Shown here: positions 1 through 64,000 of the stretch, piece after piece | Position numbering within the stretch: position 1 is the first letter of the stretch | How the letters are laid out: every line of letters begins with the position of its first letter | Position numbers and translations under genes: made by a program | The notes under the pieces: generated by a model | What the model was told of the DNA's origin: nothing | Database searches by the model: none | The model's input: the letters and a program-made list of their open reading frames with translations, nothing else | Source: Acidobacteriota bacterium | GTDB taxonomy: Bacteria > Acidobacteriota > Aminicenantia > Aminicenantales > Saccharicenantaceae | Direction: 5' to 3' | Assembly: GCA_039683095.1 (NCBI GenBank) | Contig: JBDKSB010000006.1 | Span: 1 to 64,000 of the forward strand | Length of the DNA: 64,000 bases

Positions 1-529
1 CCGCGGACTGGACGCGCTTGATCCGGGCGCTCGACGACGAGGCCTTCCGCTTGGCCGGCGGCGGCGGGGGCGGGGGGGGCGGCGGCGGCGGCGCCAGGAA
101 CGCGCTGTAGACCTCGACCGTGGGCAGCGCCCCGGTCTTGAGAAGGGGCAGGACGATGAGCAGGATGAGCATCGCGGCGTGCAGCACGACGGAGATCGGC
201 AGCACGAAGGCCCGCTCCCTGGCCTGGCTCATCGGCCGATAGAAGGAATCCTGGAACATCTTGGCCTCCGCGGTACGTGATGCGGGGGCTCCGGCTTGGG
301 CGCGGACGATCCCGGCCCGGACGCGCCCGGGGAAGGAATCCCAGTAGCCCGGTTCCGGCGGTCCCGGCGGAGACATCCCGGCCCTGGTCGAGAGCTGACG
401 GAGGAACTCGAGGTCCCGCCGGCAGGCCGGGCATTTCTTGAGATGCTTCTCCACCCGGGGCCGGTCGGCCGCACGGAGCTCGCCGTCGGCCAGGGCCCCG
501 ATGAGTTCCTGGAGTTTGCGGTGTCTCAT
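1..529 (-). CDS. Zinc-finger anti-sigma domain continuous with a TonB-type N-terminus (partial)
   Basis: This is an open frame of 176 codons that runs off the left edge, so the C-terminus is missing. Residues 1-45 look like a zf-HC2 anti-sigma zinc finger with ligands H29, C33 and C36. After a linker, residues 107-130 form one transmembrane helix, then 13 prolines in a row (147-159) and a basic stretch, the layout of a TonB periplasmic arm. The ATG at 529 lies one base after the TGA of the ECF sigma gene, so translation is probably coupled. An internal ATG at 259 has GGAGG five bases upstream and begins MFQD, exactly like the stand-alone TonB gene starting at 5737. A separate TonB may therefore be made from inside this frame. 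I see no stop codon between the two parts. A sigma-binding cytoplasmic finger joined to an energy-transducing arm is inference. Confidence 0.75.
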   Translation of the reverse strand, partial: MRHRKLQELIGALADGELRAADRPRVEKHLKKCPACRRDLEFLRQLSTRAGMSPPGPPEPGYWDSFPGRVRAGIVRAQAGAPASRTAEAKMFQDSFYRPMSQARERAFVLPISVVLHAAMLILLIVLPLLKTGALPTVEVYSAFLAPPPPPPPPPPPPAKRKASSSSARIKRVQSA

Positions 530-530
530 C

Positions 531-1133
531 TCAAGCTCCCCTTCCCAGGGAATCCGCCAGAAGGTCCTTGAGCTTCTGGCGGGCCCGGTTGAGCCGCGAC
601 ATGACGGTGCCGAGCGGCAGGTCGAGCGTCCGCGAGATCTCCTCGTAGCTCAGGCTCTCGTGGAACCTCAGGACGAAGACGCTTTTCTGGTCGGCGGGAA
701 GGGATTCCACCGCCAGGTCGAGCCTGGCTTGGAACTCGGCCTGCTCCAGCCGTTCCTCGGGGTCGTCGCCCCGGGCCGCCGCCGGCGCGCGCCGGTCGCC
801 GAGCGGGCCGTCCTCGATCGGCCTCTCCCGGCCCCGGGCCTTGAGGTAGTTCAGCCCGGAGTTGACGGCGATCTTCCTGAGCCAGGGGTAAAGCGGCCAT
901 TGAGCGTCGAACCGGCCCAGCGCCAGATAGGCCTTGATGAACGTTTCCTGGGCCAGGTCGTCGGCCGACTGGTGCGCCCCGGTCAGGCGCCGGCACAGGC
1001 CATAGATCCTGTGCTGGTACTTCCGGACCAGGTCCTCGAAGGCGTCCATGTCTCCCTGCTGGGCTTTCCTGACGAGGGCGGCATCCTCCGGATGCTCGTT
1101 CGGTCTCGCCGGAGCTCCCACAGGTTCATACAT
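531..1133 (-). CDS. ECF-family RNA polymerase sigma factor
   Basis: The 200-residue protein has the two-domain sigma-70 ECF layout. Region 2 covers roughly residues 35-100 and contains a DDLAQETFIKAY core recognition helix. Region 4 covers roughly 135-195 and contains the helix-turn-helix with SYEEISRTLDLPLGTVMSRL. ECF factors bind core RNA polymerase and direct it to stress or envelope-response promoters, and are usually held inactive by an adjacent membrane anti-sigma factor. Here the next gene downstream supplies a zinc-finger domain of that type, one base away, so the pair is very likely a sigma/anti-sigma unit. The ATG at 1133 gives a normal-length product. No promoter motif was recognised upstream. 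Confidence 0.92.
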   Translation of the reverse strand: MYEPVGAPARPNEHPEDAALVRKAQQGDMDAFEDLVRKYQHRIYGLCRRLTGAHQSADDLAQETFIKAYLALGRFDAQWPLYPWLRKIAVNSGLNYLKARGRERPIEDGPLGDRRAPAAARGDDPEERLEQAEFQARLDLAVESLPADQKSVFVLRFHESLSYEEISRTLDLPLGTVMSRLNRARQKLKDLLADSLGRGA

Positions 1134-1197
1134 CGCGCCGCGGCCCTTATTCCCCTGACATGATACTCTTTTTTTCGGCTTCCGCGCAGGGAGATCG

Positions 1198-1722
1198 TCA
1201 CCTGGCGGGCACGGGGTGCTTGATCATGCCCCAGGCCTTTTCGAAGTCGAAGGCCTTTCCGTGGGCGCTCTCGTGGCAAGCCCGGCAGCCGGCCTCGATG
1301 GCCGACGCGCTGGGATAAGCGACGAGACCGTTCTCGACCGCCTTGCCGTGGTCCTCCATGATGAAGAGCTTCTTGTAAGCGCGGCCGGGACCGTGGCAGG
1401 CCTCGCAGCTCACGCCCTCGGCCTTGAGATCCGGCGCACTGTCCGCGAGCGGGGCGTGGCAGCCGAGGCAAAGGGGGCTTCCGGCCGCGTCGGCGACGCC
1501 GGCGCCGTTGGCGATCGAGGCGGCCGCCGCCGTGCTCAGCGCGGCGAACGACCTGGCGTGCGCGCTCTCCTGCCAGATGACGTACTGACGCCCCTGAGGC
1601 TCGGACTTATGGCAGAGCTTGCAGGCGGAGGCGCCGGCGTATTTCCGGTCCTGGGCGGCCAGCAGGAGCGCCAGGAAAACGACGGCCAGGACGACGATGA
1701 CGGAAAGGAGTACCTTCTTCAT
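1198..1722 (-). CDS. Tetraheme c-type cytochrome
   Basis: The 174-residue protein has a hydrophobic N-terminus (residues 4-22) that can act as signal peptide or membrane anchor. It has four CxxCH heme-binding motifs, at residues 34-38, 85-89, 106-110 and 146-150. Spaced histidines such as H55, H125 and H154 could serve as distal ligands. The motif spacing resembles cytochrome c554/NrfB-like multiheme electron carriers, but I cannot assign a redox partner. It lies 13 bases after the ccsA/resC gene and in the same direction as resB, so the heme-attachment machinery and one of its likely clients are in one transcription unit. It probably carries electrons outside the cytoplasmic membrane. Confidence 0.88.
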   Translation of the reverse strand: MKKVLLSVIVVLAVVFLALLLAAQDRKYAGASACKLCHKSEPQGRQYVIWQESAHARSFAALSTAAAASIANGAGVADAAGSPLCLGCHAPLADSAPDLKAEGVSCEACHGPGRAYKKLFIMEDHGKAVENGLVAYPSASAIEAGCRACHESAHGKAFDFEKAWGMIKHPVPAR

Positions 1723-1735
1723 CGGCGGCTCTGCG

Positions 1736-2524
1736 TCAGGCGTAGCTGTGGAGACCGGTCAGGAGATAATTGACCCCGAAGTAGGTGAACAGCGCGGCCA
1801 GGAAGCCGACGATGGCGATGACGGCCGACCTCTTCCCCTTCCAGCCCATGACGATCCGGGTGTGGAGGTAGAGCGCGAACACGAGCCAGGTGATCAGGCT
1901 CCACACTTCCTTGGGGTCCCAGGCCCAGTAGCGGCCCCAGGCCCGGTAGGCCCAGATCATGCCGAAGATGAGCCCGCCGAGGGTGAAGAGGGGGAAGCCC
2001 ACGGCCACGGCCCGGTAGGCCAGGGCGTCGAAGCGCTCTTTCTTGTCCGGGGCCGGGGTTGCGATGTAGAGGATGCTGGCGACGAAGGCCACGGCGAAGA
2101 AGGCCTCTCCGAGCAGGGTCACGGAGACGTGGAGCCAGAGCCAGTAGCTCTGGAGGGCGGGGACGAGCGGCGCCGCCTCCTTGGGCATGAGCGGCGACGA
2201 GGCCAGGGCGACCAGGCCGACGACGATCAGCATCAGGCAGGGGCCGAGCCGGGGCGCCCGCGAGGGCCGGGCGAAGACGAGCAGGGCCAGGACGATGGCC
2301 CAGGACAGGAACGACAGCGACTCGTACATGTTCGTGAACGGCGCGTGGCCGCTGGCCGCGGTCCGGACGGCCAGCGCCGCGGCATGGAAGAGGAAGCCGC
2401 CGAGGGCCAGGACGTAGGCCGCCCTGGATCCTTTGTCCCGCTTGACGAGGAGCGTGACGAAGTAGATCACGAGCGAAACGGCGTACAGGGCGAAGGCGAT
2501 GGTGAAAAGCGTCGACTCGGTCAT
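1736..2524 (-). CDS. ccsA: Cytochrome c biogenesis protein, CcsA/ResC family (often annotated CcsB)
   Basis: This is a 262-residue integral membrane protein with about eight hydrophobic segments. It carries the tryptophan-rich heme-handling motif WGRYWAWD at residues 196-203 and conserved histidines at H47, H132 and H221. In System II cytochrome c maturation this family works with ResB/CcsB to move heme across the membrane and present it to apocytochromes. Its ATG at 2524 overlaps the resB stop codon (ATGA), so the two subunits are translationally coupled. The length is that of the short, unfused CcsA/ResC type. The downstream gene is a tetraheme cytochrome, a plausible substrate. Confidence 0.92.
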   Translation of the reverse strand: MTESTLFTIAFALYAVSLVIYFVTLLVKRDKGSRAAYVLALGGFLFHAAALAVRTAASGHAPFTNMYESLSFLSWAIVLALLVFARPSRAPRLGPCLMLIVVGLVALASSPLMPKEAAPLVPALQSYWLWLHVSVTLLGEAFFAVAFVASILYIATPAPDKKERFDALAYRAVAVGFPLFTLGGLIFGMIWAYRAWGRYWAWDPKEVWSLITWLVFALYLHTRIVMGWKGKRSAVIAIVGFLAALFTYFGVNYLLTGLHSYA

Positions 2525-3858
2525 TCGGGCCTCCTGATCGCTCCGAACAGGGCGTCGAACTCGGCCTGGAACGGATCCCGGCTCTTGTCCGCCTGGCCGC
2601 CGGCGGCCAGCTCGACCCGTCCCTGGGCCTCTTCGAGGACGACCCTGATCTCGCGGGGCGGCCAGTAGAAGGCCAGGAAGAACCCGGCCGTGACCAGGGC
2701 GCAGCCGAGCCAGATGAGGCCCACGCCGGGGTCCTTGGCCGCCTCGAGAACGGAATAGGGCGCGGCCGCATAGTCTTTCAGGACGAGCGCGATCCGGGCC
2801 GCGGGCCCGTGCCCGAAGTCCGGGTACTTGGCGAAGATCCAGCCGGAAAAGACCTTTTCTTCCCCTTTCCAGGCTTCGGCCAGCGCGGCGGGGTTGTTCG
2901 GCGCCTCGGACCGGCTCCGGACCTGGTTCCCCTCGCCGATGACGAAGTCGGGCACGAACCGGCGGACCAGGATCCGGGTGACGTCCTGATCGTTGATCGC
3001 GGCCGGCTCGCCGACGCCGAGGGCCACGGCCCGGGCGAAGGCCGGGTCGCCGGGCTTATGGATCTCGAGGCCCAGGCGCGCGGCGTCCCAGTTCAGGCCG
3101 TAGGCCGACTGATAGAAAGAATAGCCCTTGTAGCGGAGCGGCTCGTTGACCTTGACGATCCGGGTGAGGACGGCCGCGCCGCCCTCGACCACGGTCACCG
3201 TGCTCTTCCAGGCCTTGACCCCGCCCCGGGGATAGTACTCCGTTTCGAACTTATCCAGGCGCACCTGGAAGGAGGCCCGGGGAACGCCGGAGGTCTGGCC
3301 CTCCCGAAGCGCCAGGTCGGACCGGCGGCCGCCGAGACCGCTGGCCAGCCCCCCGGCCAGGACGACGAGCAATCCAAGGTGGACGACGTCCGAACCGAAC
3401 CAGCCCAGGCGTTTCTTCCGGGCCAGGACGACGACCTTCCCGTCCCGGGCGGATTCGTCCAGGACGTAGCGTCGGGCCCGTAGAGCGGCGGCGACCGCGG
3501 CCCGGGCCTCGGGGAGCGGCCCCGGCAGCCGGAACCTGACGCCCGGCCGCATGGCCGAGAGCGCCTTGGCGTCCATATCCCGGGCCGGGCCGAAAGCCCG
3601 CCGCCACTTGGGGCCGAGCCGGGTCAGGGTGCAGACGACGGTGTTCACGGCGAAGAAGAAAAGGAGGGCCAGGTACCACCACGATTGATAGAGGCCGGTC
3701 AGACGGAGCCCGGTGAAGAGCCCCGCGAGGCCGCCGTAGCGGGCGGCGTATTCGGCCGCGCCCCGGTTCTGGGGGATGAGCGTGCCGACGATCGAGGCGG
3801 CCGTGATGACGATGATCAGGACGATGGCCAGCTTGACCGACGAGAAGAGCTTCTTCAT
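2521..3858 (-). CDS. resB: Cytochrome c biogenesis protein ResB/CcsB
   Basis: The 445-residue product starts with a transmembrane helix (MKKLFSSVKLAIVLIIV), has two further helices within the first half, a large extracytoplasmic region, and a final helix near residue 385. This is the ResB layout. It contains the typical segment on replacing apocytochrome-bound sites followed by KGYSFYQSAYG near the middle. ResB forms the System II cytochrome c synthase with CcsA/ResC. The frame opens upstream with a TTG at 3897, but the ATG at 3858 begins directly at the membrane helix and is preferred. The 3' end overlaps the ccsA start. A 91-base piece of this gene (3172-3262) recurs in inverted orientation at 3971-4061. 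Confidence 0.9.
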   Translation of the reverse strand: MKKLFSSVKLAIVLIIVITAASIVGTLIPQNRGAAEYAARYGGLAGLFTGLRLTGLYQSWWYLALLFFFAVNTVVCTLTRLGPKWRRAFGPARDMDAKALSAMRPGVRFRLPGPLPEARAAVAAALRARRYVLDESARDGKVVVLARKKRLGWFGSDVVHLGLLVVLAGGLASGLGGRRSDLALREGQTSGVPRASFQVRLDKFETEYYPRGGVKAWKSTVTVVEGGAAVLTRIVKVNEPLRYKGYSFYQSAYGLNWDAARLGLEIHKPGDPAFARAVALGVGEPAAINDQDVTRILVRRFVPDFVIGEGNQVRSRSEAPNNPAALAEAWKGEEKVFSGWIFAKYPDFGHGPAARIALVLKDYAAAPYSVLEAAKDPGVGLIWLGCALVTAGFFLAFYWPPREIRVVLEEAQGRVELAAGGQADKSRDPFQAEFDALFGAIRRPE

Positions 3859-3970
3859 GGCTCGAACAATCTTAGGTGATTTGGCCCCCGGGCGCAACCT
3901 TCGGGCGGGGGGGATGCCGTGACGTCCCCCTTGAGCGGATCGGCCCGGCGGACGTAGAATGGGGCGGGTC

Positions 3971-4061
3971 GCGCCTGGATAAATTAGAGACGGAGCGCTA
4001 TCCCCAGGGCGGGGTCAAGGCCTGGAAGAGCACGGTGACCGTGGTCGAGGGCGGCGCGGCC
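3971..4061 (+). pseudogene. Inverted fragment of resB
   Basis: These 91 bases match the reverse complement of 3172-3262 inside resB at 85 of 91 positions by eye, with the last 53 or so identical. The translated piece keeps the resB frame (for example GGVKAWKSTVTVVEGG), but there is no start and the frame soon ends, so it cannot be a working gene. It lies about 110 bases upstream of the resB start, in opposite orientation. It looks like a local duplication rather than a remnant of a second resB. Confidence 0.8.
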
Positions 4062-4089
4062 CCGGCGCTTCCCAGCGCGCGCCCTTTTT
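4049..4089 (+). terminator. Possible intrinsic terminator before thiF
   Basis: GGGCG-G-CGCG (4049-4058) can pair with CGCGCGCCC (4076-4084), with one bulged G, followed by TTTTT at 4085-4089. The left arm is made from the end of the resB-derived fragment, so the hairpin may be accidental. No plus-strand gene upstream needs it. Confidence 0.35.
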
Positions 4090-4097
4090 GCTAATCT

Positions 4098-4703
4098 ATG
4101 GCGGTGCGAACGCCCCTGCGGAACCGTCTCATGGCCCGGACCGTCGGGATCGCGGGCGCGGGCGGCCTGGGATCCAACGCGGCCGCGGCTCTCGCCCGGG
4201 CCGGGGTCGGACGCCTGGTGATCGCTGACTTCGACGTCGTCCAGGAACCGAACCTGGACCGCCAGTTCTACTTCCTCGACCAGGTGGGGAAGCTCAAGGT
4301 CGAGGCCCTGGCGGAGAACCTCCGCCGTATCGACCCTTCCTGCCGAGTGGAGATCCATCCGGTCCGCCTCGACCCCGATTCCGCGGAACGCATCTTCCGG
4401 GACTGCGACCTGGTCATCGAGGCCCTCGATTCGGCCGAGGCCAAGGCCATGCTCATCGGCACTCTCCTGACGCGCCATCCGGAGAAGCCCCTGGTGGCGG
4501 CCAGCGGGCTGGCCGGCTGGGGGCGGACCAACGACATGGAGGCCAGCCGCATGGGCGGTCTCACCGTCGTCGGGGATCAGCGCACCGGGATCTCCCCGGA
4601 GATGCCGCCCATGGCCCCGCGGGTCTTTATCGCCGCCGGCATGGAGGCTAACGAAGCCCTGGAGATCCTGCTGGGGCCGATGCCGGAAGACCGGAATAAG
4701 TAA
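4098..4703 (+). CDS. thiF: ThiF-family sulfur-carrier adenylyltransferase (E1-like)
   Basis: The 201-residue protein has the Rossmann-type nucleotide loop GAGGLGSN at residues 20-27, acidic residues D44 and D46 after the second strand, and the NLDRQ segment at 52-56 with lysines at 65 and 67. These are hallmarks of ThiF/MoeB/E1 enzymes, which adenylate the C-terminus of a small ubiquitin-like sulfur carrier such as ThiS. It is the short form and lacks the CxxC zinc pairs found in MoeB. No thiS or thiG is nearby, although thiL is present at 19236. No ribosome site is visible before the ATG at 4098. An alternative ATG at 4131 has only a weak GGAA. Confidence 0.8.
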   Translation: MAVRTPLRNRLMARTVGIAGAGGLGSNAAAALARAGVGRLVIADFDVVQEPNLDRQFYFLDQVGKLKVEALAENLRRIDPSCRVEIHPVRLDPDSAERIFRDCDLVIEALDSAEAKAMLIGTLLTRHPEKPLVAASGLAGWGRTNDMEASRMGGLTVVGDQRTGISPEMPPMAPRVFIAAGMEANEALEILLGPMPEDRNK

Positions 4704-4847
4704 AACCCCGATAATGGTCAACGGGGCCCCGACAGCGAGCCTCCCGGACAGGATGCAACAGGCCGTGGACACAAATCTGGACACCGGCATGTTGATTCAA
4801 ATGGGCCCAGTCACGCCTAACCCATTCATCATCAGGGATATAACGAG

Positions 4848-4920
4848 AGCCAGCGAGAGGGATCGAACCTCCGACCTGCTGATTACGAATCAGCTGCTCT
4901 ACCGACTGAGCTACGCTGGC
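4848..4920 (-). tRNA. tRNA-Thr (CGT)
   Basis: The reverse strand folds as a full cloverleaf. The acceptor stem is GCCAGCG with CGCTGGC, the anticodon stem is GCTGA/TCAGC, and the loop is TTCGTAA, giving anticodon CGT. The T loop reads GTTCGATCC and the discriminator base is T. The 3' CCA is not encoded. Confidence 0.96.
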
Positions 4921-4934
4921 TTGGAGGCTCGATT

Positions 4935-4963
4935 AAGTTAATCGAAACGCGCCGTTCTGTCAA
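4935..4963 (-). promoter_or_regulatory. Sigma-70 promoter of tRNA-Thr
   Basis: On the minus strand TTGACA (4958-4963) is followed after 17 bases by TAACTT (4935-4940). The predicted start lies just before the tRNA 5' end at 4920. The -35 element is a perfect match and the spacing is ideal. Confidence 0.75.
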
Positions 4964-4971
4964 ATTAGATA

Positions 4972-5002
4972 GGGGGACACGCACCTGGGGGTACGTGTCC
5001 CC
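4972..5002. repeat. REP-like palindrome, copy 1
   Basis: GGGGACACGCACC is followed by a short loop and GGTACGTGTCCCC, forming a stem with one mismatch. It lies six bases past the stop codon of the TonB gene ending at 5009 and just upstream of the tRNA-Thr promoter. The same arms occur at 5822-5850 and in degraded form near 24697-24732. Confidence 0.75.
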
Positions 5003-5008
5003 GATCGA

Positions 5009-5737
5009 TCACTTCTTGAGGACGAACCGCACGGTCACGGTGAAGGTCACCGGCCGGGGCCGGCCGTTGACCAGGAGCGGCTCGTAGACCCATTGCCGGA
5101 CCGCGTCGATGGCCGCCGCGTCGAGCAGCTGCACGGAGCGCAGGACGCGCACGGCCGTGACGCGCCCGTAGATGTCGGTCGTGGCCTCGAGGATGACGGT
5201 CCCTTCGATCCGGGCTTCCTGGGCGACTTTCGGATAGTCGGGCTCGATCCTGCGGACGAGCCTGGGCGGCTTGACGTCGCCGACCGCCAGCACCGGGGCC
5301 GCCGCGGGCGCGCCGACCAGCTGGAAGAGCTCCGCGCCCAGCAGGTTGGCCGGGACGCCCTCGCCGGCGCCGTAATCGACGCCGCCCTCGATGCCGTTCC
5401 CGGCGCCACCCTCTCCCAGGCTCTCCTCGACGATGCCTTCGGGGACGGCGACCGGGGCCAGCCGCCAGGTCTCCCCGGCGGGAACCGCCGCCCGCCGGAC
5501 CCTGACCTTGCCGCCGGGATTCCCGGCTTTGGCCTTCGGCGGCGGCAGCGGGGTCGCCGGCAGGGCCGGGGCCACGATGACGTTTTCCACGCCGATCTGC
5601 GGCGGCTTCACCGTTTTCATGAGAGGCAGGGCCACGAGCAGCGCCAGCGCGACCCCGTGGAGGAGCGCCGCCGCCGGCAGCGCGGCCGCCCGGGACCGCC
5701 AGTTCCTCTCCGGAACGAACATCGCGTCCTGGAACAT
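5009..5737 (-). CDS. TonB-family energy transducer
   Basis: The 242-residue protein has a short cytoplasmic start (MFQDAMF), one transmembrane helix at about residues 18-40, a proline/alanine-rich linker and a C-terminal TonB domain from about residue 160. The domain has the family pattern of EPDYPKVAQEARIEGTV, then GRV, LDAAAIDAVRQW and YEPLLVNGRP. TonB proteins pass proton-motive-force energy from ExbB/ExbD to outer-membrane receptors; no exbBD is in the window. The start has AAGGAGG seven bases upstream. The N-terminus and ribosome site closely match the internal start at 259 in the anti-sigma/TonB frame, so the two are paralogues. Palindromic repeats lie on both sides of this gene. Confidence 0.92.
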   Translation of the reverse strand: MFQDAMFVPERNWRSRAAALPAAALLHGVALALLVALPLMKTVKPPQIGVENVIVAPALPATPLPPPKAKAGNPGGKVRVRRAAVPAGETWRLAPVAVPEGIVEESLGEGGAGNGIEGGVDYGAGEGVPANLLGAELFQLVGAPAAAPVLAVGDVKPPRLVRRIEPDYPKVAQEARIEGTVILEATTDIYGRVTAVRVLRSVQLLDAAAIDAVRQWVYEPLLVNGRPRPVTFTVTVRFVLKK

Positions 5738-5821
5738 CTTCGCCTCCTTGCCGCGAATTCCCGGGAGCTTGTCGCTTCCATCCGGTATACAATCGACGGC
5801 GGCGTAAATTCCGATAATAGG

Positions 5822-5850
5822 GGGGACACGTACCGGAGGTACATGTCCCC
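5822..5850. repeat. REP-like palindrome, copy 2
   Basis: GGGGACACGTACC (5822-5834), the loop GGA, and GGTACATGTCCCC (5838-5850) form a nearly perfect 13-base stem. It lies between the divergent TonB and smc genes. It could fold in transcripts of either strand. Confidence 0.8.
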
Positions 5851-5930
5851 TGCCGTCGAGAGGGACGGCCCCGCGCAGGGACGGTCATTATCCTTCGTCC
5901 GGAACCCTTTAAAAACGGGAGCGAATCGCA

Positions 5931-5936
5931 TACAAT
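5931..5936 (+). promoter_or_regulatory. Possible -10 element of smc
   Basis: TACAAT at 5931-5936 matches a -10 hexamer and is 56 bases before the smc start. The -35 candidate CTTTAA, 18 bases upstream, is poor, so the assignment is weak. Confidence 0.35.
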
Positions 5937-5992
5937 ACGCGTTCCGACCGGCCCCGCGGCCGGACCCAATCGACCGAAAGCGTTTCGCCACC

Positions 5993-8900
5993 ATGAGCAT
6001 GATCATCAAGAAGCTAGAATTGCAGGGTTTCAAGTCCTTCGCCGAAAGGACCAAGATCGCCTTCCATCCCGGCATCACCGCCATCGTCGGTCCGAACGGC
6101 ACGGGCAAGAGCAACCTCGTCGACGCCATGCTCTGGTCCCTCGGCGGCCACCGGCAGGGCGTCGTCCGCGGCGACCGCACCGACGAGGTCATCTTCTCCG
6201 GCAACTCCAAGCGGCCCGCCCTGAGCATGGCCGACTCCGTCCTGACCCTGTCCAGCGAGGACGAGGAGATGGTCATCTCCCACCGGGCCTTCCGGTCCGG
6301 CGAGAACGAATACCGGATGAACGGCAAGACCGTCCGGCTCAAGGACATCCAGGACGAGCTGTGGAAGCACGCCATCGGCGAGAAGGATTATTTCGTCATC
6401 AAGCAGGGCTCGATCGGCAACTTCGTCACCTCGAAGCCGAACGAGAAGCGCACCTTCATCGAGGAAGCCGCCGGGACGGCCTACTACAAGGACAAGAAGC
6501 GCCAGGCCCAATCGAAGCTCGACAGCACCGAGCAGAACCTCATCCGCCTCGAGGACATCGTCATCGAGGTCGAGAAGGCCAAGAACTCGCTCCAGCGCCA
6601 GGCCCAGGCCGCCAACCGCTATCGCCGCCTGCGCGAGCGCGTCCGCGAGCTGACCTCCCACCACTACCAGAGGAAGCTCGTCGTCCTGGAAAAGGCCCAG
6701 CAGGAAGCCTCCTCCCTCTACGACGAGGCCGCCGCCCGCGAGGCCGAAGCCACCTCCCGCCTGCGGAACGAAGAGAAGGACGCCGCCGCGCGGCGCAACG
6801 ACCTCTGGGCCCTCGAGAAGGTCCTCAAGGAGGGCCAGGAAAAGCTCTTCGGGCTGAAGTCCAGGGCCGCCCGCTTCGAGAGCGACATCGACCGCGAATC
6901 GAAGCGGGTCGAGTTCTTCGAGGAGAAGAAGACCCGGGCCGAGTCCGACCGCAACGAGCTGCTCGAGGACGTCCTCCATCTGACCAGGGAGATCGAGGAT
7001 CTCAAGTCCCGCCTGGCCGAATTCGAGGGATCGCTCGAGGCGAGCCGCGCCGAGGCGGCCGGCTCCGAGACCGACCTGGCCGCGGCCCGCGAGAGCCGGA
7101 TCGCCGCCGGCCGGGGCGTCGAGGAGCTGCGGGCCGGCTACCTCCGGGCCCTCCAGTCCCTGACCGAGGCCAAGAACGAGGGCGTCCGGGCCGAAAAGGA
7201 GCTGGAACTGCTCGTCCGCCAGGAAGAGAAGCTGGTCGCCCAACTCGGCGACCAGGACGCCGTCCTGAGGGAGAACGCCGAGCGCACCGCGGCCATCGAG
7301 CGGGGCATCGCCGAGGCGCGGACCGCCCGCGAGGAGTTCATCGGCCGGGCCGAGGACATCAAGACCGCGCTCGTCTCGGCCCAGTCGGCCGTGGACGAAG
7401 CCCGCGGCCGGCTCGAGGCCCTGCGGGCGCGCCGCGAGGAGGCCGCCTACCACCTCCAGGCCCTGCGCAAGATCGACGAGAAGGCCCGCGAGGAGAGCCC
7501 GGCCGACGTCCCGGGCGGCCTCGGCATCCTGGCCGATCTCATCCGGACCAGCCCCGAGAACGCCGCTCTCTTCGACACGTTCTGGCGCGAGGGCGCGAGG
7601 GCCCGGGTCGTCCCGGCCGAGGAGTTCCTCAGCGGCCTGCCGGCCGGGTTGCGCGGCACCTACCTTCTCGTCCCGGCCGCGGCCCGGCCCGCCGTGCCGG
7701 CCGACGTCCTGGAGCGGCCCGGCGTCGTCGGCCAGCTGAAGAGCCTCATCGAGCCCGACGAGCGGCTCCGGGGCCGTCTGGCCGGGCTCGAGGACGCGGT
7801 CATCGTCCGCGAGGCCGCCGAGGCCGTGCGCCTCTGGATCGATCATCCCGACCTGAACTTCCTGACCCCCGCGGGGGACCTACTGCTCTCGTCCGGGCTG
7901 CTCAGGCTCGGCGAGAAGGCCGACGGCGCGGTCGCCCTGGCCGCGGAGATCCGCCGGCTCGAGGCGGAGATCGACCGGGTCGAGGCCGGGTCGGTCCCGG
8001 TCGCGGCCGAGATCGAGGAAAGAACGAAGGCCGCCGACGGCCTCGGAGCCGACCTGGCGGCTGTCCGCGACGAGATCGACCGGACCGAGCGCGCCCTCCA
8101 GGACCGCGAGCGCGAGCAGCGCTACGGGATCGGGGAAGGCGAAAGGATCCGGACGACGCAATCCCTGCTCGGCCGCGAGCTCGAGGTCCTGCACGGCGAG
8201 AAGGAGAGGCTCCGGGAAGCGCTCCGGGCCGCGAGCGAAGGACTGACACTCAGGGAATCGGAGGTCCAGGGCCTCCGGGAGCGGATCGAGGGCGAGGAGC
8301 AGGCCCTGGCCGCCCTCGTCTCCGGCGAGGCCGCGCTCGAACGCCGGTTCTTCGAGACCAAGTCCGGGCTCGACCTGGTCCGGGAGAAGATCAACGGCCT
8401 CGGCGACCAGGTCCGGGCCGCCGAGAAGAGGAAAGAGGCGGCCGCGGCCAAGATCCAGGCGCTCGAGGCCGACATCCGGCAGGGCGATGAGGACAAGGAC
8501 CGCCTGCGCGAGGAGATCGCGGCCATGCGTCAGAGCGCCGCGGCCCTGGCCGGGGAGCGGGCCGCCGCCGAGACCGGCCTGGAGGAGACGGAAGGCGAGC
8601 TCGAGAAGGCCCGCGGGGCCCTGGCCTCGTTCGAGGCGGCCCTGGAGAAGAGCCGCGAGGAGGAGGAGGCCGCCAAGAACGAGCGCGTCCGCCACGAGAT
8701 CCGCAAGGCCGAGGTCGAGCGCGACCTGGTCAACCTCGACGAGACGTGCTGGCAGGAGCTCAAGAAGACCCTGGCCGAGCTCCGGGCCGAGGCCCTGACG
8801 GCCCAGGCGCCGGGCGCTCCCTCCCCCGCCCCCGAGGAGGCCGAAGCCGAGGAGCTCGTCGAGGACGAGACCGGGGAGAACGGCGAGACCGACGAGGCCG

Positions 8901-9706
8901 CCCCCGCGGAAGCGGCGGCGGAGCCGGCCGCGGAGGCCGGCGCCGGCGAAGCCGCCCCGACGGCCGGGGCCGCCGTCAAGCCCCGGCGGGCCATGAAGAA
9001 ATGGCGGCCCCTGGCCGAGATGACCGACGAGGACGTCGAGAAGGAGCTCGAGGAAACGCGCGAGGCGCTCAATCGCTTCAAGGCCGTCAACCTCATGGCC
9101 GAGGAGGAGTTCGTCGAGCAGAAGAAGCGCTTCGAGTTCCTGACCACGCAGCGGCAGGACCTCCGCGATTCCATCACCTCGACCGTCGAGGCTATCAAGA
9201 AGATCGACGAGGAGAGCAAGGACCAGTTCCTCAAGGCCCTGGAGCAGGTCAACCAGAACTTCAGCGAGCTCTTCACGGCGCTCTTCAAGGGCGGCAACGC
9301 CGAGGTCAAGCTGCTCGAGCCGGACAACCCCCTCGAGAGCGGCGTCGAGATCGTGGCCCAGCCGCCGGGCAAGCGCGTCCAGAACCTGTCGCTCCTGTCG
9401 GGCGGCGAGAAATCGCTGACCTCGCTGGCCTTCCTCTTCGCCCTGTTCCGCTACCGGCCCTCGCCCTTCTGCTTCCTCGACGAGGTCGACGCGGCCCTCG
9501 ACGAGGTCAACCTGACCCGCCTCCTCGACCTGCTGAAGACGATCAAGAACCAGACGCAGTTCATCATCATCACCCACAACTACAAGACGATGGAAGTGGC
9601 CGATTACATCTACGGAACGACCATGGCCGAGCCGAACATGACCCGTCTGCTGTCGGTCAAGCTCGCGCGCAAGGGCGGCCCCCTGCCGCCCGATCTCCAA
9701 GTCTAG
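5993..9706 (+). CDS. smc: Chromosome segregation protein SMC
   Basis: The 1237-residue ATPase organises and segregates the chromosome as a dimer with ScpA/ScpB. The N-terminal head has Walker A GPNGTGKS at residues 33-40 and the segment GSIGNFVTSKP. Long coiled coils flank a hinge at about 500-620. The C-terminal head has the signature LSLLSGGEKS near 1135 and Walker B FCFLDEVDAALDE near 1160. The reading frame is open far upstream, but the conserved N-terminus MIIKKLELQGFKSF fixes the start at 5993 or the in-frame ATG at 5999. No clear ribosome site is seen. An unusual insert of about 65 Ala/Pro/Glu-rich residues (roughly 936-1000) interrupts the second coiled-coil arm shortly before the C-terminal head. 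Confidence 0.96.
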   Translation: MSMIIKKLELQGFKSFAERTKIAFHPGITAIVGPNGTGKSNLVDAMLWSLGGHRQGVVRGDRTDEVIFSGNSKRPALSMADSVLTLSSEDEEMVISHRAFRSGENEYRMNGKTVRLKDIQDELWKHAIGEKDYFVIKQGSIGNFVTSKPNEKRTFIEEAAGTAYYKDKKRQAQSKLDSTEQNLIRLEDIVIEVEKAKNSLQRQAQAANRYRRLRERVRELTSHHYQRKLVVLEKAQQEASSLYDEAAAREAEATSRLRNEEKDAAARRNDLWALEKVLKEGQEKLFGLKSRAARFESDIDRESKRVEFFEEKKTRAESDRNELLEDVLHLTREIEDLKSRLAEFEGSLEASRAEAAGSETDLAAARESRIAAGRGVEELRAGYLRALQSLTEAKNEGVRAEKELELLVRQEEKLVAQLGDQDAVLRENAERTAAIERGIAEARTAREEFIGRAEDIKTALVSAQSAVDEARGRLEALRARREEAAYHLQALRKIDEKAREESPADVPGGLGILADLIRTSPENAALFDTFWREGARARVVPAEEFLSGLPAGLRGTYLLVPAAARPAVPADVLERPGVVGQLKSLIEPDERLRGRLAGLEDAVIVREAAEAVRLWIDHPDLNFLTPAGDLLLSSGLLRLGEKADGAVALAAEIRRLEAEIDRVEAGSVPVAAEIEERTKAADGLGADLAAVRDEIDRTERALQDREREQRYGIGEGERIRTTQSLLGRELEVLHGEKERLREALRAASEGLTLRESEVQGLRERIEGEEQALAALVSGEAALERRFFETKSGLDLVREKINGLGDQVRAAEKRKEAAAAKIQALEADIRQGDEDKDRLREEIAAMRQSAAALAGERAAAETGLEETEGELEKARGALASFEAALEKSREEEEAAKNERVRHEIRKAEVERDLVNLDETCWQELKKTLAELRAEALTAQAPGAPSPAPEEAEAEELVEDETGENGETDEAAPAEAAAEPAAEAGAGEAAPTAGAAVKPRRAMKKWRPLAEMTDEDVEKELEETREALNRFKAVNLMAEEEFVEQKKRFEFLTTQRQDLRDSITSTVEAIKKIDEESKDQFLKALEQVNQNFSELFTALFKGGNAEVKLLEPDNPLESGVEIVAQPPGKRVQNLSLLSGGEKSLTSLAFLFALFRYRPSPFCFLDEVDAALDEVNLTRLLDLLKTIKNQTQFIIITHNYKTMEVADYIYGTTMAEPNMTRLLSVKLARKGGPLPPDLQV

Positions 9707-9737
9707 AACCGGCCATCCCGGCCGGAAGGAGGGCGGC

Positions 9738-11210
9738 ATGTCGATCTATCTCGTCATCATCCTCGCCTATCTCGTCGTCCTGACCGTCTTCAACTTCGTC
9801 CGGTCGAGGCGGATCAAGAGCCAGGAGCAGTTCATGGTCGCCGGCCGGAGCCTGAAGTGGCAGGTCATGGTCTTCACCCTGATCTGCACCTGGATCGGGT
9901 CGGGGACCTTCATCAGCGGGGCCGAGTTCGCCTCGAAGGCCGGCTTCTCCGCGCTGTGGCTGGCCGCCGGCGCCTGGGTCGGCATCATCTGCATCTACTT
10001 CCTGGCCGCCAAGATCCACACCTTCGGCCAGTACACGGTGGGCGACGTCCTCGAGGTCCGCTACGGGCCGGCGGCCCGTCTGTTCGGGGCCGTGGCCCTG
10101 ATCCTGTCCTTCATCTCCATCGTCTCCTACCAGTTCGTGGCCGGCGGCTTCATCCTCAACGTCATCACCGACGGCAAGATCTCGGAGGCGACCGGGACGT
10201 TCATCGCCGCCGTCTTCGTCATCCTGTTCACGGCCCTCGGCGGCATGGTCGCCATCGCCTACACCGACCTGCCCAACGGCATCATCATCGTCCTGGCCTG
10301 CCTGCTGGCCGTGCCCTTCGTCATCGCCGCGGCGGGCGGGCTGCCCGCGGCCAAGGCGGCGCTGCCGCCCGGCTACTTCGCCGTCGTCAACAGCCAGTTC
10401 GGCGCCTACCCCTGGCTCAAGGCCATCGGTTACTTCCTGTCGACGATGTTCCTCCTGCTGGGCGTCCAGAGCATGTACCAGAAGTTCTACAGCGCCAAGT
10501 CGGCCCGGGACGCCAAGAAGGCCGTGGCCTGGTGGACGGTCGGGACGATCATCGTCGAGTCGATCGTCGTCGTCATCGCCGTTTTCGCCTACAGCAAGCT
10601 CCAGGGCCAGATCGACCTGAGCGTGCCCAAGGCGGGCGGCAAGATCGTGCTCATGGCGGCCCGGCAGATGGTCCCCTTGCCCGTGGGCGTCCTGCTGCTC
10701 GCGGCGGCCTGCGCCGTCGTCATCTCCACCGGCATGAACTACCTCCTGTCGAACTCGACGACCATCATGCGCGACATCTACCAGCGCTTCCTGAAAAAGA
10801 CGCCGGGAGAAAAGAACCTCGTCGCCCTGCAGAAGGTCTTCGTCGTCGTGATCGGCGTGCTGGCCTTCCTGCTGGCCACGCAGCTCAAGTCGGTCCTGGC
10901 GATGAGCTTCTTCGCCTACACCATCTACGGCGTGGCCATCACCCCGGCCCTCATCGCCGCCCTGGCCTGGAAGCGGGCGACCAAGGCGGGCGGCCTGGCC
11001 TCCATCATCTCCGGGACAGTCGTCTCCCTGGCCCTCTATATCCCGACCACCCTGAAGAACCCGCCCATGCCGGTCATCGACGGGGACCCCTGGGGCATCC
11101 CGCTCATCTTTCCGGCCCTGTTCGTCTCGCTCGCTTCCCTGATCGTCGTCAGCCTGCTGACGCCGAAGCCGAAGGCCGAGGAGCTGGGAAAGTTCTTCCC
11201 GACGAAATAG
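9738..11210 (+). CDS. Sodium:solute symporter (SSS family)
   Basis: This is a 490-residue polytopic membrane protein with about 13 hydrophobic segments. It has the SSS hallmarks: an early WIGSGTFISGAEFA stretch after the second helix, YTVGDVLEVRYGP, and the ALGGMVAIAYTD helix. The family couples inward sodium movement to uptake of sugars, amino acids, organic acids or similar solutes. The substrate cannot be read from the sequence. It starts 31 bases after smc with a strong GGAAGGAGGG ribosome site. It is followed 15 bases later by a histone-deacetylase-family gene, suggesting that the transporter may import an acylated compound for that enzyme. Confidence 0.9.
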   Translation: MSIYLVIILAYLVVLTVFNFVRSRRIKSQEQFMVAGRSLKWQVMVFTLICTWIGSGTFISGAEFASKAGFSALWLAAGAWVGIICIYFLAAKIHTFGQYTVGDVLEVRYGPAARLFGAVALILSFISIVSYQFVAGGFILNVITDGKISEATGTFIAAVFVILFTALGGMVAIAYTDLPNGIIIVLACLLAVPFVIAAAGGLPAAKAALPPGYFAVVNSQFGAYPWLKAIGYFLSTMFLLLGVQSMYQKFYSAKSARDAKKAVAWWTVGTIIVESIVVVIAVFAYSKLQGQIDLSVPKAGGKIVLMAARQMVPLPVGVLLLAAACAVVISTGMNYLLSNSTTIMRDIYQRFLKKTPGEKNLVALQKVFVVVIGVLAFLLATQLKSVLAMSFFAYTIYGVAITPALIAALAWKRATKAGGLASIISGTVVSLALYIPTTLKNPPMPVIDGDPWGIPLIFPALFVSLASLIVVSLLTPKPKAEELGKFFPTK

Positions 11211-11225
11211 GAGGGTGGAGGCGCG

Positions 11226-12290
11226 ATGAAGCCGGGCCTGGTCATCGACGGGCGCTATAGGGACCACGACGCGGGCGCCGGGCACGTCGAATCGCCGGCC
11301 CGGATCGGGACGCTCCTGCGGCTTCTCGAGGAGGAGCCGCCGGTCCCCTGCATGTCCATTCCGCCGCGGCCGGCGACCGAAGAGGAGCTCGCCTTCGTCC
11401 ACGAGCGCGGCTACATCGACCTGGTCAGGTCCACGGCCGGCCAGACCGTCCCCCTTGACGACGACTCCGTCGCCGGCCCGGCGACCTGGGACACGGCCCG
11501 GCTGGCCGCCGGCGGCTTCCTCGAAGCGATCGACCGGATCATGGACGGGGCCGCGCCGAACGCCCTGGCCCTGGTCCGGCCGCCCGGCCACCACGCCGAA
11601 GCCTCGCGGGCCATGGGCTTCTGCTTCTTCAACAACGCCGCGATCGGCGCCGAGCACCTGGTCCGTCGGCACGGCCTGCGGCGCATCCTCGTCGCCGATT
11701 GGGACCTCCATCACGGCAACGGCACGGAGCAGGCCTTTTACGAACGCCGGGACGTCCTGTATTTCTCGACCCACCAGTCGCCGCTCTTCCCCTGGACGGG
11801 CGCGGCCCGCTTCTTCGGGAGTGGCGAAGGATACGGCTACAACCTCAACGTGCCGCTCCTTCCGGGCAAGGACGACGCCGATCTCCTCGGCGTCTACCAG
11901 GACATCCTGGCCCCCGTCGCCGCGGAATTCCAGCCGGAGTTCATCATCGTCAGCGCCGGCTTCGACATCGCCGCCGGAGACCCCCTCGGCCGGATGCTCG
12001 TGACGGCGCGGGGCTTCGGGCTCCTGACCGCGTCCCTGATGGCCATGGCCGAAAGGACGGCCGGCGGACGGCTGGCCCTGGTCCTCGAGGGCGGCTATGA
12101 CCTGACGGCCCTCCGGGACGGGGTCGGAGAAGTCCTTAGGACCCTGGCCGGAGGGCCCGAAAGGGCGGCCCGGGGCGGAGACGGCCTCCGCGAGAGCGTC
12201 TCCCCGTCGCTCCTGGTCGAGCTCGAGGAGCCCCTGCGGATCTTCCGCCGGAAGTGGGACATCCCTCCCCTCCGTGGTGTCCTCGCCTGA
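11226..12290 (+). CDS. Histone deacetylase/acetylpolyamine amidohydrolase family protein
   Basis: The 354-residue protein has the complete class II HDAC-like active site. Present are RPPGHHAEA with the paired catalytic histidines, the zinc ligands in DWDLHHGNGT, SAGFD with the third ligand, and EGGYD near the C-terminus. Bacterial relatives remove acetyl or other acyl groups from polyamines, acetoin-related substrates or proteins using a catalytic zinc. The gene has GGAGGTGGAGG ahead of its ATG and follows the SSS symporter by 15 bases, so both are probably co-transcribed with smc or from an internal promoter. The exact substrate is unknown. Confidence 0.92.
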   Translation: MKPGLVIDGRYRDHDAGAGHVESPARIGTLLRLLEEEPPVPCMSIPPRPATEEELAFVHERGYIDLVRSTAGQTVPLDDDSVAGPATWDTARLAAGGFLEAIDRIMDGAAPNALALVRPPGHHAEASRAMGFCFFNNAAIGAEHLVRRHGLRRILVADWDLHHGNGTEQAFYERRDVLYFSTHQSPLFPWTGAARFFGSGEGYGYNLNVPLLPGKDDADLLGVYQDILAPVAAEFQPEFIIVSAGFDIAAGDPLGRMLVTARGFGLLTASLMAMAERTAGGRLALVLEGGYDLTALRDGVGEVLRTLAGGPERAARGGDGLRESVSPSLLVELEEPLRIFRRKWDIPPLRGVLA

Positions 12291-12354
12291 CGAAAGCGTC
12301 CCTTTTTCAGGACAAAACCGGTCCCCGTTCTCCCCTGTTATCAGGCGGGGGCCT

Positions 12355-12370
12355 TGGCACACTTCTTGCA
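12355..12370 (+). promoter_or_regulatory. Sigma-54 (RpoN) type promoter
   Basis: TGGCAC-ACTTC-TTGCA matches the sigma-54 consensus TGGCACrNNNNTTGCw at every defined position, with the GG at 12356-12357 and the GC at 12368-12369 in correct phase. Transcription would start near 12380, giving a leader of about 20 bases that holds AGGAGAAGG ahead of the ATG at 12399. An enhancer-binding protein would be required; none is encoded in the window. Confidence 0.75.
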
Positions 12371-12398
12371 CGATTGAAAGTCGGTTAGGAGAAGGACC

Positions 12399-14330
12399 AT
12401 GAAGAAGGCATTGATCATCGCGGCGTCGGTCATCCTGGTCGCGGCGGCCGTCTTCGCCCAGGAGGCGCAGACGCCGACCCCGCAGAACACCCAGGAGATC
12501 AAGGACGCCAAATATACCAACGAATCGATCGCCCGCCTGAGCTTCGTCGAGGGCAAGGCCTTCGTCCAGAGGGCCTCGGACCTCGGCTACGAGGAGGGCG
12601 CCCTCAACATGCCCGTCAGCGAAGGGGACCGCATCGGCACGTCCGACGGCCGGGCCGAGATCCACTTCGGCAAGGGCAACTACCTGCGCCTCGACAGCGA
12701 CACCAAGGTCGACGTGTTGAACCTGCCCAAGAAGGACGACGACATCGCGCGCTTCCGCGTCTGGTCCGGCCATGTCTTCGTCGTAGTCGGCACGCTGAAG
12801 AAGGAAAAGGGCATCGAGATCCACACCGCCGACTCCTCGTTCTACGTCCTCGACCGCGGCGTTTACCGCGTCGACGTCCGCGAGAACCGGGACACCGAGA
12901 TCATGGTCTACAAGGGCCTCATCGAAGCCGCCGGCGAAGACGGCTCGACCCTGCTCAAGGCTTCCCAGCGGCTGGAGATCGCCGAGGGCCGCCTGGCCTC
13001 GAAGCCGTCGTCCTTCATCGCCGTGGCCGACGACGCCTTCGACAAGTTCAACGAATCCCGCACCTCGATCACCGGGCGGGAATTCGCCAAGGCCAGGCTG
13101 CCCGAGGACCTCTCCGACTACGAAGGCGAGCTCGACGAGAACGGCCGCTGGACCTACCTCGCCCCCTACGGCAACGTCTGGATGCCCAACGGCATCGACG
13201 CGGACTGGCGCCCCTATTATGACGGCCGCTGGACCTGGCTGCCCCTGTCCGGGTGGACCTGGTGGCCCTACGAGCCCTGGGGCTGGTGCACGTTCCATTA
13301 CGGCCGCTGGCACTGGGCCATCGACCTCGGCTGGTACTGGATCCCCATGAACATGTGGGGCCCGGCCTGGGTCGATTGGTGGTGGGATGACTACTACTTC
13401 GGCTGGGCGCCCCTTAGCTACTGGGGCTACCCCGGCGTCATCATGGACGGCATGTACTACGGCCACTACTACGGGCCGTATTACCCCTACGGTTCGCGGG
13501 CCCTCACGGTCGTCCGGCGCGACCAGCTCAAGGACCCGCACATCGCCGCCAACGCGCTGCGCGGCGATTCGCTCAAGGGCTTGAACAGGATCAGCCTGAG
13601 CCATCAGACCCTCAGCGTCAGGCCGGCGGGGACGAAGATCTCCGTCCAGCCGCTCAACGGCAACCGCGTCATGCTCCGGAACGAAGGCTCGTCCGGCCTG
13701 GCGCGCGACGCCCGGACCGGCGGCCGGAGCGCCGCCGGCGGCGCGGCCGCCGCGGGCAGCCCGCGGGCCATCCGCAACCCCGACGAGCCGTCCAAGGGCG
13801 GGGCCGCGACGAAGGGCAGTCCCCAGACGGTCAAGAGCCCGGCCAAGGGCGAACGGTCGTCCGGCCCGTCCAAGTCGTCGGGCTCGGGCGGACGCAGCAC
13901 CCGCAAGAAGGACAGCGAGCCGGCCGCGTCGGCGCTGTCGTCCACAGGGTACCGGAGCGACCCGTCCATCGCCGGGACGCGCTCGGGCGCGGGCCAGGAG
14001 CGCACGGCTTACGGCTATCCGTCCTCGCCCAGCATCCGGGGCCGCATCTCGTACGGCGACGGAGGCAGCGGACGGGCCCGGACCTTCTCCGGCCCCTACT
14101 CCCGGCCGTCGTCTTCGAGCGGCTCGTACGCGCGGCCCTATTCCGGCCGGTCGAGCGGCTCGTCCGTCCGGTCGGGCGGCTCCCGGTCCGGTTCTTCGTC
14201 GGGCAGATCGAGCGGCTCCTCGCGCTCGGGTTCGTCTCGCGGCAGCTCTTCACGCAGCTCCGGGTCCTCGTCCCGGGGCTCATCGTCAGGTTCCCGCGGC
14301 GCCTCGGGCGGAGGCGCCCATAGAAAGTAG
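12399..14330 (+). CDS. Secreted FecR-domain protein with Trp/Tyr-rich and Ser/Arg/Gly-rich regions
   Basis: The 643-residue product has a cleavable signal peptide (residues 1-20, ending AAAVFAQ). A FecR-like beta domain at about 45-200 follows, with phrases such as EGDRIGTSDGRAEI. A tryptophan/tyrosine-rich region at about 245-365 resembles the DUF6600 type. The remaining roughly 210 residues are low-complexity Ser, Arg and Gly. FecR domains in this setting are thought to bind envelope partners; no function is proven. The gene stands alone with a sigma-54 promoter at 12355 and a strong terminator at 14348. The tail could be a surface-attachment or nucleic-acid/polyanion-binding region, which is inference. 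Confidence 0.82.
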   Translation: MKKALIIAASVILVAAAVFAQEAQTPTPQNTQEIKDAKYTNESIARLSFVEGKAFVQRASDLGYEEGALNMPVSEGDRIGTSDGRAEIHFGKGNYLRLDSDTKVDVLNLPKKDDDIARFRVWSGHVFVVVGTLKKEKGIEIHTADSSFYVLDRGVYRVDVRENRDTEIMVYKGLIEAAGEDGSTLLKASQRLEIAEGRLASKPSSFIAVADDAFDKFNESRTSITGREFAKARLPEDLSDYEGELDENGRWTYLAPYGNVWMPNGIDADWRPYYDGRWTWLPLSGWTWWPYEPWGWCTFHYGRWHWAIDLGWYWIPMNMWGPAWVDWWWDDYYFGWAPLSYWGYPGVIMDGMYYGHYYGPYYPYGSRALTVVRRDQLKDPHIAANALRGDSLKGLNRISLSHQTLSVRPAGTKISVQPLNGNRVMLRNEGSSGLARDARTGGRSAAGGAAAAGSPRAIRNPDEPSKGGAATKGSPQTVKSPAKGERSSGPSKSSGSGGRSTRKKDSEPAASALSSTGYRSDPSIAGTRSGAGQERTAYGYPSSPSIRGRISYGDGGSGRARTFSGPYSRPSSSSGSYARPYSGRSSGSSVRSGGSRSGSSSGRSSGSSRSGSSRGSSSRSSGSSSRGSSSGSRGASGGGAHRK

Positions 14331-14347
14331 CGACCCCTTTCCAACGG

Positions 14348-14397
14348 GGGGCGTTCCTCTCTTCATGGCCGGTTAGGGAGGAACGCCCCTTTTTTTT
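14348..14397 (+). terminator. Strong intrinsic terminator after the FecR-domain gene
   Basis: GGGGCGTTCCTC (14348-14359) pairs perfectly with GAGGAACGCCCC (14378-14389), followed by eight T at 14390-14397. It ends the plus-strand gene and separates it from the convergent PBP1A gene, whose stop is at 14399. Confidence 0.93.
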
Positions 14398-14398
14398 G

Positions 14399-16849
14399 CT
14401 AGTGTTCTTCGGTCGCCTTGTCGCTCGAATAATAATCGAAGACGCGAAGGTGGTCGGCCAGCGTGCAGTAGCGCGACGGCTCGGTGCCGGGAAAGAAGAC
14501 CTCGCGGAACGGATACCTGCAGGCCGGCGTCGCCAGCAGGCCCGTCTTCTTGTCGATCTCGACGAAGACCAGGTTCGGCGGCACCTCGAAATCAGGCGGC
14601 GCGAAATCCTCGATCCCCTCGTCCCGGGCTTTCTTGCGGGCGTCCTGGACGACCCGGGAGAAGAAGTCCTGCCAGATGGGCAGGGCCGCGGCCGCACCGG
14701 TCTGCTTCTCGCCGAGCGGGATGGGCTTGTCGTGGCCGACCCAGACGCCGGCGCACAGGTCGGGCGAAAAGCCGATGAACCAGGCGTCGGAATAATCGTC
14801 GGTCGTCCCGGTCTTGCCGGCCAGCGGCCAGTTCAGGACGCTGACCGCACCGGCCGTGCCGCCCTCCGACTCGACGACGCCGCGCATGAGATAGGTCATC
14901 ATGTAGGCGGTCTGCGGCGGGACGACCTCCTGCGATTCGACCCGGGCCTCCTCCAGGACGTTGCCGTCCTTGTCCTCGACCCTGGTGATGAAATACGGCG
15001 TGTAGCGGACGCCCTTGTCCGGGAAGGTCGAGAAGGCCGAGACCATCTCGAGCAGGGTGATCTCGAAGGTCCCCAGGCTGAGCGACAGGTACGGATAGAC
15101 CGGCGAGGTGATGCCGAAGCGCCGGCAATAATCGACCCCGACCTGGGGCGAGATGTTGTCGAGCAGGGTGGCCGTGACGACGTTGCGGGACTGCTCGAGG
15201 CCGGTCCGGAGCGTGATCGCGCCCTTGTACTGCCGGTCGTAGTTCTTGGGCGACCAGGGCTCGTTGTTCCAGCGGTCGATGAACGTCACCGGCTCGTCCT
15301 TGATGACGCTGGCCGGGGTGAAGCCGTGTTCCAGGGCCGCCGTGTAAAGCAGGGGCTTGATGACCGAGCCGGTCTGGCGCGGCGCCTGGACGGCCCGGTC
15401 GAACTGGCTGTCGCGGAAGGCGTAGCCCCCGACCAGGGCCCTGATCTGGCCGGTCCGCGGATCGATGGCCACGAAGGCGCCGTTGCGGACGGGCTTCTGC
15501 GTCAGCGAGACCACGGCCTCGTTCGCCGCGGCGTCGAAGGACAGGACGTTCACCTGGATGACGTCGCCCTTCCTGATGATGGCGTCCAGGCGGCCGGCCT
15601 TGGTCCAGCCGATGTCCTTGGAGGTCATCCGGCCCAGGGAGTTCTTGAGGCGGACCGTGGCCTCGGTCCGGGAGGCGGCCAGGACGATGGCGTCGTAGGC
15701 GTCTCCCGGCTCGACGGCCTGGTTCTCCCAGGTCAGGAGCCACTGTTCGTCCAGGGGGGCCTTGGGCGAGGCGACCAGGTCCTTGACGGCCTCGGGACCG
15801 GCCGAAAGGAGGTTCGGCTTGTCGGCGCGCCAGCCCTTCAGGCCGTTCTCCGTCCGGCGCAGGCCCGACCGGAGCGCCAGCTCGGCGTAGCGCTGCAGGA
15901 CCGGGTCGAGGGTCGTATAGACCTTGAGCCCGTCCCGGTAGAGGCCGTCGTAGCCGTAGGACTTCTCGAGATAGCGCCGGACCTCCTCGAAGAAATAGGC
16001 GCCGAACTCGGAGCTTGTCCGCCGGAACGGCAGGACGACCATCGGCCTGGCCTTGGCGGCTTCGCCCTCGGCCCGGCTCAGGTAGCCCTCGGCGACCATC
16101 CGGTTGAGGACGTGGTTGCGGCGGGCGAGCGTGCCGCTCTTGTTCGAGTACGGGGAATAGACGGCCGGGCCCCGGAAGATCCCGGCGATCATGGCCGCTT
16201 CCTCCAGGTCGAGGGCGGACACGTCCTTGCCGAAGAAAAGGCTGGCCGCGGCCTGGACGCCGTAAGCGCCGTGCCCGAGGAAGAAATGATTGCAGTACAG
16301 CTCGAGGATCTTGTCCTTGGAATAGAGCTTCTCGATCTGGCGGGACAGGTAGAGCTCCTTGAGCTTGCGCCGCAGGCTGACCTCGCGGTGGAGGAAGAGC
16401 GACCGGGCCAGCTGCTGGGTGATCGTGCTGCCGCCCTCGGGCCGCCGGCCGCTCAGGACCTTGAACACGTCGTTCCAGACGGCCCGGATGATGCCGCGGA
16501 TGGCCACGCCGCCGTGGTGGAAGAAGGTCGGGTCCTCCGTGGCCACGATGGCGTTGACCAGGTTCCGGGGCAGGCGGTCGTAGGCGACCTCGACCCGCCG
16601 CTCCTCGGCGAACTCCTTGACCGGCTTCCCGTCGGCCGCGTAGACCGTGGTGATGAGCTTCGGCCGGAAGCTCTCGATGTCGGCGACGTTCGGCAGGTTG
16701 TCCCTGATCGCGACGTAGGACCCGGCCAGGGCGCCCAGCCCGAGGGCCAGGCCGGCCAGGAGGAGGATGAGCACGACGCGCAGGACCGTGCCCTTCTTGA
16801 ATTTCATGATCTTTATCTTCAAGCCGGGGATGTTCATGGCCGCCTTCAT
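14399..16849 (-). CDS. mrcA: Penicillin-binding protein 1A (bifunctional transglycosylase/transpeptidase)
   Basis: This 816-codon frame encodes a class A PBP that polymerises and cross-links peptidoglycan outside the inner membrane. After a membrane anchor it has the GT51 domain with ATEDPTFFHHGG and RRPEGGSTITQQLARSLFL. The transpeptidase domain has the SxxK box in TGSVIKP, an SRN box and the KTGTTDDYSDAWF box. The frame opens at 16849, but a promoter at 16853-16881 would start transcription almost on that ATG. Translation therefore more likely begins at the ATG at 16837 or 16807 (MKFKKGT, just before the anchor). The length is normal. It converges with the FecR-domain gene. Confidence 0.94.
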   Translation of the reverse strand: MKAAMNIPGLKIKIMKFKKGTVLRVVLILLLAGLALGLGALAGSYVAIRDNLPNVADIESFRPKLITTVYAADGKPVKEFAEERRVEVAYDRLPRNLVNAIVATEDPTFFHHGGVAIRGIIRAVWNDVFKVLSGRRPEGGSTITQQLARSLFLHREVSLRRKLKELYLSRQIEKLYSKDKILELYCNHFFLGHGAYGVQAAASLFFGKDVSALDLEEAAMIAGIFRGPAVYSPYSNKSGTLARRNHVLNRMVAEGYLSRAEGEAAKARPMVVLPFRRTSSEFGAYFFEEVRRYLEKSYGYDGLYRDGLKVYTTLDPVLQRYAELALRSGLRRTENGLKGWRADKPNLLSAGPEAVKDLVASPKAPLDEQWLLTWENQAVEPGDAYDAIVLAASRTEATVRLKNSLGRMTSKDIGWTKAGRLDAIIRKGDVIQVNVLSFDAAANEAVVSLTQKPVRNGAFVAIDPRTGQIRALVGGYAFRDSQFDRAVQAPRQTGSVIKPLLYTAALEHGFTPASVIKDEPVTFIDRWNNEPWSPKNYDRQYKGAITLRTGLEQSRNVVTATLLDNISPQVGVDYCRRFGITSPVYPYLSLSLGTFEITLLEMVSAFSTFPDKGVRYTPYFITRVEDKDGNVLEEARVESQEVVPPQTAYMMTYLMRGVVESEGGTAGAVSVLNWPLAGKTGTTDDYSDAWFIGFSPDLCAGVWVGHDKPIPLGEKQTGAAAALPIWQDFFSRVVQDARKKARDEGIEDFAPPDFEVPPNLVFVEIDKKTGLLATPACRYPFREVFFPGTEPSRYCTLADHLRVFDYYSSDKATEEH

Positions 16850-16852
16850 GCC

Positions 16853-16881
16853 ATCATAGCAAAACGGCCCCGGCTTGACAA
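16853..16881 (-). promoter_or_regulatory. Sigma-70 promoter of the PBP1A gene
   Basis: On the minus strand TTGTCA (16876-16881) is followed after 17 bases by TATGAT (16853-16858). Each hexamer matches consensus at five of six positions. It lies between the thymidylate kinase stop and the PBP1A start. Confidence 0.65.
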
Positions 16882-16895
16882 AGGGACGGGGCCCG

Positions 16896-17510
16896 TCAGA
16901 GCAGGGATTCGACCTCGGCCCAGATGGCCCGTCCGATGGCCCTGGCGTCGCCCCGGCCGTCGACGTGGACGATGCGCGGGCCGGCGAAGCCGCGGAACAG
17001 GCGGGCGACGCGGACGAGGTAGTCCTCGCGCTCGAACAGCTCGTCCCGGGTCCTCCGGCCGGCGATCCGGGCCAGGCCGGCGGCGGCGTCGACGTCGAGG
17101 ATAACGACCAGGTCAGGGGGGATGGCGAAGGATTCGTTCAGCCGGCGGATGCGGTCCGGGTCGAGGCCCTTGGCCCCCTGGTAGGCGATGGTCGAGATAT
17201 AGTACCGGTCGAGGACGACATCCTTGCCGGCGGCCAGGGCCGGCCCGAGGTTCTTCGAGACGTTCTCGCGGCGGTCCCTGACGAAAAGATCGAGCTCTTC
17301 CCGGGGAGTCAGGGAATCGGCCCGGAGGGCCTGCCGCCGGATCTCCCTCCCCCACCGGCCCCGGGTCGGCTCGCGGAAGAAGGCGGCCTTCCGGCCCCGG
17401 CGGCGGAGGCGCCGGAGCAGGCGGCGGGCCTGGGTCGTCTTGCCGGATCCGTCGATCCCTTCGAAGACGATGAACAGGCCGCGGCGTTCGGGATGCATGG
17501 CGAGGGTCAT
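16896..17510 (-). CDS. tmk: Thymidylate kinase
   Basis: The 204-residue enzyme phosphorylates dTMP to dTDP. It has the P-loop EGIDGSGKTT near the N-terminus, the DR(Y/H) motif in DVVLDRYYISTIAYQG, and the LID-type arginine-rich region after DLVVILDVD. The length is typical. The frame remains open upstream to 17573, but the conserved core begins at FIVFEGIDG, so an ATG at 17510 or 17498 is the likely start. No strong ribosome site distinguishes them. It is followed on the same strand by the PBP1A gene, which has its own promoter. Confidence 0.92.
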   Translation of the reverse strand: MTLAMHPERRGLFIVFEGIDGSGKTTQARRLLRRLRRRGRKAAFFREPTRGRWGREIRRQALRADSLTPREELDLFVRDRRENVSKNLGPALAAGKDVVLDRYYISTIAYQGAKGLDPDRIRRLNESFAIPPDLVVILDVDAAAGLARIAGRRTRDELFEREDYLVRVARLFRGFAGPRIVHVDGRGDARAIGRAIWAEVESLL

Positions 17511-17615
17511 AATAATCCGGACGGGCGCCGAAGGCAACGAAAAACGCGGGTCGCCCCCGCCGGGCCGACGCAACGGTCCCCCGGGGCCGGGCGTTTTATA
17601 CCCTCCGAGGGCAAA

Positions 17616-17644
17616 TTGATAATTCGCGCCCGATATGCTATTTT
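17616..17644 (+). promoter_or_regulatory. Sigma-70 promoter of the HtrA gene
   Basis: TTGATA (17616-17621) and TATTTT (17639-17644) are 17 bases apart. Transcription would start near 17651, leaving a short leader with GGAGG at 17661-17665. Confidence 0.6.
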
Positions 17645-17673
17645 TTAAAGGTCACCGAACGGAGGATTTCAGC

Positions 17674-19191
<1,518 letters not shown>

Positions 19192-19235
19192 GGCCGGCCG
19201 AACGGCCGGCGGCCCGGGCGGCGGGCGCCGCCCGG

Positions 19236-20210
19236 CTAGCCCGAGAAGTGCTCGAAGCCCCCGGCCCGGAGGAGCTTCCTCCGGCCGCGGGCGTCGACGA
19301 GATAGGCCCTCCGGCCCGGCGTGACGCGGCCGATCCGGGTCAGCCGGAAGCGCCGGGCCAGGGCCTCGACGGCGGCCAGCCTGGCCGGCCGGACCGTGAA
19401 CAACAGCTCGAAATCCTCTCCCCCGTCGAGCGCCAGGGCCAGCGGGTCGAGGGCGAAGCGCTCCAGCGCCGGCGAGATGGGGACGCAGCCCGCCTCGATC
19501 TCGGCCCCGACGCCGCTTTCCTCGCAGATGTGAGCCAGGTCCACCGACAGCCCGTCGGACAGGTCGATCATGGCCGAGGCCAGTCTGCGGCCGGCCAGCA
19601 GGGCGCCCAGCTCCAGGCGCGGGACCGGGTCGAGGAAGGCTTCGACCAGCGGCCGGACGGGTTTGGCCACGCCCCGGCTGCCGCCCTTCTCGATCAGCCG
19701 CAGGCCGCCCGCGGCGTCGCCGAGGGTGCCCGAGACGAAGATCGCGTCGCCCGGCCTGGCCCCGGCCCTCCGGACGGGCTGACGGACCTCGCCGGTCACG
19801 GTGACGGAGATCATGACCTTGGCGGCCTGGGACAGGTCTCCCCCGACCAGGGCCACCCCCGCCTCCCGGGCCGCGCTCCGGAGACCGTCCATGAACTGCC
19901 GGAGCCAGGCGGCCTCGACGTCGCCGGGCAGGGCCAGCCCGACGAGCGCGTGCCGGGGCCGTCCGCCCATGGCGGCGATGTCGCTGAGGTTGACGTTGAG
20001 GGCCTTGCGGCCGAGGAGCCGTGGCGGGTGGTCGGGCAGGAGGAAGTCCTCGTCCTCGACCAGGATGTCGGTCGTGAGCAGGAGCCGCGCCGGCCCGCGG
20101 ACCAGGGCCGCGTCGTCGCCGATGCCGAGCAGCACGTCGGCCCGCTTCTCGCCGAAGGCCCGGCGGATGCGTTCGATGACCGCGCGCTCGCCGAGGTGCT
20201 TTAGCCGCAT
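19236..20210 (-). CDS. thiL: Thiamine-monophosphate kinase
   Basis: The 324-residue enzyme makes thiamine diphosphate from thiamine monophosphate. Recognisable features are GIGDDAALV near the N-terminus, the LLTTDILVEDEDF segment, KALNVNLSDIAAMGG, LVGGDLS and IDLSDGLSVDLAHI. All are typical of ThiL in the PurM/AIR-synthase fold. The frame extends upstream into an Arg-rich stretch overlapping lon, but the ATG at 20210 has GGAAGAGG before it and yields the normal N-terminus MRLKHLGE. It follows lon by 25 bases and is probably the last gene of the operon. Confidence 0.94.
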   Translation of the reverse strand: MRLKHLGERAVIERIRRAFGEKRADVLLGIGDDAALVRGPARLLLTTDILVEDEDFLLPDHPPRLLGRKALNVNLSDIAAMGGRPRHALVGLALPGDVEAAWLRQFMDGLRSAAREAGVALVGGDLSQAAKVMISVTVTGEVRQPVRRAGARPGDAIFVSGTLGDAAGGLRLIEKGGSRGVAKPVRPLVEAFLDPVPRLELGALLAGRRLASAMIDLSDGLSVDLAHICEESGVGAEIEAGCVPISPALERFALDPLALALDGGEDFELLFTVRPARLAAVEALARRFRLTRIGRVTPGRRAYLVDARGRRKLLRAGGFEHFSG

Positions 20211-20235
20211 CGCCTCTTCCCGCGGCCGGACCGGA

Positions 20236-22692
20236 TCAGGCTTTCGCCTTTCTCGTCCCGGCCTTCTTCGCGCCCCTCTTCTTCCCCCGGCCCCGCGGCG
20301 CCGGGCCGAGCGGCCCGGCCAGGGCCTCCTTGAAGACCTCCCTAACGTCCTCGACATAGACGAAGCGGATGTCGCGGATGACCTTCTTCGGGATCTCGTA
20401 GAGGTCCTTCTTGTTCTCCGCCGGCATGATCATCGTCTTGACCCCGGCGCGCTGGGCGGCCAGGACCTTTTCCTTGATGCCGCCGACGGGCAGGACGTTG
20501 CCCCGCAGGGTGATCTCCCCGGTCATGGCCACGTCCCACTTGACCTTGACGTTCGTGCAGACGGACAGGAAGGCCGTGGCGATCGTGACGCCGGCCGAAG
20601 GCCCGTCCTTGGGGATGGCCCCCTCGGGGAAATGGATGTGGAAGTCGTTCTGGGAGAAGATCCTGCTGTCGATGCCGAAGTCCGCGGCGTGGGCCCGGGA
20701 GTAGCTCAGGGCGGCCTGGGCCGACTCCTTCATGACGTCGCCCAGGGAGCCGGTCAGCTGCAGGCTGCCCTTGCCTGGCATCTTGGTCGCCTCGACGAAG
20801 AGTATCTCCCCGCCGACGGCCGTCCAGGCGACGCCGGTGGCGATGCCGACCTGGTCCTTCTTGAGCAGCTGGTCCTTGAAGACCTTCGGCGGGCCGAGGA
20901 GGCGTTCGACCGACTGGGCCGTGATCACGGTCCGGCCCTTCTTGCCCTCGGCGACCTTGCGGGCCACCTTGCGGCAGACCGAGGCGAGCTCGCGCTCGAG
21001 GTTGCGGACTCCGGCCTCCCGCGTGTAGAGGGAAATGATCTTCTTGACCGCCCCGCCGCTGAAATCGATGAGCTTGGGGCTCAGGGCGTTCTCGGCGATC
21101 TGCTTGGGGATGAGGTGCCGCACGGCGATCTGGAGCTTCTCCTCCTCCGTGTAGCCCGGCAGCTCCAGCACCTCCATGCGGTCGCGGAAGGCAGGCTGGA
21201 TGGGGTCGAGGAGGTTGGCCGTGGTGATGAACATGACCTTCGACAGGTCGTACGGCACGCCGAGGTAGTGGTCGCGGAACTGGTTGTTCTGCTCGGGGTC
21301 GAGGACCTCGAGCAGGGCCGACGAGGGGTCGCCGCGGAAATCGGCCCCGATCTTGTCGACCTCGTCCATCATGAAGACGGGGTTCTCCGTGCCGGCCCGG
21401 CGGATGCTCTGGATGATGCGGCCGGGCATGGCCCCGACGTAGGTCCGGCGGTGGCCGCGGACCTCGGCCTCGTCGTGGACGCCGCCGAGGGAGATGCGGA
21501 CGAACTTGCGGCCCAGGGCCCGGGCGATGGACTTGCCGAGCGAGGTCTTGCCCACGCCCGGCGGCCCGACGAAGCAGAGGATCGGGCCCTTGATCGTCCG
21601 GGACAGCTTGCGGACGCCGAGGTACTCGAGGATGCGCTCCTTGACCTTCTCCAGGCCGTAGTGGTCATCGTCGAGGATGCGCTTGGCCTTGGCCAGGTCG
21701 ATGGTGTCCGTGGTCGTCTTGTTCCAGGGCAGCATGAACATCCAGTCGAGGTAGTTGCGGACGACCGAGGTCTCGGCCGATTCCGGGTGCATCTGGCCCA
21801 GGCGGGTGATCTGCTTCTCGATCTCCTCCTTGACCTCGTCGGAGACCCGGATCTTGCGCAGCTTCTCCTGGTAGATCCGGACCTCCTCCTGGGTCTCGTT
21901 GCCCTCGCCGAGCTCCTTCTGGATGGCCTTCATCTGCTGGCGCAGGAAGTACTGCTTCTGGAGCTTGTCCATCTCGCCCTTGGCCTCGGTCGAGATCTTC
22001 GACTGGACGTCGAGGAGCTCGAGCTCGCGGGTCAGGAGCTCGTAGACCTTCTTGAGACGCTGGACGGGGTCGCCGATCTCGAGGATGGCCTGGGCCTCCT
22101 CGACCTTGAGCTCGAGGTTCGAGGCCGTCAGGTCGGCCAGGCGGCCCGGCTCATCGACGTTCGAGGCGATGATCAGGACCTCGGGCGGCAGGCTCTTGCC
22201 GAGCGAGGCGGCCCGCTCTAGGCCGGAGCGGACGTTGCGGATGAGGGCCTCGCTCTCGAGGCTCTTCTCGGGCTTCTCCGGCTCCTCGAGGACCTTGACC
22301 TCGGCGACCACGTGGGCGCCCTCCTCCTCGAAGGTCTGGACGCGGGCCCGGACGAGGCCCTGGGCCAGGATGCGCACCCGCCCGTCGGGGAGCTTGAGCA
22401 TGCGCATGATCAGGGCGACCGTGCCGATGTCGTAGACGTCCTCCCGCTTGGGATCCTCGACCTCCATGTCCTTCTGGGTCAGCAGCAGGATCATCCGGTT
22501 GGTCGACAGGGCGGCGTCGATGGCCGCCTTGGATTTCTCGCGCCCGACGAAGAGCGGGGCGATCATGTAGGGGAAGATGACGACGTCCCGGAGCAGCAGG
22601 ACCGGGAGCTTGGCCGGCACCTGGAGCTTCTGGCTCTGCTCGTCCAGGATGCCGCCGATCTCGTCGCCGTTCTTTTCTTCAATGCTGGCCAT
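20236..22692 (-). CDS. lon: ATP-dependent protease Lon
   Basis: The 818-residue cytoplasmic protease has the LAN substrate-binding domain (about 25-220), a coiled helical middle, the AAA+ module with Walker [10 protein letters not shown] and Walker [11 protein letters not shown], and the C-terminal protease domain. The catalytic serine is S699 in GPSAGVT and the lysine is K740 in GGIKEKV. Lon degrades damaged and selected regulatory proteins. The last 25 residues are a basic Lys/Arg/Ala tail, longer than usual. The gene lies 16 bases after hsp20 and has TTGGAG upstream of its ATG, consistent with a protein quality-control operon. Confidence 0.97.
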
Positions 22693-22708
22693 AATATATT
22701 CTCCAATT

Positions 22709-23158
22709 CTAGCCGCCGTTGCGGCGGACCTTTATCTCGACCTCGCGCCGCTCCCGCGGCGGCTTCCTCAGGACGATGGTCAGGACGCCGTCCTCGAGGG
22801 CGGCGGAAGCCTGGTCCCGGTCGACCGCGCCGGGCACGACCACGTCGCGCAGGAAGGCCCCGTACTCGCGCTCCAGGCGCAGGTAGCGGGAGCCGCCGGG
22901 GGCGGCCAGCTCCCGCTTGAAACCGCTGACCTCGAGGCGGCTGGCGAAGAGCAGGACCCGGACATCCGCGCTGTCGACGCCCGGCAGCTCCATCTCGATG
23001 ATGAACTCGGTCCTCGTCTCGTAGATGTCGACGGCCGGGCTGGTCACCTCGCCGGGGGCCGGCAGCCGCGGCTCGCCGGCGCGCCGGGCGATGACCGCTG
23101 CCCGGACGCTCGTCTCCGCTTTGCGGGGGCGGGCAACGGGCTTGATGCGGCGGACCAT
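22709..23158 (-). CDS. Small heat-shock protein (Hsp20/alpha-crystallin family)
   Basis: The 149-residue protein has a basic N-terminal arm and an alpha-crystallin domain at about residues 42-140. It includes VDIYETRTEFIIEMELPGV, the FLRDVVVP segment and a final LEDGVLTIVLRK, the family signature. Such proteins hold unfolding proteins for ATP-dependent chaperones or proteases. It lies 12 bases after nrdR and 16 bases before lon. Co-expression with Lon makes functional sense. No CIRCE or heat-shock promoter was recognised. Confidence 0.92.
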   Translation of the reverse strand: MVRRIKPVARPRKAETSVRAAVIARRAGEPRLPAPGEVTSPAVDIYETRTEFIIEMELPGVDSADVRVLLFASRLEVSGFKRELAAPGGSRYLRLEREYGAFLRDVVVPGAVDRDQASAALEDGVLTIVLRKPPRERREVEIKVRRNGG

Positions 23159-23170
23159 GGCGGACGGGGG

Positions 23171-23626
23171 CTATTTTTCCTTCATGAGGTCCTCGAGCTC
23201 GCGGCGGAACTCGGCGACGTCGCCGAACTCGCGGTAAACCGAGGCGAACCTCACGTAGGCGACCTTGTCCAGGTCCTTGAGACGGTCCATGACCAGCTGG
23301 CCGATCTCGGCCACCCCGATCTCCTTGTCCGGGCGCTCCTGGAGCCGCGATTCGATCTCCTCGACGATCTCCTCGAGCTGGCTGATCTGGATGGGCCGCT
23401 TCTCGCAGGCCTTCATCATCCCCCGCAGGACCTTCTGGGTGTCGAAGGGCTGGCGGGTGCCGTCCTTTTTCACGACCATGTAGGGGATCTCCTCGATCTT
23501 CTCGTAGGTCGTGAACCGGCGCTTGCAGGACAGGCAGGCCCGCCGGCGCCGGATGGATATCCCGGTCTTGCTCTCCCGGGAGTCGATGACCTTGCTTTCG
23601 AGAAAGCCGCAGTAAGGGCACCTCAT
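23171..23626 (-). CDS. nrdR: Transcriptional repressor NrdR
   Basis: The 151-residue repressor senses ATP/dATP and shuts down ribonucleotide reductase genes. It has a zinc ribbon with C3, C6, C31 and C34, then the ATP-cone domain from about residue 49 (VVKKDGTRQPFDTQKVLRGM). The length is exactly typical. The frame is open far upstream, but the ATG at 23626 matches the invariant MRCPYCG start and overlaps the preceding gene's stop (ATGA). No ribonucleotide reductase gene is in the window. Confidence 0.96.
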   Translation of the reverse strand: MRCPYCGFLESKVIDSRESKTGISIRRRRACLSCKRRFTTYEKIEEIPYMVVKKDGTRQPFDTQKVLRGMMKACEKRPIQISQLEEIVEEIESRLQERPDKEIGVAEIGQLVMDRLKDLDKVAYVRFASVYREFGDVAEFRRELEDLMKEK

Positions 23627-24651
23627 TGCGACTCGCTTTCGCCCATCCGCTTGAGCTGGATGACGGTCAGGCCGTCTCGCGCCAATATAGCATAACCCAG
23701 GATGCATGTCACGGCGAGCTGGACGGCGTGGAAGACCAGGGTGATGCCCGCCGCCCGTCCCGCCGGCAGACCCATGAGGAGGGTCATGCCGAGCTTGCTG
23801 AAGTAGTGGAAGCCGCCGACCATGCCGGGCGTGGGGATGGAAGCCCCGACGGCGGTCAGGAAGACAAAGGGGATGACCAGGAAATAGGGCACGTGGATGC
23901 GGTAGGCGAAGAAGAAGACCCAGTAGAAGAGGGTGACCCCCAGCCAGACGGCCAGGGACAGCACGATGTAGAGGGCCAGCTGCCCGCGCGTCCGGAAGAA
24001 CTTGAGCCCGTCGATGAACTCGCGGAGGATCTTGAGCACGGCCGCGCGGGCCTTGTCCGGCAGGGGCCGGAGGACGAAAGCGACGACCTTGAGGGCCCGC
24101 TCGCGGAAGAGGTAAAGGGCCAGGACGAAAGCCAGGATGCCGGCGGCCACGAGCAGGGCCAGGACGCCCAGGACCTTCAGCTGCTGCCCGGCTGCCGCCG
24201 AGATCGGCCAGGACGTGGCGAACAGGGGCCGGCAGACCATGAACAGGCCGAGCAGCAGGCACATCGTGGCCATGTCGAAGAGGCGCTCGACGACGACCGT
24301 GCCGATGGCGAAGCCGGGCCGCAGGCCCTCGCGACGGGCCAGGTACAGCGGCTTGGCCAACTCGCCCAGGCGGCCGGGAAGGAGGAAATTGACCGTGAAG
24401 CCGACGACGTTGCCGGCGACCAGGTTGCGGAAGCGGACGTCGAGCTTCTCCCGGGCCACCAGGATGTGCCAGCGGGCGGCCCTGGTGACGAAGTGGAACG
24501 CCGAGAGGGCGATGGCCAGGAGAAAGAGCGGCACGTTGACGTTGACGATCTGGCCGGGGACGTCCTTCCAGGGGACGCTGCGGCCGAAAAAATAGAGCAG
24601 GATGAGGGTCAGGACGACGACGAGGGCGATCTTCGCGGCGTTCGATCTCAT
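23623..24651 (-). CDS. Flippase-like/lysylphosphatidylglycerol-synthase transmembrane-domain protein
   Basis: The 342-residue integral membrane protein has about eight hydrophobic helices. It carries the family-specific segment VNFLLPGRLGELAKPLYLARR followed by VVVERLFDM, and near the end GGFHYFSKLGM. This domain (UPF0104-like) is found alone or fused to lysyl-transferases and is linked to lipid flipping. The stand-alone form has no known substrate here. The frame opens with GTG at 24672; the ATG at 24651 (MRSNAAKIALVV) begins directly before the first helix and is preferred. It overlaps nrdR by four bases and is the first gene of the nrdR-hsp20-lon-thiL run. Confidence 0.85.
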   Translation of the reverse strand: MRSNAAKIALVVVLTLILLYFFGRSVPWKDVPGQIVNVNVPLFLLAIALSAFHFVTRAARWHILVAREKLDVRFRNLVAGNVVGFTVNFLLPGRLGELAKPLYLARREGLRPGFAIGTVVVERLFDMATMCLLLGLFMVCRPLFATSWPISAAAGQQLKVLGVLALLVAAGILAFVLALYLFRERALKVVAFVLRPLPDKARAAVLKILREFIDGLKFFRTRGQLALYIVLSLAVWLGVTLFYWVFFFAYRIHVPYFLVIPFVFLTAVGASIPTPGMVGGFHYFSKLGMTLLMGLPAGRAAGITLVFHAVQLAVTCILGYAILARDGLTVIQLKRMGESESQ

Positions 24652-24696
24652 TTCGAAGCGCCATCTTACCACGATTGGCCCGGTCCCTCAAACCAG

Positions 24697-24732
24697 GGGA
24701 CGTCCGGTTCTCCTGAATTGGTACGTGTCCCC
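24697..24732. repeat. Degraded REP-like palindrome, copy 3
   Basis: The right arm GGTACGTGTCCCC (24720-24732) is identical to the arm at 4989-5001. The left arm is imperfect, with only GGGGACGTCC recognisable. It sits between the flippase-like gene and tRNA-Gln. Confidence 0.5.
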
Positions 24733-24863
24733 CATTCCCGTCCGCGTCCCGTCGGGAATCGTGCGTTACCCATGTATTGTCACGCGCGTCCCCCGATCCA
24801 CTCTTGCTTTTCCCCCCCATCCCCTTCCGCGGCACCACCTATGCCCTGGTTCCCAGAAAAGGC

Positions 24864-24892
24864 TTGAAATTTGCCCGGGATTTCTTTAAGAT
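24864..24892 (+). promoter_or_regulatory. Sigma-70 promoter of tRNA-Gln
   Basis: TTGAAA (24864-24869) and TAAGAT (24887-24892) are separated by 17 bases. The predicted start lies about six bases before the tRNA. Confidence 0.7.
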
Positions 24893-24904
24893 AGTCGTCC
24901 CTGC

Positions 24905-24978
24905 TGGGAAGTCGTCCAACGGCAGGACTCATGACTCTGGATCATGCAATCAAGGTTCGAATCCTTGCTTCCCAGCCA
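24905..24978 (+). tRNA. tRNA-Gln (CTG)
   Basis: The acceptor stem TGGGAAG pairs with CTTCCCA. The anticodon stem is CATGA/TCATG with loop CTCTGGA, giving anticodon CTG. The T arm is AAGGTTCGAATCCTT. The discriminator is G and CCA is encoded (24976-24978). The last 40 bases recur exactly at 27402-27441. Confidence 0.96.
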
Positions 24979-25132
24979 ACTCCCCTTCTCCCTTTTCTCC
25001 CGAGAATTCAGCGATTTGCGATAAGACCCGACCCTATCTGCGTTTTCAGTCCAGCTCGTCCCAGAAGGTAACGAGGAATAAGCATTTCTGCAAAATCGAT
25101 CTTCCTGCGATCCGCAAGGTCTTAACCTACTT

Positions 25133-25830
25133 TCACAGAACGTCTAGTGCCTTGTGACAGGCCGCCATTGGATCGGAAAAGAAAATTGGATCGACTTTCT
25201 CGAGCACCTCACCCGAAACTTCCATAAACGCCCGCTTATTTTCTAGTGGTATCAGGGCCTTTCGGGCTCCGTTTTCCATAGCTATCTAGAGTGGTTCAGC
25301 AAGCGCGGTCACTGGCTTATTGTTGCCCTGAATACTGAGGTCTCCCAGGACCACTAGGCCTGCAAGAGCCGGCCCCTTCCTCAAAGCAGATACCATAGCC
25401 ACAAAGATCGCAAGCCCAGCTTCACAAGCAATTCGATTCCCAAGTAAGTCAATTACCTCGACATGTAGGTCCGTCGAATTGAAGGCTGCCCCAAGACCGA
25501 GTTGCACGAAATGCCATTGAAGAAAGCCATACGCTCTCGATAGGCACTCTCGAATAGAGCCTTCCACGCCGCGTGCGGTCTTCAACTTGCCGGAACCTGA
25601 CGATGTACCTACCTCGTTCCGGAAGATGCCGACCTTTCGCTCGCTACTAACAGATGCCGCATATATGCATCCCACGCGAGCGGATCTGTTGGTATAAGTG
25701 CCCGACCACCCTCCTCGGGGATACCTATATATCTTTCCTCGGCGGTTTCATGATCGCGGTATGTGAAGGATGTCTGATGGTACTCAAACCTTTCGGGAAC
25801 TTGAGAGTTCTGAGCCAGAGGCTAAGGTTG
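25133..25830 (-). pseudogene. brxL: Broken brxL (BREX Lon-like ATPase/protease), C-terminal part
   Basis: The minus strand encodes pieces of the BrxL C-terminal region. The first piece has EERYIGIPEEGGRALIPTD at about 25690-25750. After a one-base frameshift near 25676 come VGIFRNEVGT, LGLGAAFNSTDLHVEVIDLL and LVVLGDLSIQGN. An in-frame TAG at 25286-25288 stands where a Gln codon is expected, and the sequence continues with AMENGARKALIPLENKRAF and EKVDPIFFSDP to a natural stop at 25133. The N-terminal AAA+ part is absent. BrxL belongs to the BREX anti-phage system; recognition rests on remembered family sequence. It cannot yield a full protein. A 63-codon open piece at 25784-25975 upstream is probably more debris. 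Confidence 0.72.
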
Positions 25831-25942
25831 TTCGCACCTCGTTCCGTAGCATGGTCCTTTCTTCTTCCTCCCTCAATATGTCAATCGTAAGAAATTCAAT
25901 CCTACGTTTTCCACAACACGCACATTCGGGAGGATCGCCGCC

Positions 25943-25989
25943 ATTACGAATCAGCGGGTCGGGTGTTCGAGTCATCCCGGGCGCGCTCC
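25943..25989 (+). repeat. 3' fragment of a tRNA-Arg (ACG) gene
   Basis: The sequence starts inside an anticodon loop (ATTACGAATCAG, anticodon ACG) and continues through a variable loop, the T arm GGGTGTTCGAGTCATCC and the 3' acceptor strand CGGGCGCGC. No 5' half precedes it. It resembles a displaced attachment-site copy of tRNA-Arg. Confidence 0.6.
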
Positions 25990-26052
25990 TTTTTCCTCTA
26001 TATGATCAAAAAGAACAGAGGGCTGGAGCGGGATCCTTTTCCGTCACCGGGC

Positions 26053-27174
26053 CTATTGTTCTATGCGGATAATTGCAATCGCAGCGGGTGAGCCCGTAGC
26101 GAACGGCGAGCCGGCCACGGTTGACAATGCCCCCGTCGTAGCGTTGATGGCAAAGGCGGAGACATTGCCAGAACTCAAATTCGCAACATAAGCGAACTTG
26201 CCGGAAGGGTCGACCGCGACGGATACGGGCTCATCCCCCGCGACAAAAGGCGAGCCGGGTACGGCCGTCAGCGCACCCGCAGTAGCATTGATGGCAAAGG
26301 CGGAGACATCGTTGGTATCTTCATCCGCCACGTAGACGAACTTGCCAGAAGGGTCGACCGCGACAGATATGGGCAAAGTGCCCGTACTAAACGGCGAGCC
26401 GGCCGCTTCTGTCAGCGCACCCGTGGCAGCATTGATGGTAAAGGCGGAGACATTGTCAGAACCATAATTTGCCACGTAGGCAAATTTGCCAGAAGGATCG
26501 ACCGCGACAGATACGGGCCCATCCCCCGCGACAAACGGCGAGCCGGCCACGGCCGTCAGCGCACCCGTGGCAGCATCGATGGCAAAGGCGGAGACATAGT
26601 TAGAATCCAAATTCGCAATGTACGCGAACTTACCGGAAGGGTCGACCGCGACAGATACGGGCCTATTCCCCATGACAAAAGGCGAGCCGGCCACGGCCGT
26701 CAGCGCGCCCGTAGTAGCATTGACGGTAAAGGCGTAGACATCGTTAGAATTTGCATTCACCACGTAGGCGAACTTACCAGAAGGGTCGACCGCGACTGAT
26801 ATGGGCCAATGGCCCACGTCAAAAGGCGAGCCGGCTATGGCTGTCAATGCGCCCGTGGCAGCATTGATGGTAAAGGCGGAGACAGTGTCAGAGCTAGCAT
26901 TCACCACGTAGGCGAATTTGCGGGAAGGGGCGACGGCGACAGAACGGGGCAACCCTCCCGCGGTAAAAGGCGAGCCGGCCACGGTTGACAATGCCCCCGA
27001 AGTAGCATTGATAGTAAAGGCGGAGATAGTGTCAGAAAAATAATTCGCCACGTAAGCGTAGTACTTGTAGACCGTGGTCGGAGGATTGTGGTCGCCGTCC
27101 CCTCCGGCACTGCAGGCCGCGATGCATACCGCCAATAATCCCAATCCGAGAGCCCGTCCCCAATATGCTTTCAT
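26053..27174 (-). CDS. Lipoprotein with seven YVTN-type beta-propeller repeats
   Basis: The 373-residue product has a lipoprotein signal with lipobox IAAC (Cys21). It is otherwise built from seven nearly identical 48-residue repeats of the pattern SPF...SVAVDPSGKFAYVAN...VSAFTINATTGALTAVAG. These correspond to 144-base DNA repeats. Seven such repeats close a YVTN/lactonase-like beta propeller. No catalytic site is evident, so binding or structural use is more likely than enzymatic. The start at 27174 has AAGGGGG upstream; the frame extends further upstream without support. It lies inside the tRNA-Gln repeat boundaries. High repeat identity suggests recent expansion. Confidence 0.82.
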   Translation of the reverse strand: MKAYWGRALGLGLLAVCIAACSAGGDGDHNPPTTVYKYYAYVANYFSDTISAFTINATSGALSTVAGSPFTAGGLPRSVAVAPSRKFAYVVNASSDTVSAFTINAATGALTAIAGSPFDVGHWPISVAVDPSGKFAYVVNANSNDVYAFTVNATTGALTAVAGSPFVMGNRPVSVAVDPSGKFAYIANLDSNYVSAFAIDAATGALTAVAGSPFVAGDGPVSVAVDPSGKFAYVANYGSDNVSAFTINAATGALTEAAGSPFSTGTLPISVAVDPSGKFVYVADEDTNDVSAFAINATAGALTAVPGSPFVAGDEPVSVAVDPSGKFAYVANLSSGNVSAFAINATTGALSTVAGSPFATGSPAAIAIIRIEQ

Positions 27175-27401
27175 GGCAAAACCCCCTTTTTTGGAAAGAT
27201 GCCCGAGCCCCAGCCCGTTATATATCCCTTTCCTCGCTCGCCGTTCATGCGGCCCAGGCGATAACGAATAGCCGGCCAGGACCTCATGAAAAGTCATCAA
27301 GCGCATTGTCGGGAGAGGGTTCTCCCTAAAACTCCAAAGGCTACGGCTCTCGATATACACCCCCTAGAGCCGATATTGGGCGCTATTTGAGTCGATGTCA
27401 A

Positions 27402-27441
27402 GGATCATGCAATCAAGGTTCGAATCCTTGCTTCCCAGCCA
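27402..27441 (+). repeat. Displaced copy of the tRNA-Gln 3' end (attR-like)
   Basis: These 40 bases are identical to 24939-24978, from the anticodon arm through the encoded CCA. Similarity to the sequence after the true tRNA continues, more weakly, to about 27515. Confidence 0.85.
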
Positions 27442-27724
27442 GTTCTCCTTCTCGCCTTTATCCCGAGAATTCAACGATTTGCGATAGGACACGACTCTCT
27501 CTTCGTTTTCAGTCCGAAACCGTAATTCGTTTGCGTCGGAACGCTCGTCTGTGCTGGAACGTATCTGGCTCTGGGAATGGCCACTGCTACCTTCTGAATT
27601 TGACTTCATGAATGGGCTCGACGAACAGTTTTCGCTCGCCGAATCGGGAAGCCAGGTTCCGGGCAACTGATTCGTCCACCGTCAACCGAAGGAGTATGAC
27701 GTCGGCCGGCTTCCCGACTGACGG
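27442..27724. other. Gene-free stretch after the tRNA-Gln fragment
   Basis: Up to about 27515 it is a diverged copy of the sequence following tRNA-Gln. Beyond that I see no coding signal or structured element. An open minus-strand frame here crosses the tRNA fragment and is not supported. Confidence 0.5.
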
Positions 27725-28678
27725 TCAGTCGTACTTGTTCACGAACTCGCCCGTCCTGCTCAGGATCTCGGGCCCATGGCGCAGCAGGAAGTGGCCGCCA
27801 TCCAGGACGACGAGACGGCTGTTTGGTATGCGGCGGGCCACCTGGCGCGCGCCTTCGATCGGCGGCGCGGGGTCGTCCGCAGCGTGCAGGATGAGCGTCG
27901 GCGCCGTGATCCGCTCGAACGGGATCTCGCCGACCGTGGGCGTCGAGATCCGGTTGTCGAACATGATCCCCTCGCTGCGTTCCGAGATAGGCAAGGCGTG
28001 TTCGAAGACATTGGCGACGAGGAAGTCCTTCTCCTCCCGCGTCAACAGGAATCCTTCCGGCACGAAGATCCTGATCAGGGTCCCTGGCAGCATCTTGACG
28101 GCGAGCCAGTAGGCGAAGTCGTATCTGAAGACGAGCGGCGGCGTCGAGGCGATCCGGGCGCCGGGGACCGCCGAGGATAGCAGGATCAGGCCTTTGGTCC
28201 GCTCCGGGTAGTCGACGGCGAACCACATGGCCGAGGGGCCGCCGCCGGAGTTGCCGAAGACGAAGACCTTGTCGATCCCGAGGTGATCGGCCAACTCTCG
28301 ATAAGCCGCTGCCTGCAGGCGGGAGGAAGCGTTGGCCGGTATCGAGGACCTCAGGTAGCCGAACCGGGAAACGTAAAGAAAGCGGCACCCTTTCGGGAAT
28401 GTCCCGAACTCGTCGGTCAGCGACAGGCCCTGGTCGACGCCGCCCGTCACGCCGTGCGAGATCAGCACCGTCGGCCCCTGGCCGACAAGAAGATATTCGA
28501 TGTCGCCGTACTTCGACGAATAGATCCGCGTGGGGATGCGGGCGAGCCGGCCGCGCGCCGCGCCCAGGTCGCGGCGGAAGGAGACGTAAGCGACGGCGAC
28601 GACCGCGAGGGCAAGGATCAGGAGAACGCGGGAGACCCGCTTGGCGACCTGTCTGAACGAATTCCCCGTACGCTCCAT
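27725..28678 (-). CDS. Alpha/beta hydrolase, membrane-anchored
   Basis: The 317-residue protein has an N-terminal transmembrane helix (about 18-33) and an alpha/beta-hydrolase fold. The oxyanion strand is LISHGVTGG, the nucleophile elbow is GNSGGG with S144, the likely acid Asp is in HAADDPAPP and the catalytic His is in DGGHFLL. Enzymes of this fold hydrolyse esters, amides or epoxides; the substrate cannot be predicted. It lies just outside the tRNA-Gln scar. The neighbouring lipoprotein gene is on the same strand, with a 61-base gap. Confidence 0.85.
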   Translation of the reverse strand: MERTGNSFRQVAKRVSRVLLILALAVVAVAYVSFRRDLGAARGRLARIPTRIYSSKYGDIEYLLVGQGPTVLISHGVTGGVDQGLSLTDEFGTFPKGCRFLYVSRFGYLRSSIPANASSRLQAAAYRELADHLGIDKVFVFGNSGGGPSAMWFAVDYPERTKGLILLSSAVPGARIASTPPLVFRYDFAYWLAVKMLPGTLIRIFVPEGFLLTREEKDFLVANVFEHALPISERSEGIMFDNRISTPTVGEIPFERITAPTLILHAADDPAPPIEGARQVARRIPNSRLVVLDGGHFLLRHGPEILSRTGEFVNKYD

Positions 28679-28739
28679 GCCGCAACCGCGCCGTCAGGCG
28701 CCGATATATCGCGAGCGCAACGCTGTCCGGTCCCCCGCC

Positions 28740-30008
28740 TCACTTGGCTGGCGGCGTTTTGTCGTCGCCGTGCGGGCGCTTGGCCAGGAGCAGGTTGTCG
28801 ATCTGCGACTTCCAGTGGTAGCCGAAGTGGAAGGGCAAGGGCGCGACGCCGGTCGCGGGATTCTCGTAGGCCTGCCGCAGGTCCGCCTGCTCCACGTTGG
28901 TGAAGTCCTTGACGGGCTTCCCGTACCGGCCGAACAGGCGGACGTTCCAGCCGCTCTCCACGAAATAGCGGTACGGCACGGCCGTGTCGTCCTGGAGCAC
29001 ATACAGGCTCCGGTCCAGGATGAACGTCCTCAGCGTCGAGAAATCCCCCCAATGCAGGAGATAGGAGCCCGACTTGACGAAGGTGGTCACGCGGCCGAGC
29101 CCGGCGAAGAAGCGGTAGAGGGGCGTCTCGGTCCGGAAGGCCTTGTTCTCGACGTCGCAGCAGAAGTAATAGACGTTCCGGGCGGCAGCGTCCCCCGGCT
29201 TGAGGTAGGCGATCCTGATCCCGTAGGGGCGGTGCGGCCGGGCGGTCATCTTCCCATAAGGGGTTTCGGCCCAGCCTCCGTCCGCGCTCGGCAGCAGGCG
29301 CTTGACCTCGACGATGTCGTAGCCGGCCCGGCCCATGAAGAAGGCGATGACCGGCAAGGCCCCGTCCACCTTGCTGCGCGTGTAGATGTCGTTCATCTCG
29401 CGGGTGATGAAATAGCCTCGCTCGAGAAAGCCGGAGACGAGCTCGCCGAGATCGGCGAAAAAGGCGTCCCGCCACTTGGCCGAGGCCCGGTCGAAGTCGG
29501 GCAGGTTGCCGACCGGCTCGAGGCCCATCAGGATGGTCTCGCCCACCCCGGGGTAAAGGACGTCGGAGGTGACGAAATCGGGCCCGCCGAACGGATAGAA
29601 CACGGTCCGCGTGTCCTCCCGGGCCTCCTTGAGATCGACCTCCGCCCAGATCTTCATCGGCCCGAGGACCGACCTGTCGAAATCCGCCCAATGCCCGCCG
29701 ACCAGCTCGGCGAAGGAATTCCAGGCGGACTCCCCCATCCAGGGCGCCGCGGCCGGCGTCCGGTCCGGCAGTCCGGCGATGCGGGAAAAAAGCCGGCTGA
29801 GCGCCGGATCAGCCGCGGCCGCGGCCTGGGCCGGGGCCGGAGCCTGGTCCTGGCCCGTCGTGGGCAGAAGCAAGCCGGCCGGAGGCGTCTGCGCGGAGTC
29901 CTGCCCGCATCCGGACAGGACGGACAGTGCCAGGACCAGGAGGACGGCGAACGTCCCCCGCGACGCGAGCGAAGCGACGTGTTTTCGGCTCATGGGATAT
30001 TGCGCCAT
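28740..30008 (-). CDS. Uncharacterised lipoprotein
   Basis: The 422-residue protein starts with a lipoprotein signal peptide (lipobox LSGC, Cys34), then an Ala/Pro-rich linker and a globular region of about 340 residues that I do not assign to a characterised family. Visible features include a WADFDRSVLGPMKIWAEVDL stretch, several aromatic clusters and a CCD pair near residue 285. It is probably anchored at the periplasmic side. An alternative ATG lies five codons downstream (29993). It is separated from galK by 45 bases, so a shared transcript is possible, but nothing links their functions. Confidence 0.7.
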   Translation of the reverse strand: MAQYPMSRKHVASLASRGTFAVLLVLALSVLSGCGQDSAQTPPAGLLLPTTGQDQAPAPAQAAAAADPALSRLFSRIAGLPDRTPAAAPWMGESAWNSFAELVGGHWADFDRSVLGPMKIWAEVDLKEAREDTRTVFYPFGGPDFVTSDVLYPGVGETILMGLEPVGNLPDFDRASAKWRDAFFADLGELVSGFLERGYFITREMNDIYTRSKVDGALPVIAFFMGRAGYDIVEVKRLLPSADGGWAETPYGKMTARPHRPYGIRIAYLKPGDAAARNVYYFCCDVENKAFRTETPLYRFFAGLGRVTTFVKSGSYLLHWGDFSTLRTFILDRSLYVLQDDTAVPYRYFVESGWNVRLFGRYGKPVKDFTNVEQADLRQAYENPATGVAPLPFHFGYHWKSQIDNLLLAKRPHGDDKTPPAK

Positions 30009-30053
30009 TATCCGCGTTTCCGGGGGAAAAGTGAAGAGCGCCGGGCCCGCCCG

Positions 30054-31217
30054 TCAAGCGAGGTCGACGGCGTGGGTCCCGGCCTCGATCCGGACGACAT
30101 GGATCTTGGGTGCCTTCCCCGCCGCGGCCTCGTAGTCCCTGCCGACCCGGGCCTCGAACTCGGCAACGGCGCCCGCCTCGACCAGGCTGATGGTGCAGCC
30201 GCCGAAGCCGGCCCCCATCATCCGCGAGCCCAGGACGCCCGGCACCCGGCGCGCCGCCTCGACCAGCGCGTCGAGCTCGGGCGACGAGACCTCGTAGTCG
30301 TCGCGCAGCCCGGCGTGCGACAGGTTCATCAGCCCGCCGAAAACGGCGAAATCGTTACGGGCCAGGGCCGCCGCGGCCTCCCCGACGCGGATGTTCTCGC
30401 GGACGACGTATTCGCAGCGGCGGAAGACGACGGGGTCGAGCTCGGAGCGGTGGTCGCGGAGCAGGTCCAGGGTGACGTCGCGCAGGGAGCGGATGGACGG
30501 GTCGTATGCCCGGAGGGCGTTGACCCCGGCCTCGCACTGGCCGCGGCGGACGTTGTACTCCGACGAGGCCAGCTCGCGCCGGACCATGGTATCGGCCACG
30601 ACCACCCGGAGGTCGTCCCGCTCGAAGGGCAGGTAATCGAAGGTGAGCGAGCGGCAATCGAGCTTGAGGACGCTCCTCTCACGGCCGTGGATGTTGATGA
30701 ACTGGTCCATGATGCCGCAGCGGACGCCGACGAACTCGTTCTCGGCCCTCTGGGCCAGCTTGACCAGGTCCAGCTTGGAGAGCCCGAGCCCGAACAGGGC
30801 GTCGACGGCGAAAGCCAGGCCGCCCTCGATCGCGGCCGACGAGGACATGCCCGCGCCGATGGGGATGTCGCCGCCGAACACGCAGCTGATGCCGCCGACG
30901 CGGTGGCCGGCCTTGACGAGCTGGTCCATGACCCCCTGGAGATAGTCTGGCCAGCGCAGGGGCGAGCGATAGAACTGGCCGAGCTCGCAGCGGAACTCCT
31001 GGTCGAAATCGCGGGAGACGAAGTGGCAGAGCCCGTCGGCGCGGGGGCCGACGGCGAAGACGACCGCCTTGTCCGTGGCGCCGGGCATGACGAAGCCCTC
31101 GTTGTAGTCGGTGTGCTCGCCGATTAGGTTGACCCGGCCGGGGGAGACGACGAGAAGGGGCCGGCCCGGGAACTGCCTGCGGAACCTGTCGGCGATGACC
31201 GGGACCAGGGCGTTCAT
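30054..31217 (-). CDS. galK: Galactokinase
   Basis: The 387-residue GHMP kinase phosphorylates galactose at C1 using ATP. It has the galactokinase signature GRVNLIGEHTDYNEG near the N-terminus, the ATP loop PIGAGMSSSAAIEGG, the catalytic region GIMDQFINIHG and the C-terminal GSRMMGAGFGGCTISL motif. The ATG at 31217 has GGAAGGAGTG ahead of it; the frame's GTG two codons earlier lies within that ribosome site. No galT or galE is adjacent, so the Leloir pathway genes are scattered. The preceding gene is a frameshifted pentapeptide-repeat gene. Confidence 0.95.
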   Translation of the reverse strand: MNALVPVIADRFRRQFPGRPLLVVSPGRVNLIGEHTDYNEGFVMPGATDKAVVFAVGPRADGLCHFVSRDFDQEFRCELGQFYRSPLRWPDYLQGVMDQLVKAGHRVGGISCVFGGDIPIGAGMSSSAAIEGGLAFAVDALFGLGLSKLDLVKLAQRAENEFVGVRCGIMDQFINIHGRERSVLKLDCRSLTFDYLPFERDDLRVVVADTMVRRELASSEYNVRRGQCEAGVNALRAYDPSIRSLRDVTLDLLRDHRSELDPVVFRRCEYVVRENIRVGEAAAALARNDFAVFGGLMNLSHAGLRDDYEVSSPELDALVEAARRVPGVLGSRMMGAGFGGCTISLVEAGAVAEFEARVGRDYEAAAGKAPKIHVVRIEAGTHAVDLA

Positions 31218-31269
31218 GATCACTCCTTCCGGCCGGAGTCTATCACGAGACGGAACGTGAGGGAAGGGC

Positions 31270-32512
31270 CTAGACGCCGAAGCTCATCTTCTGGCGGATC
31301 TCGGCCGCCTTCTGCTCGGCCGGGGCCAGGACGTCCGGCCCGAACCGGGCGGCCAGGTCGGACGGATCGCGGAAGCGCCAGAAGGGCAGGACCCAGCGGT
31401 ACTTGGGAAAGTGCCGGCCCGCGCCCGGCGCCGCGTCCGCCTGGCCGATCGGCTGGATGGGGATGGACGGCAGGAAATGGACGACCGCGTCCAGGGTCTC
31501 GGCGATGCGCCGGTCGCCGCTCAGGTCGGCGACGATGAACCGGGACATGGCGCCCAGGGTCTTGACGATCTCGTTCTTGTCGCCCGAACCGGGCAAGTCG
31601 AAGTCCAGGACCAGGGGCGAGTAGCCGCCCTTCCGGAGGGGCCTCCTTGACGGCCGCGAGCACGGCTTTCCGCTCCCCCGGGAAGCGGCCGATGACAAGA
31701 GCCGTGTTCAGGGTGACGGCGAAGACCTCGTCGCGCGCCTGACGGTGATGGAGGAGCATGCCGACGAGCTGGGCCGTCTGGAGGCTGTCGACCGAGAGGA
31801 CCGGCTGCTGGGCCGGCATGATGTCCAGGTCGCGCTGGCTGGCCCCCTCGGTGCGGACCTCCCAGAGCGAGGCGCCGTAGACGGCGCAGTTGTCCAGCAC
31901 CGCGCCCTCCAGGTTGGCCCGCAGCAGCGTCGCGAAGCAGAGGTTGGCGCCGGCGGCGTTGGCCCGGACGAGAGAGGTCTCCTCGAGCACCGCTTCCTGG
32001 AAATTGGCGCCGGCCAGGTCCGCCCCGGTGAAGTCGGCCCCGGTCAGGTCGGACTTGAAGAAGGAGGTTCGCCGGAGAACGGCCTTGTCCAGCCGGCTCC
32101 GGAAGAGCGAAGCCTGGCCGAGATTGGCGTCGTTGAGGCAGGCGTCGAGCAGGCTGGCCCCGCTGAGGTTGGCCCGGATGAGCAAGGCCGAGGTCAGGTC
32201 GGCCCGGTTGAGGTTGGCCCCGCCCAGGTCGGCCTGGCAGAGGTTGGTCTTGAAGAGGTTGGCCCGGCTGAGGTCCGCCTGGGACAGGTCGGCGCGAAAG
32301 AGCCTGGCCCGGGAGAGATTGGCCCCGCTCAGGTTCGTCCCCGACAGGCGGGCCGCGGTCAGGTCGGCCCGGGCCAGGTTGGCCCCGGCGAGATCGATCT
32401 CGGACAGATCGGCGCCAGAGAGATCTGGTATGATCCGGGTGTTCTTCCGGCGCCAGTCGTTCCAGCGCTCCAGACGGTCCCGGACGAGTTCGATGTGCCC
32501 CGCGTCCGCCAT
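31270..32512 (-). pseudogene. Pentapeptide-repeat protein with C-terminal domain, split by a frameshift
   Basis: Codons from the ATG at 32512 encode a helical start, then more than 20 tandem pentapeptides of the A(D/N)LxX type (about residues 40-230), which form a right-handed beta helix. The C-terminal domain begins normally (GRFPGERKAVLAAVKEA). The frame then shifts, and the rest (KGGYSPLVLDFDLP, FIVADLSGDRR, IPIQPIGQ, KYRWVLPFWRF) is in another frame ending at 31270. Removing one base from the run of four G at 31638-31641 restores a continuous protein of 413 residues. The same repeat-plus-domain layout is known in intact proteins, where the tail resembles a TIR-like fold; that label is from memory. 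It is either a recent inactivation or a sequencing error. Confidence 0.75.
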
Positions 32513-32554
32513 CGGCTTAATTCTAGGAGGACCCCCCGCCCGTGTCAACCGGCC

Positions 32555-33667
32555 CTATCTGAGGATCAGGCGGATGACGACGATCTCGGAGGCCCCGGCG
32601 GTCCGGACCGGGGGCCCCCAGCCCTGGACGCCGCTGGTGACGATCAGATGGGCCCCGCCCCTGTCGAGGCGGCCCCAGTTCAGGTCGAACTGGCGGCGGG
32701 TCAGGACATCGACCGGAAAGATCTGGCCGGCGTGCGTGTGGCCGGAGAGCTGGAGGTCGACGCCGGCGGCCCTGGCCTTGTCAAAACCGTTGGGCCGATG
32801 GGCGAGCAGGACGACCGGAAGGTCGCGACGGGCGCCGGCCAACAGGCGGGCCGCGGAGGCCCGGACGCCCGAGCCGGAGTCATCCCTCCCGGCCAGGGTC
32901 AGCGCATCGTCTATGGTCACGGCCTCGTCCCGGAGGAGCCGGACGCCGGCCCGGTCGAAAAAGCCCTTCTCCCCCGCCCGGTTGTACCGCTCGTGGTTGC
33001 CGGGGACGCCGTACGTGCCGTACGTCGAGACCAGGCCGCGGAGGGCCCGTTCAAAGCGGCCCGTGTCCTGGTCCTGCCGGTCGCCTTCGAGCACGTCGCC
33101 GCCGATCAGGATGAGGTCGGGCCTACGGGCATTGACCTTGGCCGCGAGCTCTTTCAGAAGGCGGTCCGAGGTCAGGTCCCGGAAATGGAGGTCGGCCATG
33201 AAGACGACGACAAGCTCCCGTGGCGGCGCGGAGCGCCGGGGGACCTCGATCCGGTAGTCCTTGACCCGGAGGACCCGGAAGTTGACCGCTCCCAGGGCGA
33301 CGACGAGGACCGGGACGGCCAGCGAAACGGCCAGGCGCCAGTTCCTGGACCGCCGGGAGCGCATGGCCTCCCGCGAGGCGACGCCGCTGAGCCGCAGCAG
33401 GCCGGCGGCCAGGTCGACCGCGGCCACGGCCATGACGATATAGAGCAGGAGCGGCAGGGCGTAATAGCCGGCGAGGACGACGGCCTCGGACCAGGCGGTC
33501 TTCCGGCCGTGGGACAGCGTCTCGGCCGCGGGATACGCGACGGCGATGACGAGGAAGGCCGCGGTCCAGAGGTTCTTCAGCCGCCGCGGGCCGATGAGCG
33601 ACCGGACCCGCAGGCAGGCGTAGAGGACGAACGGCGAGGCCAGCAGCATTTCGTTCTGGAGGTACAC
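32555..33667 (-). CDS. Membrane-anchored metallophosphoesterase
   Basis: The 370-residue protein has four N-terminal transmembrane helices (to about residue 130), then a calcineurin-like phosphoesterase domain with all metal motifs. These are ADLHF, GGDVLEGD, GNHE, LLAHRP and SGHTHAGQ. The layout matches YkuE/YaeI-type enzymes, which act on lipid or nucleotide phosphates at the membrane; the substrate here is unknown. It lies 42 bases upstream of the pentapeptide-repeat gene on the same strand. The start at 33667 has no strong ribosome site. Confidence 0.9.
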   Translation of the reverse strand: MYLQNEMLLASPFVLYACLRVRSLIGPRRLKNLWTAAFLVIAVAYPAAETLSHGRKTAWSEAVVLAGYYALPLLLYIVMAVAAVDLAAGLLRLSGVASREAMRSRRSRNWRLAVSLAVPVLVVALGAVNFRVLRVKDYRIEVPRRSAPPRELVVVFMADLHFRDLTSDRLLKELAAKVNARRPDLILIGGDVLEGDRQDQDTGRFERALRGLVSTYGTYGVPGNHERYNRAGEKGFFDRAGVRLLRDEAVTIDDALTLAGRDDSGSGVRASAARLLAGARRDLPVVLLAHRPNGFDKARAAGVDLQLSGHTHAGQIFPVDVLTRRQFDLNWGRLDRGGAHLIVTSGVQGWGPPVRTAGASEIVVIRLILR

Positions 33668-33700
33668 GCTCGGCTATTATAACCGCTTAGCCGGGCCCAG

Positions 33701-35554
33701 TCACTTCTTGCGCAGCTTGAGCACGCCCTTGACGCTGTCGAGGTCGACCTGGAAGTGCGAGAGGAAATCGTTGCCCAGCAGCCCGGCGTTCTCCTCTTCG
33801 CCCAGGTCGTAGACGATGGCCTTGACGTTGAAGACCGTCAGGCCCTCGACCTCCACGGAGTCGAGGTCGACCTGGTAGGCCAGATCGCCGCCGGCCACGC
33901 CCTGGATGCCGACGACGGGCGTGCGGTTGTCGATGCGGATCTCCAGCGCCGCCGCGGCCGCCAGCGGGATGATGGTCGTCGTGGCGCCGGTGTCGATGAA
34001 GAACTTCTGCCGGTGCTTCTTGTTGAGGTAGGCGTAGACGGGGATGAGCTTGTCGCCCGGGGTGAAGCGGATGGTGACCGAGTCCTCGTCGCGGCGCCCC
34101 TCCTCGGCGAGGCGCTCGAGGGTCCGGACCTTGTCCGCGAACTCGTCCGGGTAGGGCTTCCCGTCGCGCAGGAGATCCTCGGCCCGGACCCATTTCTTCT
34201 CCAGGACGGCGGCCTCGGCCCCGAGCAGGCGAAGCTCGAGATCGGCAGGCGCCAGCCGGACGACCGCGTCGAAGATCTCGAGGCCGCCGGAGCCGCGCTC
34301 GTTGAGGATCTTGTGGAGGGACGACTTGGCCAGATCGACCTCGACGCCGTCGAGCGAGCCCGCGGCCGGGGCGTCCCGCAGGTTCGGATCGCGGCGGAGG
34401 TCGGCGAGGAGCCGGTGGGCGGCGTCGAAGCCGCGGGCCTCGTTATAGGCGCCCGCCGCGGCCGCGATCAGGGGGATATCGGCCGCGGCGGCAAGGAGGT
34501 CCGGGGCGAGGATCCGCGCGGCTTCGGCGGACTGCCCCTGCTTGACCAGGGACGAGGTCAGGGACGACATGAAGGCGGCGATCGCGGCCGGTTTCAGGAA
34601 GGTCGGCAGGTCCTCGTTCCGGAGCAGGGCCCGGCCGCGGAAGCCGGCCGCGAGGGCCCCGAGCCGGATCTCGTCCGAGGTCCCCCCGGGAAGGGACAAG
34701 GCCTGGACGAACGCCCCCTCGCGCGAGCCCGGCCGCACGGTCGAGGCGAGCTGGGCGGGCGGGACAGTGCCTTTCGGCGCGGCGCCGTCGATCGGGGCCC
34801 AGAGATAGCCGCGGGAGGTCCCGCCGCCGAAGGTCCAGCCGACGATCCGGCCCTGCTGGAAGAGCGCGCCGGGACCGTCTATCTCCCGGAAGAGGGCGAA
34901 GGCCTGGAACGAGCCCGCCCGTTCGAGGGGGCCGGGCTCGACGGCGAGCGAGGTCCGGGCCCCGCTCAGGGGACGCCATTCGAGGACGGCCGAACCGTCG
35001 TACGGGTCCAGCTCGGGCGTCTCGAGGCCCGGGCCGAGGTCGAAGAGGCAGAGGACGAGAGGATCCGGGTCGGTCCAGTCGGCCAGAGCCGGAGCGAGCC
35101 CGGAGGGGCCGGGGCTTTCGAGACGGGGGGCGCGGGACCCGAGGAACGTCCAGAGCGGAAGGGCAGCCCAGGCGCCGTCAAAGAGCGCGCCTTCGAGGAC
35201 CGTCGGGGCGCCCCGGGCGGCTTCGTCGAGAACGAAGCGGGCGGCGGCGAGGGACGCGGAAGACGACGCCGGTTCGGGTTCTCGGGCGGCGGAAGCGGCC
35301 CCGGCCGGAGCGCCGGCCGCCGGGGCCTTCTCCCCCGCCGCGGGGGCGGCGGGTGCGGCCGGACGCGCCGATGGCCGGAGTCCGGGCAGCAGGAAATAGG
35401 CCGCGACCAGCAGGACGGCCGCGCCGGCAACGGCCAACACGGCCCAGTGGACGGACCTCTTCGGCTTGACCAGGGAGCCCGTCAGGAGCGCCCCGCAGGC
35501 CGAGCAGTATCTGGAGGTCTCGGGATTATCTGTCTTGCAGCGTCGGCATTTCAT
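33701..35554 (-). CDS. Zinc-ribbon membrane protein with C-terminal retropepsin-like aspartic protease
   Basis: The 617-residue protein begins with a zinc ribbon (C3, C6, C17, C20). One transmembrane helix follows at about 36-57, then an Ala/Pro linker and a central domain of about 300 residues that contains FGGGTSRGYLW and is unassigned. The helical repeat-like stretch of about 340-490 leads to a clan-AA aspartic protease domain. That domain has the active-site motif FFIDTGATTTIIP and a later AGLLGNDFLSHFQVDLD. Such single-lobe enzymes work as dimers. The zinc ribbon would be cytoplasmic and the protease extracytoplasmic. The ATG at 35554 is preferred because it makes the first cysteine pair. 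The combination is unusual. Confidence 0.8.
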   Translation of the reverse strand: MKCRRCKTDNPETSRYCSACGALLTGSLVKPKRSVHWAVLAVAGAAVLLVAAYFLLPGLRPSARPAAPAAPAAGEKAPAAGAPAGAASAAREPEPASSSASLAAARFVLDEAARGAPTVLEGALFDGAWAALPLWTFLGSRAPRLESPGPSGLAPALADWTDPDPLVLCLFDLGPGLETPELDPYDGSAVLEWRPLSGARTSLAVEPGPLERAGSFQAFALFREIDGPGALFQQGRIVGWTFGGGTSRGYLWAPIDGAAPKGTVPPAQLASTVRPGSREGAFVQALSLPGGTSDEIRLGALAAGFRGRALLRNEDLPTFLKPAAIAAFMSSLTSSLVKQGQSAEAARILAPDLLAAAADIPLIAAAAGAYNEARGFDAAHRLLADLRRDPNLRDAPAAGSLDGVEVDLAKSSLHKILNERGSGGLEIFDAVVRLAPADLELRLLGAEAAVLEKKWVRAEDLLRDGKPYPDEFADKVRTLERLAEEGRRDEDSVTIRFTPGDKLIPVYAYLNKKHRQKFFIDTGATTTIIPLAAAAALEIRIDNRTPVVGIQGVAGGDLAYQVDLDSVEVEGLTVFNVKAIVYDLGEEENAGLLGNDFLSHFQVDLDSVKGVLKLRKK

Positions 35555-35616
35555 GGCTGGACCCCTGTTTTTCCCTGAAATAGTTTAGTCGGGGGCCGGA
35601 GGCGGATTTCGGAGGG

Positions 35617-36798
35617 CTATTTTCCGCCGGCGATCAGGAATTCGTAGACGCATGATTCATGAATGGAATCTATAAGATACATTCTGTCGCCGGTTATGGA
35701 GAAGCCGTTGAAACGGCTTTCCGGGGCCGGGACGCTGAACATCAGCAGGCCGTCGGCGTCGAAGACATCGAACCGATAGCACCGGCTCCAATCGTCGACG
35801 CCGGGGAATCTCCCGAACTTGTCGGGCTGGAGGAGGAAGGTCAGCACCCAGAGCCGGTTCTTCCCGTCAATGGCCGCGCCCCCGGCGACCGAAGTGACCG
35901 AGGGCCAGGAAAACACATGCTGCACGGAGCCGCTTGCGAACAGCGTGTCCCTCATGACGTTCTTGATCTCATAGGGCAAGGGCCTGTCGGCCGAGAGGCG
36001 CAGCGTTCCTTCCGCCGAATACCGATCGATCCGGTTCTGGTGGGCGTAGGCGACAAAGCAGTCGTCGCCCGCGCCCGCCGCAAAATGGACCACGTTGGCG
36101 TTCAGCGACATCTCCACATTGTCATAGGGCCTGATCTCGCCGAACGCGCGCGCGACCGACCCGCCCTGGTCATAGACGGACAGAAGATGGCGTTGCCTTG
36201 GTTCGGACCAGACGGACGCGTCGCCCGGCAGGACGACCCGGCCCGACGAGAGGACGGCCAGGCCCGAGGTTCGGAAATCCTCGGTGATGCTGCTGCCGTT
36301 CGTCGCCCCGGCCTCGACCGGCCTGAAGCTGTCCACAAAAGTCCCGTCGGTCCGGAACCTGGATATCCTGCTGTCCGCGATGTAGATCAGGTCCCCTGCG
36401 GGGTTCAGCCTCATCAGGTACGGCGAAACGAGATCGCCCGGTCCGAGGCCTTTCCTCCCGAAGGACGAAACGAGCTCGTAACGCTCGTTGAAGCGCTTGA
36501 CGGCGCATCCTCCCCTTTCGAGAACGAGGATATCCCCGTTGGGAAGCCGCGCCGCGTCGGCCGGATCATAGAGAACATCCTTGTCCTCGCGGCCTTCGAG
36601 AGCGCCGATCTTCCCCAGGAGCTCCAGCCGCGGGGAGGACGAGGCCTCGACCTGCGGGGCGTGATTATGGACGTACTTGATCCCGTCGATGATCTCGACG
36701 GTGAATTTCGAGGCATCGCCCGGATTTCCCGGCCTGCAGGCCGTCGCCGCGGCCGACGTCCATAGAGAGAGCGCAACGATAAGCGCTGAACGTTTCAC
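35617..36798 (-). CDS. Secreted or lipid-anchored six-bladed beta-propeller protein
   Basis: The 393-residue protein has a signal peptide with a possible lipobox ATAC (Cys21). Repeating strands follow, such as ARLPNGDILVLERGG, LMRLNPAGDLIYIADS and RFRTDGTFVDSF, typical of NHL/6-bladed propellers of the BF3886 type. These are usually binding domains. The GTG at 36798 is chosen as start because AGGGGAGGAGAA lies just before it and the signal peptide begins there; an in-frame ATG at 36834 would add 12 unsupported residues. It is divergent from the S41 peptidase gene at 37058, with 259 bases between them and no clear promoter recognised. Confidence 0.82.
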   Translation of the reverse strand: MKRSALIVALSLWTSAAATACRPGNPGDASKFTVEIIDGIKYVHNHAPQVEASSSPRLELLGKIGALEGREDKDVLYDPADAARLPNGDILVLERGGCAVKRFNERYELVSSFGRKGLGPGDLVSPYLMRLNPAGDLIYIADSRISRFRTDGTFVDSFRPVEAGATNGSSITEDFRTSGLAVLSSGRVVLPGDASVWSEPRQRHLLSVYDQGGSVARAFGEIRPYDNVEMSLNANVVHFAAGAGDDCFVAYAHQNRIDRYSAEGTLRLSADRPLPYEIKNVMRDTLFASGSVQHVFSWPSVTSVAGGAAIDGKNRLWVLTFLLQPDKFGRFPGVDDWSRCYRFDVFDADGLLMFSVPAPESRFNGFSITGDRMYLIDSIHESCVYEFLIAGGK

Positions 36799-37057
36799 TT
36801 CTCCTCCCCTGATAGACGGAACATCATTCTGCAAAAATAACAGCTACTCGTCAAGGAATGTTCCATTGAACGACATATTGGCGCCAACGGGACCATGCCA
36901 TCCTTCCTTCAAGTTCGATCGTGGACATAGGAAGAGGGCCTTCCGGGAACGAATCCGAGCGTGAAGCGATCATGGCCCTTCCATATCCGCGGCCTTTTTG
37001 ATATGAACATGAGGAAAGATTATCCAGAGCATTTGCTGTTTTGAGGAGGATCCCCAC

Positions 37058-38737
37058 ATGAGAAGACACGCGGCGGTCCTTGCCGCGCTGCTTATCTTCG
37101 CCTCGGTGGCTCCGGCCGTCCTGGCCCAGAGCCCCGATGAATTCGTCCAGAAAGCGGGCGCGGCCTATAACCAGAAGCGGTATGCGGAGGCCGCAGCCCT
37201 CTACGGAAAGGCCATCGCCGCCGGTTCCAACGACGCCGACGCCGCCTACGGCGCGGCCTGCTGTTACGCCCTTATCGGCAATAAGGACAGGGCCTTCGCC
37301 TTCCTGGACATGGCCGGGCAGCTCGGCTGGGACAACGCCGGCCATGCCCGGAAGGACGCCGACCTCGAATCGCTCCGGACCGACCCGCGCTGGGAGCCGG
37401 CCCTGGCGATCTTCGAGAAGAACGGCCGATACGCACAGGCCATGTGGAGCTCGCCCGCCTGGAGCGTTCCCTACGCCGCCGAGCTGCCGGAAGACCTCCG
37501 CATCGCGGGCCTGTCCAGGTTCTGGTCCGAGGTCAAGTATAATTTCGCCTTCCCCGAGAAGCTGGCCGCCCTGGACTGGGACGCGCTCTACATCAGCTTC
37601 ATCCCGAAGGTGCGGGCCGCCCGCTCCACGGCCGAGTATTATCATGTCCTCCAGGAGCTCTGCGCGAAGCTCCAGGACGGCCACACCAATATCATCCTGC
37701 CCCAGGCATACTGGACGACATGGGCCGGGCGACCGGGCCTTCAAACCCGTCTCGTCGAGGGCCGGGTCCTTGTGAGCGGGCTCTGGGACCCCGAGATCGG
37801 AAAGCAGGGCTTGACCAGGGGCATGGAGATCGTCGAGATCAACGGTCTGGCGGCGCGTTCGTACGCGGAGAAATACGTCATGCCGCGTCTATCCTCTTCG
37901 ACGCCGCAGTATTTGGACATCCTGGCCTATGAGAGGTCCCTGCTGATGGGATCGTTCTCCGAACCGGTCCAGCTGACCCTGGAGACGGAAGACGGTCGAA
38001 CGATCGAGCGGACCGTCCGGCGCCTCCCGCTGCCGGAGCTGACCAGGCTCGCGCCGGTCCCGAACCCGAAGCCCTTTGAATTCCGCGCGCTGCCGGGGAA
38101 CATCGCCTATGTCGCCCTGAACAGCTTCCAGGACGATGCGACAGCCGACGAGTTCTTCAAGAGCTTCAAGGAAATCGCCGCCTCCGACGCCCTGATCCTC
38201 GACCTGAGGCAAAACGGCGGCGGCAACACCAACGTCGGGTACAGGATCATGGCCGCCCTGGCCGAGGAACCGTTTATCGGCTCCCGCTGGTCGACCCGGG
38301 ACTACAAGCCGGCCTTCCGGTCCTGGGGCCGCCCCGACCGCATGTACACGGAAGCGGCCGAGAGGGTGCCGGTCGACCCGGACCATCATTACGCCGGGCG
38401 GGTGGTCGTCCTCGCGAGCGCCCGGACCTTCTCCGCGGCCGAGGACTTTCTCGTCGCCTTCGACCAGAGCGGACGGGGCACGATCATGGGCGAGCCGAGC
38501 GGCGGCAGCACCGGCAATCCCCTCTACTTCAAGCTTCCGGGCGGCGGCGGGGGGCTTGTTTGTTCCAAGCATGACGCCTATGCCGACGGCAGGGAGTTCG
38601 TGGGAGTGGGTGTCCGGCCGCAGATCGAGGTTCATCCCACGGTCGCCGACTTCCGGGCCGGCAAAGACACCGTTCTTGAAAGGGCCGCGGCGGAGATCGG
38701 AAAAAGCCGGCTAAAAAGAGCAGAGCGCCGGCCTTAA
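37058..38737 (+). CDS. Secreted S41-family peptidase with TPR-like N-terminus
   Basis: The 559-residue protein has a signal peptide (residues 1-23, ending VLAQ) and a TPR-like helical region at about 25-90. The S41 (tail-specific protease) domain follows: a PDZ-like part containing GMEIVEINGLAA, then ILDLRQNGGGNTN and the catalytic serine region SARTFSAAEDF. S41 enzymes cleave proteins near the C-terminus in the envelope; several TPR-fused relatives are of unknown substrate. TTTGAGGAGG lies upstream of the ATG. It is isolated on the plus strand, followed by a stretch of degraded sequence. Confidence 0.88.
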   Translation: MRRHAAVLAALLIFASVAPAVLAQSPDEFVQKAGAAYNQKRYAEAAALYGKAIAAGSNDADAAYGAACCYALIGNKDRAFAFLDMAGQLGWDNAGHARKDADLESLRTDPRWEPALAIFEKNGRYAQAMWSSPAWSVPYAAELPEDLRIAGLSRFWSEVKYNFAFPEKLAALDWDALYISFIPKVRAARSTAEYYHVLQELCAKLQDGHTNIILPQAYWTTWAGRPGLQTRLVEGRVLVSGLWDPEIGKQGLTRGMEIVEINGLAARSYAEKYVMPRLSSSTPQYLDILAYERSLLMGSFSEPVQLTLETEDGRTIERTVRRLPLPELTRLAPVPNPKPFEFRALPGNIAYVALNSFQDDATADEFFKSFKEIAASDALILDLRQNGGGNTNVGYRIMAALAEEPFIGSRWSTRDYKPAFRSWGRPDRMYTEAAERVPVDPDHHYAGRVVVLASARTFSAAEDFLVAFDQSGRGTIMGEPSGGSTGNPLYFKLPGGGGGLVCSKHDAYADGREFVGVGVRPQIEVHPTVADFRAGKDTVLERAAAEIGKSRLKRAERRP

Positions 38738-39087
38738 CCGATAAGATCCACGATCTCCCGCCCAGCTGAAGAACGATATCAGGATAAGTATCGAAGCAGG
38801 GCTTATGGAACAAAGTACTAATCGCCCTCGTCAAGTACCTCGCACACAACTCCATCGCCGACAGGATAAGGCTCCTGGCCGAATTTCAGGGAGATCTATG
38901 CCAAAGGTCCCGACCCCTCGGCATGAGGCTGGGCTATAGCAAAAATGTTTTGTCGATCTCCCGAAGCCGCCCATGACGTGGTGGCCGGCGGCGCAAGGCA
39001 AGGCAACGGGCTCCGGCAAGAAGTTCGAGGGGAAATTCGGCGCCTCCATGCCGATCAGGGCGCGGGCCGGCTATCCGAAGATCGCTG
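38738..39087. other. Degraded intergenic stretch
   Basis: There is no intact gene. Short open pieces occur (for example near 38815-38880) but all break quickly. I recognise no family in them. Confidence 0.5.
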
Positions 39088-39330
39088 TGCAATACTTACG
39101 GCGGGCTGAGGGAATTCCTGAAGAAGGAACTCGGCCAGGGAAAGTCGTTCGAGGCCGTGGGGAAGGAGCTCTAAATCAGCGGGTCGAGGGTCTCCGAGTT
39201 CGTCAACATCCTCGGCATCGAGCGGAAAGGGAAGGGCAAAAGCGACTCGAGCATCTGCGTCGACCGACCGACGATAGGCCCCGATGGCGAGTTCAAGATG
39301 GAAGCGCCGCGGAAGGGGAAGATCCAGTAA
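39088..39330 (+). pseudogene. Fragment of a small helix-turn-helix-like gene
   Basis: One frame reads 81 codons with a single internal TAA at 39172-39174 and a natural-looking TAA end at 39328. Around the internal stop it reads SFEAVGKEL-stop-ISGSRVSEFVNILG, which resembles a helix-turn-helix spanning the broken codon. The end is Lys-rich. No start codon precedes it, so it is a remnant. A Rho-independent hairpin follows at 39353. The assignment to DNA binding is tentative. Confidence 0.45.
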
Positions 39331-39352
39331 GCCTAGCCTGCACGAGGCTTAA

Positions 39353-39378
39353 GCCGGCCCATGGGGGCCGGCCTTTTT
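39353..39378 (+). terminator. Intrinsic terminator between the fragment and the AT-rich cassette
   Basis: GCCGGCCC (39353-39360) pairs with GGGCCGGC (39365-39372), followed by CCTTTTT. On the opposite strand it lies just past the end of the cassette gene at 39407 and could also slow minus-strand transcripts. Confidence 0.7.
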
Positions 39379-39406
39379 ATTGGGTGCGGGGATATTCGAG
39401 GAAATA

Positions 39407-40639
39407 TTATGATTTAATTCCAGGGGCCGTAAGCCCTGCTTTTAGTTCCGCTATGCGTCTTAGCATATTACGTTCATATGTTTTAAACAACACTAAGGTT
39501 TCCTCTCTTGCCATTTCAACCTTTTTTGAAACTTCATTAATCGCCAATTCTGCCCGCCTATCAGCCTTGATGAGTTGGCCAGCCTTCGTTTTGTAGTTAT
39601 TCCAAGCCTCGGTAAATCTATCTTTTAAGGATGCGGCATTCCCTGAATATTTAGTGCGTTCACTTTCCAGGGCCTCGATAGCCCTGTTGAGACTATTAAT
39701 CTTTTCTTTATCTAAAGTGGTCTTCAATTCTGATTCCAGATTCTCTATTGCCTCGCCTATCTGCATCAATTGTTTAAAATGATGATTAATCATTTCGAAG
39801 CAATCCAGCAATTTTCCTACGTATTCCTGAAGGATATCTTCGACCTTAAGGCCGGATAGGGCTATGTCGATTTGACGGGTTGCTTGGCCGATCTCTATCT
39901 TGTCGAGGATTAAATCACGTCTGATCGATATGAGCGAAGGTAATATTGGCGAACCGGCCTCCAAATCTCCCAACAGAATCAGGACATAAGAGATGAGTGC
40001 CAATATAACAGCCACCTTGATGTTTTGCGAATCGTATGTGTTTATGTTATTGATCAATGCAATCCAGCATCCAAGCGCTGATACAAAGTAAAACAACATA
40101 ATTATTGCAGCAATATGCGTTCCTTTCCTTCCCAATGGCCTTCTGGGCTGAGGAATATCTCGATAACCGAGCCTCATCGCCAAAATAAAGACGATTGTAT
40201 AAAAACCCAATAGCACTAAAGTAGATATCTCTGAAATCAATGGAATAATTCGAAATAAGCAAATGGCTATAAAAAGTTGGAGTAATGTATGAAGAAGATA
40301 TACAAAGTGGGTAAAGTTTGCACTCCCTCCGCCCAAACCATATCTGAACCTTGGCTCCTTGAGAGGATTATTGTGCTGTCGAGAAAATAAAAGTGGAAGG
40401 CCTTTTGCGAAATCAACTGTTAGAACGATAGTCAAATACACGAGTCCGATCTGCAGCCAGTCAATATTCTTGTAGGGCGCCTGTTTGATTAGGAGCCAAG
40501 TGAGAGTTGCGAGCGCACCGAGAAAAGCCCAAGACGACCACCCGGGCCGCTTTCGTTCTGATTCGATTTGGGCTGCCTCACAATTAATCAGGTCAATTAG
40601 TAGTTTCTTTTTTGCATACTGCGTATCTTCTTCATTCAT
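39407..40639 (-). CDS. Unknown six-helix membrane protein with long coiled-coil tail
   Basis: The 410-residue protein is not assigned to any family. Six hydrophobic helices lie at about residues 35-52, 61-85, 109-134, 139-159, 175-196 and 207-226. The last 170 residues are charged and helical with heptad-like stretches (for example NLESELKTTLDKEKINSLN), so a cytoplasmic coiled coil is likely. Base composition is much richer in A and T than the flanks, and codon use differs from the housekeeping genes, suggesting horizontal transfer. It is the last gene of a three-gene minus-strand set promoted at 42135-42163. The ribosome site is weak (GGGG). A membrane effector or sensor role is speculation. 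Confidence 0.75.
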   Translation of the reverse strand: MNEEDTQYAKKKLLIDLINCEAAQIESERKRPGWSSWAFLGALATLTWLLIKQAPYKNIDWLQIGLVYLTIVLTVDFAKGLPLLFSRQHNNPLKEPRFRYGLGGGSANFTHFVYLLHTLLQLFIAICLFRIIPLISEISTLVLLGFYTIVFILAMRLGYRDIPQPRRPLGRKGTHIAAIIMLFYFVSALGCWIALINNINTYDSQNIKVAVILALISYVLILLGDLEAGSPILPSLISIRRDLILDKIEIGQATRQIDIALSGLKVEDILQEYVGKLLDCFEMINHHFKQLMQIGEAIENLESELKTTLDKEKINSLNRAIEALESERTKYSGNAASLKDRFTEAWNNYKTKAGQLIKADRRAELAINEVSKKVEMAREETLVLFKTYERNMLRRIAELKAGLTAPGIKS

Positions 40640-40690
40640 TATTCGACCCCTTACGAGATTCGAATCGTCGGAAAACGCAAACGAAAAAGA

Positions 40691-40786
40691 CTACCTTCTG
40701 CTCCCTCCGATGCACTTGGCACAGTTATCAAACGCCTCGGAGTGGGCCTGCACCACGGTTTCAGATGCCCGTTTATTTATCAGCAC
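40691..40786 (-). CDS. Possible 31-residue CxxC microprotein
   Basis: A GTG at 40786, overlapping the end of the upstream DUF2158 gene, opens a 31-codon frame ending in AFDNCAKCIGGSRR. The CxxC and the overlap are suggestive. There is no ribosome site, and the start is not ATG. It may be chance. Confidence 0.25.
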   Translation of the reverse strand: MLINKRASETVVQAHSEAFDNCAKCIGGSRR

Positions 40787-40964
40787 TTGATTTAACGAGT
40801 TCGAGTTGATGCTCCAAGAAAACTGCTCTCTCGAGTTTGTTATCTTTCGAAAACCACTCGCAAAGAGCTCCTTCTTTGTTATTGAAAATGTCGATAGTCT
40901 TAACTGTCATCGGCAAGCCGCCTGACTTCAATATAACAACATCGCCTTCCTTGATACTTCGCAT
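40773..40964 (-). CDS. Small DUF2158 (YodC-like) protein
   Basis: The 63-residue protein matches the DUF2158 pattern: GDVVILKSGGLPMTV near the start, then CEWF and a final hydrophobic LEHQLELV. The fold is a small beta barrel resembling an SH3. Its role is unknown, although members are often found in mobile regions. AAAAGGAG lies ahead of the ATG. It lies 27 bases after the 371-residue gene and before the membrane-protein gene, all on one transcript. Confidence 0.75.
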   Translation of the reverse strand: MRSIKEGDVVILKSGGLPMTVKTIDIFNNKEGALCEWFSKDNKLERAVFLEHQLELVKSSADK

Positions 40965-40991
40965 TTCTTTCTCCTTTTAGGCCGTAGCCGT

Positions 40992-42107
40992 TTATTGTTT
41001 ACTCTTTTCTTCCGGCTCGTCTGGTTCGGTCAGACAAAGGATCGGCTTCTCGCGTGGCGGGAGTTCTCTTATTATTGCAGCACGTTCTCTTAATCTTAGG
41101 GCGTCCTCTCTTTTCTTTTGTTGTTCTTGCACGTCCTTTTCCGACGCATCGACTTTTGGTTCTGCAAATTCAGCAGGAGGCGTAACTTCAAAATCAACAC
41201 CCTGGTCTAGCCGCTTAATAAGATAGTTAAGCGCCCCAAGAAGAGCGATTCTGAGTTCTGGATCCTTCGTTTTTTCAGTCTTCTTCCCATAATCTTTGAT
41301 TAATTTGTCGGCAATCTTTTCGAGATCTTCTGATACGCGCTCCTTTTCATATGTTTCTATGGGCGCGAGGACTTTAGCAGGAACCTTCTTTTCTTTCAGT
41401 TCGAGTCGATATTTCTTAATCTGGAGTATGGCCAGATAGAGTAATACGATATCCTTTATTGCGTCGACAATGCAGTTCGCAACATCCGGTAAAGCATTCA
41501 AGAAAACATCAAGACTATCGTTGGAGACCGCCCGGATTGTAGGGCTCGATGCATCATTGGCCGCAAGAAGGCCGAAGGTCTTCATATGCCTGTTGAGTTT
41601 AACGATCTCTTTTTGCAGCCCGTCAAGATTGTTATTAAAGAGGCCAGAAGGAAAGAGTATGCCCACTTCATACTCATTTTCACGGGTAAAATCACAATAA
41701 ATCTCCATGTCCTCCAGTGTGTCTTTAATAATCTTAGCCTGGTTATAAAATTTGATAGTATTCTCAACGTGCTTTTGTACTTCGGTTATCGCTTGCCCAG
41801 GCATTGATATATTGGTTTCAATAATGTGTTCGAGCTTTAGCACGAGATTGTCCCCGACAAAGTCAGTTGCCTTTATTGAATCGAGGAAGGCTTTCTGGCT
41901 GGGAGAAAAACTATTACACGAACTTGTCTTTAACACATCCTTTAAAGCCTGATCGGCCTTTTTAAAGGCGTCGGCATTCGGCTGGTTTGGCTGAGTGATA
42001 TTTTGAGAGAATGTTCTGTGGAAGGCCTGAAGAAGTGGGATGAGATTCAGTTTTTCATTATCGCCGACTACATCCCACATTATGGAATTGAATCGTTCAA
42101 GGTTCAT
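40992..42107 (-). CDS. Unknown soluble protein of the AT-rich cassette
   Basis: The 371-residue protein has no motif I can assign. Visible features are a helical N-terminal half, a central LFPSGLFNNNLDGLQKEI stretch, one amphipathic or weakly hydrophobic helix (CIVDAIKDIVLLYLAILQI, about 215-233) and a charged, Lys/Glu-rich C-terminus. An ATG at 42113 abuts AAGGAGG directly; the second ATG at 42107 is spaced six bases from it and is therefore the likely start. It is the first gene of the cassette, downstream of a good sigma-70 promoter. It may be a cytoplasmic partner of the membrane protein at 39407, which is inference from co-location. Confidence 0.7.
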   Translation of the reverse strand: MNLERFNSIMWDVVGDNEKLNLIPLLQAFHRTFSQNITQPNQPNADAFKKADQALKDVLKTSSCNSFSPSQKAFLDSIKATDFVGDNLVLKLEHIIETNISMPGQAITEVQKHVENTIKFYNQAKIIKDTLEDMEIYCDFTRENEYEVGILFPSGLFNNNLDGLQKEIVKLNRHMKTFGLLAANDASSPTIRAVSNDSLDVFLNALPDVANCIVDAIKDIVLLYLAILQIKKYRLELKEKKVPAKVLAPIETYEKERVSEDLEKIADKLIKDYGKKTEKTKDPELRIALLGALNYLIKRLDQGVDFEVTPPAEFAEPKVDASEKDVQEQQKKREDALRLRERAAIIRELPPREKPILCLTEPDEPEEKSKQ

Positions 42108-42134
42108 GCCCATCCTCCTTAAGCTATTAGATTG

Positions 42135-42163
42135 ATGCTAAGACGCTCCATATATCTTGTCAA
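42135..42163 (-). promoter_or_regulatory. Sigma-70 promoter of the AT-rich cassette
   Basis: On the minus strand TTGACA (42158-42163) is followed after 17 bases by TAGCAT (42135-42140). The transcript would begin about 20 bases before the first gene's ATG, leaving room only for its AAGGAGG ribosome site. Confidence 0.7.
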
Positions 42164-42328
42164 GCGCTTTGAAACCGCCCTTCCTCTGCCCTTCTCTCAC
42201 CACTTGGCACGCTTTCTGCCCCTTACCCAGCCAAGGGCAAGGCCTGGCAAGATCTCCCCGCCCGAGGGCCAAATATAACCATTACATCCGTGTAATTTCG
42301 TGGCATAAATAACTTCGTGGAGGCCCGA

Positions 42329-42472
42329 ATGAGGAACGAAAAGTTGATCACAGCGCCATCCCCCAAGCTTGCGGCCTTCAAAACTGAGCAGAACTTGAGG
42401 ATCTGGCTGCACGATGAATACTGGGACAATCGCAAGACGCTCGAGGAGATCGGCAAGCACCCTGATATATAG
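42329..42472 (+). pseudogene. Small regulator-like gene, probably frameshifted
   Basis: An ATG with GGAGG five bases upstream opens 47 codons ending at a TAG (42470-42472), with WLHDEYWDNRKTLEEIGKHP near the end, like part of a winged-helix or phage regulator. Shifting one base lets the frame continue (RLREMAADIDRKVEILNVLI) to about 42620. The good ribosome site and continued coding character suggest recent loss by a single-base change. It lies between the cassette promoter and tRNA-Glu, on the strand opposite the cassette. Confidence 0.45.
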
Positions 42473-42629
42473 GCTTCGCGAGATGGCCGCCGACATCGAC
42501 CGCAAGGTCGAAATCCTCAATGTCCTCATCGACCGGGCAGTCATCAGAGGCGGGGAACTCCATATGTTCTGGAAAGAGCCCTTCGCCGCGTTGGCCTTGT
42601 TGGGCGAAGGGGTTATAACTTGTCAGACT

Positions 42630-42705
42630 TGGCAGGGCCACGGGGATTCGAACCCCGGTCTGATGGCTGAGAACCACCTGTCCTGGGCCTCTAGACGATG
42701 GCCCC
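42630..42705 (-). tRNA. tRNA-Glu (CTC)
   Basis: The minus strand folds with acceptor GGGGCCA/TGGCCCT, anticodon stem GGTGG/CCATC and loop TTCTCAG, giving anticodon CTC. The T arm is CGGGGTTCGAATCCCCG. The discriminator is G and CCA is encoded at 42630-42632. Confidence 0.95.
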
Positions 42706-42718
42706 GCAAGGGGCAATA

Positions 42719-42747
42719 AAAATAGCAGAATCCCCCCGGGGTGTCAA
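42719..42747 (-). promoter_or_regulatory. Sigma-70 promoter of tRNA-Glu
   Basis: On the minus strand TTGACA (42742-42747) and TATTTT (42719-42724) are 17 bases apart. The -35 element overlaps the stop codon of the membrane-protein gene ending at 42744. Confidence 0.75.
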
Positions 42748-43442
42748 CCGCGAACGGGGCCGTTTCCGGCCGCCGCCGGGGCGTCTTCCTTCGGAAGGCG
42801 CTTGAAGACAAGCGCCAGGCAGATCATCGCGCCGGGGAACGTCACCGCCCACAGGCTGGCGATCCAGATCAGGGGATGGACGTACATCTGGAAGGCCAGG
42901 AAGGGGACGAGGAGCCCGTTGGCGGCGAGAAATAGCCGGGTCGTCCGCTCGAGCCGGCCTCCGGCGAAGACGGCCGCCGCGAACAGGGTCGAAAGGCTCA
43001 TGAAGCTGTAGCCGAGTATGTCGACCGCGTAGAGGAAGGAATCGAAGGGCTTGAAGAGCAGGAACTCGATCCCCGCCGTCTCCCCCCGCAGGAGATGGGG
43101 CACGACGATCGTCAGCTGGGTGAAGTAGACGATGCCGATGAGCGAGGCGTAGGCCGTGGCGAAGGCGATCCCGACATGGCTCCAGACCTTCCGGGCCTTC
43201 GGCGCGCAATGATGGACGCAGACCATCGTCACGACGAAGGCGAAGGCCAGCAGCAGCGACGGCGTCAGGAGCAGGATGAGGCCCTTCGCCGTGCTTGGGC
43301 TCTCCGGGCCGCCCTTCGATCCCAGGATGCCGAGCCATTCGGCGAGCTGGGCGACGACGTAGGCCAGGCTGAAGACCGCGGCCAGGACCGCGGCCCGGAA
43401 CCCGAGCCGGCCGACCGAACGAGTCGCGCTGCCGTCCATCAT
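42744..43442 (-). CDS. Unknown six-to-seven-helix membrane protein
   Basis: The 232-residue protein is almost entirely hydrophobic helices, starting with LGFRAAVLAAVFSLAYVVA. It contains a VHHCAPKARKVWSH loop between helices two and three. No family is recognised. It begins seven bases after the stop of the fucose-isomerase-like gene and is surely co-transcribed with it, so a link to sugar handling is possible but unproven. Its base composition matches the chromosomal genes rather than the nearby AT-rich cassette. Confidence 0.8.
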   Translation of the reverse strand: MMDGSATRSVGRLGFRAAVLAAVFSLAYVVAQLAEWLGILGSKGGPESPSTAKGLILLLTPSLLLAFAFVVTMVCVHHCAPKARKVWSHVGIAFATAYASLIGIVYFTQLTIVVPHLLRGETAGIEFLLFKPFDSFLYAVDILGYSFMSLSTLFAAAVFAGGRLERTTRLFLAANGLLVPFLAFQMYVHPLIWIASLWAVTFPGAMICLALVFKRLPKEDAPAAAGNGPVRG

Positions 43443-43449
43443 CGGTCTC

Positions 43450-45189
43450 CTATCGCCGCCCGGCCAGGAGCATCTTGGCCGCCGTCTCGCCGCCGTTGAG
43501 GCGGTAGAGCATGGGCACGGGCCGGTCCAGGCCCTCGACGAACTCGGGCGCGTTCTCCCAGCGATAGTTGAGGATGTTGGCGTAGTCGGAGAAGTGCTGC
43601 CAGCGCCGGCGCGGCAGGTCCATGACCATGTGGATGTGATTGGCCGGCACGCCCATCTTGGCCTGGTTCGCCGGGACGTGGTCGAAGGTCAGGAAAGTGT
43701 GCGGCCAGGTGTAATCCGAGGCGTGGCAGATCCGCTCGGCCAGGGGCGCGGGGAGCTCGATCGACTGGACCTCGTCCTGGACCATGGTGTATAGGCCGGT
43801 GAGATCCGAATAGCCGAGGCGGCCCGCCAGGCCCTTGAGGCCCTTGGGCGAAAGGTAGCCCACGGAGAAGCCCAGGCCGGGGAAATAGAACTCGACCGCC
43901 TTGAACAGGAACCACTTGTCGGCATAGTCCAGCGACGCGGCGCCGGAGTTGTTGCCTTCGATGAAGCCGCGCTCCATCCAGGGCTCGCCGGCGCAGGCCT
44001 TCAGATCCAGGCCGAGGGCCCTGGCATTGGCCCCGACTTCCCAGGGCTCGTAAACCTTGCGGAAGTCCATGAACAGCGTCGGCCGGCCGCCGGAGAGGTA
44101 GCAGTAGGCGATCATCGTCATCAGGCCCTGGTTGTCGTTCTCCGTGGCGAACGGGACGACCGCCTTCCGCCCGGTGTGGTCCTCGCTCGAGTTGAAGAGC
44201 GTCTCGGCGATGTCGGCCGTGGTCATCGGCAGGCCCCGGCGGTCCGAGCCCCAGGCCAATTGGTTCGTCCAGCCGCCGGCGACGGCGTTCAGGTCGCGCA
44301 TGTAGTTGCGGATGATGAGGTAGAGGGCCAGGCCCTCGTCGAGCTTGGCCCTGTCGGCCGCGGTCAGGGCCGGGGCCTTGGCCTTGGCGGTATAGATGTC
44401 GCGCCCGGTCCGGACGATCTCCTCGGTGTCGGCGAAGATGCGGTCCTTGAACTTGACGTTGACGGCCCAGTCGCGCAGGGCCTTGAGCTCCTCGGGATCG
44501 TAGCCGCCCTTCTTGCGGAGCATGTCGGCGAAGAGCTTCATGGACTCGCGCGTGCTCTCCAGGCCGAAGATGCGCCGGACGGCGTGGACGTGGTTGAGGG
44601 CCGTCTCCATCTGCATGGAGTCGGTGTCGATGGACACGAAGCGGCGGCCCCGGAGGGCGACGCGGGCGAGCACGGCGTAGGCCAGGTCCACGACCTCGTC
44701 CTTCGTCCGGGCGTCGAACTCCGGATTGAGCCCGGTCTCGGGCATGTTGCCGATGACCATGGGGCAGAGCCGGCCCGTCTGGGCGTAGGCGCCGACCAGG
44801 GCGTCGATGCCGACGACGCCGGGCTTGGGGGCGTTGTTGCCGCCGACGCAGGCCAGCGGGATCGTCGGGGGGAAGTGGGCGGTCAGGGCCATGGCCGTCT
44901 TGCCCGGGAAGAACCAGGTATCGGGGGTCATGATGACGGCTTCGACGCCGGCCGCCTTCATCTCGCGCGCCCCGGCGTCGGCCGTGCTCTCGCTGTCGAC
45001 CAGCTTGGAGCAGACGAAGACATTGGGGGCGGAGCCGTCGGGCAGGCGCAGGCGCTTGGCCAGCAGCCCGGCCGTCATTCTCCCGATGTTGAAGGCCCGC
45101 GTCCGCGAGTCCTCGTCGACACGCGGGTCGCAGGGAACGAATACGCCCAGGGTGGGCGCGCCAGGACTGGCCTTTCCGACGAACGGCAT
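43450..45189 (-). CDS. L-fucose/L-arabinose isomerase-family protein
   Basis: The 579-residue protein resembles L-fucose isomerases. There is an N-terminal Rossmann-like part (TLGVFVPCDPRV, then GVEAVIMTPDTWFFPG), a central DTDSMQMETALNHV stretch, and the metal/active-site region with PFATENDNQG, TLFMDFRKVYEP and NHIHMVMDL. Such enzymes interconvert aldoses and ketoses with manganese. It is close in length to E. coli FucI. Its exact sugar is not certain. The start at 45189 has GGGAGGGAGATC before it; the frame remains open upstream, antisense-like across guaA. It lies 44 bases after guaA and seven bases before a membrane protein gene. Confidence 0.82.
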   Translation of the reverse strand: MPFVGKASPGAPTLGVFVPCDPRVDEDSRTRAFNIGRMTAGLLAKRLRLPDGSAPNVFVCSKLVDSESTADAGAREMKAAGVEAVIMTPDTWFFPGKTAMALTAHFPPTIPLACVGGNNAPKPGVVGIDALVGAYAQTGRLCPMVIGNMPETGLNPEFDARTKDEVVDLAYAVLARVALRGRRFVSIDTDSMQMETALNHVHAVRRIFGLESTRESMKLFADMLRKKGGYDPEELKALRDWAVNVKFKDRIFADTEEIVRTGRDIYTAKAKAPALTAADRAKLDEGLALYLIIRNYMRDLNAVAGGWTNQLAWGSDRRGLPMTTADIAETLFNSSEDHTGRKAVVPFATENDNQGLMTMIAYCYLSGGRPTLFMDFRKVYEPWEVGANARALGLDLKACAGEPWMERGFIEGNNSGAASLDYADKWFLFKAVEFYFPGLGFSVGYLSPKGLKGLAGRLGYSDLTGLYTMVQDEVQSIELPAPLAERICHASDYTWPHTFLTFDHVPANQAKMGVPANHIHMVMDLPRRRWQHFSDYANILNYRWENAPEFVEGLDRPVPMLYRLNGGETAAKMLLAGRR

Positions 45190-45233
45190 GATCTCCCTCC
45201 CTCTCCTGCGGACGGCGCGCGGCCGGCCCGCCG

Positions 45234-46166
45234 TCAGATGTATTCGATCGTGGCCGGCGGCTTCGAGGTCAGCTCGTAGGCGACGCGCGTGACCTCGGGC
45301 AGCTCGGTCGTGATCCTCTTCGAGATCTTCATCAGCGTCGCCCAGGGCAGGGGCGACGGCTCGGCCGTCATCGCGTCCTTGCTCTCGACGGAACGGACGA
45401 TGACTATGTTCCCGAACGAGCGCTGGCCGCCGACGATGCCGGTGCCCTTGTCCTCGAGGAGGACGGCGAAGGCCTGGAAGGGCTTGTGGGCGGCCACCTC
45501 TTCCTCGACGATGACCGTGGCGGCGCGGACCAGGGCGACTTTCTCGGGCGTCACCTCGCCGATGATGCGCGTGGCCAGGGCCGGGCCGGGGAAGGGCATG
45601 CGGTTCCAGATCGATTCGGGCAGGCCGAGCTCCTTGGCGACGAGGCGGACCTCGTGCTTGAAGAGCTCCTTGAGCGGCTCGACGACCTTGAAGCCGAAGC
45701 CTTCCTCGGGATCGATGCCGATCTGCTCGAGGATGTTGTGCTGGGTCTTGAAGCCCTTCTGGGTCTCGATGATGTCCGCGGCGATGGTGCCCTGGATGAG
45801 GAAGCGGGCCTTGCTCTTCAGGACCTCCTGGCCGAAGGAGCTGTAAAAGGCGTAGCGGAAAGCTTTGCGCTTCTCCTCGGGATCGGCCTTGCCCTTGAGG
45901 GCGGCGAAATATTCCTTCTTCTTGTCGGCGATGTCGACGTGGATGCCGAGGTCGCCGAAGATCTTGGCGATCTCCGCGGGCTCGCCGGCGCGCATCAGGC
46001 CGTGGTCGATGAAGACGGACTTGAGCTGCGGGCCGAGGGCCCGGTGGGCCAGGACCGTGCAGGCGGAGCTGTCGACGCCGCCGGACAGGGCCGAGATGGC
46101 CTTGCCGTTGCCAACGGTCTTCTTGATCTCCTCGACCTGGTTTTCGATGAACTTCTTCACATTCAT
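45234..46166 (-). CDS. guaA: Stand-alone GMP synthase ATP-pyrophosphatase subunit
   Basis: The 310-residue protein corresponds to the ATP-PPase and dimerisation parts of GMP synthase. It has the P-loop ALSGGVDSSA, then VFIDHGLMR, the GTIAADIIETQ region, KHEVRLVAKELGLP and the C-terminal ERITYEI-like end (here TSKPPATIEYI). The glutamine amidotransferase domain of bacterial GuaA is missing, and no separate amidotransferase gene is adjacent. Split enzymes are typical of archaea. The start at 46166 is preferred because GGAGG lies eight bases upstream; an ATG at 46181 would overlap that site. It may use ammonia directly or a partner subunit encoded elsewhere. Confidence 0.9.
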   Translation of the reverse strand: MNVKKFIENQVEEIKKTVGNGKAISALSGGVDSSACTVLAHRALGPQLKSVFIDHGLMRAGEPAEIAKIFGDLGIHVDIADKKKEYFAALKGKADPEEKRKAFRYAFYSSFGQEVLKSKARFLIQGTIAADIIETQKGFKTQHNILEQIGIDPEEGFGFKVVEPLKELFKHEVRLVAKELGLPESIWNRMPFPGPALATRIIGEVTPEKVALVRAATVIVEEEVAAHKPFQAFAVLLEDKGTGIVGGQRSFGNIVIVRSVESKDAMTAEPSPLPWATLMKISKRITTELPEVTRVAYELTSKPPATIEYI

Positions 46167-46181
46167 GGGGCTGGCCTCCAT

Positions 46182-46565
46182 AATTTGGATGCCCCATCAT
46201 ATCAAAAAAAGAGGGGCCGGGCCTAGATTTTTTAGCGTCGGGCGAGGGCCGGGCTTGACCCCCTCCGGAGGCCGGCCTCACCCCCGCGTCGGGGCCGATT
46301 CACCTCGGAGACCGCCGCGGGCGGCGATTGACCGCCAGACCCGGCCCTGGGAGAATCGGCCCATCGCAAGGAGGGCCCCATCCAAGGCTATTGCGAAAAA
46401 ATGGGGCAGGATACGGGGATTCCTCTCCAGGCCCTCCTTGCCCTTTCTCCTCCTCCTCGATGTCGCTCCCGCCTCCCGAGAGGCGGGAGTCTGTCTCCGG
46501 CGCCCTTTGCATCCGCTCCCCCATTTCGGCTACCATAGCCTTCCATGATCACCGAGGAGGAATCC
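46182..46565. other. Intergenic region between guaA and the M20 gene
   Basis: The divergent promoters of both genes should lie here, but only a TATGAT near the guaA side is suggestive. A hairpin at 46466-46489 is the one clear structure. I see no gene. Confidence 0.5.
46466..46489. repeat. Perfect inverted repeat (10-base arms)
   Basis: CTCCCGCCTC, a four-base loop CCGA, and GAGGCGGGAG. No run of T follows on either strand, so it is not a standard terminator. Confidence 0.6.
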
Positions 46566-47888
46566 ATGACCCGCCGTCCCGTCGCCGTTCCGCTCGTCGT
46601 CCTGGCCGTTGTGCTGGCCGCCGCCGCGCCGCTGCGGCCGGCCGCCTATCCTTCGACGCCCCTCGAGAAGAAAGTCCAGGCGCTCGCCGCCAAGCTCGCG
46701 CCCGAGCTCGTCGCCATCCGCGAGGACATCCACGGCCATCCCGAGCTCGGCCTCCAGGAGACGCGCACCTCCGGCATCGTGGCCGACTATTTCCGCAAGC
46801 TCGGCCTCGAGGTCCGGACCGGCTACGCCAAGACGGGCGTTATCGGCATCCTCAGGGGCGGCAAGCCCGGTCCGGTCGCGGCCTTGCGGGGCGACATGGA
46901 CGCCCTGCCGATCACGGAGGAGACCGGCCTGCCCTTCGCCTCGAAGGCCACGGCCGTCGTCGGCGGCCGGGAGACCGGCCTCATGCATGCCTGCGGCCAC
47001 GACATCCACACGACCGTCCTGCTCGGCGTGGCCGCCGTCCTCGCGGCCGTCCAGGCCGACCTGCCCGGCACGGTCGTCTTCGTGGCCCAGCCGGCCGAGG
47101 AGTGCTGCGGCGGGGCCTCGATGATGGTCGCCGACGGGGCCTTCCGGGATATCGTTCCCCAGGCCTTCTACGCCTACCATGTCGACGACACGCAGAAGGC
47201 CGGCCGCCTCGGCTACGTCTCGGGGTTCATGTCGGCCAACGTCGACGGCTTCACCCTCGAGATCGAGTCGCAGGGCTGCCACGGGGCCGCGCCCTGGCTG
47301 TGCGTCGATCCGATCCTGGTCGGGGCCCAGATCGTCACCGCCCTGCAGGCCGTCGTGTCCCGGGAGACGAACGTCGAGGACAACACCGTGATCACCGTAG
47401 GCTCCTTCCACGCCGGCTCGGCCCCCAACATCATCCCCCGCTCGGCCCGGCTGGAGGCCACGGTCCGCAATTACGGCGACGACCGGCGCAAGGTCCTGCG
47501 GGACAAGATCACACGGGTCATCGCCGGGATCTGCCAGGCCGCCGGGGCGAAGTACGACCTGGCTTACGAATTCGGGACGCCGTCGGTCTACAACGATCCG
47601 GCCCTGGTCCGCGAGGCCCTGGCCGTGGCCGGGCGCGTCCTGGGCTCCAGGGACGCCCTGGTCGAGCAGAAGCCCGAGATGGGCGGCGAGGATTTCAGCG
47701 CCTACGGGGCGATCGCCCCGGCGGTCATGTTCAACCTGGGCGTGGTGCCGGCGGACCGGGAGTCCACGGCCCTCCACTCCCCCACCTTCATGGCCGACGA
47801 GGCCGCCATCCCCATCGGCGTCGATCTCATGGCCAACATCATCCTCGACCACCAGGCCAGGGCCGCCAGGGCGCCCAGGACCAAATAG
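46566..47888 (+). CDS. Secreted M20-family amidohydrolase
   Basis: The 440-residue zinc hydrolase has an N-terminal signal or anchor segment and the M20D (aminoacylase/IAA-amino-acid hydrolase) features. These are HGHPELGLQE, the first metal site in ALRGDMDALPI, HACGHDIHT, the general base and ligand in QPAEECCGG, and the C-terminal ligand region MGGEDFSAYG. Members remove acyl groups from amino acids or cleave small amide bonds. The signal peptide suggests a periplasmic substrate. The ATG at 46566 has GAGGAGG nine bases upstream; the ATG at 46545 would lie before that site. Confidence 0.9.
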   Translation: MTRRPVAVPLVVLAVVLAAAAPLRPAAYPSTPLEKKVQALAAKLAPELVAIREDIHGHPELGLQETRTSGIVADYFRKLGLEVRTGYAKTGVIGILRGGKPGPVAALRGDMDALPITEETGLPFASKATAVVGGRETGLMHACGHDIHTTVLLGVAAVLAAVQADLPGTVVFVAQPAEECCGGASMMVADGAFRDIVPQAFYAYHVDDTQKAGRLGYVSGFMSANVDGFTLEIESQGCHGAAPWLCVDPILVGAQIVTALQAVVSRETNVEDNTVITVGSFHAGSAPNIIPRSARLEATVRNYGDDRRKVLRDKITRVIAGICQAAGAKYDLAYEFGTPSVYNDPALVREALAVAGRVLGSRDALVEQKPEMGGEDFSAYGAIAPAVMFNLGVVPADRESTALHSPTFMADEAAIPIGVDLMANIILDHQARAARAPRTK

Positions 47889-47893
47889 CCGGG

Positions 47894-47922
47894 TTGAACC
47901 GCCGGGCCCGGACGGCTAAACT
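47894..47922 (+). promoter_or_regulatory. Possible promoter of the OmpA-family gene
   Basis: TTGAAC (47894-47899) and TAAACT (47917-47922) are 17 bases apart, each matching consensus at four positions. Confidence 0.4.
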
Positions 47923-47967
47923 AGGGTTGGCGGCCGTCGCCGCCCGGCAAAAACAGGAGGATCGACC

Positions 47968-48642
47968 ATGAAAAGAACCCTCGTTGCCTTCCTCGTCTTC
48001 AGCCTGACGCTCGTGAGCTTCGGCTGCGCCAGCTGGAGCAAGACGGCCAAGGGCGCCACCATCGGCGCGGCCGGCGGCGCGGTCGTCGGCGGCATCGTCG
48101 GCAAGATCGCCGGGAACACCCTCCTCGGCGCCATCGCCGGCGCGGCGGTGGGCGGCGCGGCCGGGGCCTACATCGGCCGGCAGATGGACAAGCAGGCCGC
48201 CGAGATGCGCCGGGACCTCCAGGGCGCCAGGGTCGAGCGGGTCGGCGAGGCCATCAAGATCACCTTCGACTCGGGCCTGATGTTCGACACCGGCAAGCAC
48301 GACCTCCGCGCCGCCAGCCAGGATAACCTGACCAGGCTGGCGGTCATCCTCAACAAGTACCCCGACACGAACATCCTGATCGAGGGGCACACCGATTCGA
48401 CCGGCACCCGCGAGATCAACATGCCCCTTTCCGAGAACCGGGCCAAGGCGGTGGCCGCCTACCTGGCGACCCGCAACGTCCTGTCGTCCCGCTTCACCGT
48501 CCAGGGCTACGGCCCCGACCAGCCCATCGGCGACAACGCCACGGTCGACGGGCGCCAGCAGAACCGGCGCGTCGACCTGGCCATCATGGCCAACGACAAG
48601 ATGAAAAAGATCGCCCAGGCATCGGTCAAGGGCGCGGCCTGA
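47968..48642 (+). CDS. OmpA-family lipoprotein
   Basis: The 224-residue protein has a lipoprotein signal (lipobox SFGC, Cys20) and a glycine-zipper region (about 30-72, repeated GAAGGAVVGG-like units) that can pack in membranes. A C-terminal OmpA domain from about residue 90 contains FDTGKHDL, IEGHTDSTG, LSENRAKAV and QQNRRVDLAI. This domain binds peptidoglycan, so the protein probably ties the outer membrane to the wall, as in the YiaD family. A strong AGGAGG site precedes the ATG. Confidence 0.93.
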   Translation: MKRTLVAFLVFSLTLVSFGCASWSKTAKGATIGAAGGAVVGGIVGKIAGNTLLGAIAGAAVGGAAGAYIGRQMDKQAAEMRRDLQGARVERVGEAIKITFDSGLMFDTGKHDLRAASQDNLTRLAVILNKYPDTNILIEGHTDSTGTREINMPLSENRAKAVAAYLATRNVLSSRFTVQGYGPDQPIGDNATVDGRQQNRRVDLAIMANDKMKKIAQASVKGAA

Positions 48643-48658
48643 GCCCGTCCGCAACCGT

Positions 48659-48687
48659 TTGGCCGGGTCCGGGGGTTCAGATATAAT
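48659..48687 (+). promoter_or_regulatory. Sigma-70 promoter of the GH2/deacetylase pair
   Basis: TTGGCC (48659-48664) and a perfect TATAAT (48682-48687) are separated by 17 bases. The transcript would start near 48694, about 22 bases before the ATG at 48716. Confidence 0.7.
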
Positions 48688-48715
48688 GGATCCATCCTCG
48701 AACTCGGGAGGCGTC

Positions 48716-51520
48716 ATGACTACCCAGCGCGCTCGTTCCCTCAAGATCGTGTCCGGATCGGCCGCGGCCCTGGCCGCGCTGGCCCTGCTGGCCGTCTGGC
48801 CGGCCTCCGGCCTGGCCCAGTACGGGTCCACGATGCAGGACCGGCCCGAGCCCCGGGCCAAGATGCCGATGGCCTTCGAGACCTCGGTCAACCTCGGCGA
48901 CCTCTGGTACATCCAGTCGTCCGAGAAGGTCAAGGGCGCGGGCGAGGAGATCTCCAGCCCCGGCTTCAAGATCGATTCCTGGTACCCGGCCGTCGTCCCC
49001 TCGACGGTTCTCGGCACCCTCGTCGAGAACAACGTCTATCCGGACATCTTCTTCGGCCGGAACCTCGAGAAGGTCCCCGCGGCCCAGTTCGACGGGCCCT
49101 GGTGGTACCGCCGGGAATTCACCGTGCCGATCGGACCAGGCCTGACCCGCAAGACGCTCGAATTCGACGGCATCAACTACCGGGCCAACGTCTGGCTCAA
49201 CGGCAAGAAGGTCGCGGACGCCGCGACGCTGTACGGCGCCTACCGGCGCTTCGCCGTCGACGTGACCTCGGCCCTGACGGCGGAGAAGAACGTCCTGGCC
49301 ATCGAGGTCATCCCGCCGAGGCCGGGCGAGCCCACGATCGGCTGGGTCGACTGGAACCCGGCCCCGCCCGACCGGGCCATGGGCCTCTTCCGGGAGGTCC
49401 GGCTGAGGGTCACGGGCGACGTTTCGATCGAGAACCCGTTCGTCGTCACCAAGCTCGACCTGGCGGCGTTCAAGGAGGCCCGGCTGACCGTTTTGGCCGA
49501 GCTGGTGAACCACGCCGACGCCGACGTCTCCGGCACGCTCCAGGGCCGGATCGAGGGCCTGCGCTTCACCCGCGAGGTCGCCCTGCGGCCCCGCGAGACC
49601 AGGAGGGTCGAGCTGACCCCGGAGACCACCCCCGAGCTCGTCATCAAGGACCCCCGGGTCTGGTGGACCCACGATTTGGGCAAGCCCGAGCTCTACACCC
49701 TCGGCCTCTCGTTCGTCATGAAGAAGGGGTCGCCGGAAAAGGAGGCCCCGCCGGCTGCGCCGGAGAAGGGCCGGGAGAAGCCCAGGGAGCGGGACCTGCG
49801 GCGGATGCCGGGCCTGCCCCGCGTCCTGCCTTCCGACGCGCGGACGGTCCGCTTCGGCATCCGCGAGGTCGCCGATTACCGCACCGATGACGGCTGGCGC
49901 GGCTTCAAGCTCAACGGCCGCAAGATCCTCATCCGCGGCGGCGGCTGGGCCGACGACCTGCTGCTCGACGTCAAGCGCCGGAAGCTGCAGGCCGAGGTCC
50001 TCTACGCCCGCCACATGAACCTCAACGCCCTCCGGCTCGAGGGCTTCTGGGGCACCAGCCAGGACCTCTACAACCTCTGCGACGAGAACGGCATCCTGAT
50101 CATGGCCGGCTGGAGCTGCCACTGGGAGTGGACCGATTACCTCGGCGGCCGCGCCGACGAGCCCTACGGCGGCCTGGTCACGCCGGAGCTCATCGGCCTC
50201 GCGGCCGAGTCCTGGAAGGACCAGGTCCTCTGGCTCCGCAACCACCCGGCCATCTTCGCCTGGGCCGAGGCGAGCGACATGATCCCCCACCCCGATCTCG
50301 AGCGGCGCTACATCGCGATCATGAAGGACATCGACCCGACCCGGCCGACCCTCGTCTCGACCAAGGACAAGACGAGCGAGATCACCGGCTTCTCCGGGGT
50401 CAAGATGCGCGGCCCCTACGACTACGTGCCGCCGGTCTACTGGTACGTCGACAAGGCGAACGGCGGCGCCTACGGCTTCAACACCGAAACCGGCCCCGGC
50501 CCGCAGGTCCCGCCGCTCGAGAGCCTGCGCAAGATGATGCCCGAGGACAAGCTCTGGCCCATCAACGACGTCTGGGACTTCCATTGCAGCCGCGGCATGT
50601 TCAAGGACCTCAAGCGCTACAACGAGGCCATGGACCGGAGGCTCGGCCCGCCCCGCGATCTCGATGACTACCTGCGCAAGGCCCAGTTCCTGAACTACGA
50701 GGCCATGCGGGCCATGTTCGAGGCCTTCGTCGCCAACAAGCCCAAGGCGACGGGCGTTATCCAGTGGATGTACAACTCGGCCTGGCCCAAGCTCTGGTGG
50801 CAGCTCTACGACTATTCCCTGCAGCCTAACGGCGCCTTCTACGGCGCCCGCAAGGCCGGCGAGCCCGTCCACATCCTCTACAATTACGGCAGCCAGGAGA
50901 TCGCCGCCGTCAGCAGCTCGGCCGAGGCCGCCCCGAAGCTCAAGGCGACCATCAGGGTCCTCGACCTGGACCTCAAGGACATCATCGCCAAGACGGTCGA
51001 GTTCGGGCTGGCGGCCGACGAGGTCAAGATCCTCGACGTCCTGAGGCTGCCCGCCGACCTGCCCCCGGCCTATTTCCTCGACCTGCGCCTGTACAAGGAG
51101 AAGAACCAGCTCGTCGACGCGAACTTCTACTGCCTGTCGGCCAAGCCCGAGACCCTGGACGAGGCCAACTCGACCTGGTACGTGACGCCGATCAAGGACT
51201 TCGCCGACCTGACGGCCCTGAACAACCTCAAGCCGGTGACCCTCAAGGTCGGAAAGAAGGCCGCCAAGGACGGCCCCCTGACCAGGATCACCGTCGAACT
51301 CTCGAATCCCTCGACCGACCTGGCCCTGATGGTCGAGATCCGCGTCGTCCGCGACGCCTCGGGCGAGCTGGCCCTGCCGGTCTTCCTCGACGACAACTAT
51401 GTCACGCTCCTGCCGGGGGAAACGCGCAAGATCTCCGGCCTCGTTTCGACGGAGGACCTGGCCGGCGAGAACCCGGTCGTCAAGGTCCGGGGCTGGAACG
51501 TCCTGGCCGCCGAGAAATGA
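48716..51520 (+). CDS. GH2-family exo-beta-glucosaminidase-like glycoside hydrolase
   Basis: The 934-residue protein has a signal peptide (ending GLAQ) and the GH2 arrangement. A jelly-roll sugar-binding domain contains WWYRREFTVP and GINYRANVWLNGKKV. Immunoglobulin-like domains and a TIM barrel follow, starting near FKLNGRKILIRGGGW. The candidate acid/base is D521 in AEASDMIP and the nucleophile is E591 in FNTETGPG, the arrangement of CsxA-type exo-beta-D-glucosaminidases rather than beta-galactosidases. A charged Lys/Glu/Pro insert of about 40 residues precedes the barrel. The ATG at 48716 follows GGGAGG. The stop overlaps the start of a deacetylase gene, so the two act together, perhaps on chitosan or amino-sugar glycans. 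Confidence 0.86.
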   Translation: MTTQRARSLKIVSGSAAALAALALLAVWPASGLAQYGSTMQDRPEPRAKMPMAFETSVNLGDLWYIQSSEKVKGAGEEISSPGFKIDSWYPAVVPSTVLGTLVENNVYPDIFFGRNLEKVPAAQFDGPWWYRREFTVPIGPGLTRKTLEFDGINYRANVWLNGKKVADAATLYGAYRRFAVDVTSALTAEKNVLAIEVIPPRPGEPTIGWVDWNPAPPDRAMGLFREVRLRVTGDVSIENPFVVTKLDLAAFKEARLTVLAELVNHADADVSGTLQGRIEGLRFTREVALRPRETRRVELTPETTPELVIKDPRVWWTHDLGKPELYTLGLSFVMKKGSPEKEAPPAAPEKGREKPRERDLRRMPGLPRVLPSDARTVRFGIREVADYRTDDGWRGFKLNGRKILIRGGGWADDLLLDVKRRKLQAEVLYARHMNLNALRLEGFWGTSQDLYNLCDENGILIMAGWSCHWEWTDYLGGRADEPYGGLVTPELIGLAAESWKDQVLWLRNHPAIFAWAEASDMIPHPDLERRYIAIMKDIDPTRPTLVSTKDKTSEITGFSGVKMRGPYDYVPPVYWYVDKANGGAYGFNTETGPGPQVPPLESLRKMMPEDKLWPINDVWDFHCSRGMFKDLKRYNEAMDRRLGPPRDLDDYLRKAQFLNYEAMRAMFEAFVANKPKATGVIQWMYNSAWPKLWWQLYDYSLQPNGAFYGARKAGEPVHILYNYGSQEIAAVSSSAEAAPKLKATIRVLDLDLKDIIAKTVEFGLAADEVKILDVLRLPADLPPAYFLDLRLYKEKNQLVDANFYCLSAKPETLDEANSTWYVTPIKDFADLTALNNLKPVTLKVGKKAAKDGPLTRITVELSNPSTDLALMVEIRVVRDASGELALPVFLDDNYVTLLPGETRKISGLVSTEDLAGENPVVKVRGWNVLAAEK

Positions 51521-52389
51521 CGGGTCTCTCCCGGTCTCGGGCGACGGAAGCCGGGCGGAGCCGGGCCGCCGGCCTCCGGGCCGCGGTCAGGGGGGCGGCG
51601 CTGGCCGCGGTCATGGGCACGGCCCTGGCTGCCGCCTCGTGCCGGAGCGGGCCGCCGGCGGCCGGCTCTGACCCGTGCCGGACCTTCCTCTGCGACCACG
51701 ACGGCATAATCCGCGGCGGCACGGCCGCGCGCCGGCTGTCGCTCATCTTCACCGGCGGGTCGTTCGCCGACGGCGGCGAGGTCATCCGCCGGACCCTGCG
51801 GGAGGAAGGCGTCAAGGCCGCCTTCTTCTTCACCGGGGACTTCTACAGGACGCCGGAATTCGACGGGACGATCCGGGGGCTCATCGCCGACGGGCATTAC
51901 CTCGGCGCCCATTCCGACAAGCACCTGCTCTACTGCCCCTGGGAGGACCGGGAAAAGACGCTGGTCGGCCGCGACGAGTTCCGGGCCGACATCGAGGCCA
52001 ATTTCCGGGAGATGGCCCGCTTCGGCATCCGGCGGGAGAACGCCCGCTTCTTCATCCCGCCCTACGAGTGGTACAACCGCGACATCGCCGCCTGGGCCCG
52101 GGGGATGGGCCTGGCCCTCTTCAATTTCACGCCGGGCACGTCCTCCAACGCCGACTACACGACGCCGTCCATGCCCGAGTACCTTCCGTCGCAAACGATC
52201 TACGACCGCATCCTGGCCTACGAGGAAAAGGACCCCCGCGGCCTCAACGGCTTCCTCCTTCTCGTCCACATCGGGACCGACCCCGAGCGCACGGACAAGT
52301 TCTACCTGCGCCTCGGCGATCTCATCAGGGAGCTCGAGAAGCGCGGCTACGAGTTCGTCCGCATCGACGAATTATTGCGCTTGGAATAG
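51517..52389 (+). CDS. NodB/CE4-type polysaccharide deacetylase-family lipoprotein
   Basis: The 290-residue protein has a lipoprotein-like N-terminus (Cys42 after an Ala-rich helix) and a NodB-type barrel. The metal motif HSDKH is at residues 132-136, and later segments PPYEWYN and NFTPGTSSNADYT are clear. The first NodB motif, normally TFDDG, aligns best with SFADG at 82-86. The catalytic-base Asp would then be Ala84 while the metal Asp85 stays. Either another residue acts as base or the protein binds without deacetylating. Its ATG overlaps the GH2 stop (ATGA), showing coupled expression. Confidence 0.8.
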   Translation: MTGLSRSRATEAGRSRAAGLRAAVRGAALAAVMGTALAAASCRSGPPAAGSDPCRTFLCDHDGIIRGGTAARRLSLIFTGGSFADGGEVIRRTLREEGVKAAFFFTGDFYRTPEFDGTIRGLIADGHYLGAHSDKHLLYCPWEDREKTLVGRDEFRADIEANFREMARFGIRRENARFFIPPYEWYNRDIAAWARGMGLALFNFTPGTSSNADYTTPSMPEYLPSQTIYDRILAYEEKDPRGLNGFLLLVHIGTDPERTDKFYLRLGDLIRELEKRGYEFVRIDELLRLE

Positions 52390-52453
52390 CGGGGAAATAC
52401 GGCCGCTCAGCTGACGCCGGAAACGCTTAGGCCGCCGAGCCGGGACTCGGGAG

Positions 52454-54544
52454 CTACTTTTTCTTGATCGAGTCGACGAGCGCCCGGAGCTTGTCCTGGC
52501 CGGGGTTGATCTCGAGCGATTTCGTCCAGGCCGCGAGGGCCTCGGCCGTGTTCCCGAGCTGGTAGTGGCAGGTGCCCAGCCAGTTCAGGATATCGATGTT
52601 GGCGCCGAAGCGGGCCAGGTAGTCCGCATAGTGCTTGATCGCCTCCTGATATTCGCCGAGGGCGTGACAGGCCTGGCCGTAGAGCGCCGGGACCTCGGGC
52701 GCCGGGGCCTCGGCGCCCGTCCAGGGCCCGAGGACCTCCTTGACGCGCCGGTAATCCTTCAACCGGAAGAGCGCCTGGGCGTAGGCCACGGCGATGTCGG
52801 GCCGCCGCGGGGCGCGGGCCTGGGCCGCGGCCAGCCTGGCCCTGGCGGTTTCCAGGTCGCCCAGGTTCATTGCCTGGAGCCCAGTGGCGAAAAGGTCCTC
52901 CCCGCCCTCAGGGGCCGCGCCGACGCTGGAGACGACGCGCGGCCGGGGCACCGCCGGGGCGGGCGAAACCTCGAAGTTCTCCTTGGCCGAGGCCATCTCC
53001 CGCCCCTGGCCGTCGAGGAGGGTCACCCGGGCCTGATAATAGCCGGGCGGGAAATCCGCGAGGGGCTGGGGCTCGATCACGGTCTCGCCGGCCGGGCCGG
53101 CCGCCAGGCGCGCGGTCCTCGTCCGGAACGGCTTGTCCTCCCGGAGGAAATCGTAGCGCAGCGAGGCCGAGCTCCGGAGCGCCTCGGTCGCCCCGTAGAC
53201 CTGGAAGAAAAGGATGAGCCGGTCGGCGGAGGCGAAGGTCTTCTGCGCCTGGCACAGGAGCTGGGTCTGGCCGGCCTTGAACGGCACGCGCTCGCCGGCC
53301 GCGCCGGACGGCCGGCTCTCGGCCCCGTAGGCCAGGAGCAGCGGGCTCAGCCGCGCGCTCCCGCCGGGCTCCGGGACGTCGATCGTCTGGGACGAGCCGG
53401 TGAACTCCTTGGACAGGACGTTCTTGACCAGGATGTCGAAGTTGTAGCGGCCTGGGAGGAGCGGGAAGGCGTCCTGCACGGACAGCGATTGGGCCCGGAC
53501 GCTCTCGAGCTCGGCGGCCGTCAGGCTGACCGGGAAATCCTTGTCGAACTGGTAGACCGTCCTGCCGGTCCCGTCGGAGACCCGGCCGGTCAGCCGGAAG
53601 CGGACCTCGTAGCCCCCGCCGGACTCCTCAGCGGTGATCCGGGCCGGCTCGATCGTGTAATTAACGAAGCTCGCGCCGTCCGGATCGCGGATGACCTGGA
53701 CCAGCATCTGGCCGGCGACGTAGTTGGCCGTGTACTCGACGTCGACGAAATCCTTGTATTTCAGGATGGCGTCGGCGTAGGCGGTCTCGACCTTCTTCTG
53801 CGGCGCCGCGTAGATCTGGGCCATCAGCCGGTTCGAGGCCAGCGATTCGCGGCCCGGGTAGACGGTCTCGCCCGGGATCAGGCTCAGGGTCTGGGGCGCC
53901 AGGTTCGGGGCCAGCTCCTTGAGGGCCTTGTAGGCGGCCTGATCGGAGGACGAGGCCCCGGTCCCGCGGGCCGAGTCCCGGTAGCCGCCCATCATGTCGG
54001 CGACCAGGCTGCCCGGGCCGTCCCCGGCCGGCGAATAGAGGATGAAATCGCCCGTGCCGTTGCGCTTGAAGAAGATGACGTTGAACCCGGCCGGCAGGCC
54101 GAGCGATTGATCGCCGAGATAGAACCAGATCTCGACCGGGTAGACGCCGTTGATGTCGGTGAACGCCTCGACGTTCTTCGGCGGGCCGAGGAGGATGTAG
54201 ATGCGGCCGCGGTCAGTCTTCCAGCCGGGGACCGGCGTTGACCGTCCGTAGACGGAGTTGGCGTAATTCAGGCGCTTGTAGTGCTCCTCCTCGTACTCGT
54301 TGCGCGGCGTCGCCGGGTCGGGGTCGCGGTGCTTCCAGAAGGCCTCGACGAAGATGTCCCGCTCCCTGTCGGTCTGGAGCTTGAGGAAGACCTCCCGCTC
54401 GTGCTTGGTGATGAGGTACGGGACCTCCTCGTTGAGCCACTTGTCGTAGCGGTCCGGCAGGGACGGCTTGGGCTGGCCGGCGGCGGGGGCGGCTGAAAGG
54501 GCGAGGAGGAGCAGGAGGGCGGCGAGACGCTTGGTCGCGATCAT
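52454..54544 (-). CDS. GWxTD-domain secreted protein with C-terminal TPRs
   Basis: The 696-residue protein has a signal peptide ending in AAG. The GWxTD domain (about 30-190) contains KWLNEEVPYLIT, AFWKHRDPDPATPRNEY and the name-giving GWKTDRGRIYILLGPP. A beta-rich middle region and C-terminal TPR repeats (about 560-690, for example LNWLGTCHYQLGNTAEALAA) follow. The function of GWxTD proteins is unknown; they are common in Acidobacteriota, Aminicenantota and related phyla. The frame opens with GTG at 54550; the ATG at 54544 with GAGGTG ahead is preferred. It is transcribed in the same direction as the TonB-dependent receptor, but a terminator separates them. Confidence 0.88.
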   Translation of the reverse strand: MIATKRLAALLLLLALSAAPAAGQPKPSLPDRYDKWLNEEVPYLITKHEREVFLKLQTDRERDIFVEAFWKHRDPDPATPRNEYEEEHYKRLNYANSVYGRSTPVPGWKTDRGRIYILLGPPKNVEAFTDINGVYPVEIWFYLGDQSLGLPAGFNVIFFKRNGTGDFILYSPAGDGPGSLVADMMGGYRDSARGTGASSSDQAAYKALKELAPNLAPQTLSLIPGETVYPGRESLASNRLMAQIYAAPQKKVETAYADAILKYKDFVDVEYTANYVAGQMLVQVIRDPDGASFVNYTIEPARITAEESGGGYEVRFRLTGRVSDGTGRTVYQFDKDFPVSLTAAELESVRAQSLSVQDAFPLLPGRYNFDILVKNVLSKEFTGSSQTIDVPEPGGSARLSPLLLAYGAESRPSGAAGERVPFKAGQTQLLCQAQKTFASADRLILFFQVYGATEALRSSASLRYDFLREDKPFRTRTARLAAGPAGETVIEPQPLADFPPGYYQARVTLLDGQGREMASAKENFEVSPAPAVPRPRVVSSVGAAPEGGEDLFATGLQAMNLGDLETARARLAAAQARAPRRPDIAVAYAQALFRLKDYRRVKEVLGPWTGAEAPAPEVPALYGQACHALGEYQEAIKHYADYLARFGANIDILNWLGTCHYQLGNTAEALAAWTKSLEINPGQDKLRALVDSIKKK

Positions 54545-54589
54545 GGGCACCTCGCCCCTACTCTAGCGGATTCGCAGGCTTTCGACAAT

Positions 54590-54626
54590 CAAAAGAGAGC
54601 CCGGAGGGCGCCGGCCCTCCGGGCTC
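54590..54626 (-). terminator. Intrinsic terminator after the TonB-dependent receptor
   Basis: On the minus strand a 12-base perfect stem (54597-54608 with 54615-54626, core GAGCCCGGAGGG) is followed by TCTTTTGATT. It ends the receptor transcript 24 bases after its stop. Confidence 0.88.
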
Positions 54627-54649
54627 CGAGGTTCTGTGCGCGCGGGCCC

Positions 54650-57600
54650 CTAGAACTCGTACAGGAAGCTCAGCCGGAACGATCGGGGCGCGACGATGCC
54701 GCCGACCTTGCCGAACTCGTACTGATAATCGATGGAGGTCGGCGTGTTGGTGTTGAACAGGTTGAAGACGTCGAGGACGACGTGGACCGCCCCGTACTTG
54801 GCGATGGGGATGGCCTTCTCCAGCCGGAAGTCCAGGATGGCCTGGGTCGGCAGGTAGAGCGGATGGTCCGATCCGACGATGTACCCGGTGCCAGCGCCGA
54901 TGACGCTGTTAGCCGGGTTGCTCCACTCCGAGTGGACAGGGATGTCCACGAGCTCCCAGACCGGGCGGCCGGTGTGCAGGCGGAAGCGGGCGCCCAGATC
55001 CACCTCGACGCCCGGGACGGTGTACGACCCGGACAGCTTGAACTCGAACTTGGGGGTGAACGGCAGCGGGCCGGTCATGTTGTTGATCGTGTAGTTCAGC
55101 GAGCTCATCCAGTTGTTGTCGGTGACCATCGGGCCTTCGAAGTTCATGTCCTGGGAGTAGATGCGGTTGGCCATGCCCTTCGAATGGGAGTAGAGCAAGG
55201 AGCCCAGCATCTGCCAGCGGTGCGCGTAGCGCTTGTTGAAGACGAGCTGGTAGCCCTGGAAGTCGCGCTTGGGCTTGATCCCGTCGAATGACCTCATGTT
55301 CTCGACCCGGTAGTCGGAGTTCTGTCCGATCCAGTGGATGTCGGAGCCGTTGACCTCGCCGTCCTGGTTGTAGTCGAGCCACTTGATGCTGTAGAGCTCG
55401 ACCGTGTTGCCGTCGAGGTCGGTGAACGGCACGCGGTCATAGGGCCAGTAATCGCCCGCGGCCAGGTCGAGCGCCGGGACGCCGGTCCGCAGGACCGGGA
55501 TGTTGGCGAAGATATCGGCCGAATGCTTGAGGATGAAGGTGCCGCTGACCGAGAAGTCCTTGAGGATCTCCCGCTCGAGGCTGACCGTGAACTGGTCGGT
55601 GAACTGGTCCTTGAGGTTCGGGTCGGTGTTCAGCCTCCAGGAGAAGCGGTCCGACGGCGCGTAGCTGACGGTATCGTAGGGCTCCAGGCTGCCGACCACC
55701 CGGGCCGCGGCCCGGGTCTCGTTCGTGTCGATCAAGCCGTCGCCGTTGAGGTCGGCCTGGTCCCAGGGGACGCTGTAGAACTCGGTGGTGCGGGTGACGA
55801 GCGGGGCGTCCGGGCCGTAGCGGCGGAGGTACTCGACCGTGATCGGCAGATAGTAGCGGCCGTAGCTCATCCGGGCGATGGTCTTGGCGTCCTTGGTCAG
55901 CTGGTAGGTCAGGCCGAGGCGCGGCGACCAGGTCCTGAAGTCGAAGATATTCGGCGTATCGTCCCGGACCCGGAGGACCGTCGGGTGGCCGATGTCCGTG
56001 GGCGTGGTCAGGGGCGCGTATTCGAAGCCGTGGCCGTACTTCGTCGTCATCCGGTCGTAGCGCAGCCCCAGGTTGACGGTCAGCCGCTTGACCGGGTTCC
56101 ACTGGTCGTCGAAGAAGAAGGCCAGCGAGTCGGACGTGGCCACGGTCAGGAACGGATTGACGGCGTCATGGTAGTTGTAGAAGATGAGGCCCGTGTCGCC
56201 GTACCAGCTCTGCATGTACCCGACGTTCTGGGTCCAGCGATAGGGATAGAGGAAGTTGCAATAGTTCTGGAAGTAGCCGTTCAGGGTGTTGCTGCGGCCC
56301 TTGGTGAACTGGGCCCCGAACTTGATGTCGTGCTCCCCGAGGAAGTTCTCGGCGTAGTGGGAGCCGTCGACCTGGATGGTCTGCCGCATCGACTTCCAGC
56401 CCTCGATGTAGGGGAAGGCGCCGTTGATGCCGTAGGTCGCCCATTTCCACCAGTTGATGTAGCCGGGGTGGTCCGGGGCGTCCGAGGGGACGTGCGGCGT
56501 GTCGTTGGTCCAGAATCCCAGGTACTTGGCCGTGATGATGGTCGTGCTGGTCGGCAGGAACTGCCACTGGCCCGAGACGGTGTCGTTCCCGGTCGCGACG
56601 CCGTAGGTCATCGAGGTGTCCCACTGGGGCTCGCTGCCCCAGCTGCCGCCGCTGTAGTCGCTGTTCTCGTGGTGGTACGAGATCCAGGCCCGGTGCTTGG
56701 TGAAAGGCTCGGCCGAGACCTTGAGGTCCCAGTACTTCGAGTTGCTGGGGACCGGGATGCTCCAGCGGGCCCGGTGGCTGACCGCGTTGTAGTAGTCGAA
56801 GCCGCCGTAGAACCAGATCTTGTCCTTGACGACCGGCCCGCCCAGGGTGGCGTTGATCTCGTAGTCGCGGTCGCCGGACACCGGCGCGCCGTAGAGATTG
56901 TTGGCCGGGGAGTCAGGTTTGGTGATCCAGAGCCAGCTCTTGCCGTAGGTCTCGGCATCGCCCGGCATGTTCGAATGCCGCCATTTGACCGGCTCGAAAT
57001 AGACGCCGGCGTTGCCGTGGAAGCTGTTGCTCCCGGACTTCGTCAGGACGTCAATGGCCGCGCCCGAGAAGCTGCCGTACTCGGCCTTGGATCCGAGGGC
57101 GACGACGCGGACCTCCTCGACGGCGTTGTAGTTGACCTTGACCAGGGAGCCGAAGGACGAGCCGCGGGGGTTGGTGGCGTTGACGCCGTTGACCAGGAAG
57201 ACGTTCTCGTTCGACGAGCCGCTATAGGCCGTCGGGCTCGGGAGCCAGCCGGCGTTGCTGCCGTGGTCGAACATGCCCGGCGTCGTCAGCGACAGGTCGT
57301 AGAACGCGTCACGGCTGGTCGGCAGCCGGCTGATCATCTGGTTCTCGAGCTTGGAGTCGATGGCCGAGCTCTTGGTGTCGATGATCGGGCTGGCCGCCAG
57401 GACCGTGATCTGCTCCTCGATCGAGCCCGGCTCCATATTCAGGTTGACCTCCATGGCGCCGCCGGCCGAGATGCCGACCTTGTCCTGCACGGTGGTCTTG
57501 AAGCCCGGCAGGCTGGCCGCGATCTTGTAAACCCCGACCGGCAGGTTGAGGAAGACATAGGTGCCCTTGGCGGAGGTGACCGTCGCCCGCTTGCCCGAGA

Positions 57601-57775
57601 TCAAGGCCGGACTGGTGATCTCGACGGAAACGCCCGGAAGCGGCTCTCCCGAGGCCTCCGTGATCGTGCCCGTGAGCTTGCCGTCCAGGATGGACTGGGC
57701 CCGGGCCGCGGGGACGGCGACGAAAGCCAGGCAAACCGCAGCGGTGATCATGCCCACTAGGAGTTTTTTCGCCAT
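54650..57775 (-). CDS. TonB-dependent receptor with carboxypeptidase-regulatory-like N-terminal domain
   Basis: The 1041-residue outer-membrane protein has a signal peptide (MAKKLLVGMITAAVCLAF) and a carboxypeptidase-regulatory-like beta domain (about 28-110, GKLTGTITEASGEPLPGVSV). A plug domain follows (about 120-240, with FLVNGVNATNPRG), then a large beta barrel ending in an aromatic residue (LSFLYEF). This class imports large ligands such as glycans or siderophores with TonB energy. No SusD partner is nearby, as usual outside Bacteroidota. The ATG at 57775 has AGGAGAAG; the frame stays open far upstream but that part is leader. A promoter at 58015-58044 would give a leader of about 230 bases. 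Confidence 0.92.
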   Translation of the reverse strand: MAKKLLVGMITAAVCLAFVAVPAARAQSILDGKLTGTITEASGEPLPGVSVEITSPALISGKRATVTSAKGTYVFLNLPVGVYKIAASLPGFKTTVQDKVGISAGGAMEVNLNMEPGSIEEQITVLAASPIIDTKSSAIDSKLENQMISRLPTSRDAFYDLSLTTPGMFDHGSNAGWLPSPTAYSGSSNENVFLVNGVNATNPRGSSFGSLVKVNYNAVEEVRVVALGSKAEYGSFSGAAIDVLTKSGSNSFHGNAGVYFEPVKWRHSNMPGDAETYGKSWLWITKPDSPANNLYGAPVSGDRDYEINATLGGPVVKDKIWFYGGFDYYNAVSHRARWSIPVPSNSKYWDLKVSAEPFTKHRAWISYHHENSDYSGGSWGSEPQWDTSMTYGVATGNDTVSGQWQFLPTSTTIITAKYLGFWTNDTPHVPSDAPDHPGYINWWKWATYGINGAFPYIEGWKSMRQTIQVDGSHYAENFLGEHDIKFGAQFTKGRSNTLNGYFQNYCNFLYPYRWTQNVGYMQSWYGDTGLIFYNYHDAVNPFLTVATSDSLAFFFDDQWNPVKRLTVNLGLRYDRMTTKYGHGFEYAPLTTPTDIGHPTVLRVRDDTPNIFDFRTWSPRLGLTYQLTKDAKTIARMSYGRYYLPITVEYLRRYGPDAPLVTRTTEFYSVPWDQADLNGDGLIDTNETRAAARVVGSLEPYDTVSYAPSDRFSWRLNTDPNLKDQFTDQFTVSLEREILKDFSVSGTFILKHSADIFANIPVLRTGVPALDLAAGDYWPYDRVPFTDLDGNTVELYSIKWLDYNQDGEVNGSDIHWIGQNSDYRVENMRSFDGIKPKRDFQGYQLVFNKRYAHRWQMLGSLLYSHSKGMANRIYSQDMNFEGPMVTDNNWMSSLNYTINNMTGPLPFTPKFEFKLSGSYTVPGVEVDLGARFRLHTGRPVWELVDIPVHSEWSNPANSVIGAGTGYIVGSDHPLYLPTQAILDFRLEKAIPIAKYGAVHVVLDVFNLFNTNTPTSIDYQYEFGKVGGIVAPRSFRLSFLYEF

Positions 57776-58008
57776 TACTTTCTTCTCCTGTCTCTCTTGT
57801 TCCCACTGATTCCATGCCCCCGCGGGCGCCGGCCCGGCGGGAACGGCCTCTCCGCCATTATGATAGCCACGCCACCCCTTTCTCACCTCCCCCCGCGGCA
57901 AGATGGACGTTTAGAAATAAAACAAGACAGGAACCAAGGTCATGAGCGGGAAAAACACATCGCTCCGCATGGCTTCAGGATTCTGCCGTTTGGCTCGCCT
58001 CTCCCTCT
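57776..58008 (-). other. Long 5' leader of the receptor gene
   Basis: If transcription starts near 58008 the untranslated leader is about 233 bases. It is purine-rich near the gene and GC-rich in the middle, with CCCGCCGGGC-type inverted segments. I recognise no known riboswitch. Confidence 0.4.
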
Positions 58009-58014
58009 GTCCGG

Positions 58015-58044
58015 ATTCTATACATTTGGCCCCGGAGTTGTCAA
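58015..58044 (-). promoter_or_regulatory. Sigma-70 promoter of the receptor gene
   Basis: On the minus strand TTGACA (58039-58044) is followed after 18 bases by TAGAAT (58015-58020). An overlapping TATAGA at 16-base spacing is also possible. It begins five bases after the stop codon of the upstream TPR gene. Confidence 0.7.
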
Positions 58045-58048
58045 GGCG

Positions 58049-59011
58049 CTACTTCTTGATCTGGGACTTCAGCGATTCGATGAGGTCCCCTAGGAACTTG
58101 ACGCGCTCCGGATCCGTCACGCCCGCCCTGGCCTTTTCGAGGTACTCGACGGCCTTGAGGAAGTCGGACTTGTTGACATAGCAGCGTCCGGCCATCTCAA
58201 GATAGGCAGGATCGTCCGGCTTCAGGGCCAGGGCCTTCTCGAAGCTGGCCAGGGCCTCGTCGACCCGGTTCAGCCCGAACAGGACGAGGCCGGAGTTATA
58301 GAGCAGGTCGGCGTTGGAAGGGTCCAGGGCGGCGGCCTTGCCGTATTGGGCCAGGGCCTGCTCGGGCTTGTTCTGGCGCTGGTAGCAGGCGCCCAGCTGG
58401 AAGAAAGCGGCGGCGAACGTCGGGCTGAGCTCGGTGACCTTGATGAAGTCGGCCGCGGCCTCTTCGATCATGTTCTTGCGGAGCAAGGCGATCCCCGAGA
58501 GATAGAGGGCGTTGGGATCCTGCGGGTTCTTGTCGAGCACGGCCTTGAGCGAGGCCAGCGCGCCGTCGTAATCGCCCTGCCGGATCTTCTCGGAACCTTC
58601 CTTCACCCCGGACTCGGCCTCCTTGAGACGGGCTACCTCCCGGACGAGCGCCTCCGTGGCCATGACGACAGGCGGGATCTCGACCTTCTCCATCTGGGCC
58701 TGGGGCGTCAGGAGCTTCCACTCGTCCTCCTTGTCCGCGTAGCCTTCCTTCTTGAAGACGACCTTGTAGTCGCCGCGGGGCAGGCCGACGAACTTGAAGC
58801 CGCCCTTCTTGTCGGTCTTGGTCGAGAAGCTGCGGCTGGAAACCGTGTCGCGGATGGTGACCTCGACGCCGGCGACGGCGTGCTTCTGGGGGTCGATGAC
58901 CGTGCCGGCGACGTGGTACTCCCGGTACTGGGCGGCCAGGGGCGCGGCCAGGAAAACGCCAGAGGCGATGACCGCCGCCGCTAAGCCGTTAAGGCCGATT
59001 CGGGATCTCAT
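58049..59011 (-). CDS. Secreted carboxypeptidase-regulatory-like/TPR protein
   Basis: The 320-residue protein has a signal peptide (ending PLAAQ) and a carboxypeptidase-regulatory-like beta domain (about 32-100, AGTVIDPQKHAVAGVEVTI). At least four TPR units follow (about 140-310, for example PNALYLSGIALLRKNMIEEA). Both parts are protein or glycan interaction modules, so a scaffolding role in the envelope is likely. The ATG at 59011 has AAGGAGTGAGCC before it; this site overlaps the stop codon of the sulfatase-like gene, three bases away. It is the last gene of the GH116-like/sulfatase-like/TPR transcript. Confidence 0.85.
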   Translation of the reverse strand: MRSRIGLNGLAAAVIASGVFLAAPLAAQYREYHVAGTVIDPQKHAVAGVEVTIRDTVSSRSFSTKTDKKGGFKFVGLPRGDYKVVFKKEGYADKEDEWKLLTPQAQMEKVEIPPVVMATEALVREVARLKEAESGVKEGSEKIRQGDYDGALASLKAVLDKNPQDPNALYLSGIALLRKNMIEEAAADFIKVTELSPTFAAAFFQLGACYQRQNKPEQALAQYGKAAALDPSNADLLYNSGLVLFGLNRVDEALASFEKALALKPDDPAYLEMAGRCYVNKSDFLKAVEYLEKARAGVTDPERVKFLGDLIESLKSQIKK

Positions 59012-59014
59012 GGC

Positions 59015-61405
59015 TCACTCCTTTGTGACCTTGAAGGAATTCGCTCTCGCGAGCGCCTGGTTCATGCGGGCCGCGTCGCCGCGCCGGTCGTAGATGTCGG
59101 CCATCAGGAAATACCCCAGGGCCTTGAGCTCCGGCGTCCCGGCCAGCGACAGCCCCTTCTCCACCTCGGCCTGGACCTCGTTGAGGGAGGCGCCGGCGTC
59201 GAGCAGGCCCCGGCCGAGCATCAGCCGGCCCTCGGCCAGCTTGGGGGCCAGGGCCACGACCTGCCGCATCTCGGCCAGCGAACCGGCCTTGTCGCCCAGC
59301 CGGAAAAGGACCCGGCCGAGGTTGAAGCGGGCCTTGTAGTTCTGCGGGAAGGCCGCGATCTCGGCCGCGTAGGAGGCCCGGGCCTCGTCTAGCCGGCCCT
59401 GCTCCTCGCAGAGCAGGCCCAGGTTGAAGTTGGCCAGGGGGAACTTGGGGGACTCGGCCAGGATGGCCTGGAGCTCCGTTTCCGCCTGGCCGTACTGTTT
59501 CGCCCCGACCCGGCACGCGGCCAGGGTCAGGCGCGTCCGGGTGATCTTCGGCTGGGTCTCGACGGCCTTCTCCAGGTACGGCAGGGCCCCGGCATAATCC
59601 CGCCGCTCGAGGTAGACCTCGCCGATCAGGGTGCAGGCCTGGGTGTTCTTCTCGTCGACCGAGAGGATCCGCTTGCCGAGGGCCAGGACGTCGTCCTGCC
59701 GGCCCTCGTCGAGCAGGATGTTGGCCAGGCTGGTCAGGCCGGGGACGCTTTCCGGATCGTTTTTCAGCAGGATGTCCAGCTCGGCCTTGGCCTCGGCCGG
59801 GCGCCCGAGCTCGACGTAGCAGGTCGAGAGGAGCAGCAGGGCCTGGGGGATGGACGGCTCCTCGCGGAGAGCGGATTCGAGGGAGGCCGCGGCTTCGGCG
59901 TACTTGTTCTCGAGGATCAGCTCGCCGGCCCGGGTGACGGCCATGAAAACGGGCAGCTTGTCCTTGGGATCGGCCAGCGGGCCGCCGCCGCCCGATGCCC
60001 TTCTGGGCGCGACGGGAGCGCCGACGTAGCCGAGGGCGGACAGCCGCTCCATGGTCTCCTTGTCGAGATCGGCCGCCTGCGGCGCGGGCGCGTCCCGGCC
60101 CGTCTCGGCCATGAGCCGGTCGAGCTGGCCCTTCATCCGCCGGGCGGTGTCCGGGGCCCGGTCGAAGAGGTTGACCTGCTCCCCGGCGTCCGCGGCGAGA
60201 TCGTAGAGCTCGGGGCGCGGGGCGTCGATGTACTTGTACCGCGGCGTCCTCAGGGCATGGAGGGAGCTCCAGCCGAACTGGATGTTCGAGGCCATCGCCT
60301 CGCCGTAGGCGGGGACCTCGTCCTTGCGGGCCGGGTCGAACATCAGCCCGACGAGCGACCGGCCCTGGACCTTGACCGGAGACTGGGCTCCAACGAGGCC
60401 GAGGATGGTCGGGAAGACGTCGGCCGTGCTGACCCCGGCGGGCACCCGCTTGCCCCGGAGCGCAACGAACGGCGTCTCCACCAGGAACGGCACGTGCATG
60501 GAATAGTCGTAGACGAAGTAGCCGTGCGTGCTCTCGCCGTGGCTGCCGAGGGACTCGCCGTGATCGCCGACCAGGACGACGACCGTCGACTTGTCCAGGC
60601 CGCCCCGGGACAGCCACTCGGTCAGGCGGCCGATCTGGGAGTCCATGAAGGCGATCTCGCCGTCGTAGGCCCCGTACGGGCCGCGGCGGCCGTACTCGGA
60701 GGCGTAGGGCTCGGGCGGGGCGTAGGGCACGTGCGGGTCGTAGAGATGGACCCAGGCGAAAAAGGGCTTGCCCCTGGCGGTCTCGAGCCAGGCCAGAGCG
60801 GCGTCCATGACCTCGTTGCCGGGCCTCTGGACCTCGCCCAGGTCGAGATGCTTGTACTTCTTGAGGTCGAACTGGTCGTCGTAGTGGGCGAAGCCCTGCT
60901 TCAGGCCCCAGCGGCCGTCGAGGACGAAGGCGCCGATGAAGGCCCCGGTCTCGTAGCCCCGGCCCGCCAGGACCTCGGCCAGCGTCGTCTGGTCCTCGCC
61001 GAGCGCGGTGTTGCCGTTGACCCGGACGCCGTGATAGGTCGGCAGCATCCCGGTCATGATGGTCGTGTGGGCCGGCAGGGTCAGCGGCGCGGCCGTGGCC
61101 GCCTGCTCGAAGAGGACGCCGCGGCCGGCGATGGCGTCCAGGTTAGGCGTGGAGACCCCGGCATAGCCGTAGCAGGCCAGGTGGTCGGCCCGGGTCGTGT
61201 CGAGGGTCACCAGGATGACGTTGGGCTTGACGACGCCCGCCGCCGACCAAAGGCGGGCCAGGCGCGCCGCCGGATCGCGGGGCCGCAGGACCAGGACCAG
61301 CCCGGCGGCCGCAGCGACGAGGACCGGCACAAGGATCCAGGCCCGGCGTCGCCGCCCGGAAGGCCGCGCCGGCCCGCTAGTAGTTCTGTCCCGTCGTTCC
61401 GGCAT
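59015..61405 (-). CDS. Sulfatase-like hydrolase fused to TPR repeats
   Basis: The 796-residue protein has an N-terminal membrane helix (about 22-41) and an alkaline-phosphatase-superfamily sulfatase-like domain (about 60-440). The latter has VTLDTTRADHLACYGY, the metal region VGDHGES and HGYFVYDYS. A TPR array follows (about 490-790). The modified Cys/Ser of true sulfatases (C/S-x-P-x-R) is replaced: the segment reads TLPAH, with Thr109 and His113. A formylglycine enzyme is therefore unlikely, and phosphoester or phosphonate hydrolysis or transfer is more plausible. The start overlaps the GH116-like gene's end by 29 bases. Such Thr-type TPR fusions recur in Acidobacteriota-like genomes, from memory. 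Confidence 0.86.
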   Translation of the reverse strand: MPERRDRTTSGPARPSGRRRRAWILVPVLVAAAAGLVLVLRPRDPAARLARLWSAAGVVKPNVILVTLDTTRADHLACYGYAGVSTPNLDAIAGRGVLFEQAATAAPLTLPAHTTIMTGMLPTYHGVRVNGNTALGEDQTTLAEVLAGRGYETGAFIGAFVLDGRWGLKQGFAHYDDQFDLKKYKHLDLGEVQRPGNEVMDAALAWLETARGKPFFAWVHLYDPHVPYAPPEPYASEYGRRGPYGAYDGEIAFMDSQIGRLTEWLSRGGLDKSTVVVLVGDHGESLGSHGESTHGYFVYDYSMHVPFLVETPFVALRGKRVPAGVSTADVFPTILGLVGAQSPVKVQGRSLVGLMFDPARKDEVPAYGEAMASNIQFGWSSLHALRTPRYKYIDAPRPELYDLAADAGEQVNLFDRAPDTARRMKGQLDRLMAETGRDAPAPQAADLDKETMERLSALGYVGAPVAPRRASGGGGPLADPKDKLPVFMAVTRAGELILENKYAEAAASLESALREEPSIPQALLLLSTCYVELGRPAEAKAELDILLKNDPESVPGLTSLANILLDEGRQDDVLALGKRILSVDEKNTQACTLIGEVYLERRDYAGALPYLEKAVETQPKITRTRLTLAACRVGAKQYGQAETELQAILAESPKFPLANFNLGLLCEEQGRLDEARASYAAEIAAFPQNYKARFNLGRVLFRLGDKAGSLAEMRQVVALAPKLAEGRLMLGRGLLDAGASLNEVQAEVEKGLSLAGTPELKALGYFLMADIYDRRGDAARMNQALARANSFKVTKE

Positions 61406-64000
61406 TTTTTCGGATCGCCTCGTAGAGCGCCCAGACGGCGCCCGGCCTCATGTACTTCATGGCCCGGAACGCCTTATCGCCGTACTTGGCGTTCGGGTCG
61501 TTCCAGACGGTTTCGTTCGGGTCGACGTAAGCCTCCGGCGTCTTGAAGAAGTAGCCCTGGCCGAAGGGGCTGTAGACGACGTGGTAGAGCCCGTAGGCCG
61601 TGTGCATCCCCTCGTCGACAAGGCCGTTCAGGACCAGGTTCGCGGCAAAGGCGTAGGACGTCCCGACCCAGACCTCGTCGCCCTGCTGGCTCCGCAGCTG
61701 GCGGCCGTCGGCCCGGCGGCCGTTGACGGCGCCCATGACCCCGCCGCCGAAGCCGAGCACGTTCTTCTCGTAGATCGTGCGCAGGGCCCGCTGGACGTCG
61801 GCGGGCGGGACGAGGGGGTCCCGGCCGTCGGCCTCGAGGCCGAGCATGCCGGCGTACCAGACGCCGAAGAGCTGGTCGGTCATGATGTCGTCCGTCGTCG
61901 CGTCGATGTGGAAGCAGCCGGCCCGGCCGTCCCAGAGCTTGCGCAGGGAGGAGCGGCCCGACTCGATCCACTCCTTATATTTTACTAGGATGCTCGGGAT
62001 ATCCAAATCCCCGGCCCGGTAGAGGCCCCGGCCGGCCAGCGTCTCGCCCATGCGCACGGCCGCCTTCAGGCCGGCCAGCCAGAGCAGGCCGACGTAGGCG
62101 CTCTCCCCTTTCATCCGCCAGGTGTCGTAGGTCTGGTCGGGGATGCCCTCGTTCAGGGGGACGTGGCTGATGCGGTCGCCGAAGCGGGCTTCGAGGGTGT
62201 CGAGGGCGGTGACCGAGGCCTGGAACATGCGCATCAGGAAGCCGATGTCCCGCCCGCCGGCGGCCAGGAAGTCGCGGTAGGCCCGCAGCGGCAGCTTCGG
62301 GTTGATGTCCTTCCAGACGTTGGCGTTCTGCCAGTCGAAGGCGTTCAGGATGACCCAGGGGCGCTGCCGCGGCGAGCCTAGATCGTGCGGCGCCATGCCG
62401 GGCGTCTTGACCGTGCTCCAGTAATAGCCGAGCTTGTCCGGCGGCACGTCGCGTGGATAGGTGACGGCGTACTGATAGGCCCGGAAGCTGGCGTCCTCGA
62501 GCGGCAGGGTGCCCGCGAGCCAGCTCAGGTGGGCCGTCTCGAGCTCGGGCCAAAGGCGCAGGACGTGCCAGCAGTAGGAATCGACGTCGGTCGTCCCGTA
62601 CATGAGATAGTCGACGCTCTCGAGGTAGGTGTGGAGGTTGGTCGAGGCGTCCCAGATGCTCGTCTCGGTCAGGACGTAGAGCTCGTTGAGCAGGGCCTGC
62701 CGGAACCAGTCGGGCAGGCGGGGATTGGTCAGGCAGGGCTTCTGCCAGGCGTCGACGGCCTGCTCCCACTCCCCCGCCCGGGCCAGGGCCTCGGCGGCGA
62801 TGCGGAAGGCGTTCGTGCCCTCGGCCCCGAAGACGGCCGTGTATTTCTTTTTGTGCCTGGCCCCCTCCCCGAACTCGTAATAGGGCAGGTCCCAGGCGAC
62901 GGCGAACGGGATCTCGAGGCGCTCGCCGGGCTTGATCGTGAAGGTGACAGCCACGGCGGCCCCCGTCCCCTGCCCCGGCCCGGCCGGGGTCGAGGGACGG
63001 GACGCGTCGAGCTTTCCTCCGGCGGCGAAACCCGTCCAGATGTCGGCCCCGTCGCCGCGCGGGTCGAAGGCCGCCTGGACCGTCACCTGGGCCTTGCCCG
63101 GAAGGGCGCTCGCGGCAATGGCCATGGACCCGGACATGGCGTTCCCCGCCCGGACGTCCTGCCCCTTCTTGCGGAAGAGGACGCCCTTGGCCCGGCCGTC
63201 CTCGGCGACCTCGTTGTAGTTGCCGTCGCTGCGGCGGTCCCAGACGAACGAGGCCTGGGGCGCCTGCCCGGCCTCCGGCCGGGCCTCGACGGCCTCCCAG
63301 CCGACCATGTTCTCCCAGGTCAGCAGGATCGTGACGTCGGCCGGGGCCTTGGTCGGATTCTGGGCGATCCACTTGTAGACGGCGACGGGGAAGCTCGTCT
63401 CCTTGTAGTTGCCGGCGATGACCGGCGAGAACTGGACGACGGCCAGCTTCACCGGCAGGTCGGGGTTCTCCTCGTACGAGAAGCCGGACTTGGGATAAAG
63501 GGCGAAATAATCGCCCTGGCCGACGGGATAGTTCCAGGCCCAGGCCCGGAGGCCGGACCCGGCCGGCGGCGCGGTCGTCGACAGGGTCCGGGCGACCGTC
63601 CGGCCGCCGGACCTGATGAAGACGTGGAACTGGTCCGCCCAGACGGTGTCCTCGACCATCCAGCCGAGCTTGAGGAACCAGGTCGAGAAGTTGCCGTTCA
63701 TGAGCCGCTCGAAGCCGCCGGCGCCGATGCCGCCCACGGGGCAGGCGCTGCCCTCGGCCCGGGCCTCGATGTTCCCCGGGGCGATGGTGCGGCCGAAGCG
63801 CTCGAGCGTCGTCCCGATCGGACGGTCGAAGGCCGCCTGGGGGAACCCGGCCAGGTTCGCCGCCGAGTAGTTGAGGGCCGCGAGCGCGGCCCGGACCAGC
63901 TCCCTGGCCGGCTTCGCCGCGGCGCCGGACCGGGCCGAGTCGATGAGCCGGTCGAGGCGGCCGTCGATCTCCCGGCCGGCCTCGTCGGTGATCCCCTTCT
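61377..64000 (-). CDS. GH116-like glucosidase (bile-acid glucosidase/GBA2 family), 5' end cut
   Basis: The frame is open from the right edge (at least 873 residues), so the true N-terminus lies outside. An N-terminal beta-sandwich region contains PVGGIGAGGFERLMNG and WAWNYPVGQGDYFALYP. The alpha/alpha-barrel starts near LPDWFRQALLNELYVLTET. Candidate catalytic residues are the Glu/Asp in YLESVDYLMYGTTDVDSY and the Asp in PDQTYDTWRMKG, by comparison with GH116 beta-glucosidases. Such enzymes release glucose or related sugars from glycosides or glycolipids. No signal peptide can be judged. The 3' end overlaps the start of the sulfatase-like gene by 29 bases, so the two are co-expressed. Confidence 0.82.
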   Translation of the reverse strand, partial: KGITDEAGREIDGRLDRLIDSARSGAAAKPARELVRAALAALNYSAANLAGFPQAAFDRPIGTTLERFGRTIAPGNIEARAEGSACPVGGIGAGGFERLMNGNFSTWFLKLGWMVEDTVWADQFHVFIRSGGRTVARTLSTTAPPAGSGLRAWAWNYPVGQGDYFALYPKSGFSYEENPDLPVKLAVVQFSPVIAGNYKETSFPVAVYKWIAQNPTKAPADVTILLTWENMVGWEAVEARPEAGQAPQASFVWDRRSDGNYNEVAEDGRAKGVLFRKKGQDVRAGNAMSGSMAIAASALPGKAQVTVQAAFDPRGDGADIWTGFAAGGKLDASRPSTPAGPGQGTGAAVAVTFTIKPGERLEIPFAVAWDLPYYEFGEGARHKKKYTAVFGAEGTNAFRIAAEALARAGEWEQAVDAWQKPCLTNPRLPDWFRQALLNELYVLTETSIWDASTNLHTYLESVDYLMYGTTDVDSYCWHVLRLWPELETAHLSWLAGTLPLEDASFRAYQYAVTYPRDVPPDKLGYYWSTVKTPGMAPHDLGSPRQRPWVILNAFDWQNANVWKDINPKLPLRAYRDFLAAGGRDIGFLMRMFQASVTALDTLEARFGDRISHVPLNEGIPDQTYDTWRMKGESAYVGLLWLAGLKAAVRMGETLAGRGLYRAGDLDIPSILVKYKEWIESGRSSLRKLWDGRAGCFHIDATTDDIMTDQLFGVWYAGMLGLEADGRDPLVPPADVQRALRTIYEKNVLGFGGGVMGAVNGRRADGRQLRSQQGDEVWVGTSYAFAANLVLNGLVDEGMHTAYGLYHVVYSPFGQGYFFKTPEAYVDPNETVWNDPNAKYGDKAFRAMKYMRPGAVWALYEAIRKNAGTTGQNY

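Follow-up and report, generated by a model that had tools for sequence, protein, structure and literature searches.

A putative zinc-finger anti-sigma factor fused to TonB and encoded beside an ECF sigma gene in the Aminicenantales

Bacteria of the order Aminicenantales (the uncultured Candidatus Aminicenantes, phylum Acidobacteriota) carry, behind an ECF sigma factor gene, a single gene that joins a zinc-binding anti-sigma domain to TonB. On balance, and with some reserve, we believe that the two genes form a sigma/anti-sigma pair whose membrane-bound anti-sigma factor is TonB itself, that the resulting sensor feeds back on the supply of TonB, and that each fusion gene yields two products. 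The fusion, its conservation, the adjacent sigma gene, a common promoter-like element and a conserved internal start are all apparent at the level of DNA sequence.

The window analyzed here is a stretch of 64,000 nucleotides (C6:1-64000) of genome G000, an assembly of 3.29 Mb in 13 contigs. The sigma and fusion genes lie at its left end:

531-1121, minus strand: ECF sigma factor gene; probable GTG start at 1121 with an in-frame ATG upstream at 1133, Sigma70_r2 and r4_2 both above cut-off
2-529, minus strand: predicted anti-sigma/TonB fusion gene; open for 176 codons until the contig stops, full-length homologues of about 330 residues
419-514, minus strand: zf-HC2 zinc-binding anti-sigma domain (H29, C33, C36); PF13490, E 1.4e-9
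140-223, minus strand: TonB-type membrane helix with S-x3-H; helix at 103-130 in a relative's model
56-91, minus strand: twelve-proline arm, read from the frame

The fusion frame runs from the zf-HC2 domain (38.3 bits against a cut-off of 22.2) through about fifty more cytoplasmic residues, an MFQDSF motif and a membrane helix whose S-x3-H reads SVVLH, to twelve prolines. The first-pass annotation had placed H29, C33 and C36, a transmembrane helix and a 13-proline arm in one open frame; the frame and the residues stand, while the consecutive prolines number twelve. It had also put the fusion frame one base after the sigma gene, which is the gap that we measure from the sigma stop. The sigma start at 1133 implied by its coordinates probably needs correcting as well: because that ATG sits inside the conserved −10 element of the promoter, the start is probably the GTG at 1121, giving a protein of 196 instead of 200 residues. 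Sigma orthologues adjoining the fusion in other families share 45-56% identity.

Searches of 60 relatives and of 94 genomes of the order for zf-HC2/TonB fusions recovered 18 complete or near-complete proteins of about 330 residues, with further ones cut by contig ends or gaps; a complete copy lies within the 4.43-Mb single contig of G061. Both zf-HC2 and TonB_C exceeded the Pfam cut-off in all three relatives' fusions tested, and no stop interrupts the fusions from residue 45 to residue 91. Full proteins of this kind in relatives, which do not always encode the two parts separately, make the zinc finger that reads into TonB, as first described from the letters of the window, a real and conserved fusion. 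Invariant in ten full-length fusions are H29, C33, C36, S113, H117, the proline arm and a GGVEGGVEGGV linker; the fusion of G076 has lost one zinc cysteine. Nearly all fusions follow directly behind a sigma gene, most of them at a spacing of −4 to +11 bases; the fusion of G037 has no adjacent sigma. Outside the order, no full-length fusion was found among 396 genomes sampled across the phylum, with five candidates scored per genome, a depth that could overlook rare fusions or ones of independent origin elsewhere.

An AlphaFold2 model of a relative's fusion is weak overall (pLDDT 64, pTM 0.30), and its two folded ends were used for a fold search. One end returned the TonB fold and the other a zinc-binding anti-sigma fold, the latter with weak resemblance to RslA and RsiW (E 0.2-0.6). 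The genes exbB and exbD lie elsewhere in the G000 genome, which encodes at least 16 receptors. The TonB_C domain, the S-x3-H helix, the arm and the presence of exbB and exbD suggest that the fusion serves as a TonB protein, and its zinc-finger domain, the neighboring sigma gene and the promoter point to a role as anti-sigma factor.

The predicted promoter and the probable target of the sigma factor in the window are:

1126-1153, minus strand: predicted ECF promoter ahead of the operon of sigma and fusion, GGAATA-N15-TGTATGA; conserved across families
5009-5737, minus strand: separate tonB gene (TonB2), probable sigma target; TonB_C E 3.1e-19
5786-5812, minus strand: matching predicted ECF promoter before TonB2, GGAATT-N15-TGTATA; one change, same place in ten other genomes

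Just upstream of the sigma genes, GGGAATA-N14-16-TTGTAT is conserved across families, its second half reading TGTAT[GC]A in the window's genus; this genus form has a single match in the whole G000 genome, at 1126-1153. The element also stands ahead of TonB2-type tonB genes in eleven genomes, the window's included. Applied to 31 genomes, the strict pattern gave 37 matches, as against 5 for the reversed pattern. Further matches lie before two DUF4139 proteins, found in different bacterial families, and before secreted proteins, and looser patterns were rejected, as they gave matches with no plausible gene behind them. These data support a predicted autoregulated ECF system with TonB in its regulon. 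Two of the proteins behind this promoter, one a DUF4139 protein and the other secreted (L296 in G084 and L274 in G076), contain a GGVVGGVLGGV stretch that recurs in the TonB linker. The TonB2 gene of G013 has the ECF promoter (L245, G013:C2:543067-543093); neither fusion nor sigma orthologue was found in that genome, where another sigma may read the promoter. In families f2, f4 and f6 a sigma-54-like TGGCAY-N5-TTGC lies upstream of sigma (L066, L064, L065, L067, L088, L110, L091, L152) and may bring a second input to the operon, and TTTAC-GTAAA palindromes stand about 100 bases beyond it; neither the site nor the palindromes were seen in the window's genus.

These features suggest a model in which the cytoplasmic zinc-finger domain would hold sigma, while the same chain would span the inner membrane through its TonB-type helix, where it could work with ExbB and ExbD. 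The proline and Gly/Val arm would cross the periplasm to a TonB_C domain able to dock on outer-membrane receptors. Engaging or pulling the TonB end would then alter the anti-sigma end, or expose it to proteolysis, and release sigma, so that the energy of outer-membrane transport may alter sigma release. Freed sigma would transcribe its own operon and the separate tonB at 5009-5737, and the supply of TonB would track demand. A second ribosome site would yield a short TonB devoid of the anti-sigma part, one gene thus providing both a sensor and a plain transducer. We infer that sigma is bound, that TonB work is the signal and acts in this direction, and that both products are translated. Feedback of TonB demand on supply, with the short TonB as working partner, appears the most likely scheme. 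The fuller proposal, in which the transport motor is its own transcriptional gauge, TonB docking or pulling acting through the zinc-finger anti-sigma factor on ECF sigma release to adjust TonB supply, and the second start setting the ratio of sensing to non-sensing TonB, is a serious possibility that we advance tentatively.

Several points weigh against this model: the weak anti-sigma fold match, the cysteine loss in G076, the cases of G013 and G037, the sigma-54-like site, and the splitting of the junction between contigs in G000. The chief rival keeps the bifunctional protein and takes no signal from TonB. The anti-sigma end would answer something in the cytoplasm, such as zinc or redox state, the TonB half would be an anchor and an ordinary transducer produced along with it, and transport would not control sigma. 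Zinc-binding anti-sigma factors that respond to redox or metals are known in soluble and in membrane forms, and TonB function persists by itself after loss of the zinc finger, both of which fit this explanation; it accounts less readily for a fusion that has lasted across five or more families with arm and TonB_C intact, and for predicted sigma targets that include TonB itself. We regard it as rather unlikely, although the present data favour neither this explanation nor signaling by TonB over the other.

The short product proposed under signaling by TonB would begin at an internal ATG, residue 91 (M91) of the frame:

257-269 (ATG 257-259), minus strand: internal ribosome site and start, GGAGG-N5-ATG, GGAGGCCAAG-ATG; kept in 26 of 31 fusions

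As the first-pass annotation had noted for the ribosome site and ATG at 259, the internal GGAGGCCAAG-ATG matches the sequence at which the separate tonB begins at 5737, GGAGGCGAAG-ATG. GGAGG stands five bases before the residue-91 ATG in 19 of the 23 unique fusions first examined, and the addition of eight more brought the count to 26 of 31, across five families. The background is about 0.8%, with GGAGG at that distance in 24 of 3164 internal ATGs (666 genes); since a Fisher p-value for this comparison ignores relatedness, the argument rests on conservation in five families and on deletion alleles. Residues beside the site vary by family (AEV, KEA, KEV, REV, KED) while the nucleotides persist, and codon usage alone would supply the required G and GAG with a per-gene probability of about 0.07 to 0.5. 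Around codons 79-96, synonymous differences within the genus are 0.11-0.12, which is as low as the level of the true start, whereas 0.2-0.5 is common elsewhere. G037 has CTT where other fusions have the internal ATG.

In a tree built on the 51-residue stretch that runs from MF.DSF to the arm, a short alignment with modest support, fused genes stand apart from plain ones with the exception of the plain genes of G053, G054 and G056, which group with the fused. No close sigma orthologue was found in these three genomes, and the likely start of their tonB genes is the former internal ATG with its ribosome site. The zinc finger of G056 is gone; its start is less certain because the end of the cytoplasmic part is still there, in frame. 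Sequence upstream of the sigma gene in G084 aligns with G053 at 81-89%, and the alignment resumes at TAAGGAGGCTAAAATG, about 900 bases (promoter, sigma and zinc finger) being missing from G053. G054 and G058 show a similar but less extensive correspondence, having a sigma-54-like site and the ribosome-site region in common. Sigma and zinc finger are deleted in at least two lineages, leaving a gene whose likely start is the formerly internal ATG. The internal start is probably real, and the earlier suggestion of two proteins from one frame gains support from the conserved Shine-Dalgarno/ATG and from deletion alleles that start there. We consider it improbable that the full-length fusion is the sole product and the internal GGAGG and ATG unused leftovers of an older, separate tonB start. 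The identical TonB2 start is as expected had the fusion swallowed a tonB start, but leftovers should decay, and this site is kept in most fusions while flanking residues and length vary, shows low synonymous change, and is where the deletion alleles begin.

The fusion gene of the window runs into the end of its contig, at window base 1, and no TonB C-terminal domain for it lies inside the window:

1-127, no strand: collapsed-repeat edge, exact match to contig C3; 127 identical bases, divergence after

Contigs C6 and C3 are identical over their first 127 bases and diverge beyond, and the first 127 bases of C7 equal the reversed last 127 of C9, again with divergence beyond. From the way such assemblers work, exact and equal 127-bp overlaps at four contig ends point to a collapsed repeat, as a k=127 de Bruijn assembly leaves. 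C3 holds a plain tonB start behind secD-secF, and C7 and C9 both begin within the last 43 residues of TonB_C. Intact loci in same-genus genomes have two orders, either sigma, the fusion and then three gene families, or secD, secF, plain tonB, exbB and exbD; the three families that follow the fusion are also at the C9 end, alike in order and orientation. Taken together, the overlaps and the gene order in relatives indicate that C6 joins C9 and that C3 joins C7, so that what follows leftwards of the window is, in all likelihood, TonB_C, in a joined gene that spans separate contigs. A frame ending in the contig gap with no TonB_C is unlikely in view of the same overlaps and gene order. That mis-assembly at a repeat joined two genes is a very remote prospect: the gene indeed ends at a collapsed repeat common to another tonB, but bases 128-529, which hold the zinc finger and the membrane helix, are unique sequence, and the fusion recurs in many independent assemblies, intact copies of which, with that in the single contig of G061, rule out a chimera for the family.

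Assemblies break or gap inside tonB genes at window 1-127, at the ends of C3, C7 and C9, and in the fusions of G001, G002, G009, G012, G034, G041 and G062, because fused and plain copies share near-identical DNA; the identity of both edges in G000 explains the repeated breaks here. Over the arm and TonB_C, the similarity of fusion and plain tonB is about the same inside one genome as from one genome to another, and trees of this part mix fused and plain types by lineage, a concerted evolution that looks like recurrent gene conversion. Elsewhere in the genome, four consecutive TonB_C domains occupy one 859-residue open frame (G000:C9:107838-109208; L006, L007, L009, L010). The window also holds, at 3876-4094 on the plus strand, a short inverted copy of part of a ResB-like gene (LDKLETERYPQGGVKAWKSTVTVVEGGAA) just beside that gene (2521-3897, minus strand).

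The system resembles ECF sigma factors with zinc-binding anti-sigma factors (SigW-RsiW, SigL-RslA) in its adjacent sigma, H-x3-C-x2-C cytoplasmic domain, single membrane helix and autoregulatory promoter, and differs in having a whole TonB arm and TonB_C for its periplasmic part. With the TonB-ExbB-ExbD transducer it shares the S-x3-H helix, proline arm and TonB_C, to which the fusion adds about 90 N-terminal residues with the anti-sigma domain, a coupled sigma gene and an alternative internal start. MecR1/BlaR1-type extensions of TonB proteins also join a sensor-like N-terminus to the TonB C-terminal domain, but the sensor module is another one, with neither a zinc-finger anti-sigma domain nor an adjacent ECF sigma.

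In known cell-surface signaling, the anti-sigma factor is a protein of its own, which contacts the receptor's signaling domain and which proteolysis then removes (PMC9249621, PMC11637429). In the fusion, the anti-sigma part could itself sense the pull of the receptor. The FecI-FecR-FecA system likewise reaches across two membranes to connect TonB-dependent transport with an ECF sigma, but FecR, the receptor signaling domain and TonB are separate proteins there (PMC9249621, PMC11637429), whereas here anti-sigma factor and TonB are one chain. Pfam found no FecR-type domain in the fusions of three relatives, zf-HC2 and TonB_C alone being over cut-off, and no conserved TonB-dependent receptor lies beside the sigma-fusion operon; the single STN match of the G000 genome is on contig C13. 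Membership in the FecI/FecR group was rejected for want of a FecR domain and an adjacent STN receptor. IutY also fuses two parts of a transport-linked sigma circuit, joining sigma to anti-sigma (PMC9249621); here it is the anti-sigma factor that is joined to TonB. No description of an anti-sigma/TonB fusion was found in the literature searched, although a paper that reclassifies ECF sigma factors may mention one. The parts are known; their combination, the dual start and the predicted TonB regulon appear to be new.

With TonB tied to an ECF sigma through one natural chain, a simple promoter reporter could test whether cells gauge TonB activity directly and whether TonB is itself able to signal. 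The two-start design and the natural alleles that lack the anti-sigma half offer built-in controls. Such a link would add a new type of sensor to the anti-sigma factors, and, if TonB does sense, the work of transport might be read directly as gene expression.
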